This document shows positions 1 to 64,000 of a stretch of 64,000 nucleotides of DNA, one piece after another. Made by a program: the position numbers and the translations under genes. Location of the stretch: positions 1 to 64,000 of the forward strand of contig CACFBG010000003.1 of the NCBI GenBank assembly GCA_902564535.1. The letters run 5' to 3'. The number at the start of each line of letters is the position of its first letter. Positions within the stretch are counted from its first letter, which is position 1. The DNA is from an uncultured Prochlorococcus sp. GTDB lineage: Bacteria > Cyanobacteriota > Cyanobacteriia > PCC-6307 > Cyanobiaceae. A model generated the notes under the pieces. It was not told the DNA's origin. It worked only from the letters and a program-made list of their open reading frames with translations, and did no database searches.

Positions 1-796
1 ACCCAACTAATTGTTGGCGTAGAATCATTTCCACAGATTGGCTCCACCCTTCTGCATTTGGAGCAGGAGCCAATATAAACTTGCCAGATTTAATTTCTTT
101 TATAAAGCAATTATTGGGCCCTTGAGGACTTGGAACAACAATAGATATATTGGCGATTTCCAATAAAGAACGATCATTTGGTGAGTCCCCTAGGCCAATA
201 ACCTTGATATTTGGTTTCTTCATAATGCCTTTTAACTTATTAATAGCTTGTCCTTTGCCGCTTCTTTTATCTATTAAGTGGCTCATTCTATTGCCTTGAA
301 CGACATCTAAACCATAAATTAATGATATTTTCTGTAATTCTTTTAAGGCATTCTTAGAAGGATTAAGGAATGGAACGCTCCATAATCTTGCTACAGCTAG
401 TTCAATTTCAGCTCCTTTTAACCCTGTTAGTCGTGTGATCTCAGAATGACTAAGATCTTCAAAGGGAAAAAGCTCTTCGCCTATTTGTTTGCTTAATTTA
501 ATTAGGAATGGTTTTAATTCATCATGTGTTTTTCCTAATGCATATTCACTTATTCCATATAAGTCTTTATTAATTCCATATATTGCCCCACCATTTTCTA
601 CAATATATGGACTTGAAAGACCCAGCTTACTTCTAAAGTTTTCAACTTCAGCAGCCGTTTTACTGGTACAAGGGATTAAATTTATTCCTTCTTTAATTAT
701 CCATTTTAAGGTTTTAATGGCAGGTTCAATATCATAATTATGATCCATTAAAGTCCCATCAAGATCTGTTACTATCCATATACTATCTTTTAGCAT
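1..796 (-). CDS. HAD-superfamily mannosyl/glucosyl-3-phosphoglycerate phosphatase-like protein (partial, runs off window start)
   Basis: Minus-strand frame from ATG at 796 stays open to the window start: MLKDSIWIVTDLDGTLMDHNYDIEP...SKTAAEVENFR...GLGDSPNDRSLL; HAD DxDGT and GDSPND motifs; TAATG overlap with the GH13 gene stop. Confidence 0.8.
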   Translation of the reverse strand, partial: MLKDSIWIVTDLDGTLMDHNYDIEPAIKTLKWIIKEGINLIPCTSKTAAEVENFRSKLGLSSPYIVENGGAIYGINKDLYGISEYALGKTHDELKPFLIKLSKQIGEELFPFEDLSHSEITRLTGLKGAEIELAVARLWSVPFLNPSKNALKELQKISLIYGLDVVQGNRMSHLIDKRSGKGQAINKLKGIMKKPNIKVIGLGDSPNDRSLLEIANISIVVPSPQGPNNCFIKEIKSGKFILAPAPNAEGWSQSVEMILRQQLVG

Positions 797-2547
797 TATT
801 TGTACACCTCATTTCTCCTGATCCATACTACTGAATATGGGTTGATTTCTACATTTGATGCATTTATTATTTTTTCTGATAGATAATCTTTCCATTCAAT
901 ATTGTCATTATGGTTGACTCTAATTCCTAATTCTTCCAAAGAAAATCTATATAACTTACTAGTAAAATTATGAATTACCCAAACCCTATCTTCTCTTTCT
1001 CCTCTGCATATAGCAACAATACCACTGCAGGATACGCTTATATGTCTCATTTGAGATGATGGATGAAAAGCTTTTAATTGACTACGAGTTTTCATCGCAA
1101 ATTGAAGAAACTTAAGGTTCTTACTGGCAAATGATTTTGGATTATTTAAATTATTAAAGAGATCATAAGCGTCAAATTTCTTTCTATTTATATCTCTTCG
1201 CTGACCAGTCTTCTTAAATGTTTCTAGATCATTTTCGCAAGCCAAAAGAGCTTGCAAATAAAAAGCCGGAATACCAGGAAGGGCCATAACAAATAGTTGA
1301 CTTAAAATAAAACGATCTGTTTGCAAAGAATTCCTCTCGTTGCTTTTACTTTTCATTGCGCTCCACCAACTTATATTTAACTCGTAAGGCTCTTCTTCCC
1401 CTTCAGGTAAAGTCCTATGACTAATTAAGCCTCCTCTTTTCTCGCATTCAGATAAAAGATTTTTAATGCGCACATCACTCATCAAACCTTTTAAAGGTAT
1501 CAGCCCAACTCCGTCATGACAGGAGGTGAAATTCAGTAAGGCTGTATTACGAGGCAGACGCTTCCAAGCCTTCAACCATTTATTAAGTAAGTCAGTCTTT
1601 TGACTGATAATCGCTTCAAGAATTAAAGGAGGTAGAGGAAAATTATATGCAATATTCGCTTCGTCAGCAGTTATTAGATAGGAAAGATTATCTTTTTCCG
1701 GAACATTCGTTTCTGTAACTAGGACACCATCTTTTAGTAGATTATTAAGCATAATCCGTATTATCTTGATAATCTTATGTGCTTTCTTATCATTAATGCA
1801 GCGTCCACCTGACCTTTTCCATATAAATCCAACGGCATCTAGCCTTAACCAACTTATACCATTTTCTATATATAGAGCTATAAGTTTTAGATATTCTAGT
1901 AGGAGATTCGGTTCTGCCCAATTCACATCAATTTGATCAGGACCAAAAGTAGTCCATACATCCCTGGGTCCATGTATTGTTTGGATGGTTTTAAAAAGAG
2001 ATGTATTCCTTGGCCTAAAGACATTTTCCCAATTATCTTTTTTGGATGGTGATAATATATATTTTGAACCTGGTTCTTTATCTTTTACAAAATCTTCAAC
2101 CCATTGGTGTCTTGAGGAAATATGATTGAGTACAATATCACCCATTAATTTTCTTTTTTTGCTGATTTTTTTTAAATCTTCCCAGTCTCCAAATGACTTA
2201 TCAATTGTCGTATGACTAGACACAGCAAAACCACCGTCACTAGTTGAATAAAGGAAGGGTAAAATATGAACTATTGAAGACAAATTACCAATATAACTTA
2301 TTATTAAGTCATAAAGAATGTTTAAGGAAGGTTTGTCTGAAGAATAAATAGAATCTGGATATGTAATTAAAACTACAGAGGAAGAATCCCAGAGGTGATA
2401 GTTAGAATCATTTTTTCTGCTTAAGGTTGAATTCTCTTCTGAAATCTGCATCAATTGCGACAATAATAATTCGATATCTTCGGCAGATTGGTCCTGATAA
2501 ATTTCCTTAAGCAGTTGTCTGAGATGGTCACTGTGAAAATCCTTCAA
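796..2547 (-). CDS. GH13 sucrose phosphorylase-family protein (possibly glucosylglycerate/glucosylglycerol phosphorylase)
   Basis: 583 aa ORF; GH13 motifs WLRLDAVGF, VLVTETNVP, FTSCHDGVGL; lies between GpgS and the phosphatase. Confidence 0.8.
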   Translation of the reverse strand: MKDFHSDHLRQLLKEIYQDQSAEDIELLLSQLMQISEENSTLSRKNDSNYHLWDSSSVVLITYPDSIYSSDKPSLNILYDLIISYIGNLSSIVHILPFLYSTSDGGFAVSSHTTIDKSFGDWEDLKKISKKRKLMGDIVLNHISSRHQWVEDFVKDKEPGSKYILSPSKKDNWENVFRPRNTSLFKTIQTIHGPRDVWTTFGPDQIDVNWAEPNLLLEYLKLIALYIENGISWLRLDAVGFIWKRSGGRCINDKKAHKIIKIIRIMLNNLLKDGVLVTETNVPEKDNLSYLITADEANIAYNFPLPPLILEAIISQKTDLLNKWLKAWKRLPRNTALLNFTSCHDGVGLIPLKGLMSDVRIKNLLSECEKRGGLISHRTLPEGEEEPYELNISWWSAMKSKSNERNSLQTDRFILSQLFVMALPGIPAFYLQALLACENDLETFKKTGQRRDINRKKFDAYDLFNNLNNPKSFASKNLKFLQFAMKTRSQLKAFHPSSQMRHISVSCSGIVAICRGEREDRVWVIHNFTSKLYRFSLEELGIRVNHNDNIEWKDYLSEKIINASNVEINPYSVVWIRRNEVYK

Positions 2548-2622
2548 GAATCAATTCTTTAAGTACTCTTTAAAGTAAGGATCTTCTAAAAGGCTTACAG
2601 GTAATGTCTCGCTTACTACAAA

Positions 2623-3861
2623 ATGGACTTCCAACAGGATTTAATTACGTCAATTCATGACTATGGGGTTTTTTCTGATTCCTTGGAGGGAATGAGAAAA
2701 GGCCTATCAGAAAAAGCAACATCACTTTTAATACCTTGTCTTTATGAGGAATTTGAAAGGCCCGCATTAAATCAAATCAAGGAAGTCTTACAAGAATTAG
2801 AAGGACTCCATCAATTGGTCATAGCTCTTTCTGCAGACTCAATAGATGAAGTTAATAACGCGAAAAAGTTTTTTAGGGGTATGCCTTTCCCTGTCCATAT
2901 CCAATGGACAAATGGGCCTTCAGTGAAAGAACTTTTAAAATCTCAAGAAGAGAAAAATGGTCTAGACTTATTAGTTCCTCCGGGGAAAGGTTGGGCTGTT
3001 TGGCAGGGACTAGGAGTTGCGACTAAATCTTCAGAAGTTATAGGTTTATTTGATGCAGATATTAAAACCTTTAAGCCTTCTTATCCAGCCAGAATGTTAC
3101 CCCCTTTGTTAGACCCTTCTTACGGGATTTCATACGTAAAAGCTTTTTACAGCAGATTATCTTTAGAGAATCATTCTTTACAAGGTCGAGCAACTCGATT
3201 ATTTGTTGGCCCACTTCTTACAAGCCTTGAAAAGATATTGGGTGGAGGACCCTTCTTAAAATACCTTCAGGCATTTAGGTATCCTTTGGCGGGAGAATTT
3301 GCATTTACTCAAACTCTTGCTTTGAATTTAAGAATACCTTGTGATTGGGGATTAGAGATTGGTCTCTTGTCGGAGATATATCGACATGTAAGGACAAATC
3401 GAATAGCTCAAGTAGATTTAGGCATTTTTGATCATAAGCATAAGGAAATAGGTGATTCTATGAATAATGGATTACAAAGGATGTGTTGCGAGATCTTTTC
3501 AACAATACTTAGAGGGCTTATGGAACATCAATCTCAAAGCCTCACTAATGATCAGATTTCTACTCTACAAGTTTTATATAGCCGTATAGGAGAGGATAGA
3601 GTTAAGCAATTTGGTCTGGATTCTGTTATAAATCATCTCCCATATAATAGACATCTTGAGGAGATGGCAGTTCAAAAATTCGCCTGTTTAATTAAATCAA
3701 CAGCAGGTGCTTTTTTGAATACTCCGATTACTAAACAACTTCCTGCTTGGTCACGAGTTATTTCATGTGATAGTAGATTTCAAGATGATTTGATTGAAGC
3801 AGGTCATTGTCATTCATCTCAACTAAAATTATTTGGTCAGAATAAATTAATAACAGCTTAA
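2623..3861 (+). CDS. gpgS: Glucosyl-3-phosphoglycerate synthase (GT81-like)
   Basis: 412 aa; LLIPCLYEEFERPAL, VIGLFDADIKTFKPSYPARMLPPLL, GEFAFTQTLALNLRIPCDWGLEIGLLSE typical of GpgS/MPGS-like glycosyltransferases. Confidence 0.82.
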   Translation: MDFQQDLITSIHDYGVFSDSLEGMRKGLSEKATSLLIPCLYEEFERPALNQIKEVLQELEGLHQLVIALSADSIDEVNNAKKFFRGMPFPVHIQWTNGPSVKELLKSQEEKNGLDLLVPPGKGWAVWQGLGVATKSSEVIGLFDADIKTFKPSYPARMLPPLLDPSYGISYVKAFYSRLSLENHSLQGRATRLFVGPLLTSLEKILGGGPFLKYLQAFRYPLAGEFAFTQTLALNLRIPCDWGLEIGLLSEIYRHVRTNRIAQVDLGIFDHKHKEIGDSMNNGLQRMCCEIFSTILRGLMEHQSQSLTNDQISTLQVLYSRIGEDRVKQFGLDSVINHLPYNRHLEEMAVQKFACLIKSTAGAFLNTPITKQLPAWSRVISCDSRFQDDLIEAGHCHSSQLKLFGQNKLITA

Positions 3862-3883
3862 TTCTTGCAACAACCCTTAAAAA

Positions 3884-4036
3884 ATGAATCAGTTAGCTTT
3901 TCCCCGCAGCATCATTCATTTCATAGGAAGAAAACTAGCCCTACCAAAATTTAGAAAAGTCGACCCAATTACTGACCAGGAAATAATCGACCTGGTTGAT
4001 TCGTTTGAGAACTTCAATGGACCAACAAGGAACTAA
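3884..4036 (+). CDS. Putative 50-aa small protein
   Basis: ATG..TAA read by eye: MNQLAFPRSIIHFIGRKLALPKFRKVDPITDQEIIDLVDSFENFNGPTRN. Confidence 0.55.
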   Translation: MNQLAFPRSIIHFIGRKLALPKFRKVDPITDQEIIDLVDSFENFNGPTRN

Positions 4037-4093
4037 ACCGTTGCTTTTAATTGGGCAAGGGCAAATAGAATAAAGAGAAAGGCTGCTTGATTT

Positions 4094-4345
4094 ATGAGAC
4101 GCTTCCTAATCTCAGCTCTAACGGGTTTGACGCTTCTTTTGGCAATAGTGCCAACGGCTATTGCTTACCCAGAAGATCAATTTAACGAATGTATGATTGC
4201 GGCAAAGGCTAACCCTTCATTAGTGGGTGTTTCTGAAAGTTTTGTAGAAGGCTTCTGTGACTGTGCTTTGACAGCCATATTGGATGAAGGGAAAAATGAT
4301 GTGGCCTCAGCTAATAAGTGCGCTAAAGAAACCTTGAATCAATAG
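4094..4345 (+). CDS. Small putative secreted protein with N-terminal signal/TM segment and three Cys
   Basis: 83 aa ORF; MRRFLISALTGLTLLLAIVPTAIAYPEDQ signal-like start; Cys-containing mature part. Confidence 0.7.
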   Translation: MRRFLISALTGLTLLLAIVPTAIAYPEDQFNECMIAAKANPSLVGVSESFVEGFCDCALTAILDEGKNDVASANKCAKETLNQ

Positions 4346-4356
4346 GGCAAATAATT

Positions 4357-4461
4357 ATGCGCTTTATAAATCCAATTGATGTCTTCAAAAAGTGGTTCCT
4401 CAATAAGTTGGTTCCCTATATTGAGGGGACAAAGAAAAAACAAGAAAAGAAGGAGGACTAA
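4357..4461 (+). CDS. Putative 34-aa small protein with Lys-rich C-terminus
   Basis: ATG..TAA: MRFINPIDVFKKWFLNKLVPYIEGTKKKQEKKED. Confidence 0.5.
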   Translation: MRFINPIDVFKKWFLNKLVPYIEGTKKKQEKKED

Positions 4462-4472
4462 GAGATCTAATT

Positions 4473-4628
4473 ATGAACCTGATCGAGTTAGACAAGAAAG
4501 CTGTCCTACTAGTACAGAAGCGACTTGGACTTAGCAACTATGGAATAGTCAACCTTAGTTGGGTCTTTGGTTTTGCAGTAGGAGTTATCGCAACTCTGAT
4601 TCTGCATTGGCTCTTCTCTCCTCATTAA
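4473..4628 (+). CDS. Putative 51-aa small membrane protein
   Basis: ATG..TAA: MNLIELDKKAVLLVQKRLGLSNYGIVNLSWVFGFAVGVIATLILHWLFSPH; AGGAGG upstream overlapping the previous stop. Confidence 0.6.
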   Translation: MNLIELDKKAVLLVQKRLGLSNYGIVNLSWVFGFAVGVIATLILHWLFSPH

Positions 4629-4630
4629 TC

Positions 4631-4738
4631 ATGCGCCGATTTCTCCTTACATTTTTCTACACTTACCAAAGAGGCATCGCAGCAGCGGACTTCTATGAGG
4701 AACCAATAGGTGATGATTTCATCTACCCAGATTGGTAA
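4631..4738 (+). CDS. Putative 35-aa small protein
   Basis: ATG..TAA: MRRFLLTFFYTYQRGIAAADFYEEPIGDDFIYPDW; stop overlaps next ATG (TAATG). Confidence 0.55.
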   Translation: MRRFLLTFFYTYQRGIAAADFYEEPIGDDFIYPDW

Positions 4739-4938
4739 TGAATTTTGCTGATAATTACGCCCGATTATTTGTCGTTATGAGCGTTCTAGGTTTCGAAGCA
4801 GCGAATACTTATTTCGCTAAGGCTGAAATTATTGGAGGGATACTCCCAAACCTCATTGCCTTTGTTTTGTTTCTACTCGCTATTGGCTATTTTTTGTTTA
4901 CGGGCCCCTTATTTGGTACAGGTAAAAAGGATGGATAA
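4738..4938 (+). CDS. Small membrane protein, two predicted hydrophobic stretches
   Basis: MNFADNYARLFVVMSVLGFEAANTYFAKAEIIGGILPNLIAFVLFLLAIGYFLFTGPLFGTGKKDG; start re-assigned from the track (4732) to the ATG of TAATG. Confidence 0.65.
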   Translation: MNFADNYARLFVVMSVLGFEAANTYFAKAEIIGGILPNLIAFVLFLLAIGYFLFTGPLFGTGKKDG

Positions 4939-5053
4939 CTGGCCAACTGTTGAAGCCGCTAATCGAGCAGTAGGGACTGTCGGTTTGCTTCTATTTGCAG
5001 GAACTACTGCTTACCTGGTTTGGCAATTCAAAAGGTTTTTTGGAAAGCAATAA
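4931..5053 (+). CDS. Putative 40-aa single-TM small protein
   Basis: ATG at 4931 overlapping previous ORF by 8 nt: MDNWPTVEAANRAVGTVGLLLFAGTTAYLVWQFKRFFGKQ. Confidence 0.6.
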   Translation: MDNWPTVEAANRAVGTVGLLLFAGTTAYLVWQFKRFFGKQ

Positions 5054-5107
5054 AGATCAGTGACTCTTACCTCTCATAGACAACACAAGATTTACCTCGC
5101 AGCAACA

Positions 5108-5224
5108 ATGGGATATGGACTTGGTTCAGATGATCCTGAAGAGATCGCTTACTACAACAAAATCAAAGCAGATATCAATCAGGACAAGAAAAACAGAAAT
5201 TTGGGAATACCCAGGGAGGACTAA
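5108..5224 (+). CDS. Putative 38-aa small protein
   Basis: ATG..TAA: MGYGLGSDDPEEIAYYNKIKADINQDKKNRNLGIPRED; TAATG junction with next ORF. Confidence 0.5.
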   Translation: MGYGLGSDDPEEIAYYNKIKADINQDKKNRNLGIPRED

Positions 5225-5352
5225 TGCGTTACTTCTGGCCTATTGCTCGGATCGTTTTTTGCCCGCTCACAATCCTGTTTATTTATCTCACCGTCACTGA
5301 GCCACCATCAGATAAGCAAGAGCAAAGCAGTAGCTATTCTGTTCTTGATTGA
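5224..5352 (+). CDS. Putative 42-aa single-TM small protein
   Basis: ATG..TGA with GGGAGGA just upstream: MRYFWPIARIVFCPLTILFIYLTVTEPPSDKQEQSSSYSVLD. Confidence 0.55.
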   Translation: MRYFWPIARIVFCPLTILFIYLTVTEPPSDKQEQSSSYSVLD

Positions 5353-5364
5353 CAGTCGACTTTC

Positions 5365-5389
5365 AAGGGGCCAACTCAGGTCCCTTTTT
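5365..5389 (+). terminator. Intrinsic terminator candidate
   Basis: AAGGGGCC-AACTCA-GGTCCCTT stem (one G-U) followed by TTT. Confidence 0.6.
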
Positions 5390-5393
5390 AATC

Positions 5394-5492
5394 ATGCCTA
5401 TCAACAAACCAATTCCAGATTCTGTTGCTCGCTTTTGGCAAAAGCAGCTTCAAAGAATCAGAGAAATCATCGTTAGACCTCCTAGTAAATAG
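5394..5492 (+). CDS. Putative 32-aa small protein
   Basis: ATG..TAG: MPINKPIPDSVARFWQKQLQRIREIIVRPPSK; lies after the terminator candidate. Confidence 0.35.
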   Translation: MPINKPIPDSVARFWQKQLQRIREIIVRPPSK

Positions 5493-5606
5493 AACAGGAC
5501 TTGTTGTTGTTTGAGGGTTTTGATTCTGCTTGCTTGTCATAGGTCATCCTTCAAAGAAGAGGCGCCTTCTAGCCTCGATTTTTGCAACTTATACCCTCAG
5601 ATCCCT

Positions 5607-5780
5607 TTATCCATAAGCCCCATATTTTGATCTTTTAGCGATAGCAGCCCTACATTTCAGCTCGTTTAACTCCTTGAGTGAAATCGTCTCGGAATGGGCT
5701 TCAAGGTGACGTTCAACCGCTTCTCGCTCTCGCTTGGTCAAGGTCTTGCCTGAATGAATTAATTGGTTAATAGTTCTCAT
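5607..5780 (-). CDS. Small hypothetical protein (57 aa, charged/helical)
   Basis: MRTINQLIHSGKTLTKREREAVERHLEAHSETISLKELNELKCRAAIAKRSKYGAYG; internal ATG preferred because the upstream part of the track ORF overlaps a terminator hairpin. Confidence 0.5.
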   Translation of the reverse strand: MRTINQLIHSGKTLTKREREAVERHLEAHSETISLKELNELKCRAAIAKRSKYGAYG

Positions 5781-5811
5781 CGTGAATCTGTGATGGTGGT
5801 TTTGCGCATAA

Positions 5812-5840
5812 AAAAAGAGGCCAGTCTTGGCCTCTCTCAT
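5812..5840 (-). terminator. Intrinsic terminator for the minus-strand small ORF at 5902-6063
   Basis: Minus strand GAGGCCAAGACTGGCCTC followed by TTTTTTT. Confidence 0.7.
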
Positions 5841-5901
5841 CGGTGCAAATGATTGGTTGATCTCTCAGCTTTTAACGTCCTCAGTGAGCTTGGACGAAAC
5901 C

Positions 5902-6063
5902 TTATGGGTTGTAATTCACGCCGATCTCTCTAAGCAGCCGTTCGTACTGGCTGAGTGAAATCCCCATGGAAGCTGCTTTGGCTTCTCGAACAAAGACATT
6001 GCTCAAATCAGAGGCCTGCCTTAAGGGATCGATCGATCGATCGTGATTGGTCTGATTATTCAT
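5902..6063 (-). CDS. Putative 53-aa small protein
   Basis: ATG..TAA on minus: MNNQTNHDRSIDPLRQASDLSNVFVREAKAASMGISLSQYERLLREIGVNYNP; terminator follows. Confidence 0.5.
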   Translation of the reverse strand: MNNQTNHDRSIDPLRQASDLSNVFVREAKAASMGISLSQYERLLREIGVNYNP

Positions 6064-6503
6064 AAGTAGTTTTAGTGGTTTGATTTCAGTTCTTCTTTTA
6101 TCTGCTTCTAGGTACCTGGTGCCGGCTCATCCCTCGACTTCGTCGAATCATGAGCTATCACCACTATTTCCAATTGAAAAAGAAAGTGGATTTAAGACGT
6201 AATTGATGAAGAAGGAGGAGAACTCGATCTCGCTCGTTCTCTGCTCCTCATAATCAATACGCTTTAAAGGGAGATGGAAGTCTTCAATCTTGTCGTCTTC
6301 CCCCGTGTCTTAGGGTAGATTTTCAAAACCCTAGTCTTTGCAAGGGGACTCAAAGGGCCAAAAAGTGGACTTTTGAGCGATCGCAGCACTCCCTAGAAGT
6401 GGTTTGGCAAAGCACAAAGATTGGTCTACATTCTTTGTGCGTCAAGCAGATCAGCTGGCTTAACAGGTATGAGCGGTGAGGCCAACCCGGCCCACCTTCA
6501 AAA

Positions 6504-6575
<72 letters not shown>

Positions 6576-6650
6576 TATTCCCTTCCATTTATTGGAGAAA
6601 CTGATCATACAAAGTAGAGAGTAATTCAAAATTCCATTAAAATCTAAAAA

Positions 6651-7376
6651 TTAAATAACCTTCGTTTTCTTCTTTAGGAAAGTATTCAATAAACCTATCC
6701 CAAATATGATTAGAGCAGAAATTATTAATATGAACAGATAAGGCCCTTGAACAACATCTACCTCTCCGTTTATAACCTGACTAAAACTAACCCCCTTAAG
6801 TTTATTTAATGTATGCCCACCTGCAACAAATGGGATGTCTGAAATTAATATGCTTAAGATTAGGGCTGGCATAAATTGCTTCCAGGATAATTTCGTTAAT
6901 CCAACTGCATAACAAACAAAATCAAACCATGAAGTCATTAAAAAACCAGTCATCAAGAAGAAATTATGCTCTAAATATTTCTGGCTAATATTTTCAACTC
7001 GCTTCATTTGTTTAGGGCCCAAAATTTTCTTAACAAAACCTCTACCAAATTTCCGAGAAATAAAGAAGGAAGCCGAGCAAGAAAGAAAATCAGAAATAAA
7101 CATAAGAATTAATCCCGCTTGAATTCCATATACATAACCCGCAATTACAGCACAATAAGTGCCCGGTATAATAGGTATCACTATACTAATTGATCTCAAA
7201 AGAAGAATTAAAGCAGCAATAATAAACCCCTGATTATCAACTTTCGCTTGAGTGTTTTCGATAAGGTTATTTATCCAATCAAGATCAAATACTTGATAAC
7301 TAAAAATTAAAAATAAAATTAAAAATGCTAATAAAATATATTCAAAAATAGTTTTTTCATTATGAACCTTTTTCAT
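6651..7376 (-). CDS. TVP38/TMEM64 (DedA/SNARE-associated) family membrane protein
   Basis: 241 aa, multiple hydrophobic segments, PIIPGTYCAVIAGYVYGIQAG motif. Confidence 0.75.
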   Translation of the reverse strand: MKKVHNEKTIFEYILLAFLILFLIFSYQVFDLDWINNLIENTQAKVDNQGFIIAALILLLRSISIVIPIIPGTYCAVIAGYVYGIQAGLILMFISDFLSCSASFFISRKFGRGFVKKILGPKQMKRVENISQKYLEHNFFLMTGFLMTSWFDFVCYAVGLTKLSWKQFMPALILSILISDIPFVAGGHTLNKLKGVSFSQVINGEVDVVQGPYLFILIISALIIFGIGLLNTFLKKKTKVI

Positions 7377-7424
7377 GGATTTTTTGTTCTAAAGATGTTG
7401 AGGGGAAAATTTAATCCCTTAACT

Positions 7425-8870
7425 TTACAAAGGTGAGCTTAACAAAACTGCGGACTGAGCTCCTAATCTCATTTTTGATTTTTCAAACAAGCCCAATGAA
7501 AAGAAAAGCTTGCCAGAATGACTTGTAAGGTCAAAAGAAGATTTTCTATTACGATTAATAAATGCCCTTATACGACAATTTCGCAGTGAAGGATTATTCA
7601 TTTGATCTAAAACTCCAGAAATCACATCACTTCCTTCTACCTCCCAGGCGAATGGATACTCGCTCAAAGCAGTCAAGGTTCTTCTCATTTTCGCTAGAGA
7701 ACCAATAAAATTCTCTAGGTCTGAATTTTGGGACGAATCCCAAGGGAAAGCTTCTCTACATTTAGGTTCACTTCCTCCAGACAGCCCTCTTTCAGTTCCA
7801 TAATAGATACATGGAGCACCAGGTTGCAAAAATAATAGTAATAAGGATATTTTTAAGGCCTTAATATCTTCTCTTAAAGTATTTAATGCTCTAGGTACAT
7901 CATGACTATCTAAGAGGTTTAATTGACAATTATTTATATCTTTAGAATACCAAGAATATGTTTCATCTAAAACATCCAAATAACATTCACTATCAAGCTT
8001 TTTCAATGGATAAGAAGGGTTAGAATAAGTTTCTCTCAGTCTTTCGCCTGCAACCCAGGACAAGCTTGACCATCCAATTCTGTAATTCATCACCCCGTCA
8101 AATGCATCTCCTTTAAGCCAGGGTCTTGCATCGCCCCAAATCTCTCCCAGAATCCATACATCGGGATTTAATTCTTTAATATTTAAACGAAATTCCTTCC
8201 AGAAATCAATCGGTATTTCATCTGGAACATCTAACCTCCATCCATCTATGCCTTTCTCAATCCAAAATCTTGCAACGCTAATAATATATTTACGCACATT
8301 AACATTTCCATAATTAAATTTCGGCAAAGCTGCGTCATTCCACCAACATCTATAACCACAATCTTGTCGGGCCTTAGGATAAGGAATTAATGGCCATTTA
8401 TATACTTGGAACCAATTTAAATATGCTGAATCTTTTCCATTTTCGAGCAAATCATTAAACGCCCAAAAACCTCTTCCACAATGATTAAACACTCCATCTA
8501 AAATTATCTTCATTCCTCTTTGATGTAAATTTAAAATCAAATTCTCTAAAGCGATATTACCTCCAAGAATTGGATCAACATTAAAATAATCAGAGGTATG
8601 GTATCGATGATTAGCTGATGATAGGAAAATAGGGTTTAAATAGATGCATGTAATTCCCATATCTTGCAAATAATCCAAAACTTCTATAACTCCATATAAA
8701 TCTCCACCTTGAAAACCTTTTTGAGAAGGAATAGAACCCCATGGCTGGAGGTCAATGGCTTCTTGATGCTCAACACGCCCAGAGTTTTTAAAGCGATCAG
8801 GGAAAATCTGATAAACAACTGCATGAGAGACCCAAGAAGGATTCTCATAACAGTCAAGCTTCTTCATCAT
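7425..8870 (-). CDS. Alpha-amylase family (GH13) glycoside hydrolase, neopullulanase/cyclomaltodextrinase-like
   Basis: 481 aa; VYQIFPDRF, DGVFNHCGRG, DGWRLDVPDE, ILGEIWGDA, NLLDSHDVPRAL. Confidence 0.82.
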   Translation of the reverse strand: MMKKLDCYENPSWVSHAVVYQIFPDRFKNSGRVEHQEAIDLQPWGSIPSQKGFQGGDLYGVIEVLDYLQDMGITCIYLNPIFLSSANHRYHTSDYFNVDPILGGNIALENLILNLHQRGMKIILDGVFNHCGRGFWAFNDLLENGKDSAYLNWFQVYKWPLIPYPKARQDCGYRCWWNDAALPKFNYGNVNVRKYIISVARFWIEKGIDGWRLDVPDEIPIDFWKEFRLNIKELNPDVWILGEIWGDARPWLKGDAFDGVMNYRIGWSSLSWVAGERLRETYSNPSYPLKKLDSECYLDVLDETYSWYSKDINNCQLNLLDSHDVPRALNTLREDIKALKISLLLLFLQPGAPCIYYGTERGLSGGSEPKCREAFPWDSSQNSDLENFIGSLAKMRRTLTALSEYPFAWEVEGSDVISGVLDQMNNPSLRNCRIRAFINRNRKSSFDLTSHSGKLFFSLGLFEKSKMRLGAQSAVLLSSPL

Positions 8871-8923
8871 TCAATTTTGCATAACAACCAACCTATCGCT
8901 AGCAATAGGTAAAGATAAAAACC

Positions 8924-10429
8924 ATGGTTAATCAGACTCTCTTATTAGCCCTTGACCAAGGAACAAGCAGTTCTAGAGCAGCATTGTTCAATCTTCAAGG
9001 CGAACTAATAACTAGTTCAAGCCAGCCTCTTGCCATTGAGTATCCCGCTGATGGCTGGGTGCAGCAAGACCCAATGGCTATTTGGCACAGTCAATTGGAA
9101 GCAATGGCAAACCTGGAAAAACAAATTGGCAAAGAATCATGCCATAACGTCATAACTTGCGGCATTACAAATCAAAGAGAAACAACCATTCTTTGGAGAC
9201 GAAGCAATGGAAAGCCATGTTGTCCTGCAATAGTTTGGCAAGATGGAAGAACAGCTAATATTTGCAAGCAATGGAAAAATGAAGGTCTAGAACAAGAATG
9301 GAAACATAAAACGGGATTACTACTTGATCCCTATTTCAGCGCAAGCAAGATAAATTGGATGCTATTGAATGAACCTGAATCAAAAAGTGCTCTAGATGAT
9401 GGTGACCTTTGTTTTGGGACTGTTGAAAGCTGGATATTATGGCAACTCACCGGAGGAGTAAGTCACTACTCAGACATGAGTAATGCAAGCAGAACTCTTC
9501 TAATGGACATTGAGAAAAGAGTATGGGACGAAAGATTCTGCGATATCATTGGTCTCTCTCAAAATTCCTTACCAAGGCTTGTACCTTGTCGTGGGGATTT
9601 TGGAGTAATAAAAAATGGACTACCTTTTGCCGGAGTTAAGATAGAAGCACTATTAGGTGACCAACAATCAGCTACTTACGGACAACTTTGTCTAAAGAAA
9701 GGAGAAGCAAAATGTACCTATGGAACGGGAGCTTTTTTAGTTATTAATACTGAAGATAAAATACTTCGATCCAATGATGGACTGCTTAGTACCCTTGGTT
9801 GGACAAATGAAAAAGGTGACCCAACATATTGCCTTGAAGGCAGTCTATTTAATGCTGGCACTGTCGTTCAATGGTTACGCGATGGTTTAGGCATCATTAA
9901 TAAAGCGGAAGAAATCAATACCCTCGCCGAGAAAGTATCTTCCTCCGAAGGAGTTATGCTTGTTCCAGCATTTACTGGTTGGGGGACCCCATACTGGGAC
10001 CCTAATGCCAGGGGCCTTTTATTAGGTTTAACTAGAGATACAAAAAAAGAACATATTGCTCGAGCCGCTTTAGAAGGAATTGCCTTATCAGTTGCAACAT
10101 TAATTGATATTGCAGAAGCATCATTAAATCAATCATTAGGTGAGTTAGCTGTTGATGGAGGCGCTGCCGCCTCAGATCTCCTGTTACAGATGCAAGCAAA
10201 TACCACAGGGTTAATTGTTAGACGACCATCAAATCTAGAAAGCACTGCAAGAGGAGTTGCCTTGCTAGCAGGCCAGCAAGCCAAGGTCGTTCCAAATCTT
10301 GATAATCTAATTTCGACAAGGAAAGAAAACGAAAGATTGTTTAAACCTCAAGTAGATGCAGAATGTAGGAAGATCTTCAAAGAGAAATGGAACGAAGCCG
10401 TTCAAAGAAGTCTAAATTGGCATGAATAA
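8924..10429 (+). CDS. glpK: Glycerol kinase
   Basis: 501 aa FGGY kinase; LALDQGTSSSRAALF, NQRETTILW, LLGDQQSATYGQ, CTYGTGAFLVINT. Confidence 0.93.
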   Translation: MVNQTLLLALDQGTSSSRAALFNLQGELITSSSQPLAIEYPADGWVQQDPMAIWHSQLEAMANLEKQIGKESCHNVITCGITNQRETTILWRRSNGKPCCPAIVWQDGRTANICKQWKNEGLEQEWKHKTGLLLDPYFSASKINWMLLNEPESKSALDDGDLCFGTVESWILWQLTGGVSHYSDMSNASRTLLMDIEKRVWDERFCDIIGLSQNSLPRLVPCRGDFGVIKNGLPFAGVKIEALLGDQQSATYGQLCLKKGEAKCTYGTGAFLVINTEDKILRSNDGLLSTLGWTNEKGDPTYCLEGSLFNAGTVVQWLRDGLGIINKAEEINTLAEKVSSSEGVMLVPAFTGWGTPYWDPNARGLLLGLTRDTKKEHIARAALEGIALSVATLIDIAEASLNQSLGELAVDGGAAASDLLLQMQANTTGLIVRRPSNLESTARGVALLAGQQAKVVPNLDNLISTRKENERLFKPQVDAECRKIFKEKWNEAVQRSLNWHE

Positions 10430-11987
10430 TCAAAAGAATTTTGATCTTGTAATAATAGGAGCAGGAGCGAATGGTAGTTCTATAGCTTTAGAAGCATCAA
10501 AAAGAGGCCTAAAAGTAGCATTACTTGATGCTGGAGATATAGCTAGTGGATCTAGTTGTAGAAGCACAAAACTACTACATGGAGGAGTTAGATATCTAGA
10601 ACTTGCATTTAAAAAATTTGATCTTTCTCAACTTAATTTAGTTAAAGAAGCCCTCAATGAAAGAGGATATTGGATTAAAAAAGCACCTTTCCTTGCTCAT
10701 CAACTCGAGTTAGCCATTCCTAGTGAAAATTGTTTTAGCAAAGCCTATTTTGGGAGTGGTTTACGTGTATATGACTACCTATCTGGAGATAAAGGCATTG
10801 CAAATAGTAGAACTCTCTCTTCAAAAGATATGGGTCAATTCTTTCCAAAGCTTAAAACGTACTCTCATGGAGGAGTGGCTTACAGCGATGGACAATTTAA
10901 TGATGCAAGGCTGAATTTATTAATGGCTCTAACCGCAGAAAAATTAGGTGCCTTAATTTTAAACCACTGCAAAGTAATTGATTTTGCATATACAAAGGAA
11001 GGGAAGTTAAAAGGTGTTGTCACTTCAGATTTAAATGGAGTGAATCAATTTATAGGGGCTAGGTTAGTTGTAAATGCAACTGGAATCTATTCAGATCACA
11101 TTCGAAATAAAGTTGATCAAAATGTCAATTCAAGAATTGTTATTAGTAGGGGAGTTCATATTGTGACAGCAGAAAATCTATGTCCTCTAAATAAAGGTAT
11201 TCTATTGCCTTCAACAGATGATGGGAGAGTATTATTCATACTTCCTTTTTATGGAAAAACTCTAATTGGAACAACTGATATTCAATGTTCTATTCAAGAA
11301 GCAAAATCTCCCTCTAAAGAGGAAGAGGATTATTTATTAAATCACGTGAAAAGGTTATTCCCAAACCTAACAAATTATCACTTTACAAGTAGCTGGGCTG
11401 GAGGAAGGCCGCTATTAAAACCTAAGAATTCTCGCACTAGCAGCCAAATAGTCAGAGAGCATGAAATAGAAATTCTTCCGTGTGGGCTAATTAGTGCTAT
11501 GGGAGGCAAATGGACCACATGTAGAAAAATCGCGCTAGATACTATAAACGCAATTGAAACCGAGCTAGGACAAAGCCTCCCAGATCCAAAGGAAATTGAT
11601 CTAATAGGCTCACAAAATAACGCTTCTATGACTAAACAGCTATTACAAAAGCAATCTTTTGCCTTAAGAGACAAGCTTCCTACAACGGATTTAATTGAGA
11701 AGCAAATAGTCCATTTACAATCCAAATATGGGCTTGAAGCACTTAAAATTGTAGGGAAGAGCACTCTAAAGCAACTAGAGCCACTTAGTCCCATTATGCC
11801 TATATGTACTGCAGAGATCATTCAAGATATAGCTCATGAACATGCCAAAACCCCAACAGATATATTGGCGAGACGCAATAGGCTAGCAATGGTAGATATT
11901 AAAGAAGCTGAAAGAATCCTCCCAATCGTTCAGAATCTTTTAGCTGAAAGAACATACTCTACAGAAGCGATTGATCTTGAGAAGTAA
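10422..11987 (+). CDS. glpD: Glycerol-3-phosphate dehydrogenase (FAD-dependent)
   Basis: 521 aa; DLVIIGAGANGSSIALEASKRGLKVALLDAGDIASGSSCRSTKLLHGGVRYLE; overlaps glpK by 8 nt. Confidence 0.93.
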   Translation: MNNQKNFDLVIIGAGANGSSIALEASKRGLKVALLDAGDIASGSSCRSTKLLHGGVRYLELAFKKFDLSQLNLVKEALNERGYWIKKAPFLAHQLELAIPSENCFSKAYFGSGLRVYDYLSGDKGIANSRTLSSKDMGQFFPKLKTYSHGGVAYSDGQFNDARLNLLMALTAEKLGALILNHCKVIDFAYTKEGKLKGVVTSDLNGVNQFIGARLVVNATGIYSDHIRNKVDQNVNSRIVISRGVHIVTAENLCPLNKGILLPSTDDGRVLFILPFYGKTLIGTTDIQCSIQEAKSPSKEEEDYLLNHVKRLFPNLTNYHFTSSWAGGRPLLKPKNSRTSSQIVREHEIEILPCGLISAMGGKWTTCRKIALDTINAIETELGQSLPDPKEIDLIGSQNNASMTKQLLQKQSFALRDKLPTTDLIEKQIVHLQSKYGLEALKIVGKSTLKQLEPLSPIMPICTAEIIQDIAHEHAKTPTDILARRNRLAMVDIKEAERILPIVQNLLAERTYSTEAIDLEK

Positions 11988-11993
11988 GCAATA

Positions 11994-13676
11994 TCAAGAG
12001 TCTTTCATCGGAGAATTTGATTGTACCAATGCCTCGTCAACCTCTCCAATTAACCACCAACTAAAACCATAAGAAGGCAAATAAATAAACCAATTATCAT
12101 TTGCCTGAGGATATTCAGCACCCCAAATCACTTCTCGAGTACGGGAGCCTTCCCATTGACTCAAATCCAAATAGAGTGAAGTCCCTGCTGCTGAAAGATT
12201 TGCCGCTACTAATACGGTCATAGTCTCATTAGAACGAACAAAAGCTAAAACACTAGGGTGAGACGACTCCAACAGTTGAAAATCTCCATTCCTTAACGCC
12301 GGCAATAAGCGACGACAAGTAAGCATACGTCTATGCCAATTCAACAAAGAACCTGGTAGCTCTTTTTGTACTTCCACATTAATAACTCTGTAGTCATAGC
12401 CAGGAGCTGTTATAGGAGGTAGCACAAGCAACGGATCGGGAGCAGAAGAGAATCCACCATTTCTAAGAGGAGTCCAAGCCATAGGTGTGCGATTAGGATC
12501 TCGATCTCTTAACCCAGGCCAATCTCCCATTCCCAGTTCATCGCCATAGTAAAGACAAGGCATTCCGGGCAGACTATATAAAAGTGCATGCATCAACCGA
12601 TTAGCTCTTGGGTCTCCATTTAAGAGAGGAGCCAATCGTCTATTTATCCCCCAATTCAGCCAATGACCATGACCTTGATGCAATCCAGCTCGAATCATCT
12701 TGACGACCTCTTCGGAGACCAAATGACCATCTCCTAACCACAATTCATCATGATTTCGGAGAGGCAAAGCCCAAGAACATTCTGGAGCTACCTGCTGGGC
12801 TTCACAAATTGCATCGCTGAGCAAGTGAATACTTCCACTTGCTATTGCAGCAAAAAGATGAGCTGTCAGCGCAAAATTAAACGCACCATGTAACTCATCA
12901 TTTACAAGGTATTTAGAAGCTTCATTAACAGGTTGAATTGCCTCAGCTATAAGCAAAATATCTTTACCACTTTCATCTACACGCTTACGAATTTTTTTTA
13001 AAAATGAATGTGTTTCCTTTAACCCTTCACAACGGGTTCCTTCTTCCTCAAACAAAAATGGAACAGCATCTAAACGAAATCCATCAACCCCTCTTTGGAT
13101 CCAAAAATCCACCACTTCAAGCATTTGCTCTTGAACCCAAGGGTTCTCGTAATTGAGATCAGGTTGATTTCTTAAAAATCTATGAAAGTAATACTGCTTA
13201 GCAACGTCATCCCACTCCCAATTAGAAGTCTCAAAGTTCCGGAACAAAACCGGTGCATCTCTATAACGACTTCGATCATCACTCCATACATAGACTTCTC
13301 TCTCAGTGCTTCCCTTAGGAGCCCATCTTGCACGTTGAAACCATGGGTGAAGGTGGCTAGTGTGATTAAGTACCAAGTCAAGGATGACGCGCATCCCATG
13401 GCTATGGGCAGCTATCAGAAAACGATGAAAACCAGCCAAATCGCCCAACTCAGGGTGAATATTCTTAAAATCAGTAATGTCATAACCTCCATCCTGCAAA
13501 GGGGATGGATAAATAGGTGTCAACCAAATTGCCTCCACTCCAAGCCATCGGAGATAACCAAGACGGCTTGTAAGCCCTTGGAGATCACCAATCCCGTCTC
13601 CGTTTCCATCAGAGAAACTCCGTGGGATCAATTGATAAACAATCGCTCCCTTCCACCAACAGTCTTTTTCAGACAT
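11994..13676 (-). CDS. GH13 alpha-glucosidase / trehalose synthase-like protein
   Basis: 560 aa; VYQLIPRSFSDGNGDGIGDLQGLTSRLGYLRWLGVEAIWLTPIYPSP, DGFRLDAVPFL, LLIAEAIQP, RNHDELWLG. Confidence 0.85.
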   Translation of the reverse strand: MSEKDCWWKGAIVYQLIPRSFSDGNGDGIGDLQGLTSRLGYLRWLGVEAIWLTPIYPSPLQDGGYDITDFKNIHPELGDLAGFHRFLIAAHSHGMRVILDLVLNHTSHLHPWFQRARWAPKGSTEREVYVWSDDRSRYRDAPVLFRNFETSNWEWDDVAKQYYFHRFLRNQPDLNYENPWVQEQMLEVVDFWIQRGVDGFRLDAVPFLFEEEGTRCEGLKETHSFLKKIRKRVDESGKDILLIAEAIQPVNEASKYLVNDELHGAFNFALTAHLFAAIASGSIHLLSDAICEAQQVAPECSWALPLRNHDELWLGDGHLVSEEVVKMIRAGLHQGHGHWLNWGINRRLAPLLNGDPRANRLMHALLYSLPGMPCLYYGDELGMGDWPGLRDRDPNRTPMAWTPLRNGGFSSAPDPLLVLPPITAPGYDYRVINVEVQKELPGSLLNWHRRMLTCRRLLPALRNGDFQLLESSHPSVLAFVRSNETMTVLVAANLSAAGTSLYLDLSQWEGSRTREVIWGAEYPQANDNWFIYLPSYGFSWWLIGEVDEALVQSNSPMKDS

Positions 13677-13716
13677 CAGTTCCTTCCTTCCTCTTAACTG
13701 CTAGACAAACCTTGCG

Positions 13717-15111
13717 ATGTCGTCAGCACTTTTAGTAAAAAAAAATTTACGATTTAACGATCTTCGTTCAGAAGTTTTAACTGGGGGAAGCAAATCAGAG
13801 CATTGGAGAAGGTTCCAATTAGGAAAAATACACAAGCTTCTTGATAATCACGAATCGGACATACTTTTTGCATTACAGGCTGATTTAGGGAAGCCTTCGA
13901 CCGAAGCAATGATCGAAATCATTGCACTAAAACAAGAGTTGAAGCTTGCGAATCGCAACCTCAAAAAGTGGATGCGCCCTAAGGCCGTAAATATTCCAAT
14001 ATCCCTAAGGCCAGGAGAAGCAACATTAAGACTTGAACCACTTGGCTGTGTCTTAATAATTGGGCCATGGAATTATCCCTTTTCTTTAACAATTCAACCC
14101 CTCATAAGTGCTTTTGCAGCAGGTAATACTGCTGTTCTTAAACCCTCTGAGAATTCTCCAAATACATCAAGATTAATAGCAAATTTGTTTAAATCCTATT
14201 TTCCAGAAAACATTGTACAAGTATTTGAAGGAGACAAAGATGTTGCAAAAACCTTACTTGAATATCCATTTGATCACGTTTTCTTTACAGGCAGTACAAG
14301 TATTGGGCAAAAAGTTTTAGAGGCCGCTTCCAAGCATTTATCACCAGTCACTCTTGAGCTAGGGGGCAAGAGCCCTGTTTTAATTCTCAAAGGCTCAGAT
14401 CTTGAAGTAGCAGCAAGACGAATTCTCTGGGGTAAAGGTCTAAATTCAGGTCAAACATGCCTAGCCCCAAATCACCTGCTCATTCAAGAAAGCATTAAAG
14501 AACCTTTCCTAAAGGAAATAAAAAAAGCTTTTTTAGACTTCTATGGGCCTAACCCTATTAATTCAAATGACCTCGCTCAAATAATCAATGATGTTCAATT
14601 TTTAAGACTTGTAAAATTGCTTGATGGAGCTCGAGAGAAAAATCAGATTTTATTTGGAGGAGAAATTAATCGAGCAAAGCGTTTAATAACCCCTGCACTA
14701 ATAAAAGTAGACATTGATAATGACCCAATACTTCAAGATGAAATATTTGGACCTTTACTGCCTATTTCAACATTTTCAAATTTTTCAGATGCTATTAAAT
14801 CAATAAACAAGGATTCTAGCCCTCTAGCAATTTATATGTTTGGAGGAAGTCAAGAGGAACAAAAACAACTCATAAAACAAACTCGCTCAGGAGGTATTTG
14901 TTTTAACGATGTAATTATGCAAGCTGGAATCCCTGAAATGCCCTTTGGAGGAGTTGGGCAAAGTGGAATGGGCAGATACCATGGCTTCGCAGGATTTCAA
15001 ACTTTCTCTAATGAAAGATCTGTATTAAAAAGACCATTCTGGCTTGATTTCAAATTAAGATATCCTCCATATAAATTAAATTTAGATTTACTCAAGAAAC
15101 TTTTGAGCTGA
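13717..15111 (+). CDS. Aldehyde dehydrogenase (class 3-like)
   Basis: 464 aa; GPWNYPFSLTIQPLISAFAAGNTAVLKPSE, FFTGSTSIGQKV, LELGGKSPVLI, NSGQTCLAPNH. Confidence 0.9.
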   Translation: MSSALLVKKNLRFNDLRSEVLTGGSKSEHWRRFQLGKIHKLLDNHESDILFALQADLGKPSTEAMIEIIALKQELKLANRNLKKWMRPKAVNIPISLRPGEATLRLEPLGCVLIIGPWNYPFSLTIQPLISAFAAGNTAVLKPSENSPNTSRLIANLFKSYFPENIVQVFEGDKDVAKTLLEYPFDHVFFTGSTSIGQKVLEAASKHLSPVTLELGGKSPVLILKGSDLEVAARRILWGKGLNSGQTCLAPNHLLIQESIKEPFLKEIKKAFLDFYGPNPINSNDLAQIINDVQFLRLVKLLDGAREKNQILFGGEINRAKRLITPALIKVDIDNDPILQDEIFGPLLPISTFSNFSDAIKSINKDSSPLAIYMFGGSQEEQKQLIKQTRSGGICFNDVIMQAGIPEMPFGGVGQSGMGRYHGFAGFQTFSNERSVLKRPFWLDFKLRYPPYKLNLDLLKKLLS

Positions 15112-15196
15112 TGTGGAAACCTATCCTTTAAAAATAAATATAATTTCTGGCACTTTGCCAAAACGGGCTTATTGTTTTCAAAGATATACGTAAGGC

Positions 15197-16210
15197 ATGC
15201 AAAGATTACTTGCTGCAGCAATTACTTTCTCAGCTATAAATCCTGTCTACGTCATGGCATCGACAGTAATAGTTGAAGCTGGGGATACTCTTTCCGATAT
15301 AGCGCAAAGAAACAATGTCACTTTAACTGAATTAATAAGAGTTAATAGGATTCAAGACTCCAACGAACTTACAATAGGTCAAAAGATATTAATACCTAAT
15401 TCTAATGCCAAAATAACTACCAAGTCAATCAATTATAATATAATCAAAGGAGATACTTTAAATAGTATAGCCAAACAATTTGGGACTACTGAGAAGGAAT
15501 TAATCAAGCTAAATCAAATAGAAAATTCCAACTATTTATTCGAAGGACAAGTCTTACAAATACCAGTAAATAACAAAAAGCTTAAACCAAATAACGTAAT
15601 TCATACAGTGATTGCTGGTGACACTCTAGCTGAGATATCAATAACTTACAATTCTAATAGCCAAGAGATTTCAAGGGTCAATAATCTCAAAGATCCGAAT
15701 AGTCTTTTCCCAGGCCAAAAACTTAAAATTCCTACAAGCAAAAAAATCAATTCAGCAATAAATGCCTCAAGGGCGAATTATCACATCTTATCTGAAGGTG
15801 ACACTTTATTTAGTATAGCCAGTACATATCAAGTTCCATTAGAAACAATTTTAAAGCTGAACAAAATTAGCAATCCAGATCAATTAGATATTGGAACTAA
15901 GGTTCGTTTAAGAAATAAAACCTCTTCAAATAAAATAAGAATTTCAAATCAAAGAAAGAGTAAGAAGGAACCTGAATGGAGAACATATGGCCCTCTAAAG
16001 ATTAACTGGTCTAGTTGGAAACCCTTAGGAGGAAGTTTTGTTACCCCAACTCTTAACAAAGATGGTAAGGCTTTATATCTAGCTATTAATTGCAATGCAA
16101 AAAAAATAAATGCCACTGGTCCAAATGGGACATGGAAGAATTGGATTAAACCCATTGATAAGTTTGAGCATGATCTAATTAAAGATCTTTGCAAAGACAA
16201 AAGAAGTTAA
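15197..16210 (+). CDS. LysM-repeat protein (four LysM-like repeats)
   Basis: 337 aa with N-terminal signal and repeats VEAGDTLSDIAQRN, IIKGDTLNSIAKQF, VIAGDTLAEISITY, LSEGDTLFSIASTY. Confidence 0.88.
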   Translation: MQRLLAAAITFSAINPVYVMASTVIVEAGDTLSDIAQRNNVTLTELIRVNRIQDSNELTIGQKILIPNSNAKITTKSINYNIIKGDTLNSIAKQFGTTEKELIKLNQIENSNYLFEGQVLQIPVNNKKLKPNNVIHTVIAGDTLAEISITYNSNSQEISRVNNLKDPNSLFPGQKLKIPTSKKINSAINASRANYHILSEGDTLFSIASTYQVPLETILKLNKISNPDQLDIGTKVRLRNKTSSNKIRISNQRKSKKEPEWRTYGPLKINWSSWKPLGGSFVTPTLNKDGKALYLAINCNAKKINATGPNGTWKNWIKPIDKFEHDLIKDLCKDKRS

Positions 16211-16225
16211 TTACTTCAAACAAAA

Positions 16226-17731
16226 CTAAGCTCTTTGCTCATAATGAAGTGGCCAAGGATCTCTCAGGTATCGAATACCATTTTTCTTTAAATAAAGCTT
16301 CTGCGAGCCATCAATACTCTCACCCACTAAATCTTCTTTAATCAATCTTCTAGCTAACCAGCCCCAACTATTTGAGGTCACCTCCTTTTTGTAGTCAAGG
16401 GTTTGAATTAGTCTACTTATATTGATCCCTTCATTTATCTTTATTTGTCGTAATAAAATCAATGCTTTCCCTGAGCAATTCTTAAGGCTAGAAGATTTTC
16501 TGCACCTATCACATTGACCGCAAGGAGAAGCAATCTCGCCGATAGCAAGTAATAGAGCTTGTTCGATGCATCTTTCACCTTCTGCAATTTCTTCCATAAG
16601 TCGTATTTGTTCCTGCATTAATTCATTGCGACACAACATCTCACTTTGCGACATCGCCTTATTAGTGGTAATTCCTGCTGATCGAATAGCCCAACTCAAC
16701 CTAATCCTGTCTCCAGGAGAGAACAAAATCAAACATCTCGCAGGCAAACCATCTCTACCAGCTCTCCCTGATTCTTGAAGATATCTCTCTGGATTAGGAG
16801 GTAAATTCAAATGAATAACTAATCCAACATCACCTCTATCTATTCCCATTCCAAAAGCAATTGTCGCAACTAATACAGGTTTAGGTTGACAAAGGAATTC
16901 TGTTAAAGCAGCTTTACGAACTTTATGTTCAAGGCCTGCATGATAAGGGATAGCAGGAATGCCTGATTTTTGAAGAAGCTCCGTCCAAGAATGTACTGCC
17001 TTTCTAGTCCTGACATATATTAAAGAGGCTCCTCTAGAGTGTTTTAATTCTTCCAATATTTGACAAAGAGGGTCTTTAGATCTGCGTTTTATAAAATATT
17101 GCAAATTATTCCTTCGAGAAGAACATACTTGAACTACTGGATTTCTCATACGAAGAAGGCGAATAATATCTGCTCTAACTTTTGGTGGAGCTGTCGCACT
17201 TAAAGCAATAATTGGGACATCTGGACATAAATCTCTAAGCCGACCAAGCTTTCGGTAATCAGGGCGAAAATCATGCCCCCAACCGCTAATACAATGAGCC
17301 TCATCTACTGCAAGCGCTATAAGTTCTTTCTTTTTTGCTTTTTTAGATAAGAAGTCTTGAATGAATCTATTCCCGAGTCTTTCAGGAGAGAGATAAAGCA
17401 TCCGCAAGTTTTTTTTAGGGTCCTGTAAAAGTTCTATTGCTTTATTTTTGCTGCATTCATCTAATGCTGAATGCAAACAAATTGCTGTTATTTTCTTATT
17501 TCTTAATTGCTTAACTTGATCCTCCATTAAAGCAATTAAAGGAGAAACAACTACAACTAAACCCGAACAAATCATTGAAGGGAGTTGGTAACAAAGAGAC
17601 TTGCCTCCAGCTGTCGGAAAAACGGCAATAGAGTCTTTACCTTCAATAACTGCCTGAATCACTCTTCGTTGTCCAGGCTTAAAATGATCCCATCCAAAAT
17701 TATCTAAAAGAGCTTTTTCAATTTGATCCAC
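16226..17731 (-). CDS. recQ: RecQ-family ATP-dependent DNA helicase
   Basis: 501 aa; FKPGQRRVIQAVIEGKDSIAVFPTAGGKSLCYQLP, DEAHCISGWGHDFRPDYRKLG, IAFGMGIDRGDVG, QESGRAGRDG. Confidence 0.93.
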   Translation of the reverse strand: MDQIEKALLDNFGWDHFKPGQRRVIQAVIEGKDSIAVFPTAGGKSLCYQLPSMICSGLVVVVSPLIALMEDQVKQLRNKKITAICLHSALDECSKNKAIELLQDPKKNLRMLYLSPERLGNRFIQDFLSKKAKKKELIALAVDEAHCISGWGHDFRPDYRKLGRLRDLCPDVPIIALSATAPPKVRADIIRLLRMRNPVVQVCSSRRNNLQYFIKRRSKDPLCQILEELKHSRGASLIYVRTRKAVHSWTELLQKSGIPAIPYHAGLEHKVRKAALTEFLCQPKPVLVATIAFGMGIDRGDVGLVIHLNLPPNPERYLQESGRAGRDGLPARCLILFSPGDRIRLSWAIRSAGITTNKAMSQSEMLCRNELMQEQIRLMEEIAEGERCIEQALLLAIGEIASPCGQCDRCRKSSSLKNCSGKALILLRQIKINEGINISRLIQTLDYKKEVTSNSWGWLARRLIKEDLVGESIDGSQKLYLKKNGIRYLRDPWPLHYEQRA

Positions 17732-17792
17732 TAAAAACCTAGTTGATTATTTACAAAAATAACGAACAATTCTAATTCAAACCAATTCTAAT

Positions 17793-18833
17793 TCAATTGA
17801 TTTGAGGGGGATCGAGTTGATCTGCGGATTCTTCTGCTATTTGCAAACGAATTCTCTTCCCTCCCGCAATTTCACCTAAAGAAATTCTCATAGTATTTCC
17901 ACTTAGGTTTTGCAAAACTTCTAACAATTCGCGTAAATATGGAGTACTACTTCCACTTTCAAGCCAAATTCTCTCTTGAAGCGAATCTAATTTTTTCCAA
18001 GATGAATGGAACCTTAAAATAGAAGCCTCAATAGCTTGTGCATGTGTAAGGGCATCCGCCATTAAGCCCAAAACATCTAATCTTTGAGCCTCTCTCATAG
18101 CTTTTTCCAAATCCAAATCAACAAATTGCAGAGCCCTTAAGGATAAAGAAGCTTCAAGCAGCTTAGTTATAGATTTTGCTCTAGTAGTAACTTCTTTAAT
18201 GCAGTTAATTTCCGGTTCTTTTCTCAAAGATTCCTGTAAATCTTCCATGTGTGAATCAGGCAACTTAGAAAGTTCCTTAACTAAGGGAGCAACAATTCTT
18301 GAAGGGAGAAGATTCTCTTGAGTCCTTTCACGAATTTCCTCAGGCAATAGTGAACTCGTCGCTGAAATGAATTCATCAGTAAGTCTGCGAACTTGTTTGC
18401 GGGTAATTTCCTGTCCTTGATTTGCCGCCTCTGAAATCATTTGTTGAACCTCTGGAACAGACTGCGCTGTTTCAATAAAAGCTCTTTTAGAAAATTGATT
18501 CACACTAGCTTGATCTAAAGAGCCTTCGCCCACTAACTCATCCGAAGAATCTGCAAGTTGAATAAGTCCATAAGCCCTGGTTTTACTAATTTCTCTATCA
18601 CGGAGCCAGTGCAAAAAACCTGCTCCTCTTCCTTCCCCTCCTTTCTTTTCTCTGTCACGGACAATTCTCAAAATCCGTCCACGCCATATTTCAGTTTGAA
18701 GATCAAAACGATCGCATACTGCCCATGCCTTTTCAAGCTGAGCCAAGAACTCAAGATGATTAATATCATCTTGTTCAGGATCAGGTAGATCAATCTTAAA
18801 AGAAGAGATGTCGTTCGGATCTATAGTTTGCAC
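17793..18833 (-). CDS. Conserved hypothetical protein, possible nucleic-acid-binding helical N-domain
   Basis: 346 aa ORF upstream of recQ on the same strand; GFLHWLRDREISKTRAYGLIQLADSSDELVGEG segment HTH-like by eye. Confidence 0.7.
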   Translation of the reverse strand: MQTIDPNDISSFKIDLPDPEQDDINHLEFLAQLEKAWAVCDRFDLQTEIWRGRILRIVRDREKKGGEGRGAGFLHWLRDREISKTRAYGLIQLADSSDELVGEGSLDQASVNQFSKRAFIETAQSVPEVQQMISEAANQGQEITRKQVRRLTDEFISATSSLLPEEIRERTQENLLPSRIVAPLVKELSKLPDSHMEDLQESLRKEPEINCIKEVTTRAKSITKLLEASLSLRALQFVDLDLEKAMREAQRLDVLGLMADALTHAQAIEASILRFHSSWKKLDSLQERIWLESGSSTPYLRELLEVLQNLSGNTMRISLGEIAGGKRIRLQIAEESADQLDPPQIN

Positions 18834-19032
18834 AAAATGAATTTGTCTTAATCATCAATCTTGGCACAAATAATAAGCGAAGTGAAGTATTTTATTATTA
18901 CAGTTGAAGATCCATGCAACAAACTACCTAGCATCTCTTCTAAAGGAAGTAAAATTAAATATAGCCATGGGATATATCAATAAAACATATATTTATTGAT
19001 TCTCAAGAAATCAATTTAAAAAATAAAGTCAC

Positions 19033-19302
19033 CTAAGGGTGAAATTTCTTGTATAAATCATTTGAACCAAGATTTAGCCCCCAACATTCAACATGGTCAA
19101 AGTCACCTATCTTATGCATTTCAGTGACAAAATCCTTCACTCCTTCTGTATCGATAGTAATCCCAAAATCAGAAGCAAACCTAATTGTGGCATTAATGGC
19201 TCCTTCGTGATCATATACGAATTGCTCACATAAGTTCGCTAAATCATTTGGATCTAACTCTTTAATCATGTTCCTAAACTGTTCAAGAGTTGTCATGAAC
19301 AA
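19033..19302 (-). CDS. Hypothetical protein (89 aa)
   Basis: ORF in track with plausible start MTTLEQFRNMIKELDPNDLANLCEQF. Confidence 0.5.
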   Translation of the reverse strand: MFMTTLEQFRNMIKELDPNDLANLCEQFVYDHEGAINATIRFASDFGITIDTEGVKDFVTEMHKIGDFDHVECWGLNLGSNDLYKKFHP

Positions 19303-19632
19303 AAGCGGCGTCTATAGGAATTAAAGATGATTTATCTTTCTAAAATGCCTCTTAGAATCAAATTGTCCTCAAGTTGGTAATCAAGAAACAGATTTTCAGT
19401 ATCAACTGCTTCCTCAGTAAGCGCAAAAAAACTTTCCTAATCATTTCTTAACAGAAGATCAGCTGCAGCCAAGGTCCGTTAAATTCTCTTAAAACCCTCT
19501 AAGGGAAAGACTTCTCTGGGAAAATAAGAATTACTCATTTTACCCTCACTAATGCAATCGAAAACAATCTGTGACGCTTAAGCCAGTAAAGCCCTTCTCA
19601 GAGATACGATTGAACAAATACTCATAAATAGT

Positions 19633-19848
19633 ATGGCAATTTCACGTGGAGACCTTGTACGAATCAAGCGTCCAGAATGCTATTGGTATAACGAGATTGG
19701 TAAAGTTGCTTCAGTTGATAAAACTGAGCCATTGCCAAGGTATCCAATTACAGTTCGATTTGAGAAAGTAAATTACAATGCTATTCAGGGAGTTGATGGA
19801 GGAGCTGTTGCAAACAACTTTGCAGAAGATGAGCTTGAAGCAGTTTAA
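19633..19848 (+). CDS. psaE: Photosystem I reaction centre subunit IV
   Basis: [55 protein letters not shown]3-like PsaE. Confidence 0.95.
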
Positions 19849-19861
19849 GGGTTTTTGAATA

Positions 19862-20743
19862 TTGCCAGAATTGCCTGAAGTAGAGACAGTACGACGTGGG
19901 TTAAGTAAACAACTCATTAATTTTCAAATTAAAAAATTAGAGGTTTGCAGAGAAAGGGCTATTGCAAGTATTGGTGGTTCAAAACTTTTCTCATCACAAA
20001 TGAGAGGAGTTAGAGTTGGTCAATGGAGAAGGAGAGGGAAATATCTTATTGCAACTCTTCAAAAAGATTTCAAGTCTAATAAATTTCATAGTGAACACTC
20101 CAAAAATTGCTTTAGTGGTTGGTGGGTTGTTCACCTAAGAATGACTGGACATTTTCAATGGCATGAAAAAGCTATAGCCCCTTGCGCTCATACAAGAGTT
20201 AGATTCTGGAATTCAAAAGGAACTGAGCTTAGATTTGTGGACACCCGAAGTTTCGGCCAAATGTGGTGGGTTCCCTCCAATAAGGAACCTGAAGAAGTAA
20301 TTAAAGGGCTAGGAAAATTAGGACCAGAACCTTTCAGTGAGGACTTTCACTCTGATTATTTAAAAAAATGCTTAAAAGGCAAAACTAGATCTATAAAGTC
20401 TTCCTTATTAGATCAATCAGTAGTAGCAGGTGCAGGAAATATATATGCAGATGAAACCCTTTTTAAGGCAGGTATTCTTCCATATAAAAAATCAGGAGAA
20501 TTAACTGATATAGAGATAAAAAAAGTTTGCGAAAATCTTGAAATAGTTTTATTAGAAAGTATCAAAGAAGGAGGTACAACATTTAGTGATTTTAGAGATT
20601 TAAAGGGCTTAAATGGTAACTATGGAGAACAAGCCTGGGTCTATCGAAGAATGAATAAACCTTGTCGAAAATGTGGTACCAAAATCAAAAGACAAGTATT
20701 AGTTGGGAGAGGAACTCATTGGTGTCCAAAATGCCAATCTTAA
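19862..20743 (+). CDS. mutM: Formamidopyrimidine-DNA glycosylase
   Basis: TTG start then PELPEVETVRRGL; DQSVVAGAGNIYADE; C-terminal CRKCGTKIKRQVLVGRGTHWCPKC zinc finger. Confidence 0.95.
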   Translation: MPELPEVETVRRGLSKQLINFQIKKLEVCRERAIASIGGSKLFSSQMRGVRVGQWRRRGKYLIATLQKDFKSNKFHSEHSKNCFSGWWVVHLRMTGHFQWHEKAIAPCAHTRVRFWNSKGTELRFVDTRSFGQMWWVPSNKEPEEVIKGLGKLGPEPFSEDFHSDYLKKCLKGKTRSIKSSLLDQSVVAGAGNIYADETLFKAGILPYKKSGELTDIEIKKVCENLEIVLLESIKEGGTTFSDFRDLKGLNGNYGEQAWVYRRMNKPCRKCGTKIKRQVLVGRGTHWCPKCQS

Positions 20744-20822
20744 GAAAAATCACCCCAAAAATACTTACCTATAAGCATCCTCGAGGAGAGTTTTTGTCTA
20801 AACAAATTGAATTATTTGCATC

Positions 20823-20854
20823 AAAAAAGGCCCCCAATATGGCGGCCTTTTTTT
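20823..20854 (+). terminator. Intrinsic terminator between mutM and 5S rRNA (hairpin works on both strands)
   Basis: Perfect 10-bp stem AAAAAAGGCC...GGCCTTTTTT followed by T. Confidence 0.8.
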
Positions 20855-20864
20855 GAATATTTAA

Positions 20865-20981
20865 CCTGGCATTGAGCTATTTTCTCAGGGGGCTACCCCC
20901 CAAATATCGTCGCCGCTTATGCGTTTCACAGCCGAGTTCGAGATGGATCGGAGTGGTTCCACATAGCCATGAACACCAGGA
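20865..20981 (-). rRNA. rrf: 5S ribosomal RNA
   Basis: TCCTGGTGTTCATGGCTATGTGGAACCACTCCGATCCATCTCGAACTCGG on minus strand. Confidence 0.9.
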
Positions 20982-21077
20982 AAGAATATTCTCAAAGATT
21001 ATGAACCTTGAGAACTGCATAGTTTTTTAAGTTTCTAAAACTTAGAGTAAGAAAAGATAGAGTTTTCAAATAAGTGA

Positions 21078-23957
<2,880 letters not shown>

Positions 23958-24296
23958 TTAATATCTATAAAAAGATTAAATCCATTTATAGATTCTCAAC
24001 TTTTGCTCAAGAATTCATATTGAAAATTTATTCTTATCAGAGAAAAATTACTTAATCTCTAATAAGTAATGAAAGATCAATACATCCATGAGATGCTTTA
24101 TTCTTTCCAGACTCACTATGCAGTTTTCAAGGTTCTACTGAACTCTCTCTACATTTAAAAATGTAGTGAGCCCAGCGTCCTGTCAACCTTTTCTATAAAT
24201 TAGGAATGATAGGAAGCTAGGTTCAATTAGCTGAATTAAGTCTAAATCACACTCAAAAAAATTCCCCCTTACCTTCTTAGTCAGGAGATCGATCAG

Positions 24297-24369
24297 TGGA
24301 GGTAAGCGGACTCGAACCGCTGACATCCTGCTTGCAAAGCAGGCGCTCTACCAACTGAGCTATACCCCC
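24297..24369 (-). tRNA. tRNA-Ala (TGC)
   Basis: GGGGGTATAGCTCAGTTGGTAGAGCGCCTGCTTTGCAAGCAGG...CTTACCTCCA in 16S-23S spacer. Confidence 0.95.
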
Positions 24370-24378
24370 AACACCGAA

Positions 24379-24452
<74 letters not shown>

Positions 24453-24610
24453 AGGAGTACCCTTGTTGGGTGTGACCTAGACAAGTTTAGGAACTGATTC
24501 AAATCCAAAAATAACTAAGAATTTAATTGAGGTACCGATCGACCTAAGGTGACAGGATCAAGGCCTAAGAATTTATTACCTAAGCATCATGATCAATTGT
24601 TTGTCTCCCT

Positions 24611-26095
<1,485 letters not shown>

Positions 26096-26788
26096 TAGAT
26101 CAAGCCCTATTGCAAAAAACAAGTAATTGCTCAGTCTGATTTGCTTCACCCATTAAAAAAAGCTGGCGCATTATTTAACAGTTTTAGCCTCCTTCCTCTG
26201 ACAGAAGGGTTCAAAGAGTGCACTTAAGAATCTCTTCTTCGTGTCTTTCCAGGATCTCAGATCCGGTCGTTGCAAAAAAACTGCTATTAAATTCACTTTT
26301 TTAATGGATCGTGAAAGCCATTAAAAAAGAACAAACAGTTCCTCGCAACTAATTTCTTTTGACGGGACCTCACACTCTCGTCGCATATCAATTCCTCAAA
26401 TTTAGATATCCCATAAAAGGATTACTTAATTGAAGAACGCGACAAAAGCGTCAGTTCCTAAACTTTTCAGTTGTCCAGGTGCTGCTCTAGAAACTCTTTA
26501 AAAAGAGTTGCAGAGCTTCACGGCATAGGCCGCTTTAGAAACTTACAACACAATGGGATTAATCCACACGAATGTTGCAAGACCAAACGGCAACTTAAGG
26601 CACATGCCTTAGGAGGCCATCGGGCTGTGCTTCAGAACTCAGTCCCTTGCACATCTCACAACTTAGACCATAGGGATGCAAATATGCAACAAAAACAACA
26701 TTGAAAATATCTATAGCCATGATTTAGCTGCTTAAATCTAAAGCCATAACTAATCTTTGATAGAGCTATTGGCATTGAGAAACAAATC

Positions 26789-28258
26789 ATGGCAGGCAGA
26801 TTTAGCCAAGAGCATCAAAGAGTTCGTCCTAATTCGAATGAAGAACAAGTTATAGAACGTGCAAAAGAGCATTTTGAGCGAACTCTGATAGAAGTTAGTG
26901 GGAGTGTTGTTGGAAGTGTTGCGGCACTAGAGCATCCTGCAAATAATGAGGCCCTGAACTATGGCGAAATCTTTCTTCGGGACAATGTTCCTGTAATGAT
27001 TTATCTGCTCACGCAAAAGAGATACGGCATTGTTCAAAAATTTTTAAGTGTTTGTCTCGACCTCCAAAGCACCACATATCAAACACGTGGTGTCTTTCCT
27101 ACAAGCTTTGTAGAAGAATCTGGAGAGCTTATTGCTGACTATGGACAAAGATCGATAGGTCGCATTACATCTGCAGATGCAAGTCTATGGTGGCCGATCT
27201 TATGCTGGTTATATGTCAGAAGAAGTGGTGACACCTCATTTGGGACTAGCCAAAGAGTCCAAAGAGGGGTTCAGCTGCTATTAGATCTTGTATTGCATCC
27301 AACATTTGAAGGAACACCTGTTCTTTTCGTGCCTGATTGCTCTTTTATGATTGACCGTCCTATGGACGTATGGGGAGCACCATTAGAAGTAGAAGTCCTC
27401 TTATATGCATGCCTAAGGAGTTGCATCGAATTAATGGAACTAAGCAGGAAGCAACAAGTAAGTCGATTACTGGATCAAAGACTTGTTTTAACTAGGCAAT
27501 GGGTTCATGACCTTCGCCAATTTCTTTTAAAGCATTATTGGGTTACAAGTAAAACAATGCAAGTTTTAAGAAGAAGACCTACTGAGCAATATGGAGAAGA
27601 TCAACATCAAAATGAATTCAATGTTCAGCCCCAAGTAGTCCCTTCATGGCTTCAGGACTGGCTTGAGAATAGAGGTGGATATCTAATTGGAAATATCCGC
27701 ACTGGACGTCCTGACTTCCGTTTTTACAGCCTTGGCAATTCTCTTGCTTGCATGTTTGGAGTACTTACTGGACCTCAACAAAGAGCACTTTTTAGACTAG
27801 TACTACATAATCGACAACACTTAATGGCTCAAATGCCAATGAGGATATGCCATCCTCCTATGGATGGTTCTGAATGGCAAAATAAAACAGGCTCAGATCC
27901 TAAAAATTGGCCTTGGAGTTATCACAATGGTGGGCATTGGCCAAGCCTTCTTTGGTTTTTTGGAGCTTCAATACTTTTGCACGAGAAACGCTACCCACAT
28001 GCTGATGTTCTTCTAATGGGTCAAATGCGTGCACTACTTGAAGAATGTTATTGGAGTCAACTCAATCAACTACCTAAACAAAAGTGGGCAGAATATTTTG
28101 ATGGCCCAACGGGAACTTGGGTTGGCCAACAATCAAGGACTTATCAAACTTGGACTATTGTCAGTTTTTTATTACTGCATCATTTGTTAAGAGTTTCACC
28201 AGATGATGTATTGATGCTTGATCTTCATGAACTGACTCCTCAAGTTGAAGAATCCTAG
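26789..28258 (+). CDS. Alkaline/neutral invertase (GH100)
   Basis: 489 aa; NYGEIFLRDNVPVMIYLL, YGQRSIGRITSADASLWWPIL, GGYLIGNIRTGRPDFRFYSLGN. Confidence 0.88.
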   Translation: MAGRFSQEHQRVRPNSNEEQVIERAKEHFERTLIEVSGSVVGSVAALEHPANNEALNYGEIFLRDNVPVMIYLLTQKRYGIVQKFLSVCLDLQSTTYQTRGVFPTSFVEESGELIADYGQRSIGRITSADASLWWPILCWLYVRRSGDTSFGTSQRVQRGVQLLLDLVLHPTFEGTPVLFVPDCSFMIDRPMDVWGAPLEVEVLLYACLRSCIELMELSRKQQVSRLLDQRLVLTRQWVHDLRQFLLKHYWVTSKTMQVLRRRPTEQYGEDQHQNEFNVQPQVVPSWLQDWLENRGGYLIGNIRTGRPDFRFYSLGNSLACMFGVLTGPQQRALFRLVLHNRQHLMAQMPMRICHPPMDGSEWQNKTGSDPKNWPWSYHNGGHWPSLLWFFGASILLHEKRYPHADVLLMGQMRALLEECYWSQLNQLPKQKWAEYFDGPTGTWVGQQSRTYQTWTIVSFLLLHHLLRVSPDDVLMLDLHELTPQVEES

Positions 28259-28264
28259 AGATTA

Positions 28265-28747
28265 TTAAAAAAGTCCTAGGGTCAAAGACTTATCAATAGG
28301 TAAGCAAGCTCCAATACCTAAATAAATGGTAACTATTGTTCCAAAGAGAAAGGCAGCCATAGCAATAGGCCTTCTGAAGGGATTTTGAAATTTATTAAAA
28401 CCCTCAATAAATGGAATCAACATCAATCCCAATGGAATCATAGTTTGAATAGCAATACCAAGGAGCTTATTAGGTACAACCCTCAATATTTGAAAAACTG
28501 GGTATAAGTACCATTCTGGAAGAATTTCTAATGGAGTTGCAAAAGGATTGGCTTTATCCCCAAGCATTGCTGGATCTAAAACTGCAAGGCCTACAACACA
28601 AGCTATGGTTCCAAGAATTACAACAGGGAAAATATATAAAAGATCATTTGGCCAAGCAGGCTCACCATAGTAATTATGCCCCATGCCCTTAGCTAACTTT
28701 GCTCTGAGCTTTGGATCAGATAGATCAGGTTTCTTTAAAACATGCAT
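28265..28747 (-). CDS. petD: Cytochrome b6f complex subunit IV
   Basis: 160 aa; [58 protein letters not shown]. Confidence 0.97.
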
Positions 28748-28840
28748 GAGAGTGACGCCAAAAATTTTTAGTTTTTTCTTTTAATGAACTGACAGACAAA
28801 TAACTCTAAGGACATCTTAGAAGATTGCGGGACATTTAAT

Positions 28841-29497
28841 TTATAGAGGCCCTGAAATCCCTTGCTTTCTAATCATTAAGAAATGCATGAGCATAAAAAT
28901 TGCCAATGTCCAAGGAAGGACAAAGGTGTGGAGACTGTAAAAACGAGTCAATGTTGTCTGTCCAACACTTTCTCCACCTCTTAGAAGTTCAACCATGAAG
29001 TCGCCAATAATTGGTACTGCAGCAGGGACTCCTGAAACAATTTTGACAGCCCAATAACCAACTTGATCCCAAGGAAGAGAATAACCAGTAACTCCAAAAG
29101 CGACTGTAATAACCGCCATTGTTACTCCTGTAATCCAAGTAAGTTCTCTAGGTCTCTTAAAACCTCCAGTTAAATAAACGCGAAAAACATGCAATATGAG
29201 CATGAGCACCATCATTGAGGCACTCCAACGATGTACTGAACGAATTAACCAACCAAAACTGACATCAGTCATTAATGCACTTACTGAGCTATAAGCCTCA
29301 GCAACTGTTGGTTTGTAGTAAAAGGTCATCGCGAAGCCAGTCGCGAACTGAATCAGAAAGCAGACTAATGTGATGCCTCCAAGGCAATAAAAGATGTTTA
29401 CGTGGGGAGGGACGTATTTTGAAGTTACGTCGTCCGCTATGTCCTGAATTTCAAGCCTTTCCTGGAACCAGTCATAGACAGGTGAGGAGTTCGCCAT
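28841..29497 (-). CDS. petB: Cytochrome b6
   Basis: 218 aa; [38 protein letters not shown]. Confidence 0.97.
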
Positions 29498-29547
29498 GCA
29501 TAGGTGAGCTTTGATACCAATAGTCTACAAAATGTGGTCAAGGGATA

Positions 29548-30900
29548 GTGCCATGGATTACTCCAATGCATACGTTTGTTAATTCCTTTCCAAAAAAATT
29601 GGAGCAATTTCTTGCTCTTATTATCAGCTTGGGCTTATTGTTACTGCCTTTTGGGCAAAGTACATATGCCTTAAATGATGGACAATCTCTAGTTTTAGAA
29701 AGTTGGAAACTAGTTAATGAAGGCTATTTAAACCCTTCAAAATTTGATGAAGTCGAATGGAAACGATTAAGGCAAAAAGCCTTAGAGAAACCAATCAACA
29801 ATAGTTCTCAAGCTTATTCGGCTATTGAAGCCATGCTTCTCCCCCTGGGAGACCCTTATACACGTTTATTAAGACCAGATGATTACAAAGCTCTTAAAAA
29901 AAGCAATTTAGGAAGTGAAATAAATGGGATTGGACTTCAGCTCGGGGCTAGGGCTGAAGATGGAGAGATAGTTGTTATTGCTCCATTAGAAGGTTCTCCC
30001 GCAGCAGATGCAGGAATAATTAGCGGAACTACTTTGATAAGCGTAAATGGGGAATCTCCAAAAAATCTTGGATTAGAAGCAACTGCCGCAAGGCTTAGGG
30101 GGGAAACCGGCTCCCAAGTAATTATTGAAATCGCTCCCCCTAATGGGGACATTGAAGAACTTACTCTTGAAAGGAGAAGTGTTGATTTAAGACCGGTACG
30201 TACAAAAAGACTTCGCAATGAATCTCATACCCTTGGATATCTACGAATAACTCAATTTAGCGAGGGAGTTCCCGAACAAGTAAGAGAAGCTTTAGAAGAA
30301 CTTTCTGATAAAGATATAGAAGGATTAGTACTTGATTTAAGAAACAACTCTGGAGGGCTAGTAAGTTCAGGGCTTGCCGTTGCTGATGCTTTCCTAAGTA
30401 ACCAACCGATAGTTGAGACTAAAAATAGAGAAGGTATTAATGATGCCATTCCTGCATCTGAAAAAACTTTTTATAATGGTCCTATGATTACTCTTGTCAA
30501 TGAAGGAACCGCAAGTGCAAGTGAGATACTTGCTGGTGCACTTAAAGACAATGATAGATCTCAAATATTAGGCAGTAAAACTTTTGGGAAAGGCCTAATT
30601 CAATCACTTACAACATTAAGTGATGGAAGTGGGCTAGCCATTACTGTTGCTAGTTATCTAACACCATCTGGGACAGATATTCAGAACCTTGGTATAGAAC
30701 CAGATCGCATTCTTGACAAACCTGAACCCCTCAACCCCGGGGGGGCTGACGATAGATGGATAAAAGATGCGCAGCTATTAATGGAAGCCAATCTAGATCA
30801 ACAAAATATTGCTCAGACTAATCTGGAAGAAGTCTCTGAGAATCATTTAGGAGTGCAAAGTTTAGAGCCAATTTCAGATTCACTAATTAATAACGAATGA
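29548..30900 (+). CDS. ctpA: Carboxyl-terminal processing protease (S41 family)
   Basis: 450 aa; PDZ plus GLVLDLRNNSGGL, NEGTASASEILAGALKDN, GSKTFGKGLIQ. Confidence 0.92.
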   Translation: MPWITPMHTFVNSFPKKLEQFLALIISLGLLLLPFGQSTYALNDGQSLVLESWKLVNEGYLNPSKFDEVEWKRLRQKALEKPINNSSQAYSAIEAMLLPLGDPYTRLLRPDDYKALKKSNLGSEINGIGLQLGARAEDGEIVVIAPLEGSPAADAGIISGTTLISVNGESPKNLGLEATAARLRGETGSQVIIEIAPPNGDIEELTLERRSVDLRPVRTKRLRNESHTLGYLRITQFSEGVPEQVREALEELSDKDIEGLVLDLRNNSGGLVSSGLAVADAFLSNQPIVETKNREGINDAIPASEKTFYNGPMITLVNEGTASASEILAGALKDNDRSQILGSKTFGKGLIQSLTTLSDGSGLAITVASYLTPSGTDIQNLGIEPDRILDKPEPLNPGGADDRWIKDAQLLMEANLDQQNIAQTNLEEVSENHLGVQSLEPISDSLINNE

Positions 30901-32150
30901 CCTCAATCGTTACGACTTACCACGATCCTCTGCATAACGGAATAAGAATCAATTCTAAAGACCCAGCAGAGGCTTTAATCATGGAATTAATAGATTCACC
31001 AGCTTTTCAACGTCTTAGAAGAATTAAACAACTTGGTCCAGCTTTCTTAACTTTCCATGGAGCGGAATCGAGCAGGTTCACGCATTCTCTAGGGGTTTTT
31101 CATGTTGCGAGGAAATTCCTTGAAAAGCTGGAAAATATAGATCAAAGTTTTGCAAATAAAAGAGGTCTGGTTTTTGCGGCTTCTTTACTTCATGACCTAG
31201 GGCATGGACCTTTAAGTCATACAGGTGAAGAAATTTTTGGAATAAAACATGAAACTTGGTCCGCAAATTTAATTACAAACATACCCTCTATAAGTAACCC
31301 TCTAGAAAATTTCCAAAAAGGAATGGCTAAGGAAGTAGCAGATCTTTTACTTAAAAATTACCGCCCACAATCTATTATTCAGTCAATAATTAGTAGTCAA
31401 CTTGACTGTGATCGACTTGATTATTTATTAAGAGATAGCTATAGCACAGGGACCAGTTATGGACAGCTCGATTTGGAAAGGATTTTAAATGCATTAACTA
31501 TTGCACCTGATGGAGATCTCGCCATAAGTCCCAAAGGACTTATGGCAGTTGAGCACTATTTAGTTGTTAGAAATTTAATGTACCGAAGTATCTACAACCA
31601 CAGAATCAATGAAGTTTGTACTTGGATTTTAGAACAGTTAATTAAAACAGCACGCAGGATAGGGCCTGGGAAAATTTGGGCTGATGAAATAATGGCTAAA
31701 TGGCTTTGGTCTCCAGATGAAATCAGCTTAGAAACTTTCTTAGAAAATGATGATATACGTACAATTTATCATTTTATGCGCTGGAGCAAGGAAGGACCTA
31801 AACAATTATCAACTTTATGTGAAAGATTCCTCAATAGAAATCTTTTAAAAGCTTTAGATATAAAACATTTATCAAACGAACAAAAACTAGAATCATTAGC
31901 TTTTGCAAGGGTATTGAGCTCTAAAAATAATATTGATCCAGACATATCTTGCGGCCTAAGAAATAACAATCAATATGGTTATCATCCTTACGAAGGAGGT
32001 CTTAGAGTCTGGGATGGTGCTCAGCTTAAAGCCCTCGAAGATTTATCTCCTGTGGTAAGCAGTCTAATAAAGTCAACCGATTCATCTTGGCTTATTTATC
32101 CTAAAGAAATTGACAACGAAATTAAAACTTCCATTAAACTTTTTGCATAG
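30897..32150 (+). CDS. HD-domain phosphohydrolase (dGTPase-like)
   Basis: 417 aa; RFTHSLGVFHVARKF, FAASLLHDLGHGPLSHTGE, SSQLDCDRLDYLLRDS; ATGA overlap with ctpA. Confidence 0.88.
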   Translation: MTSIVTTYHDPLHNGIRINSKDPAEALIMELIDSPAFQRLRRIKQLGPAFLTFHGAESSRFTHSLGVFHVARKFLEKLENIDQSFANKRGLVFAASLLHDLGHGPLSHTGEEIFGIKHETWSANLITNIPSISNPLENFQKGMAKEVADLLLKNYRPQSIIQSIISSQLDCDRLDYLLRDSYSTGTSYGQLDLERILNALTIAPDGDLAISPKGLMAVEHYLVVRNLMYRSIYNHRINEVCTWILEQLIKTARRIGPGKIWADEIMAKWLWSPDEISLETFLENDDIRTIYHFMRWSKEGPKQLSTLCERFLNRNLLKALDIKHLSNEQKLESLAFARVLSSKNNIDPDISCGLRNNNQYGYHPYEGGLRVWDGAQLKALEDLSPVVSSLIKSTDSSWLIYPKEIDNEIKTSIKLFA

Positions 32151-32164
32151 ATACTTCTTAAATT

Positions 32165-32887
32165 ATGACAAATTATTTACAAGATATTAAACTGATTTGC
32201 TTATCTAATTCAAAGAAATCACACTGGAAAGAACAACTGACAAAACAGATAAAGGATCCTTACAAAAAGGAGCTAGAAATAGATGCACAAGATTTGCTAT
32301 TAACTTGCAAAGATATTCGTGATTTAAATAATATTGTAGAAAGAAATCAATTAAAAATAACCAGGTTCAGATCTCATTTGCCTGAGACAATAGTAAGCGC
32401 TTCTTCTCTAGGATTTGAAACGCTTCTTACTCTTTCATCTTGTAAAAAATCTAATCAAGAGAAATACCCTCAATCATCCTCAAGCTATATCAATAATGAC
32501 GAATTATTCAAACTTTTACTCCACCAGGGGACTCTTAGGTCTGGAGAAAATCTTACAGGAGAAGGAGATATTCTTTTATTAGGTGACGTAAATCCTGGAG
32601 CCAAGGTTGAAGCGAGAGGAGATATTTTAATTTGGGGCAGGCTAAGAGGAATTGCGCATGCTGGGAAAGATGGTAATAGGCAAGCCAAAATAGTAGCTCT
32701 TGAATTAAGGCCTTTGCAATTGAGGATTGCTAATGCAATTGCACTTGGGCCTCAAGAAAAACCTGAAGAAGGACTCGCCGAAGAGGCTCATCTTGTAGGT
32801 GAGCAGATAATCATTGAACCTGCAAAACCTGGAAACTTCAACACTGCAAAAAATAACGCTAACCCAACTCATACAAAAACCATTTGA
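32165..32887 (+). CDS. minC: Septum site-determining protein
   Basis: C-terminal LRSGENLTGEGDILLLGDVNPGAKVEARGDILIWGRLRGIAHAGKDGN; followed by minD, minE. Confidence 0.92.
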   Translation: MTNYLQDIKLICLSNSKKSHWKEQLTKQIKDPYKKELEIDAQDLLLTCKDIRDLNNIVERNQLKITRFRSHLPETIVSASSLGFETLLTLSSCKKSNQEKYPQSSSSYINNDELFKLLLHQGTLRSGENLTGEGDILLLGDVNPGAKVEARGDILIWGRLRGIAHAGKDGNRQAKIVALELRPLQLRIANAIALGPQEKPEEGLAEEAHLVGEQIIIEPAKPGNFNTAKNNANPTHTKTI

Positions 32888-32997
32888 AAGGGAACTTGCT
32901 TTTAGCCGGTATCAAGGATTAGTCCCTTCATGAAAAAATTTCAAATGAAAACCTATGTCACCAATATCCTTTGATAACTGCAAACTCCAATTAAGAT

Positions 32998-33831
32998 TTG
33001 AGAACTTTTAAGAGGTCCGTGGAGTCAAATACTCGTATCATCCTTATTTGCTCTGGTAAAGGCGGAGTCGGGAAAACGACTCTGACAGCAAATTTGGGCA
33101 TAGCTCTTGCACAACAAGGCTCAAAAACTGCCGTACTAGATGCTGATTTTGGATTAAGGAATCTTGATTTATTGCTTGGGCTAGAAAACAGAATCATTTA
33201 TACAGCTCAAGAAGTACTTGAAGAAAGTTGTCGACTTGAACAAGCGCTTGTTAAACACAAACAAGAGCCAAATCTTTCCCTAATGCCAGCAGGTAATCCA
33301 AGAATGCTTGATTGGCTTAAACCTGACGACATGCAACGCATTGTCTCAATGCTCAGTGAGGAATTTGATTATGTATTAATCGATTGTCCAGCAGGAGTTG
33401 AAGATGGATTTAAAAATGCAGTTGCTGGAGCAAAAGAAGCCATAGTAATTACGAATCCAGAGGTTTCTGCTGTAAGAGATGCTGATCGAGTCATAGGTCT
33501 GCTCAATAGCAATGGAATCAAACCAGTCCAATTAGTTCTCAATAGAGTTAGGCCAAAAATGATGGCTTCCCAAGAGATGCTTGCAGTTGAAGATGTTACC
33601 GATATCCTTGCTTTGCCTTTGCTTGGACTTGTAGTAGAAGATGAACAAGTAATAGTCAGCACAAACAGGGGAGAACCTTTAACTCTCATAGGAAGTAAAT
33701 CCCCTGCAGCAAAATGCTACTCGAATATTGCTCGTCGCTTACAAGGAGAAGAAATCCCTCTTATTGACCCCTCAAAAGAAGGGTCAATAAGAGAAAAGTT
33801 TAGACGTTTAATGCAAACCAAGATTTTTTAA
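32998..33831 (+). CDS. minD: Septum site-determining ATPase
   Basis: ICSGKGGVGKTTLTANLGIALA, deviant Walker A; start codon could be TTG 32998 or GTG downstream. Confidence 0.95.
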   Translation: MRTFKRSVESNTRIILICSGKGGVGKTTLTANLGIALAQQGSKTAVLDADFGLRNLDLLLGLENRIIYTAQEVLEESCRLEQALVKHKQEPNLSLMPAGNPRMLDWLKPDDMQRIVSMLSEEFDYVLIDCPAGVEDGFKNAVAGAKEAIVITNPEVSAVRDADRVIGLLNSNGIKPVQLVLNRVRPKMMASQEMLAVEDVTDILALPLLGLVVEDEQVIVSTNRGEPLTLIGSKSPAAKCYSNIARRLQGEEIPLIDPSKEGSIREKFRRLMQTKIF

Positions 33832-33840
33832 ACTGATCCA

Positions 33841-34134
33841 ATGACTCTTAGAGACATCATCAACAAACTTCTTAGGCGCCAATCATCAAGTGCCAAAACT
33901 GCAAGGGAGAGACTGCAATTAGTTCTTGCCCATGACCGTTGCGACCTAAGCCCAGAACTATTGGATCAGATGAGGAGAGAAATTCTTGAAGTTGTAGCCA
34001 AATATGTAGAAATAGATCTTGAAGAAGGTGCTGTTAGCTTAGAAACAGAAGATCGTATGACAGCTCTTGTTGCAAATTTACCGATAAAACGCTCATTGAT
34101 GAACGCAGAAGCTGATGAAGTGAAAACCACATAA
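33841..34134 (+). CDS. minE: Cell division topological specificity factor
   Basis: [40 protein letters not shown]. Confidence 0.95.
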
Positions 34135-34258
34135 TCAACTTTCTACATATTCATAAAGGATATATAGTCTTGACATTGGAAGAAAAATTAAAATTTTCCT
34201 CTGATCTCAATTTTATTTTGAGTTTTTGCCCCATCCCTTCTGTAAAATCTATAAAAAT

Positions 34259-34330
34259 GCCGGCTTAGCTCAGTGGTAGAGCAGCGCTTTTGTAAAGCGA
34301 AGGTCATCGGTTCAAATCCGTTAGCCGGCT
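34259..34330 (+). tRNA. tRNA-Thr (TGT)
   Basis: GCCGGCTTAGCTCAGTGGTAGAGC, anticodon loop TTTGTAA, GGTTCAAATCC, closes on GCCGGC. Confidence 0.94.
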
Positions 34331-34379
34331 TAAATAAAAAACAATTAATGATTGACTCAACTTTTATTTCAGTAAATCA

Positions 34380-34547
34380 TTAATTGTAAGATTTGTTTTT
34401 ACCTGAAATTAACACAAAAATAATTATCAGAGATAGCAATCCAATACCTTTTAATTCAAAGAAAAATAATGAATGCTGAATCAAAGGTCTAAAAAATAAA
34501 TGAAATAGAGACTGAACTATTAAAACTAAGAATAGCAACACAATCAT
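34380..34547 (-). CDS. Putative 55-aa hydrophobic small membrane protein
   Basis: MIVLLFLVLIVQSLFHLFFRPLIQHSLFFFELKGIGLLSLIIIFVLISGKNKSYN; ATGA start/stop overlap with the upstream tsaC-like gene; absent from ORF track. Confidence 0.6.
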   Translation of the reverse strand: MIVLLFLVLIVQSLFHLFFRPLIQHSLFFFELKGIGLLSLIIIFVLISGKNKSYN

Positions 34548-35152
34548 TTTTTCCAATTAATATCTAAAGGCCTACTGCCAAGTCTCAAAACCTTCCATTG
34601 ATTTCTACTTTGCCAAGAAATAACCGTACTAGCAACTCCTTCTGAAGAGGGCCATGGAACTGGACCTAAAATAGGTAATTTAGGGAAAATAGATGATGCT
34701 TCTGTAGCAGTTATAGCTGCAGACTCTCCAGACAAGTTTGCACTTGTAGTTGCTAATGGACCTGTTAATTCAAGCAATCTCAATGCAAGTTCTAAGTTTG
34801 GCATTCTAAGTCCAATTGTATTTTCTTGTTTATTTAAAAACTTCACACTTGGTCCAAAAGCAGGAACAATAATTGTCAAATCACCAGGCCAATATTTTTC
34901 TGCAACAAGCATTGCATCCTCTAAAGCAAAAGATAAGACATTCTCAAGTAATTCTTCTTTACTTGCTCCCATCAAAATTAATGGTTTGTCAAATGGTCTT
35001 TTTTTTAATTTCCAAAGTTCTTGAGAATTATTAGGAGATACTCCCAAAGCAGGCAAAGTATCTGTAGGAAATAAAGCTGGGCAACCTTGCTTTATTTCTT
35101 GAGCAAGATCTCTCACATCAAATATTAATTTTCGATCTAATGTCATTTTCAA
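34544..35152 (-). CDS. Sua5/YciO/YrdC threonylcarbamoyl-AMP synthase family
   Basis: 202 aa; GCPALFPTDTLPALGV, KKRPFDKPLILM, PLATTSANLSGE. Confidence 0.9.
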   Translation of the reverse strand: MKMTLDRKLIFDVRDLAQEIKQGCPALFPTDTLPALGVSPNNSQELWKLKKRPFDKPLILMGASKEELLENVLSFALEDAMLVAEKYWPGDLTIIVPAFGPSVKFLNKQENTIGLRMPNLELALRLLELTGPLATTSANLSGESAAITATEASSIFPKLPILGPVPWPSSEGVASTVISWQSRNQWKVLRLGSRPLDINWKK

Positions 35153-36030
35153 ACCTTCTTAGATTTCGATCCAATTGCAAATCTTTTGATGCCTTGTAAA
35201 TCTTTTTTCCAATGAATGTTAATTAAACCTGCGGCTTTCATCAATGTTAATACGGAATTGCTTTGATCATAATGGTGCTCAATCATTATCACTCCACCTG
35301 GCGCAAGTGCATAAGAAACAAAAGCCATTATTTCTCTCAAACAGCACAATCCATCTTCACCTCCAGATAAAGCTAAATTTGGTTCATTTTTAGCAACAAT
35401 TTTTTCCAACTTTGGAATCAACCCTGAAGGTATATAAGGAGGGTTAGACAAAACAAGGTCAAAAGTCCCCCACCATGGTCTTAAAGGTTGCCACCATGAC
35501 CCCAAATGAAGAGAATATTTTGCTTGTCCTCCTAAAAGCTGAAGATTTTTTTGAGCTAAAGCTAAAGCAGGCTTACTTATTTCCACAACATGTCCCTTCC
35601 ATGTAGGAAGTTCTCTCGCTAATGCAATTGCCAAAGCTCCAGATCCTGTCCCCAAGTCTGCCCATCGACCATTTGGAATATTTTTGAAATTATCAACTGC
35701 AAAATCAACCAAAAGCTCTGTTTCCTGTCGCGGAATCATTACAGCTGAACTAACTTCCAATTGGAAATCCCTCCAAGGACATATGCCAACTAAATATTGA
35801 AGAGGTATAGATTCTTGTAGATGTTTGTGCCAAAGGATTGATAATTCCTCTAAAGACCTAACAAGAACACAAAATTTATTTTCATCCATAAAAAGACTTT
35901 GAAGTTCACTCCATCTCAACCCCCCAGCTAAATCTAAAAGCCAATCCAAACTCTCCCTTTGCCCACCTAATTCCAATTGCTCCCTCCTCCACTTCAGAAT
36001 ATCTTTAGATAGATAGTCAAATGCTTTCAT
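35149..36030 (-). CDS. prmC: Peptide chain release factor N5-glutamine methyltransferase
   Basis: 293 aa; VMIPRQETELLVD, DLGTGSGALAIALA, LVLSNPPYIPS. Confidence 0.94.
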   Translation of the reverse strand: MKAFDYLSKDILKWRREQLELGGQRESLDWLLDLAGGLRWSELQSLFMDENKFCVLVRSLEELSILWHKHLQESIPLQYLVGICPWRDFQLEVSSAVMIPRQETELLVDFAVDNFKNIPNGRWADLGTGSGALAIALARELPTWKGHVVEISKPALALAQKNLQLLGGQAKYSLHLGSWWQPLRPWWGTFDLVLSNPPYIPSGLIPKLEKIVAKNEPNLALSGGEDGLCCLREIMAFVSYALAPGGVIMIEHHYDQSNSVLTLMKAAGLINIHWKKDLQGIKRFAIGSKSKKV

Positions 36031-36108
36031 AAATAAATAACAAAAGAGATAGGCAGATCATTAGGGAAGAATAATTAATCAATGAAAGCAAGTAAAGAAT
36101 AACTATGC

Positions 36109-36552
36109 TTAATTGAAGCATCCAGAATTTATTTTATCTATTGCTTCTTCCAAAAATCCAGGATTTTGTCTAGCTATGCGAAAACCATTTTCCATTTTTT
36201 TTACTACTACTAATTCGACTTTTGATGCTGCAAAGAGTTTTCTATCATCTCCAAGGAAATTAGTTTTCCAGAGCCACCTAACTCCATTTAATTTAACAGG
36301 AAAATTCTCTAAATATACTTTATCCCCATGCCTTAAAGGATTCTTGTAGTCTAATTTCAATGAAACTACAGTTATTTCAAAGCCATTTGCAGATAATTCA
36401 TGATATTCTATGCCGACACTTGAAAGAATCTTAATTCTTGCTTCTTCCAGCCAAGATATATAGGAACCATGCCACATAACTCCGGCATGATCAGTATGTT
36501 GTGGTAAAACACGTTTTTCAATGATCCAAGGACCTGGAATATTTTCAGACAC
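36109..36552 (-). CDS. Hotdog-fold thioesterase (4HBT; possibly 1,4-dihydroxy-2-naphthoyl-CoA hydrolase)
   Basis: 147 aa; VLPQHTDHAGVMWHGSYISWLEEARI. Confidence 0.82.
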   Translation of the reverse strand: MSENIPGPWIIEKRVLPQHTDHAGVMWHGSYISWLEEARIKILSSVGIEYHELSANGFEITVVSLKLDYKNPLRHGDKVYLENFPVKLNGVRWLWKTNFLGDDRKLFAASKVELVVVKKMENGFRIARQNPGFLEEAIDKINSGCFN

Positions 36553-36628
36553 AACAAAAATTCATTTTAATTATTCTAATACTAATAAAGAAGACTTAAT
36601 TCTTACTATTTCAATAAACATTATTTTC

Positions 36629-36694
36629 TTTCAGCATAAATAACCCAGAAGAACAAAGTTGGATTTTTATTCTTCTGGGTTATTTATGCTGAAA
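36629..36694. repeat. Perfect 25-bp inverted repeat, 16-nt loop
   Basis: 36629-36653 TTTCAGCATAAATAACCCAGAAGAA vs 36670-36694 TTCTTCTGGGTTATTTATGCTGAAA. Confidence 0.95.
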
Positions 36695-36717
36695 ATTTCT
36701 GATAAGAAATGCTGTAG

Positions 36718-36870
36718 TTACAAAGTTGGGCCGATTTTCCCTTTACCTGACTCAGAAAAGAAACTTGATTTCTCCCCATCTTTTGTGGAGATAAACAAGC
36801 CTATTAAAAATATCGTTGGAACCGCAACGAACAAAAGGCTAGCGATGAAGCCGAAGTTGGTGGTTTCCAT
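36718..36870 (-). CDS. psbM: Photosystem II protein M
   Basis: METTNFGFIASLLFVAVPTIFLIGLFISTKDGEKSSFFSESGKGKIGPTL; not in ORF track. Confidence 0.92.
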   Translation of the reverse strand: METTNFGFIASLLFVAVPTIFLIGLFISTKDGEKSSFFSESGKGKIGPTL

Positions 36871-37410
36871 GACCTCAAAAATTTTTCAACTGAATTTATC
36901 ATCATTACACCCCAATTGATGAATTTGTAAGACGGTTGTGATTTGAAGCAAAAAAGAATCTAAAAATCCAACTCGATCTTCGCCAAAACCAAGTTGAAAG
37001 AAAGGGTTTGAAATTTTGCAATTGAATAACTCTCTGTTAAATCTGGCTTAATAAAGCAAGGTCTCAAAAAAGAAATCGAATCAACACCTCGAAAGATTCT
37101 AAAAATGATCATTTTTTTACCTGAATCACCTCAAAATTCATGAATTCATGCTGAAAAAAACTTTTTACTAGGGGGGGAAACGATCCAAATAGGCACAAAA
37201 TTGTCCCTTGGCATTGAGATTTGTGACCGAAATTCAAATCCTTCATAAGCCCCAATTCCTCTGAATCCCCCGAAAATACAGTTCAAAACAAGCTTGAGAA
37301 GTATCAATACACATTGCAGGTAATGTTATTAATCCTCTGCAATTAAGTAGGACGGCTTACGATCTACAGGTCTAGCTGCATTAAGCAGCTTTGTTCCACG
37401 AGCCTGACCA

Positions 37411-38934
37411 ATGGGATTGCCCTGGTATCGGGTGCACAGCGTCGTAATCAACGACCCAGGCCGACTCTTGGCCGTGCACCTCATGCACACAGCTTTGTTA
37501 GCCGGCTGGGCCGGCTCCATGGCCCTATATGAATTGGCCATTTTTGATCCTTCTGATCCAGTCCTTAACCCAATGTGGCGACAAGGCATGTATGTCATGC
37601 CTTTTATGGCCAGATTAGGTATTACAGGAAGCTGGGCTGGTTGGGATATCACCGGTGAAACCGGTATAGATCCAGGATTCTGGAGCTTCGAAGGTGTTGC
37701 AGCAGCACATATCGTCTTCAGTGGCCTACTTATGTTGGCTGCCATTTGGCACTGGACTTACTGGGATCTTGAACTTTGGGAAGATTCCAGAACTGGTGAA
37801 GCAGCTCTCGACCTCCCAAGAATCTTTGGGATACACCTTCTACTTGCTGGTCTTACTTGCTTTGGCTTTGGAGCATTTCATTGCTCCACGGTTGGTATTT
37901 GGGTTTCAGACCCTTATGCCTTAACTGGGCATGTAGAACCTGTCACTCCTGTATGGGGAGCAGAGGGATTCAACCCATTTAGTCCTGGAGGAATAGTTGC
38001 CAACCATATTGGCGCTGGACTTTTAGGAATAGTTGGTGGTGTTTTTCATATCACTAACCGTCCTGGAGAACGTCTTTATAGAAACCTAAGAATGGGCAGC
38101 TTAGAAGGAGTACTAGCTAGTGCTCTTGCTGCAGTTCTATTCGTATCTTTTGTTGTCTCCGGAACAATGTGGTATGGGTCCGCAACAACTCCTGTTGAGC
38201 TTTTTGGCCCTACTCGCTTCCAATGGGACTCTGGTTATTTCAAAACTGAAATCAATCGAAGGGTTCAAACAGCTATAGATAATGGTTCTTCAAAGGCAGA
38301 AGCATATGCTTCTATTCCAGAAAAACTAGCTTTCTATGATTATGTAGGCAATAGTCCTGCTAAAGGTGGCTTGTTCCGTGTTGGTGCGATGGTCAATGGA
38401 GACGGTCTACCCACTGGATGGCAAGGACATGTTGCCTTCACAGATAAAGAGGGTAACGATTTAGAAGTTCGACGTCTTCCAAACTTCTTTGAGAACTTCC
38501 CAGTAATTCTCGAAGATCAAGATGGAAACGTTCGAGCAGATATTCCTTTCCGCCGAGCTGAAGCTAAGTATTCAATCGAGCAGACAGGTGTAACAGCTAC
38601 CATTTATGGTGGCGAGCTAAATGGACAAACATTCACTGACCCTGTAGTAGTCAAGCGTCTAGCTAGAAAGGCTCAACTTGGAGAATCTTTCAAGTTTGAT
38701 AGAGACCGTTACAAGTCTGATGGTGTATTCAGAAGCTCACCTCGAAGCTGGTTTACCTTTGCGCATGCCAGCTTTGGATTGCTCTTCTTGTTTGGTCATT
38801 GGTGGCATGCCGCTAGGACTCTTTATCGCGATGTATTCGCTGGTATCGATCCAGACCTGGGAGATCAAGTGGAATTCGGTCTATTCAAGAAACTTGGAGA
38901 CGAATCCACTCGTCGAGTCCCAGGAAGGGCCTAA
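37411..38934 (+). CDS. psbB: Photosystem II CP47 chlorophyll apoprotein
   Basis: [43 protein letters not shown]. Confidence 0.98.
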
Positions 38935-38974
38935 AATGTGGCCATCCTATCTATAGACCTTTCTTAGTAACAAG

Positions 38975-39076
38975 ATGGAAGCCTTTACCTACGTCCTCAT
39001 TCTCACGTTGGCAGTTGTAACTTTGTTCTTCTGTGTCGCCTTCCGCGATCCTCCTAAGTACAACAGCAAAAGATGA
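38975..39076 (+). CDS. psbT: Photosystem II protein T
   Basis: [33 protein letters not shown]; not in ORF track. Confidence 0.95.
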
Positions 39077-39109
39077 AAAAAAAGCCCTGCATAAGCAGGG
39101 CTTTTTTTT
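39076..39109 (+). terminator. Intrinsic terminator after psbT
   Basis: Perfect 15-bp stem AAAAAAAAGCCCTGC-ATAA-GCAGGGCTTTTTTTT. Confidence 0.93.
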
Positions 39110-39263
39110 GTTCAGTTATCAAATTTTCTACCTTTGAGCAGTATTATTGTTTTTTTTAGCAACAAATAATATCTTTTTCCGAGAGATAAACTATATAGAC
39201 CCTTCTCATATTGCGAATCAATGTATACAGTTAGTTTAAATACATTTGAGTTGAGAAGGGTTA

Positions 39264-39740
39264 ATGCAATGCCCCTCATGCCAAAACACGGATAGTCGAG
39301 TCCTTGAGTCAAGAGCAGCTGACTCAGGCAAAAGTGTTCGTAGACGTCGGGAATGCCTCAATTGTGATTTCAGATTCACAACCTATGAAAGAGTAGAAAG
39401 CGTACCTATTACCGTTTGCAAACGAAATGGTAATAAAGAAGTTTTCAATAGAAGCAAGGTAGTTAATGGAATAAGTAAAGCTTGCGAAAAAACCACCATT
39501 AATTCAAATAAAATTGAGTTAATGGTTAATGAGATTGAACTTCAAATTCAACAAAACAACACTAGAGAAATTTCAACTAAAGAAATCGGGGAAATAGTAT
39601 TGAAACAATTACAAGTAGTTAATGAAGTTGCCTATGTCCGTTTTGCCTCAGTTCATCGAGAATTCCACGGAATTACTGATTTTGTTGCAACATTGGAAAG
39701 ATTTAAGCCTGGAAAGAGCCAACTAGCTCACGTAGGCTAA
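39264..39740 (+). CDS. nrdR: Transcriptional repressor NrdR
   Basis: [45 protein letters not shown]. Confidence 0.96.
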
Positions 39741-39842
39741 AAATTAGAACTATAGAAATGTAGAGTAGGGGACTAATTCCGAAAGGTCGGCGGGCCACAC
39801 GGAAAACATTCAAACTGCCCAAGGGTAGACCGCCAATCAACC

Positions 39843-40940
39843 ATGTCTGCTAGCTCAAACGAAACTCTTCAAGAGGAAGCATTAAAAAAAGAATCTAGAG
39901 ATAACGACACACATCCAACCAATAGTCCAGAAAACATCTCCGAAGAGATTCAAGAGGAAACTTTAGATATTCCTGCTGAAGTTCCAGCTGCAGATAGCTC
40001 AAATAGCAGAGTCTCAAAAAAAGATTTAGATGGAGCTGGTTTTACTCTCGATGAGTTTGCATCATTACTAAGCAAATATGATTACAATTTCAAGCCTGGA
40101 GACATCGTAAATGGAACTGTTTTTGCGCTGGAATCTAAAGGGGCGATGATTGACATAGGAGCTAAGACAGCTGCCTTCATGCCGATGCAAGAAGTTTCAA
40201 TTAATAGAGTAGAAGGTCTGAGTGATGTTCTTCAACCATCCGAGACAAGAGAATTCTTCATCATGAGCGAAGAGAATGAAGATGGGCAACTTTCTCTTTC
40301 TATTCGTCGAATTGAATATCAAAGAGCTTGGGAACGAGTGAGACAACTGCAAAAAGAAGATGCGACTATATATTCAGAAGTATTTGCCACAAACAGAGGT
40401 GGTGCTTTAGTAAGAGTTGAGGGCCTGAGAGGATTTATTCCTGGCTCTCATATAAGTACTAGGAAAGCAAAAGAAGAACTCGTTGCTGATTTTCTTCCTT
40501 TAAAATTTCTAGAAGTAGATGAAGAAAGGAACAGGCTGGTATTGAGCCACAGAAGAGCATTAGTTGAAAGGAAGATGAATCGATTAGAAGTAGGAGAAGT
40601 AGTTATTGGGACAGTTAGAGGCATTAAACCTTATGGGGCATTTATTGATATTGGGGGAGTAAGTGGTTTGCTTCATATTTCTGAAATCAGTCATGAACAC
40701 ATAGAAACTCCTCATTCAGTCCTAAATGTCAATGATCAAATGAAAGTAATGATTATTGATTTAGATGCAGAAAGGGGCAGAATTTCCTTATCAACGAAAG
40801 CATTAGAACCTGAACCTGGGGATATGCTTACAGACCCACAAAAAGTATTTGATAAAGCTGAAGAAATGGCTGCGAGATATAAACAAATGCTTCTTGAACA
40901 AGCAGAAGAAGGAGAAGAGCCTCAAGTAATGCTTGTCTAA
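39843..40940 (+). CDS. rpsA: 30S ribosomal protein S1
   Basis: 365 aa with S1 repeats (GDIVNGTVFALESKGAMIDIGAKTAAFMP; GEVVIGTVRGIKPYGAFIDIGGVSGLLHISEIS). Confidence 0.93.
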   Translation: MSASSNETLQEEALKKESRDNDTHPTNSPENISEEIQEETLDIPAEVPAADSSNSRVSKKDLDGAGFTLDEFASLLSKYDYNFKPGDIVNGTVFALESKGAMIDIGAKTAAFMPMQEVSINRVEGLSDVLQPSETREFFIMSEENEDGQLSLSIRRIEYQRAWERVRQLQKEDATIYSEVFATNRGGALVRVEGLRGFIPGSHISTRKAKEELVADFLPLKFLEVDEERNRLVLSHRRALVERKMNRLEVGEVVIGTVRGIKPYGAFIDIGGVSGLLHISEISHEHIETPHSVLNVNDQMKVMIIDLDAERGRISLSTKALEPEPGDMLTDPQKVFDKAEEMAARYKQMLLEQAEEGEEPQVMLV

Positions 40941-40966
40941 ACATAATAAGAGTCTAGGCCTTTTAA

Positions 40967-41749
40967 ATGTCTAATTTATTGCTGAGAGGGACTCCGATCG
41001 GCAAAGTAAAAGCGATCCTATTTGACAAGGATGGAACCTTGTCAAATAGCGAAGAACACTTACTTTTAATTGCTTCATTACGATTAGAGCAAGCTTTAAA
41101 AAATTTCAAATTGGATGAAAGAGAAGAAACCGATGACTCCCTAGCAAAGCTAAAGAGAAACCTTAGCAAAATTTACGGTTTAACATCTAAAGGGCTTAAT
41201 CCTGATGGAATAATAGCAGTTGCATCTAGGGATCAAAATCTCATTTCAACCGCAACTATATTTACACTTTTAGGAAGGAATTGGCCCAATTCAATTAAAT
41301 TAGCTAATGATATATTTAATGCGGCAGATGAAATTTATGCAAACTCAAAACATACACAAATGATGAACCCACTATTACCAGGTGCACTATCTTTCCTAAA
41401 GGAATTAAAGAAAAATGGTATAGTTTGTTCATTAATAAGTAATGATGACAGCAAAGGTATTAAAAATTTTCTTATAAGTAACAATTTAGACAACCATATA
41501 TCTCAAGTTTGGAGCTGCGAAAACACTCCAAAGAAACCAGACCCTAATGCTGTTCATCAATTGTGTAACACACTTGGACTTAAACCAAAAGATTGCGCAC
41601 TCATTGGAGATGCTGATTCAGATCTATTAATGGCAAGACAAGCAGGCATTGAATTAGCCTTGGGTTTTACAGGTGGGTGGAAAACTACTCCTTTGCTTAC
41701 TTATCAACACCATTTAATTCATCATTGGGATGAGTTGAGTATTGACTAG
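40967..41749 (+). CDS. HAD-family hydrolase (phosphoglycolate phosphatase-like)
   Basis: 260 aa; AILFDKDGTLSNSEE, LISNDDSKGIKNFL, CALIGDADSDLLMARQAG. Confidence 0.88.
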   Translation: MSNLLLRGTPIGKVKAILFDKDGTLSNSEEHLLLIASLRLEQALKNFKLDEREETDDSLAKLKRNLSKIYGLTSKGLNPDGIIAVASRDQNLISTATIFTLLGRNWPNSIKLANDIFNAADEIYANSKHTQMMNPLLPGALSFLKELKKNGIVCSLISNDDSKGIKNFLISNNLDNHISQVWSCENTPKKPDPNAVHQLCNTLGLKPKDCALIGDADSDLLMARQAGIELALGFTGGWKTTPLLTYQHHLIHHWDELSID

Positions 41750-41779
41750 GACTAAACTCACTATCTATATAAATCTCAT

Positions 41780-43018
41780 ATGAGTAATTACATCTTCACC
41801 TCTGAATCAGTAACTGAAGGCCATCCTGACAAAATCTGTGATCAGATTAGTGATGGCGTATTGGATGCTCTTCTTACTCAAGACCCAACTAGCAGGGTGG
41901 CCTGTGAAACAGTTGTAAATACAGGACTATGCTTAATTACAGGAGAAGTAACATCAAAAGCCAAGGTTGATTTTATTAATCTTGCCAGGAAAGTAATAAA
42001 AGAGATTGGGTACTCAGATGCCCGCGCTGGTGGCTTTGACGCAAATAGCTGTTCTATTTTAGTTGCTTTGGACCAACAATCTCCAGATATTGCTAAAGGA
42101 GTCAATGAGGCTGATGATCATTTTGGCGACCCCTTAGACAAAGTAGGCGCTGGTGATCAAGGGATCATGTTTGGATATGCCTGTGATGAAACGCCAGAAT
42201 TAATGCCACTTCCAATAAGTCTTGCTCATAGACTGGCTAGAAGGCTTGCAATTGTCCGCCATCAAAACTTACTGGAATACTTACTTCCTGATGGCAAAAC
42301 TCAAGTAAGCGTAGCTTACGAGGGCAATCAACCTGTATCTATAGATACAATTTTAATTTCTACGCAACATACGTCTGAAATATCTGGAATTAGCAATGAA
42401 CCATCTATAAGAAAAAAAATCACAGAGGATTTATGGCGACATGTTGTCTTGCCTGCAACAAGTGACCTTGAATTAAAGCCAAGCTCTGAAACAACAAAAT
42501 TCTTAGTAAATCCAACTGGAAAATTTGTTGTAGGCGGGCCGCAAGGAGATGCAGGATTAACTGGTCGAAAAATAATTGTTGACACATATGGTGGTTATGC
42601 ACGTCATGGTGGCGGCGCATTCTCCGGCAAAGATCCAACAAAAGTTGATCGATCAGCTGCCTACGCAGCAAGGTATGTAGCAAAAAGTATTGTCGCAAGT
42701 GGATTAGCAAAAAAAGCTGAAGTTCAACTTAGCTATGCAATAGGCCTATCTCAACCTGTATCAATTTTAGTAGAGACCTTTGGGACGGAAAAAGTATCAA
42801 AATCAAAAATAAATGACATAGTAAAAGAACACTTTGACTTAAGGCCAGGTGCCATTATTAAATCTTTTAATCTTTGCAATCTACCCAAAGAGAATAATGG
42901 AAAATTTTATAGAAAAACTGCAGCCTATGGTCATTTTGGAAGGAAAGACCTTGACCTCCCATGGGAAAATGTATCGGAGAAAGCTAAAGAGATCAAGGAG
43001 GCAATATCTTTAAATTAA
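41780..43018 (+). CDS. metK: S-adenosylmethionine synthetase
   Basis: [58 protein letters not shown]. Confidence 0.98.
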
Positions 43019-43039
43019 ATATTTTTATTCCAACTATTC

Positions 43040-44287
43040 TTGACTAAAAATTCAATGTTTCTAGGAATAGATTTAGGGAGTAGTGGAGTCCGTATTAGTA
43101 TATGTAATGAAAATGAAGAATTAGTATTCTTTAATGAAATTAAATATCCTGTTGGTCTAGAAATTCCAAATAACTGGTCTAAATGTTGTCAAGAGCTAAT
43201 AGGGAAGATTCCCACTTCAATCAAAAGAGATATTAAAGCATGCTCAGTTGATGGTACATCAGGGACTTTATTAGCATGCAATAAGGAAGGTCTGCCCTTA
43301 GGTCCTGCATTAGCATTCAATGAGAATTATTATGAACATATAGATTCAATTAATAGTTTATTTCCAGGCTTGAATGATGTTATATACAAAAAAAATAGCC
43401 TTTCAAGAGCATTTGAGTTAATTAAAAATCATGGAAAAGATATCCTATTAAGGCATCAAGCGGACTGGATAAATGGTTGGCTAATGAACAATTGGAATTA
43501 CGGAGAAGAAGGAAACAATCTACGTTTAGGTTGGGACATAATACATAAAAAATGGCCAGATAGTTATCAGCAACTCCCCTGGCTTAATTCATTACCAACA
43601 ATAATTGAAAGTGGTTGTAAAGTTGGCATGATTTCACCAAGTAAAGCTAAAAATCTTGATCTATCAGAACAAACTATTATTATTTCGGGAACAACTGATT
43701 CTAATGCAGCTGTAATAGCTTCTAAAGCAAAGTTAAGTGAAGGAATATCTGTTTTAGGTAGCACAATAGTTGTTAAAAGCTTTGTCTCTAAACCTTTAAA
43801 TGGCGATGGAATAAGTAATCATAGAATCGCGGGGCAATGGTTGGCAGGAGGTGCTTCAAATGCTGGCGGGAAAGTCCTTAAAGAATTTTTCACTGACAAA
43901 GAACTCATAGAATTAAGCAGACAAATCAATCCCCATATAACAACTGGAATAAAAATGATTCCCCTACCTAAAAAAGGAGAAAGGTTCCCTATAAATGATC
44001 CCAATTTGAAGCCTTTACTAGAGCCGAGACCTATTAGCGATAGTCTATTCCTTCATGCAATGCTTGAAGGCTTAGCAGAAATAGAAGCCAAAGGTTGGAA
44101 GAAACTTATTGAGATGGGAGCCAATCCTCCAGAGCGAATTATTACAATAGGAGGTGGAGCTAATAACCCACAATGGAGAATAATTAGAGAAAAGGCGATA
44201 AATATTCCAATCAAAACTTCAAATAATCCAACTTCTTATGGATCTGCAATCATAGCTCTCAAGGGATTTAGAAAAATTCTTAAATAA
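43040..44287 (+). CDS. FGGY-family carbohydrate kinase
   Basis: FLGIDLGSSGVRISICNE; VDGTSGTLL; IISGTTDSNAAVIAS; IITIGGGANNPQW. Confidence 0.88.
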   Translation: MTKNSMFLGIDLGSSGVRISICNENEELVFFNEIKYPVGLEIPNNWSKCCQELIGKIPTSIKRDIKACSVDGTSGTLLACNKEGLPLGPALAFNENYYEHIDSINSLFPGLNDVIYKKNSLSRAFELIKNHGKDILLRHQADWINGWLMNNWNYGEEGNNLRLGWDIIHKKWPDSYQQLPWLNSLPTIIESGCKVGMISPSKAKNLDLSEQTIIISGTTDSNAAVIASKAKLSEGISVLGSTIVVKSFVSKPLNGDGISNHRIAGQWLAGGASNAGGKVLKEFFTDKELIELSRQINPHITTGIKMIPLPKKGERFPINDPNLKPLLEPRPISDSLFLHAMLEGLAEIEAKGWKKLIEMGANPPERIITIGGGANNPQWRIIREKAINIPIKTSNNPTSYGSAIIALKGFRKILK

Positions 44288-44416
44288 AGAAGATTTTAAA
44301 TCAAAATACTATTCATTCAAGAATCTCAATTAAAGATCAAAGGAAAAGATGTGCCAATGAAAATCATACTATTCTCTTCTAATCTATTTCACATAGCAAA
44401 TCCATGAGAAGCCCTT

Positions 44417-44722
44417 ATGATGCAACTATTGTTTAAAACGCAATCAATAGTGAGCAAAAAATCCTTCACCCCAAAAGATAGCTTAAGAATCTGCCAACAT
44501 ATGAATGCAGATCACCAAGAGGCAGTTGTTGCCTATGCAAGGCATTATGGACATTGTCCTGAAGCTAAAAAAGCAAAAATGCTCTTAATTTCTTCCCATA
44601 CGATGACATTAGATGTTGAGGGGAAATCAATTGAGATTATGTTTGATCATGTACTTAGTGATAGCAAAGATGCACACCAAACCTTAGTAAGCATGCTAAA
44701 GAAAATCCCCCCAGATAACTGA
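44417..44722 (+). CDS. DUF2470-like (HugZ C-terminal domain-like) protein
   Basis: 101 aa; ICQHMNADHQEAVVAYARHYG...ISSHTMTLDVEGKSIEIMFDH. Confidence 0.78.
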   Translation: MMQLLFKTQSIVSKKSFTPKDSLRICQHMNADHQEAVVAYARHYGHCPEAKKAKMLLISSHTMTLDVEGKSIEIMFDHVLSDSKDAHQTLVSMLKKIPPDN

Positions 44723-44875
44723 TCAAACAATTGCTAAAAATCTAAATTCCAAGATTTAAATTTTGAAGTTAACTTCACTTCCCTTTCCAAAACAAGAACA
44801 CACAACTTTCTCGGATATAGAAAGTTGCCTCCTCTTCTCATCGTGATCTAAAATTGGAGTTGGTTAAAACTTTGA

Positions 44876-44948
44876 GCCGGGATAGCTCAGTTGGTAGAGC
44901 AGGCGACTGAAAATCGCCGTGTCCCCAGTTCAAATCTGGGTCCTGGCA
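44876..44948 (+). tRNA. tRNA-Phe (GAA); CCA encoded at 44949-44951
   Basis: GCCGGGATAGCTCAGTTGGTAGAGCAGGCGACTGAAAATCGCC...AGTTCAAATCTGGGTCCTGGCA. Confidence 0.95.
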
Positions 44949-45107
44949 CCATCAATTCGAACATTTGATACCTCTAAAACCCTTGCTAACAAAAGGTTTT
45001 TTGAGTATCTGGACAACACAAACAAATCAACTGAATTGGGCGGTAAGTTCGCTTACCAGGACAACCAATCGCCAGTTATAGTCTAGTTTATTCACGCTTA
45101 GTACCCT

Positions 45108-45127
45108 TTCAAACTTGGGTCCTGGCA
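45108..45127 (+). repeat. Partial duplication of the tRNA-Phe 3' end (18/20 identical)
   Basis: TTCAAACTTGGGTCCTGGCA vs tRNA TTCAAATCTGGGTCCTGGCA at 44929-44948. Confidence 0.85.
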
Positions 45128-45130
45128 TAC

Positions 45131-45388
45131 TTGCGTTATTCAACTGTGATTTTTAGCAATTGCGATGCTCCTCAAGATCGCACTTATAACAATGCAGATA
45201 GTTTTGCCTTCTCCTTTGATGAATATTGGCAAAGATTTAACTCAATTGAAAAAAATTCCCTTAAACCAAAAGAGGAAAAGATAAAAATCATTCTTAAGGC
45301 CTTAGAAGACCATCCATTCGCTAAAGAAGCTCCTACGAAAGCCTATGAAATAGTAAAGTTTCGAGTTAAACTCTTGAATCTAGAATAA
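45131..45388 (+). CDS. Hypothetical protein (85 aa track ORF)
   Basis: Charged ORF MRYSTVIFSNCDAPQDRTYNNADSFAFSFDEYWQRF...; first codon non-ATG (TTG). Confidence 0.5.
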   Translation: MRYSTVIFSNCDAPQDRTYNNADSFAFSFDEYWQRFNSIEKNSLKPKEEKIKIILKALEDHPFAKEAPTKAYEIVKFRVKLLNLE

Positions 45389-45577
45389 TTAATTGGCATT
45401 TATTTAACACATAAATAGCCAGATCAAGTAAATATTTAAATTGCATAAAAACTATTTTGAATATAATTTACTAACTATAGAGAATTCAACTAAAAAGAAT
45501 TTCGATAATACTCTCATAAACAATAAGTTTATCTAACTTTTCACAAAATCAAGGAAATCAGAATGATTATCTTTTAC

Positions 45578-45736
45578 TTAGGAGCAAATTTTATCAAATG
45601 CCTGTGTGCTTTCTAATTCGTCTAATTTTTGCTCGATCTCAAGTATTCTTAGAGTAATGAGCTCACTCAACTCGGAAGACAAATGAAGTTGTTGCCCAAG
45701 CCTATGCTCAAGAGAAGTTGTTTCCAAAACAATCAT
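45578..45736 (-). CDS. Putative 52-aa amphipathic/coiled-coil small protein
   Basis: MIVLETTSLEHRLGQQLHLSSELSELITLRILEIEQKLDELESTQAFDKICS; not in ORF track. Confidence 0.5.
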   Translation of the reverse strand: MIVLETTSLEHRLGQQLHLSSELSELITLRILEIEQKLDELESTQAFDKICS

Positions 45737-46422
45737 CCCAAAAAAGGAGTTTTGTTGATGTTATCTACCTTAAGCTATATGTCCATCTCTTAATAGACTA
45801 AAAGGCATATTTGCCAATATCTTCAATTTCCCCTTAGGCAATTAATCGTAAGGAGATCTCTACCAAAACTTTAGCAAACTTACATTCATAAAACTCGCAA
45901 GATCAAGTCTTGCTCAAGTATGGATTGCATACCTGAGGGCAGGTTCGAAGTCACGCCAAATCGTATTATTATTGCAAAGATAAGTTACTACGTAATTCTT
46001 GCTAGAAAAGGGCGTACAACAAATAGCAGAATTTAATTATTGATTGATCTAACTCTTCAAGTAGTTACCGAAATAATTTCATGGGGTTTGGATATGTTTA
46101 AAGATTTATCGTAGCAATGGGAGAATTCTTTGGTGGTATTTTACTAGATATAAGCAGGTCGTAAGCATCACAAAAATCGTGATTTACATTTTACTTTGTT
46201 TTTACTTTGAGAGCACTTTTTATGCTCCTAGTATTAGATTTTTCTAGGGAAGATTAGCCTTAAATACTTTAAGGAGTAAACAAACTCAGTCTTGTGTATA
46301 TACTTTTAGCCTACTTAGACTATTAGAAAAAACCTTCAAAAAATCTAAGCATTGCAATTGGTATAGATTAACAGCAGAAAGTCAAATGATTATATTAAAA
46401 TAATTTTGAAGATAAGCTTTAT

Positions 46423-47319
46423 TTGAAGATGTCATCAATTCCTTTTAAAGCATTTAAATTTGGGGCTCTTAGCTTATTCAAAGAAAAAGTTTCTTATGGG
46501 AAGTCAAGGGTTGCTGGGAGCAAAAAAGTAAGTTACCTTTTATGCTCAAAAGCAGGTTTAATGCCTGGACAGCCTGAAATATTTAATCCAACTCGTTTTA
46601 GTGACCCTTTTTCCGAAAACTCTTTATATATGAATTCTATGATCAGCGACTATAAATTAAATCAAAAATATTCAATAAATAAAGTAAAAGGTTCGAAGTA
46701 TCAAAGAAGTAACGAAGATGATTTTACTTATGATAATTATTCTCCGCATGATGATGAAACTTACAGACTAGCTATTAATGCTTCGTACAAACAAGTTTAC
46801 GGCAACTTTAATTTAATGCATAGCGAAAGATCTGTTGATTTAGAAAGAAGACTAAGGAATGGAGATATTACTATTAAAGAATTTATTCGAGGTATTGCTA
46901 AGTCCAATTTATATAAGAGACTCTACTTTGAATCTGTCTCTCAACAAAGATCAATCGAACTTAATTTTATTCATCTACTAGGCAGACCTCCATTAAACCA
47001 ACAGGAAATTATTAAACATATAGAATTAATTCATGAATATGGAATTGAAAAGCATATCGACAACTTAATAGACTCAGATGAATACAATGAAATATTCGGT
47101 AAATATATAGTCCCATATAATCGTTGTTGGAACTCACCTTGTGGGATTACAACAGCTAGCTTTATAAATTCATCTATATTAAAGAGAGGATTTGCTGTAA
47201 GCGATAATGTACTTAATATGACATTTTTCAACCCTATTAAAGGAGCAAGTCTTATATTTAAGAATCTTTCCCATAATGGTCATGTAGAGCAAATAAAACT
47301 TCCAAGTATTGTCAAATAA
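46423..47319 (+). CDS. ppeC: Phycobilisome-type linker polypeptide (phycoerythrin-associated)
   Basis: 298 aa; PBS linker domain GNFNLMHSERSVDLERRLRNGDITIKEFIRGIAKSNLYKRLYFESVSQQRSIELNFIHLLGRPP. Confidence 0.85.
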   Translation: MKMSSIPFKAFKFGALSLFKEKVSYGKSRVAGSKKVSYLLCSKAGLMPGQPEIFNPTRFSDPFSENSLYMNSMISDYKLNQKYSINKVKGSKYQRSNEDDFTYDNYSPHDDETYRLAINASYKQVYGNFNLMHSERSVDLERRLRNGDITIKEFIRGIAKSNLYKRLYFESVSQQRSIELNFIHLLGRPPLNQQEIIKHIELIHEYGIEKHIDNLIDSDEYNEIFGKYIVPYNRCWNSPCGITTASFINSSILKRGFAVSDNVLNMTFFNPIKGASLIFKNLSHNGHVEQIKLPSIVK

Positions 47320-47546
47320 TAATTATGCAATTAATTAAGAATCATTTCTTTTAATAAAGACCTTGAGGCTAAACAGTAAGATCAAACATATTGCTTAAAT
47401 TTTAAAGATTAATTTTGAGAAAGACTCCCTAAGGGAACAGTTATCAATCAAGTTCTACTCTCATTCAATTTCAATGACAAGCGTTATTTTGAAAAGATAT
47501 AAAGAACTTTCTAGGACAAAAGCAAAGTTTTCTATAGAGAGTTCAA

Positions 47547-48086
47547 ATGAAAATTGAGCAATTTATTGCTCTAAGTGAGGGCGAATGGAAATCAATGCGA
47601 AGTGGGCATTCTCTTGCCTTTCAACAATTTGAGGAAGTCCTAAGTCTAATTAAAATAGAACAAGTTAATATTGAAGATGAAAATATCAAAAACTTACTTA
47701 TAGCTAATCGCTTTAAAGATAACTTAAATGAGAAAAAATTACCTTTTAAAATTATGTGGGAGTCTGAGAGTGATTGGAATTCAGATAAATCTCAAACCTT
47801 CTCAAAAGGAACATGTTATTTATTAGCCATTCCAAAATCTAAAGAAGAAGGGTTTTTAATTAGAAGCAAAGGTTATACAGAAGATATATTTACTATTTCT
47901 AATTATAGATTTTTAGATGACGGAACATTTTTACTGAAAACGAAATACAATCAAACCAAAATAGAAGAAAGGATCTGGTTTGCATCCAACAATGTCAGAT
48001 GCAGATCTTCGATTACATACAGTTCAGACGAAAAAGCTATTCTTCAAACCTCTTACTCGTCGGAGATAAGAAGGCTTAAAATCTAA
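47547..48086 (+). CDS. cpeS: CpeS-type phycobiliprotein lyase
   Basis: MKIEQFIALSEGEWKSMRSGHSLAFQQFEEVLSLIKIE. Confidence 0.88.
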   Translation: MKIEQFIALSEGEWKSMRSGHSLAFQQFEEVLSLIKIEQVNIEDENIKNLLIANRFKDNLNEKKLPFKIMWESESDWNSDKSQTFSKGTCYLLAIPKSKEEGFLIRSKGYTEDIFTISNYRFLDDGTFLLKTKYNQTKIEERIWFASNNVRCRSSITYSSDEKAILQTSYSSEIRRLKI

Positions 48087-48095
48087 TAGATAGTT

Positions 48096-48698
48096 ATGAC
48101 AAAAAGATCTCTAATTAAATTTACTAAAGCTTTAGTTGGTAAATATAGCAATGAAGAGCAATCTTCTATTAATCCAATGCTATTTGCTCATATTAATATT
48201 TTTTTTCAACCTTTACCATGGTCAATCTTCAAGGAGCCAATATTATACTCTGAGCAAAGTTATAATTATTCTCCATGGTCACCATATAAGCAATCCTTAC
48301 ATAAGGTAAGAATGGATAAGAAGTCTATTGTTTTAGAAAATTATATTATTGATAATCCAATAAGAATAGCAGGGTCAGGATTCATGCCTGAACTATTAGA
48401 AAACCTTAGGAACTCTAAACTCAAAATAAGATCTGGGTGCTCGATGTATTTCAAAGAAATAGACGCTGGTTTTTATCAAGGTGAGATTGAAGCTGGTAAT
48501 TCCTGCTTGATAAAGCATTCTGGGGAAATAACATATGTATCTAGTAAAGTTTCATTCACAGAAGATTCATGGGAGGTACTTGATGAAGGCTTTGAATATA
48601 ATACTAATAGAAAAATATGGGGTTCAAATTATGGTCCCATGAAATTCAGAAAAGTTATAAGTTTAAGCTCAAAGATTAATCAAAATTATTTCAGATGA
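48096..48698 (+). CDS. cpeT: CpeT-type phycobiliprotein lyase
   Basis: FAHINIFFQPLPWSIFKEPILYSEQSYNYSPWSPYKQSLHKV. Confidence 0.87.
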   Translation: MTKRSLIKFTKALVGKYSNEEQSSINPMLFAHINIFFQPLPWSIFKEPILYSEQSYNYSPWSPYKQSLHKVRMDKKSIVLENYIIDNPIRIAGSGFMPELLENLRNSKLKIRSGCSMYFKEIDAGFYQGEIEAGNSCLIKHSGEITYVSSKVSFTEDSWEVLDEGFEYNTNRKIWGSNYGPMKFRKVISLSSKINQNYFR

Positions 48699-50022
48699 AA
48701 AATTGATTATAAAGATTAATTGCTTTTAGACGCACAAAATTATTTTTATCGTATTTACTTATATCTAAAAGATTAGAAATAAGTGATTTTGACAGTAACT
48801 CCTTATTTCTCTCGATAGTCATTAAAGCAGCATATCTTGATGCCCAATACAAAGTTTTTTCTTGATCGAGGAATTTATTTAAAAGTGATTTATATTTAAT
48901 AGGCTTAAATTTCATTATAGTCAGTATAGCAGAAGGCTTGAATTTGATATAATCAGGCCATTTTTCTTCCAAGCATTCAAGCGCAATTGATTCAATCATA
49001 GATATAGACTTTGGCTCCCAATTATTTATACTTCTAAAAAGAATATTTACAAAATACAATGCTCCATAATCTTTCAAGATTCTATCTTTATAATTAAGAA
49101 TTATTTGAGTAATCTCACAAGGGTCTAGACCAATAAGATTTTTTAATGCAAAGTATGCCTTACTAAAATCAGTACTAAATAATTCTTCTATCAAAAAAAC
49201 TAAAGATGGCTGCTCAATATATTTCACTAAACTCTCTATATTATTTAGATCATCATTTAAAGTCGATTCAATAATACTAAATAGATTCATATTATTGCTC
49301 ACTAATTTATCTTTAGGCCATAGAGAATTTATCGCTCGCAAACGAAAAGTTGGAGCTATTGGAGATTTCAAGATATTCGGTAAAAATTCTATAAGTTCTG
49401 CATCTATAATATCCTGAACAGCGCATTGTCTATCATTCTGATTTTTGAGTAGAAGATGGTCCTTGAGCTTATATAAAAATTTTTTTTCGCCAATAAGTTT
49501 ATATATTGCAGAAATAGATGCCCCTTTCTCTATGTTTGAAGATGTTGAATCCTCTAATATTTTACTTATGTTATTGACTGCTAAAGTAGAATTCATATTA
49601 GATAAACATTTGATCAATAATCTCCTATCTTTTCTATGAATACTTAATAAGTAAAGAATTTTTTTTTGAATCTCCAATTCTTTGCATCCAAATCCTTGTA
49701 AAGCCCAAGCTGCATTTTCTACCAGGTATTCATCATCACTATCTAAACAACTTGTAATTAAATTAATAGCATCTCTACAATCAAGTTGAAACAAAACTTC
49801 TACGGCTTTTCTTTTAGCGATAACAACAGCCTGTTCCTTTGAATTTATTTGCAATAAAGACATCAAAGCATTCTCTGTCCTTAAACCTGGATACTTAGAT
49901 AGATGAAAAACTGCCTTATAGTAATCACTTTGAAGTTCTAACTTTCTAATTGGCATAGAAAGAATACGCAATGCTTCATCAAGAGGCATAGCTGGAAGAT
50001 TATCAAAAGAATCAATTTTCAC
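48691..50022 (-). CDS. cpeY: CpeY-type HEAT-repeat lyase subunit
   Basis: 443 aa HEAT/E-F lyase-like; FDNLPAMPLDEALRILSMPIRKLELQSDYYKAVFHLSKYPG. Confidence 0.83.
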   Translation of the reverse strand: MKIDSFDNLPAMPLDEALRILSMPIRKLELQSDYYKAVFHLSKYPGLRTENALMSLLQINSKEQAVVIAKRKAVEVLFQLDCRDAINLITSCLDSDDEYLVENAAWALQGFGCKELEIQKKILYLLSIHRKDRRLLIKCLSNMNSTLAVNNISKILEDSTSSNIEKGASISAIYKLIGEKKFLYKLKDHLLLKNQNDRQCAVQDIIDAELIEFLPNILKSPIAPTFRLRAINSLWPKDKLVSNNMNLFSIIESTLNDDLNNIESLVKYIEQPSLVFLIEELFSTDFSKAYFALKNLIGLDPCEITQIILNYKDRILKDYGALYFVNILFRSINNWEPKSISMIESIALECLEEKWPDYIKFKPSAILTIMKFKPIKYKSLLNKFLDQEKTLYWASRYAALMTIERNKELLSKSLISNLLDISKYDKNNFVRLKAINLYNQFFI

Positions 50023-50253
50023 AGAAAATCAACCAAAAAGCGAATGCCTTCAATCCACGATAAGTAAGCACCTCTAAACATCAGAAAAAAGTATCGTATT
50101 GTAAAATAATTATAATATTCTTTAATCAATGGTTTTTATAAATACAATGCAGTTATCCTCAAAATTACTGATTTTTGCAATCATTTAAGAAGATTTATCA
50201 TGAAAAAGATATTGACAAAATTTTAATTTCAGTAGTGAATTCAAATCTCAAAC

Positions 50254-51120
50254 ATGAAAGAGCTCGAACTCACGATAGAAGAAGCAGAGAATCTTGAAAA
50301 AGATCTTAAAAACAAATTGAGAGAAGGATTATCATTCCAAAATGATAAGAAGTTTATATCCTTATTAATTGCTGGACTAGGAGACAAAAGAGGTCCTTTA
50401 AGGCGAACTTTTTCTAAAGGCCTCGCTCATATAGGGGAAAAAGCAATTCCCTATCTTATCAATGCGCTCCATAATCATTCAAATGTAATAGTTAGAAGAG
50501 CTTCTGCAAAAACACTACGCTTAATTAAAGATCCAGGGACACTGCCTCACCTTTTGAAAGCTTTGACAAATGATCCTGACCCAGTTGTTCAAGGCTCTGC
50601 CGCGGCCGCCATGGCTATTTATGGAGAAAAAGCTATAGAGCTTTTACTAGAAGTTTTGATTAATCCACAAAGCACCGCTATGCAATCTGGATTAGCTACT
50701 TGGGGAATTGCATTTATTGGAGAAAAAGCTCCAAAATTAATCAGGGAAGCATCAGTTTCTAGTAACAAGAAAATCAGAGCAGCAGCAATAGCTGCTTTGG
50801 GTAATCAACTTTACTCTTTAGAAGATAATTATGCGATACAGATTATTAAAGAAGCTTTAAATGATGATTCATCAGATGTCAGGTCTGAAGCAACAATTGT
50901 TATAGGAAAACTAAATAAGGCAACATTTGGTGTTCCACTTTTAATGGAAAAGCTAAATGATACTAATCATGAAGTCCGAAGGAATGCAATTCTTGCATTA
51001 ATAAAATTAAAAGCATTCTGTTCTCTTAAAACCCTAAAGCATCAAAGAATAAAGGAAACAAATAAAAATGTATTAAATGTCCTTAATTTGGCAATCAATC
51101 AACTTGAGAAGGATATTTAA
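50254..51120 (+). CDS. cpeZ: CpeZ-type HEAT-repeat lyase subunit
   Basis: 288 aa; HEAT repeats LRRTFSKGLAHIGEKAIPYLINAL, VRRASAKTLRLIKDPGTLPHLLKAL. Confidence 0.8.
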   Translation: MKELELTIEEAENLEKDLKNKLREGLSFQNDKKFISLLIAGLGDKRGPLRRTFSKGLAHIGEKAIPYLINALHNHSNVIVRRASAKTLRLIKDPGTLPHLLKALTNDPDPVVQGSAAAAMAIYGEKAIELLLEVLINPQSTAMQSGLATWGIAFIGEKAPKLIREASVSSNKKIRAAAIAALGNQLYSLEDNYAIQIIKEALNDDSSDVRSEATIVIGKLNKATFGVPLLMEKLNDTNHEVRRNAILALIKLKAFCSLKTLKHQRIKETNKNVLNVLNLAINQLEKDI

Positions 51121-51730
51121 CATTTAAAATATCTATTGCACTATTAATAATTAGAGAATCCTTAGAATTATCTTGGGAAACTTCAATCAAACAATTTCTT
51201 ACACTAGGATGATTAATCTCTCCTATTGCAGTTATTGCTGCTTTTGACTTTAGTAGATTTTCATCTTTACATAAAGCAATCAAATAAGGCAAGCCTAGAA
51301 TATTTAATTGTCTTAAAAGAGTTACTAATGTCAAAATAATCAAAGGTTCTTCATATTGAATTGCACAATTTATAATCACTTCAATCTCTGAAAATAATTC
51401 ACTAGAATTCTTTTGTCTTGCTGCAATCTTAACTAATATTTTGAGGCAACTAACTCTTGTGAATAAATTCTCATTTGTTAAAAATATATCTACTAATCTC
51501 GCAACAATCATATTTTCAAACTCAGCAAGGGCATTTATTGACTTCCTTCTAAGGTTGATATCTTCATCATCTAGATAAACTATTAACCTATTAATTGATT
51601 CTTTCGAATAAAAAGCAATCATCTGAAAGATAGCCTTTTTATTAATATTTGGATTAGGGTGAAGAAAATCCTCAAATAATGATTCTATCGAAGGTGCTAT
51701 ATCAACAATTCTTTTGCCTCCATTATCCAT
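51095..51730 (-). CDS. HEAT-repeat (PBS-lyase-like) protein, possibly MpeX-like
   Basis: 211 aa; SIESLFEDFLHPNPNINKKAIFQMIAFYSKESINRLIVYLDDEDINLRRKSINALAEF; adjacent to cpeA, convergent with cpeZ (26-nt overlap). Confidence 0.7.
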   Translation of the reverse strand: MDNGGKRIVDIAPSIESLFEDFLHPNPNINKKAIFQMIAFYSKESINRLIVYLDDEDINLRRKSINALAEFENMIVARLVDIFLTNENLFTRVSCLKILVKIAARQKNSSELFSEIEVIINCAIQYEEPLIILTLVTLLRQLNILGLPYLIALCKDENLLKSKAAITAIGEINHPSVRNCLIEVSQDNSKDSLIINSAIDILNVKYPSQVD

Positions 51731-51753
51731 TAATAAAAAAACACAGTAATCAA

Positions 51754-52224
51754 CTAGGAAAGTGCATTAATTAAATAATCAAGTAAGGCCTTAAACTCGG
51801 TTGCTGATTGCTGATCCATATCTTCTGGGATAGAAATACGATCTCTAAGGTATGCAAAAGCCTCTATATATGCCGCTGTTGGCAAGCGATGAGCTCTAAT
51901 AACCTCACGCATTCCAGCTATACCCCATTCGTCTAAAGGCCCAGTTCCACCTGTTACAAGACAATAATTGATAAGTCTTAAATAGTGATTAATATCTCGA
52001 ACACATTTGTCCTTATTCTCTTGCTCATAAGAACTATTCGCTCCATATACAAAGTCTACGGCTTCTGAAGAAAGCTTATCTATTTTAGAAGCAAGTTTTT
52101 CAGCAGCCTTCAATCGAGTAGGAGCTCTGTCCAAAGATCCCCTTACTGACTCTATGTCACTAATGCTTGGGAAGCGTCCTGCAGCATCAGCGGCAGTTAA
52201 TACTGTTGTAACAGCTGATTTCAT
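51754..52224 (-). CDS. cpeA: Phycoerythrin alpha chain (derived)
   Basis: MKSAVTTVLTAADAAGRFPSISDIESVRGSLDRA...KCVRDINHYLRLINYCLVTGGTGPLDEWGIAG. Confidence 0.95.
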   Translation of the reverse strand: MKSAVTTVLTAADAAGRFPSISDIESVRGSLDRAPTRLKAAEKLASKIDKLSSEAVDFVYGANSSYEQENKDKCVRDINHYLRLINYCLVTGGTGPLDEWGIAGMREVIRAHRLPTAAYIEAFAYLRDRISIPEDMDQQSATEFKALLDYLINALS

Positions 52225-52283
52225 AATTAATTTACTATAGAAAGTGAAGAAAAATTAGTAATTAAGATTATGATGAATTTCAT

Positions 52284-52850
<567 letters not shown>

Positions 52851-53034
52851 CTAAACAACGATGTGGTTGAAGTGCTACGAATCCGTAAGGAAAAGCACCA
52901 ATTACTAATTTACGCCCTGTTTTTATTCATTCACTGCTTATAGGAGTGGTCCGCAACGCTTCGTAACTGAAATCGATTTAAAAAATTGATAAATCAATTA
53001 AGAGTCTCAGGCCAGCTGGTGCAATCAAATAGTA

Positions 53035-53069
53035 AAAACTATTTTAAATTCGTAGAATTTAAAATAGTT
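53035..53069. repeat. Perfect 16-bp inverted repeat with 3-nt loop
   Basis: AAACTATTTTAAATTC-GTA-GAATTTAAAATAGTTT. Confidence 0.95.
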
Positions 53070-53174
53070 TAAAAATGTTTAGTTTAAGATAAATTTCAGA
53101 AGAAAATACCTTTTACAAAAGCTCTTGATAATTGTTTTTGTTATAAATAAGAAAGCATAAAAATTTCTCCTCTC

Positions 53175-53378
53175 ATGCACAAAGCAAACAAAGAAGAAAT
53201 TGAATCATCTATTCTTATGCTAAAAGAATATGAAAATCGACTTATAAGTGAAATCAATCATATGGCAAAGAAATTAAAAATTCCAAAAGAGCAGATAGAA
53301 GTATCTCTCAAAAATCATGAAGAGCTTAATAAAATTAAACAAATAATAGCAAGATTAATTAAAGAGAAAATGGATTAA
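53175..53378 (+). CDS. Small charged helical hypothetical protein (67 aa)
   Basis: MHKANKEEIESSILMLKEYENRLISEINHMAKKLKIPKEQIEVSLKNHEELNKIKQII. Confidence 0.65.
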   Translation: MHKANKEEIESSILMLKEYENRLISEINHMAKKLKIPKEQIEVSLKNHEELNKIKQIIARLIKEKMD

Positions 53379-53658
53379 TTTAATTACTATAAAAGCTTTT
53401 TTGGATAAATACCTTTTGCTCTGATATTTGCCATGAAAATATCACCAGATAATAATTAGCAATCGTTTCCTAAGACAGAATTTATAAATTCGTTTTATTT
53501 TTTATTGAACAATATGGGCAATCAAAGTTTATATTTTGACTACTAAGAAATAGATAGTCTTCTTCTCTAGCCCTAAGTGGCGGCTGAGGTGGTGGCCGCT
53601 TAAGCCGTCAAACTTGTCTGAATGGCCATAAGGTTTATCTAACCGCAAAAGCTTCGGC

Positions 53659-55497
53659 TTGGGTGCTGCTTCTGTAATTCGCAGTGAAACGATTTCCGAG
53701 ATAAGGCGATTACTCGCTTATTTACCTCGTCGACGTTTCCGAACCTTGCTTGTCTTAGTGCCGATTTCAATGTTGCCTGGGATAATTGACCTAGTCTCCA
53801 TTGCGGTAGTTGGACGCTTAATGGGAGCTTTAGTTGGCTCCAAACTTGCAAATATCATCCCAGGGCCAAGAATTTTTCAAGGTAATGGCATAGATCAAAG
53901 CCTATCGTTAATTGCAATTTTCATTGCACTAGCTTGGCTAGCTTCAACAACAAAAATAACTTTAAGATTCTTTCAGTATCGTTTAACAGCTCAAGTTTGG
54001 GGTGACATATCTAATTTATTGCATACAAAATTGCTTCGACAAAATTATTCGTATCACTTAAAACAAGGTAAAGGTAGATTTTCAGCATTGTTATTAAGTA
54101 ATGCAAAAAGAGTTTCTGAATCAACAGTTACGCCTTTCTTGTTAATGCTTAGTGCAATACCTTCTGTCTTATTATTATCATTAGGGATTGTATTTATAGG
54201 AAAATTATTGTCAGTTGGACTCATAGTTTCATTAGTAATTGCATATTTAGTAATTTCATTAATTGCAACTCCTTACTTAAGGCATTCTGCAAAAGGGAGA
54301 TTAAGAAATGAACAAAAGTCTTCAGGTCTTCTTTTAGAAATGCTAGGAACATTTCCAGATATTGAATTAAGTCAAACTCAATCATATTTTAATAAAAAAT
54401 TTAGTTCTACAATTAGATCAACTCAAAGATATGTATGGGTAAGCGAGCTTTTACCAGAAATTCCTAGAATCTTAATTGAACCATTTGGAATTACTTTAAT
54501 ATTTGCAGTTGGAGCATTGCCAGCATTAATTAGTGGTGATCCTGAAAGGATTAGAGGAATTGTTCCTTTTCTTGCATCTGTTGCAGTTGCCGCATTAAGA
54601 TTAACCCCTCCTTTACAAGATATATTTCGTTCAATCACGCAACTTCGAGGTGGATTGCCTCAAGTGAGTGAACTTTTAGAGGTCCTTAATTTATCATCAG
54701 AAAAGCCAACCCTAACTACACCAGGTGTACCTTCTCCAGAAGGTCTTGCCCCAAGGAACACAATTAGCTTGAAAGGTATTAGTTATAGGTACAATGAAAA
54801 TTCACCGTGGATTATCAACAATCTGAATCTTAATATTCCAGTTGGCTCAAGACTTGCTTTAGTAGGTAGAACAGGAAGCGGAAAAACAACCACAGCCAAT
54901 CTGCTTTTAGGTTTACTACATCCTCAAAAAGGAAATCTAGAAATAGATGGTGTCCCTGTTACAGCATATGATTTACCAGCTTGGCAAGTTAATTGTGCAC
55001 ATGTTCCTCAATCCATTAATCTATTAAATGCAAATGTGATTGAAAATATTGCTTTCGGTGTAGAGGAAGAATTAGTTGAATTAGACAGAATTTGGGATGC
55101 TTTAGAATCAGCTCAATTAGCTGACTTTGTCATTGAACTACCGTATGGTTTATATACACCATTTGGAGAAAATGGTGTTCAATTATCAGGGGGTCAAAGG
55201 CAAAGGCTTGGTTTAGCAAGAGCATTTTATAGAAAAGCAAAGTTTTTAGTTTTAGATGAAGCAACTAGTGCTCTTGATAACAGAACTGAATTAGATCTAA
55301 TAGAAGCCTTACAGTTATTAGGGAGAAGATGTACAACCCTTGTTATTGCTCATAGATTGAGTACGGTACAAAGATGTGATTGCATCTATGAATTTGAAAA
55401 CTGTGGAATAAAAGCTTCTGGTACGTTTGATGAATTAATTCAATCCTCAAAAAGTTTTAGAGAACTTGCATCTTTAAGTCATAGGAATCCTATTTGA
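53659..55497 (+). CDS. ABC transporter, permease-ATPase fusion (MsbA/exporter type)
   Basis: 612 aa; LALVGRTGSGKTTTANLLLGLL, LSGGQRQRLGLARAF, LVLDEATSALD. Confidence 0.93.
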   Translation: MGAASVIRSETISEIRRLLAYLPRRRFRTLLVLVPISMLPGIIDLVSIAVVGRLMGALVGSKLANIIPGPRIFQGNGIDQSLSLIAIFIALAWLASTTKITLRFFQYRLTAQVWGDISNLLHTKLLRQNYSYHLKQGKGRFSALLLSNAKRVSESTVTPFLLMLSAIPSVLLLSLGIVFIGKLLSVGLIVSLVIAYLVISLIATPYLRHSAKGRLRNEQKSSGLLLEMLGTFPDIELSQTQSYFNKKFSSTIRSTQRYVWVSELLPEIPRILIEPFGITLIFAVGALPALISGDPERIRGIVPFLASVAVAALRLTPPLQDIFRSITQLRGGLPQVSELLEVLNLSSEKPTLTTPGVPSPEGLAPRNTISLKGISYRYNENSPWIINNLNLNIPVGSRLALVGRTGSGKTTTANLLLGLLHPQKGNLEIDGVPVTAYDLPAWQVNCAHVPQSINLLNANVIENIAFGVEEELVELDRIWDALESAQLADFVIELPYGLYTPFGENGVQLSGGQRQRLGLARAFYRKAKFLVLDEATSALDNRTELDLIEALQLLGRRCTTLVIAHRLSTVQRCDCIYEFENCGIKASGTFDELIQSSKSFRELASLSHRNPI

Positions 55498-55500
55498 AAA

Positions 55501-56715
55501 TTATTTATATTTATAGGAGTAAATATTTTCAATACAAACTAGGGAGAATAAAAACAACAATGAGATTAGGAATCCACCTAGAATTAAAATATTAGTAATT
55601 GATCCATATATAATCCATCCTGAAAAATAAATTGTAATTGCAATATTCAAAGGCCTGGAGGCATAAGATCCGAGGAATATAAAGCTCAATGTAATTAGGA
55701 ATGGAATTATAAAGCAACCTAAAAAAGAAAAATCTCTAAGCAAATCACCTGCAATTGTATAATTATTATATCCCCAAACTTGACTTCTTTCGATCGAATG
55801 AATTCCTGACCTCTCAATCAAAGGGTATAATCTAGATACAAGATTATATATCGGCAACAAAGTTCTTTCTCCCGCCCAATTAGGTTCTGGTAGTCTATTT
55901 AATAATTCTGTTAAAGTATTCAAATAAGAGAAACAATATCTTAGTACATCAGCAAATAATATTTTTAATTCTGCGATTGATTGATGTCCATCTCTTAAAA
56001 CCTTTGGCAATTGAGTAAAGATTGATATGCCGAGAATTCCTAACAAAAAGTTTAAAGGCCTAACAAAATTGACACGCCAATCCCAAAAGGCTGAAGCCAA
56101 GAACACAAAAACAATGAATGCCATTCCTGCTCTCCCAGAGGTTTGCAAGTCATTTAGAAAAATTGTCAGTACTGATAAAGCAACTAACAACAAAGAGTAC
56201 GCCTTCCTTTGAATCCGATAACGAGAAAAAGCGAGACAAAATGAAGCAAAACATAGCCCATTAGGATAACTTAGCCATATTGGAACAACACTTTGCATTG
56301 CAATTGATGCGTTCCTTAAATTAGAAAAGAACTCCTTAGCTGTATCAACCAACTCAACATTAAAAAGGATATAAATCCAAGTAATAATCTGCAATATTAA
56401 TGAAAATAATACTAGCCAATTGATACATCTATAATGATAGGTTAATTGTCTAATATCTATATTTAAATGAGAATCCAAAAAAAGTTTTTTAGATCTACAC
56501 AAGAATAATGCCAATGAGCAGCCCAGATAGGGGAGAAAAAAGACAAAGATACTAACTAAAGATATGTTGCCTGGGACTGAAAATAGACTCTCAAATACTA
56601 TACAGAAGAATACATAAATCGACGAGAAAACGACAGGAAATTTCCAGTCTAGATATTGGATAGAGGCAGTGTCCCTAGACAAAACAAATTTATTCTTCCT
56701 AATAAAGAATAGCAA
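55501..56715 (-). CDS. Multi-TM protein, candidate O-antigen/polysaccharide polymerase
   Basis: 404 aa, many hydrophobic segments, genomic neighbourhood of glycosyltransferases and exporter. Confidence 0.55.
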   Translation of the reverse strand: MLFFIRKNKFVLSRDTASIQYLDWKFPVVFSSIYVFFCIVFESLFSVPGNISLVSIFVFFLPYLGCSLALFLCRSKKLFLDSHLNIDIRQLTYHYRCINWLVLFSLILQIITWIYILFNVELVDTAKEFFSNLRNASIAMQSVVPIWLSYPNGLCFASFCLAFSRYRIQRKAYSLLLVALSVLTIFLNDLQTSGRAGMAFIVFVFLASAFWDWRVNFVRPLNFLLGILGISIFTQLPKVLRDGHQSIAELKILFADVLRYCFSYLNTLTELLNRLPEPNWAGERTLLPIYNLVSRLYPLIERSGIHSIERSQVWGYNNYTIAGDLLRDFSFLGCFIIPFLITLSFIFLGSYASRPLNIAITIYFSGWIIYGSITNILILGGFLISLLFLFSLVCIENIYSYKYK

Positions 56716-56771
56716 TTAAATCACTTATAACAAGCATCGAATTATCATTATATTAAAAAATATTTATTGAT

Positions 56772-57845
56772 CTATAATTCCTTCAGAAGTTTTTCAACAA
56801 TTGAAGCTGCGTTTGACCAATTATATAATTTTATACGTTCATTACCCTTAGCTATAAGACTTTCGACCAACAAATTATCGGATAAAATATTTTTCATTGC
56901 ATCTGCTAAGCAGAAAGGGTTTTTGGGGTCTATAAACAAACCAGCATCACCAATCACCTCAGGTAAAGCACCTCGATTTGATGCTATTACAGGCGTTTCG
57001 CATGCCATAGCCTCTATTGCAGGCAATCCAAACCCTTCCCATAAGCTTGCAATAATTAAAGAACTACAACTATTTAACAATATCAATCTATCTTCGTCGC
57101 TGACCCATGGAATCCATTTGCATCTGTCATTTACACATAAATCAATTGCTATCTTCTTAAGTTTTGGAGTATATCTTTTGTCTTGAGAACCTACAAACCA
57201 CAACTCAATTTCCTGATCTTTTAACAATGATAATGATTGTAAAATAAGAGATATATTCTTATGTGGGTCATGTCGTCCTAGAACAAGAAAAAAAGGTTTT
57301 CTTTGAAGCTTTAAAGGATATAATTTATCTGAATTATATCCTAAAGGGATAGTTAATATCTTCTTACTAGGTACTTTTAATCTAGAATGAAGTTCTTTCG
57401 CTGTTACTTCAGAATTACAAAGAATTTTTGTAGCTTTATGTACTACTAAAGGGACATATATTAAATGATAACTTAAAAGAGGCGTAAGTTGAGGGTATCT
57501 AAGTGGAAGAAGATCATGTACTAAAACAATAGACTTTATATCTCTAAATAATGGGGCCTCTGGAAGAGGAGATAGAAAGAACTCAGCTTTAAACTTTTTA
57601 ATTAAAGCAGGTACCTTATTTTGCGTCCAAACCAAACGTCTTAAATGACCTTTAGAGCCATATCTTGGAGAAAGATTATTAGGGATTTGAATACTACCCT
57701 TAGAAAAATATCCAATAGGGTCAAGAACTTGAACAAGTGTTTTATCTAATGATGTAGCAAGGTCTTTAGCTACAACGCCTATACCTGAAGGCTTGTTATC
57801 TAAATAACTACCGTTAAATAGAGCTAGAGGGCTTAAATTACTCAC
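56772..57845 (-). CDS. Glycosyltransferase family 4 (group 1)
   Basis: 357 aa; LVLGRHDPHKNISLILQSL, LWEGFGLPAIEAMACETPVIASNRGALPEVIGDAGLFIDP. Confidence 0.92.
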   Translation of the reverse strand: MSNLSPLALFNGSYLDNKPSGIGVVAKDLATSLDKTLVQVLDPIGYFSKGSIQIPNNLSPRYGSKGHLRRLVWTQNKVPALIKKFKAEFFLSPLPEAPLFRDIKSIVLVHDLLPLRYPQLTPLLSYHLIYVPLVVHKATKILCNSEVTAKELHSRLKVPSKKILTIPLGYNSDKLYPLKLQRKPFFLVLGRHDPHKNISLILQSLSLLKDQEIELWFVGSQDKRYTPKLKKIAIDLCVNDRCKWIPWVSDEDRLILLNSCSSLIIASLWEGFGLPAIEAMACETPVIASNRGALPEVIGDAGLFIDPKNPFCLADAMKNILSDNLLVESLIAKGNERIKLYNWSNAASIVEKLLKEL

Positions 57846-58720
57846 GTTAGAGGATAGAAATATGCCTCAAGGCAGCCTCGCATTACAGCACAACTTCGCA
57901 ATGGCTGCAAAGGAAATCTAATGGAAGCATTAATTAGTATACGAAGTGTTCTTAGGACAAGTACAAACCCTGGTCTATGGCGCTGTAGAAATCTTATGTA
58001 ACTAGAGGTAGACAACCTAATCCTTCTCGCACAAGAAGTTCGACTGCCTTTACCTTTATTATGTCTAACACTAATCCAAGGCAACCATAAGACTGGAGAA
58101 CATTGCCTAGAAAGTCTTAAACAAAGGTCCATATCTTCATAATACAAAGGTAATAATTTTTCAAATCTGACTTTTGTTTTATGTGCTGAGGGTTTTAACA
58201 ACATGCTGCATCCACTTACCCAATCAAGGAAAACTGGTTCCTCTTTTTTAGATTTTATTGTTTCATTATTGACTCGCCTACTTCGAAAATTAAGCCCTGG
58301 ATCAATCCAACCTGCACTTTTTTCTAGATTCCCATCAGGATCTAAAACTGCTGTACCAATAACAGCTGGAGAGGGCAATGAATCAATAGCGAGCTTCAAA
58401 CGATTAATTGTCGATTGATCCGTGAGATGAATATCAGGATTTAACAACCACACCCAACCTTCCCAACCTTGACTCAATAATTCATCAAATCCTCGATTAC
58501 AACCCTCAGAGAATCCCGCACCCTCAACTCCAGTAATTACAGAAATAGGAAATGATGCATTTAAATGTACCGGTCCCGAACTATCAGGACTGTTATTGAT
58601 TACTATCCATTTTTCAGGAGGCTCGGTCTGCAAGGAAAGATCCTTAGAGAGAGACTTCAAAGCCTGATGGGAGTGATACGCAATTGTGAGTACCACTAGT
58701 CCAGGTTTTTGACTACTCAC
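57842..58720 (-). CDS. Glycosyltransferase family 2 (rhamnosyltransferase-like)
   Basis: 292 aa; VLTIAYHSHQALKSLSKDL, GAGFSEGCNRGF, VWLLNPDIHL; ATGA-type overlap with GT4 gene. Confidence 0.88.
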   Translation of the reverse strand: MSSQKPGLVVLTIAYHSHQALKSLSKDLSLQTEPPEKWIVINNSPDSSGPVHLNASFPISVITGVEGAGFSEGCNRGFDELLSQGWEGWVWLLNPDIHLTDQSTINRLKLAIDSLPSPAVIGTAVLDPDGNLEKSAGWIDPGLNFRSRRVNNETIKSKKEEPVFLDWVSGCSMLLKPSAHKTKVRFEKLLPLYYEDMDLCLRLSRQCSPVLWLPWISVRHNKGKGSRTSCARRIRLSTSSYIRFLQRHRPGFVLVLRTLRILINASIRFPLQPLRSCAVMRGCLEAYFYPLT

Positions 58721-58883
58721 GAATCAAATATATTCGACCTTCCTTTATCCTGACATTTTAATTACGAGTCAAACGATTTTTCAAATTTGGAATGCCTATT
58801 CTTCGCAAAGGCTCTATATGTAAAAAGTCTTAAAACTGTAATCTTCTGAAGCCTTAATCCTTTATAGGGCATACGATTAAACA

Positions 58884-61286
58884 ATGAGTTTTCTAGATGG
58901 ACTTAACCCTGCTCAATCAAAGGCAGTAGATCATCATAATGGACCTTTATTGGTTGTTGCTGGGGCAGGGAGTGGGAAAACCAGAGCACTTACTCATCGC
59001 ATTGCTCATCTCATAGGTAAACACGATATTGACCCTGCAGAAATTTTGGCAGTTACTTTTACTAATAAGGCTGCTAAAGAAATGCGAGAAAGATTGGAAA
59101 TTCTTTTAGCTCAAAAATTTGCTATTCAACAATTTGGTCAACCTTGGAGATCATTACCACCAGTTGATCAAAGGTTTTTAAGAAATAAAGTCATAGAAAA
59201 TATTACAAAGGATCTTTGGATTGGAACTTTTCATTCATTATTTTCAAGGTTATTACGCTTTGATATAGATAAATTTAATGACAAAGAAGGACTTACATGG
59301 ACTAGGCAATTCTCGATATATGATGAATCCGATGTATTAAGCCTCATCAAGGAAATTGTTACTCAAGAAATGGGTTTAGACCCTAAACGTTTCGAACCCA
59401 AAAAAATCCGGTGGGCAATTAGCAATGCAAAAAATCAAGGTTTTCTACCTGACCAATTAGAGTCCTTAGCAGACAACCCAAAAGATAGATTAATTGCAGA
59501 ATCATATAAATTATATAGAAAATCATTAGCTTTAAATAATGCCCTTGATTTTGATGATCTCCTTCTCCTTCCATTTAAATTGTTAGAGCAAAATGCACAA
59601 GTTAGATGTTATTGGCACAATCGCTTTAGGCATGTACTAATAGACGAGTATCAAGATACTAACAGGACTCAATATGAACTGATCAAGTTATTAGTTACCA
59701 ATGGAGATAATCCCTCACAATTTACAAATTGGAATAATCGCTCAGTATTTGTAGTAGGAGATGCAGATCAAAGTATATACAGCTTTCGTGCAGCTGATTT
59801 CAGAATACTTATGGGGTTTCAAGAAGACTTTGGAGATAATGCACCTGATCATGAAACATTTACAATGGTTAAACTTGAAGATAACTATCGTTCTACATCA
59901 ACGATTCTTGATGCTGCTAATGCTCTAATTGAAAATAATAATGAGAGAATTGATAAGACTTTAAGAGCAACTAAAAGTTCTGGTGAATTAATAAAAGTAA
60001 CTCGTTGCGATGATGAAATTGCAGAAGCTGAGGCCGTTATACATAGGCTAAGGATTCTTGAGGCTGGCAACCCAGACTTACATTGGGGCGAGATGGCTAT
60101 TTTATATCGAACAAATGCACAATCAAGAGTAATAGAAGAATCTCTAGTTAGATGGCGAATACCTTATACAGTAATAGGAGGACTACGTTTTTATGATAGG
60201 AAAGAAATCAAAGATATAATTGCATATTTACGTTTGCTAATTAATACTGCAGATAGCATCAGTCTTCTTCGTGTAATTAATGTCCCTAAAAGAGGCATAG
60301 GCAAAACCACTATAGAACGTTTAACTGACGCTGCTAATCAATTAGGAATTACACTTTGGGATGTAGTAAGTGATCCAGAAGCTGTCAGATCCTTAGGAGG
60401 ACGTTCAGCTAAAGGTGTTTTGGAATTTTGTGAAATTATTAATTATTTAAAAGATCATCTTAACGAATCTAAACCCTCTGAAATTATTCAACTAATTGTA
60501 GAAAAAAGTGGGTATTTAAAACAACTTATTGAAGAATCAACTGACATAGCTGAAGAAAGAAGGCGTAATCTTCAGGAACTAATTAATGCTGCAATCCAAT
60601 ACGAAGAAGAAAATGACGCAGCAGATATTGTTGGTTTTTTAGAAGCATCGGCTCTAGCAACAGATATTGATAATAAAGATTTAGAAGCAAAAAGAGTTAC
60701 TTTAATGACTCTACATAGTAGTAAAGGTTTAGAGTTTCAAGTTGTCAGCCTTGTAGGTATGGAACAAGGCTTATTCCCAAGTTATAGATCACTAAATGAT
60801 TCTTCTTCTCTTGAAGAAGAGAGAAGATTATGTTATGTAGGAATTACTAGAGCAAAGGAAAGATTATTTATATCTCATGCTAATGAGAGACGTTTATGGA
60901 GTGGAATGAGAGAGCCTGCCATTCCATCAATATTCCTTAGTGAAATACCAGATGAACTTTTAGAAGGTGATATTCCTTTATCTGGAGGAACAACAATAAG
61001 GCGAGAAGAACGTCTTAATCGATTAACTAGAGTTGATAGATATTCAGACAAAGAAAGTTCTTTGATTTCACCCAAGAATGCAGTAAGAAAGAGGAATTCA
61101 CTGCCTAAACCTGGCAAAGATTGGGAAATTGGTGATTTAGTTAGACATTACAGCTTTGGGGAAGGTAAAGTTACACATATATTTGGCAATGGCGAAAAGA
61201 AAACCATTGCTGTTAAATTTAATGGCATGGGACCAAAAATCCTTGACCCTCGACTTGCACCTATAGAGCTATTGCAAAACAAATAA
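58884..61286 (+). CDS. UvrD/PcrA-type DNA helicase
   Basis: 800 aa; LNPAQSKAVDHHNGPLLVVAGAGSGKTRALTHRIAHL, DEYQDTNRTQYEL, VVGDADQSIYSFRAAD, TLHSSKGLEFQVV. Confidence 0.95.
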   Translation: MSFLDGLNPAQSKAVDHHNGPLLVVAGAGSGKTRALTHRIAHLIGKHDIDPAEILAVTFTNKAAKEMRERLEILLAQKFAIQQFGQPWRSLPPVDQRFLRNKVIENITKDLWIGTFHSLFSRLLRFDIDKFNDKEGLTWTRQFSIYDESDVLSLIKEIVTQEMGLDPKRFEPKKIRWAISNAKNQGFLPDQLESLADNPKDRLIAESYKLYRKSLALNNALDFDDLLLLPFKLLEQNAQVRCYWHNRFRHVLIDEYQDTNRTQYELIKLLVTNGDNPSQFTNWNNRSVFVVGDADQSIYSFRAADFRILMGFQEDFGDNAPDHETFTMVKLEDNYRSTSTILDAANALIENNNERIDKTLRATKSSGELIKVTRCDDEIAEAEAVIHRLRILEAGNPDLHWGEMAILYRTNAQSRVIEESLVRWRIPYTVIGGLRFYDRKEIKDIIAYLRLLINTADSISLLRVINVPKRGIGKTTIERLTDAANQLGITLWDVVSDPEAVRSLGGRSAKGVLEFCEIINYLKDHLNESKPSEIIQLIVEKSGYLKQLIEESTDIAEERRRNLQELINAAIQYEEENDAADIVGFLEASALATDIDNKDLEAKRVTLMTLHSSKGLEFQVVSLVGMEQGLFPSYRSLNDSSSLEEERRLCYVGITRAKERLFISHANERRLWSGMREPAIPSIFLSEIPDELLEGDIPLSGGTTIRREERLNRLTRVDRYSDKESSLISPKNAVRKRNSLPKPGKDWEIGDLVRHYSFGEGKVTHIFGNGEKKTIAVKFNGMGPKILDPRLAPIELLQNK

Positions 61287-61351
61287 AGAGAAACTATCTG
61301 TTCCATGGATAAAAAAAATTCTTATTAAACAAAGTTCTCTTTAAATTTAAT

Positions 61352-62608
61352 ATGTGTAGTTTATCTGAAGAAAATCATCACAATCTTTATCCTCAAATAC
61401 CATGGACATTGTTAGAAGAAATTAATGAAATTGCGAAAAAGGAAGGCTTCAATCATTTGTTTTTAGTAGGAGGGGCGATTAGAGATAGTCTTATAAATCA
61501 ACTAACTCAAAATAAAGCAATAAAAATTAAGGATATAGATTTGTTATTAGAAGGTTCTGCAACTAAATTAGCAGAAAAGATTTTTTCTAAATTCGGCAAA
61601 GAAAGAGTTTCTTCACTTAAAAATCATCAATCATTTAATACTGTAGATATAGTGATTGATGACATATTAATTGATATAGCAAGTGCAAGAACTGAAATTT
61701 ATCCTGTACCAGCAGAAAACCCAATTGTAAGTTTAACAAATATAGAGCATGATTTATCAAGAAGAGATTTCACCATTAATGCTATTGCAATGAATATTTC
61801 CAGTGGGGAACTTATTGATTTGCATAATGGAAAGGATTCTATTTATAAACATAATCTAGATTTTATTCATTCGAAAAGTGTTAAAGAGGATCCAACAAGA
61901 ATAATTCGTGGTGCACGTTATGCTGCTAAACTTAACTTTAGCTTAAGTTTAAATAGCATCAATCAAATAAAAGAAACTATAGAGAATTGGCCATGGCAAT
62001 GGTCTCCGGAAATGAATTCATCTGATGCTCCAGCGGGATTGTCTACTAGGCTAAAATTTGAAATAGAACGCTTACTTCAACAAGAGACATGGGTTGATGC
62101 AATAAATTTATTACAAGACTGGGGCGCATTAAAATTATTAGATGATAAAATTCAAGATGACTATTCTTGGGAAAAAAGAATAAATTTAGCAATCAAACTT
62201 GAACTTGAGCCATTAATAGGACTTATAGCTATTTCAGAAAATTCTTATAACCTAGCTAAAAGACTAGGGATCGCAGAAAAACAAAAACAATCGTTATATC
62301 AAACGGCTAAATTCGATGACTGGATCAAGAGATTAATGTCTGATAATAATGCTAAAGGATGGGAACCTTCGCAATGGAGTGAAGCAATTGAGTCAAACAA
62401 TTGGACCGCTGAAGTTATTGCAATTTCAATATGCAAACAAATAGACAATTGGGAACCATTATTTAAATGGCTGACCAAATGGAGGCATATCAAATCACCC
62501 ATATCAGCTAAAGAACTTATAGAAAAAGGCTGGGAAACTGGCCCAAGTCTTGGCGAAGAACTTGCAAGACTTCGCGCTATAAATATCAACAAGAGTGAAA
62601 AGATCTAA
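61352..62608 (+). CDS. CCA tRNA nucleotidyltransferase / poly(A) polymerase family
   Basis: 418 aa; LFLVGGAIRDSL, DIDLLLEGSA, HDLSRRDFTINAIAMN, EDPTRIIRGARYAAKL. Confidence 0.9.
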   Translation: MCSLSEENHHNLYPQIPWTLLEEINEIAKKEGFNHLFLVGGAIRDSLINQLTQNKAIKIKDIDLLLEGSATKLAEKIFSKFGKERVSSLKNHQSFNTVDIVIDDILIDIASARTEIYPVPAENPIVSLTNIEHDLSRRDFTINAIAMNISSGELIDLHNGKDSIYKHNLDFIHSKSVKEDPTRIIRGARYAAKLNFSLSLNSINQIKETIENWPWQWSPEMNSSDAPAGLSTRLKFEIERLLQQETWVDAINLLQDWGALKLLDDKIQDDYSWEKRINLAIKLELEPLIGLIAISENSYNLAKRLGIAEKQKQSLYQTAKFDDWIKRLMSDNNAKGWEPSQWSEAIESNNWTAEVIAISICKQIDNWEPLFKWLTKWRHIKSPISAKELIEKGWETGPSLGEELARLRAININKSEKI

Positions 62609-62615
62609 AACTTTT

Positions 62616-64000
62616 TCATATGACTTTTCCTATTTGTTGCCAAGGTCCGGCATTAATTAACTCATAAGCTGTCTCCCTGGGGCAAGAGATAAGTAATGGG
62701 CCACAAGTCTGCGGGTCAAAAATTAATTCTAAAATATTTTGATATTCTTTACTGTTCATATTAAGTCTATTAAAAATTAATTTAATACTTGATTGATTAT
62801 TGTTCGAGAGGAATAAGTCAAAAGAATCACGGTTAGAAGGTGAAAATGAGCTCGAGAAACCTTTATCAATTAGGTCTATAGCTCCAGTTATTGCTGGAAT
62901 CGAATCTGCATATAACTCTATTCTAAGAGAAGGCAATTTAGACTGATTTCTAATCCAATTAGCAGAGTCAAGCATTTCAGTAAGATGTCCTAATAATCCA
63001 AAACCGGTTATATCAGTACACGCATTAATAGATAAATAATTCAATGATTTTTGCGAAGGTTCCAAGAAAGAGTCAAGAAGATAATGTTGACTTTTACTAA
63101 GCACTGATAATAGATTATCAATATCTTTGGGATTAGCTTCACCAAGCATAGCGGCAGCAAAAATAACTCCACTACCTATTCCTCGACTTATCAATAAAAG
63201 GTCATCAGGTTGCATACCACTTATCGACCAAGGCCTTTTTTGATTTCTTACTATCCCATTAACACTTAAGGACAGCTGAAGACCTAAAGCAAATTGATTT
63301 GAATTAGGTTGAAGATCTCTTGCCTCCATTGAGTGACCTCCAATCAAATTTGCCCCCTGTGGTTCCAATACTGATTGGACACCCAAAATGCTTTGCTTCA
63401 ATACTTCTTGCTGGAAAGTAGAAGGCATTTCCGGAATACTAATTACTAATTGAGCAGAAAGCACTGAACCTCCACGCGCCCAAATATCAGAACAAGCGTG
63501 CAATGCCGTTAAACGTCCATTCAACCAAGGGTCACTTATTATCGCAGGAAATCCATCAACACTTTGAACATAACAATCTTCATTAGACATTCCTTCAATA
63601 AAAGATGCATTCTCAGGATGTGTAGCTAAATCAATTAAATTTGTTTTCTTTAAAACATTTCTTAATTCTTTAGCAGGTAATTTTGCAGCACAACCTCTAC
63701 ATGACATTTGCTCTTTAGATTTATATTCTGACATATTTCTCTTCATCCTTTTTTGGAACATATTGATAAAATTTCTATCAATATATTCTTTATACATGCC
63801 TATCAAAAAGTTGGGTCCAACAAAAAATCGTCCCCAATAAGCCCATGCTACAAATTTATTTGAATATATATTTGCACCAAGTAATTGCAATGCCCTTTTC
63901 TGAGGGCTCCAACGTCGAAGTTTTAGACCCTTAATAGACCTCTCAAGATTGATAGCCAATGGAGTGGCTGCTCTTACGGCCCATACTCCTGAAGGCGGCC
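62616..64000 (-). CDS. selD: Selenide, water dikinase (SelD) domain fused to an upstream NADH dehydrogenase-like oxidoreductase (5' part outside window)
   Basis: SelD-type DPWLNGRLTALHACSDIWARGG, NLIGGHSMEAR, CTDITGFGLLGHL, FDPQTCGPLLIS; frame remains open to the window end, reading ...PPSGVWAVRAATPLAINLERSIKG, i.e. the track start at 63959 is artificial. Confidence 0.82.
   Translation of the reverse strand, partial: PPSGVWAVRAATPLAINLERSIKGLKLRRWSPQKRALQLLGANIYSNKFVAWAYWGRFFVGPNFLIGMYKEYIDRNFINMFQKRMKRNMSEYKSKEQMSCRGCAAKLPAKELRNVLKKTNLIDLATHPENASFIEGMSNEDCYVQSVDGFPAIISDPWLNGRLTALHACSDIWARGGSVLSAQLVISIPEMPSTFQQEVLKQSILGVQSVLEPQGANLIGGHSMEARDLQPNSNQFALGLQLSLSVNGIVRNQKRPWSISGMQPDDLLLISRGIGSGVIFAAAMLGEANPKDIDNLLSVLSKSQHYLLDSFLEPSQKSLNYLSINACTDITGFGLLGHLTEMLDSANWIRNQSKLPSLRIELYADSIPAITGAIDLIDKGFSSSFSPSNRDSFDLFLSNNNQSSIKLIFNRLNMNSKEYQNILELIFDPQTCGPLLISCPRETAYELINAGPWQQIGKVI

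Follow-up and report, generated by a model that had tools for sequence, protein, structure and literature searches.

What are ten minute reading frames doing between gpgS and a tRNA gene in the streamlined genome of Prochlorococcus? The stretch analyzed here (hereafter the window) comprises 64,000 nucleotides of one contig from an uncultured Prochlorococcus sp. Between positions 3884 and 5492, the original prediction had read ten + strand micro-ORFs, and all ten are present at the expected coordinates (Table 1). The TAATG joints (1-nt overlaps at 4738 and 5224) and the 8 nt common to ORF6 and ORF7 (4931-4938) are likewise correct. Chained together, the ten + strand ATG ORFs take up 1,443 nt, whereas 1,000 dinucleotide shuffles gave a mean of 223 nt, a maximum of 705 nt, and at most five ORFs; the minus strand gave 117 nt in one ORF by the same test. 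Since the observed chain exceeds the shuffle maximum, the run is not a product of chance, and the packing is far beyond chance. Nine of the ten frames are apparently genuine small genes, with clear support for eight, and the tenth, ORF1, is a broken piece of an enzyme that moves islands.

Table 1 Features of the micro-ORF run and the surrounding island in the window.
Feature	Position	Strand	Description
GH13 (glucosylglycerate/sucrose phosphorylase-like) gene	796-2547	-	Cargo of the same island
gpgS	2623-3861	+	Cargo of the same island; inside the tRNA-flanked island in G015
ORF1	3884-4036	+	50 aa; decayed tyrosine recombinase fragment
ORF2	4094-4345	+	83 aa; signal peptide (..AIA-Y), four invariant Cys, predicted helices
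ORF3	4357-4461	+	34 aa; probable, weakly supported
ORF4	4473-4628	+	51 aa; single TM helix
Left copy of 10-bp direct repeat TTAATCATGC	4625-4634	+	Exact ORF4/ORF10 junction in G015
ORF5	4631-4738	+	35 aa; TAATG joint to ORF6
ORF6	4738-4938	+	66 aa; predicted two-helix membrane protein, low confidence
ORF7	4931-5053	+	40 aa; single TM helix; overlaps ORF6 by 8 nt
ORF8	5060-5224 (ATG 5108)	+	54 aa from GTG, 38 aa from 5108; soluble; conserved HKIYLAATMGYGLGSDDPEE motif
ORF9	5224-5352	+	42 aa; single TM helix; TAATG joint to ORF8
Terminator-like hairpin with T run	5365-5392	+	Between ORF9 and ORF10
Right copy of TTAATCATGC	5388-5397	+	
ORF10	5394-5492	+	32 aa
Small island ORF	5607-5840	-	77 aa, or 57 aa from internal ATG; kept in G015, G036, G020
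Small island ORF	5902-6063	-	53 aa; kept in G015, G036, G020
Distal attachment repeat	6482-6576	+	15 nt of tRNA-Tyr 3' end and complete tRNA-Thr(GGT) 6504-6575

Searches with tBLASTn against relatives (denoted by genome, G, contig, C, and locus, L) found full-length, in-frame homologues of ORF2 and ORF4-10 in other Prochlorococcus genomes, with 13 homologues for ORF5, 24 for ORF6, 20 for ORF7, and 13 for ORF10. Taken over pairs with modest synonymous divergence, the pooled dN/dS is 0.18 for ORF4, 0.43 for ORF5, 0.21 for ORF6, 0.24 for ORF7, 0.29 for ORF8, 0.27 for ORF9, and 0.30 for ORF10. The homologues of ORF2 (48-98% identity in G052, G015, and contig C16 of the window's own genome, G000) give a pN/pS of 0.35, and the variable columns of this ORF are distributed 35/30/66 over the three codon positions (p=4e-5). 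ORF4-9 show the same skew to codon position 3, which is marginal in ORF10 (p=0.09). These comparisons provide good support for ORF2 and ORF4-10 as translated protein genes under purifying selection. ORF3 has few homologues, being present in G015 and, as a 116-bp block at 96% identity (4346-4461), in G012; four of its five variable columns lie at codon position 3, and on these few data it is a probable gene. The genuine translation proposed originally, for which tBLASTn and dN/dS had been named as the check, is therefore borne out on comparative grounds for ORF2 and ORF4-10, is weak for ORF3, and fails for ORF1, an integrase interior in which homology passes the stop codon.

Some details of the earlier reading need correction. 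Since the first 16 residues of ORF8 are conserved in 15 homologues, which have ATG or GTG at the codon of 5060, its start is best placed at GTG 5060, giving 54 aa rather than 38. ORF2, the apparently secreted product that had been credited with three Cys residues, has four conserved ones (33, 55, 57, and 76).

ORF1 matches residues ~187-269 of recombinases of ~410-435 aa at about 50% identity (53%; E 6.6e-13, tBLASTn). The homology covers 3902-4072 and runs past the TAA of ORF1 (PTRN*TVAFNWARANRI), homologues beyond G015 are only integrase interiors, and the frame is not conserved as an independent one. The matching family keeps R276, R385, H408, and Y417 (numbering of L126); six of eight members match Phage_integrase weakly (best E 0.0017), five match PHROG integrases (best 9.5e-12), and a full member lies beside tRNA-Pro in G036. 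Since the homology continues through the stop and the family retains the recombinase residues, ORF1 is, as judged from sequence, a pseudogene piece of a tyrosine recombinase and not a micro-gene. The family itself comprises divergent picocyanobacterial tyrosine recombinases (L078 958-2265, L079 946-2172, L080, L084-L086, and L125 6257-7396), of which the best-matching member has no Pfam integrase match at E 0.01 and one adjoins tRNA-Pro(TGG).

Hydrophobic helices are predicted in ORF4, ORF6, ORF7, and ORF9 and a signal peptide in ORF2; ORF3, ORF5, ORF8, and ORF10 have neither. The shared membrane role suggested at the outset thus finds partial support, in the former five and not in the latter four. 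Scans of all ten ORFs against Pfam and NCBIfam gave no match above cut-off, the structure model of ORF6 is of low confidence (pLDDT 70), and that of ORF2 has no convincing match in the PDB. The predicted features suggest that the products are probably small membrane modulators.

The run was also expected to form a shared, translationally coupled transcript. An intrinsic-terminator-like hairpin (stem 5365-5387, dG -13.1, z -3.75) lies between ORF9 and ORF10, so ORF10 may be off the transcript of the preceding ORFs. A single coupled operon is too simple an account, as the order is not conserved and the terminator lies ahead of ORF10. A promoter scan was uninformative, with 5 sites where 6.0 were expected. 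Two exact direct repeats of 10 bp that differ in sequence, GGAGGACTAA (4452-4461/5215-5224) and TTAATCATGC (4625-4634/5388-5397), have an equal spacing of 763 nt. A tandem-duplication origin of the run, to which this spacing pointed, was rejected because the intervening DNA is 25% identical, which is the background level; the equal spacing is possibly a coincidence.

The setting of the run becomes clear in G015 (L109), which shows a whole 8.6-kb island with an intact integrase. With gene names assigned by reading the sequences, its order from the left flank is miaE, aroQ, tRNA-Tyr, tRNA-Thr(GGT), an intact 326-aa tyrosine recombinase, a kinase-like gene, a gpgP-like HAD gene, a GH13 gene, gpgS, ORF1, ORF2, ORF3, ORF4, ORF10, two minus-strand small ORFs, a second tRNA-Thr, and glpK. 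Both tRNA-Thr copies lie in an identical ~98-bp repeat that includes the last 15 nt of tRNA-Tyr. The window carries the same island from base 1, and its tRNA-Thr with the tRNA-Tyr tail is the distal copy; the proximal end falls beyond the contig of the window, and G015 serves as the source for the anatomy. The two minus-strand small ORFs of Table 1, common to G015, G036, and G020, sit between the array and this tRNA. The site is empty in G028, G019, G021, and G011, where tRNA-Tyr and tRNA-Thr are followed by an amylase-type gene and glpK. Other islands occupy it in G038 (3.4 kb, with ORF10-8-9), G020 (5.5 kb), G016 (2.2 kb), and G010 (4 kb), and remnants of the start of a G015-type integrase lie beside the tRNA in G038, G036, G010, G020, and G027. 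In G010, the distal tRNA-Thr (L110 8469-8539) reads anticodon AGT rather than GGT, and may be a decayed or altered tRNA.

Positions 1-4634 of the window are 99.2% identical to G015, whereas identity is 67-68% in the flanking chromosome, beginning with glpK. This difference indicates that the island evidently crossed recently between distant lineages. The element is thus bounded by tRNA and repeat, has a tyrosine recombinase (in G015) and an empty site, and is horizontally mobile, which are the features by which tycheposons are recognized. The genes for glucosylglycerate metabolism, gpgP-phosphorylase-gpgS (window 1-3861/L109 6828-11721), are island cargo at 99% identity in lineages that are 67-68% alike. 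Related small-ORF clusters lie near tRNA-Pro(TGG) in G021, G049, G078, and G013. In other genomes, most copies of the ORF families have no tRNA as a neighbor, so the micro-ORF modules are not confined to tRNA-bounded islands. An ORF8 homologue is found directly beside tRNA-Thr(GGT) in G017 (L118 7793-8221), and DNA similar to it recurs across genus g18, suggesting fixation there.

Pieces of the array recur elsewhere as blocks of 85-97% identity: ORF3 alone in G012; ORF4 alone in G054 (4473-4637) and G006 C22 (4473-4633); ORF5-9 in G052, G006, G036, and G078; ORF8-9 in G072, G026, G051, G057, and G038; ORF9-10 in G036, G019, G013, and G042; and the tail of ORF9 with ORF10 in G011, G015 C20, and G006. 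Extra copies of ORF2, 5, 6, 8, and 9 lie on other contigs of the window's own genome. The block ends are mostly at start codons, ahead of different neighbors. ORF9 follows ORF8, a 46-aa 'ADR' ORF, or a 57-aa 'MTKGQ' ORF, each by a TAATG joint; ORF8 follows ORF7, ORF10, or another ORF (f62); and ORF7 is followed by ORF8 or, in many relatives, by a DUF2905 gene, with a TAATG joint or a few nt between. Overlaps of 1 nt occur in 55 of 272 adjacent small-small pairs compared with 7 of 177 long-long pairs; these counts depend on start codons assigned mechanically. Pairwise breakpoint statistics taken over all families are not used as evidence, because they confound divergence with genuine breakpoints. 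ORF9 itself has two C-terminal tails (5326-5352) with a sharp switch after codon 35; the alternative tail is present in six aligned loci (L063 4060, L064 7893, L066 3720, L067 5840, L070 9799, and L072 11368), and a frequent breakpoint, 5329, falls inside this ORF.

One exchange separates the window from G015. ORF4 joins ORF5-9 in the window and ORF10 in G015, and the switch is exact at the 10-bp TTAATCATGC: right of 4634, G015 jumps to window position 5388 and onward (ORF10), and the identity drops from 99% to 90%. This drop rules against a plain deletion of ORF5-9 between the repeats in G015. ORF4 and ORF5 are also adjacent in G020, which leaves the direction of the change between G015 and the window ambiguous.

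Could the mosaic have arisen without exchange? One stable ancestral micro-operon, thinned by lineage losses and with diverging spacers, would make blocks appear to end at ORF edges because non-coding DNA diverges faster. ORF5-ORF9 are indeed contiguous in several genomes, coding sequence is conserved longer than spacers, and a simple deletion in G015 could have arisen through the 10-bp repeat. However, the same ORF abuts at least three different neighbors without a spacer (ORF9 with ORF8, ADR, and MTK; ORF8 with ORF7, ORF10, and f62), the order is reversed elsewhere, with ORF10 before ORF8 instead of ORF8-9 before ORF10, and the blocks are far more alike than the core genomes, with the fall from 99% to 90% at the junction; we therefore regard an ancestral operon as unlikely. 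Chimeras of whole-genome amplification are a far more improbable source of the mosaic. Many of the genomes are apparently amplified single cells, the named matches are single-cell assemblies, and such chimeras likewise use short homologies, but shuffled orders also occur in isolate-type assemblies (L072, L074, and L075), which consist of 1-30 contigs and are 99-100% complete, and this argues that amplification is not the cause. The same joints (ORF8-ORF9, ADR-ORF9, MTK-ORF5, and ORF4-ORF5) recur in independent genomes, and the window lies within a 115-kb contig.

The nature of the small frames may also be questioned. They could be remnants of larger genes decaying in the island, as ORF1 exactly is, and some copies of the ORF6 family (found in 63 of 300 genomes of the taxonomic family, with up to 6 copies each) and of the integrase family elsewhere carry stops or truncations. 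ORF4-10, by contrast, have 4-24 distinct full-length homologues, show no sign of a longer parent, and keep their starts, stops, and low pooled dN/dS; decay is largely refuted for ORF2 and ORF4-10 and is very unlikely as an account of the run. Small genes of a phage or phage satellite, such as anti-host or packaging peptides, dropped at the tRNA, would fit the tRNA target, the recombinases, the many small overlapping ORFs, and the hli genes near some ORF copies. Against such an origin, which we consider improbable, no match was found in 50,697 phage records searched at the DNA level or in viral contigs searched with ORF6 only, and no ORF matched PHROGs above cut-off.

We consider it likely that the micro-ORFs form the distal part of the cargo of an integrative, tycheposon-type island in Prochlorococcus, whose ORF blocks are exchanged. 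A tyrosine recombinase would have inserted the island at the tRNA-Tyr/tRNA-Thr(GGT) pair, leaving a tRNA-Thr copy at each end, and the cargo consists of gpgP, the phosphorylase, gpgS, the dead second recombinase (ORF1), and the small-protein array ORF2-ORF10. ORF2-ORF9 may be carried on one message ending at the 5365 hairpin and translated by stop-start re-initiation at the TAATG joints, and their products may serve as modulators of membrane complexes, in the form of small membrane or periplasmic peptides. Rejoining of blocks would combine homologous recombination within a shared ORF at one end with start-codon microhomology ((C/T)TAATGC, TTAATCATGC) at the other, and would keep the downstream ORF translatable after each exchange. 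Translation itself constrains start codons and TAATG, so selection on the products, rather than a preferred exchange site, could account for their recurrence at joints. A broader proposal, tentative and somewhat doubtful, is that Prochlorococcus maintains a common pool of many micro-protein modules in which start-codon/TAATG joints are natural exchange points, so that mobile islands might build new and directly translatable micro-operons by recombination, with no dedicated cassette recombinase.

Hackl et al. (2023) reportedly described seven tRNA types for tycheposons and published a recombinase tree. Tycheposons, as cited in PMC10872708, are tRNA-integrated tyrosine-recombinase islands of Prochlorococcus. 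The present island shares their tRNA flanks, a tyrosine recombinase beside the tRNA, metabolic cargo, and mobility between lineages, but its cargo adds a micro-ORF array that is itself modular and swapped block by block. Integron cassettes are likewise small genes exchanged as units, head-to-tail on one strand; here, however, the joints lie at start codons, where 4-10 bp are shared, and the moving units are blocks of one to five ORFs. On reading the loci, neither an IntI-type integrase nor an attC site was recognized. The hli genes, which occur in tRNA-associated Prochlorococcus islands (PMC2784084), also encode very small membrane proteins, are multicopy, and are sometimes adjacent to these ORFs, whereas ORF1-10 have no chlorophyll-binding-type Pfam match at E up to 10. 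DUF2905 (PF11146) is another gene for a small membrane protein, and follows ORF7 in many relatives, but it is a widely known family and is absent from the array of the window. We found no description of exchangeable micro-ORF arrays in the literature consulted, which covered tycheposons through PMC10872708. Tycheposon islands are already known, and the swappable micro-ORF cargo appears to be new.

Although streamlined Prochlorococcus genomes should lose DNA that is of no use to them, they retain and exchange arrays of 32-83-aa proteins without a match in any curated family, and annotation length cut-offs hide genes like these. The families, joints, and strains described here are concrete material for small-protein work. 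If islands do trade translatable modules between lineages of 67% core identity, the adaptive flexible genome of the most abundant phototroph would hold an overlooked micro-proteome.
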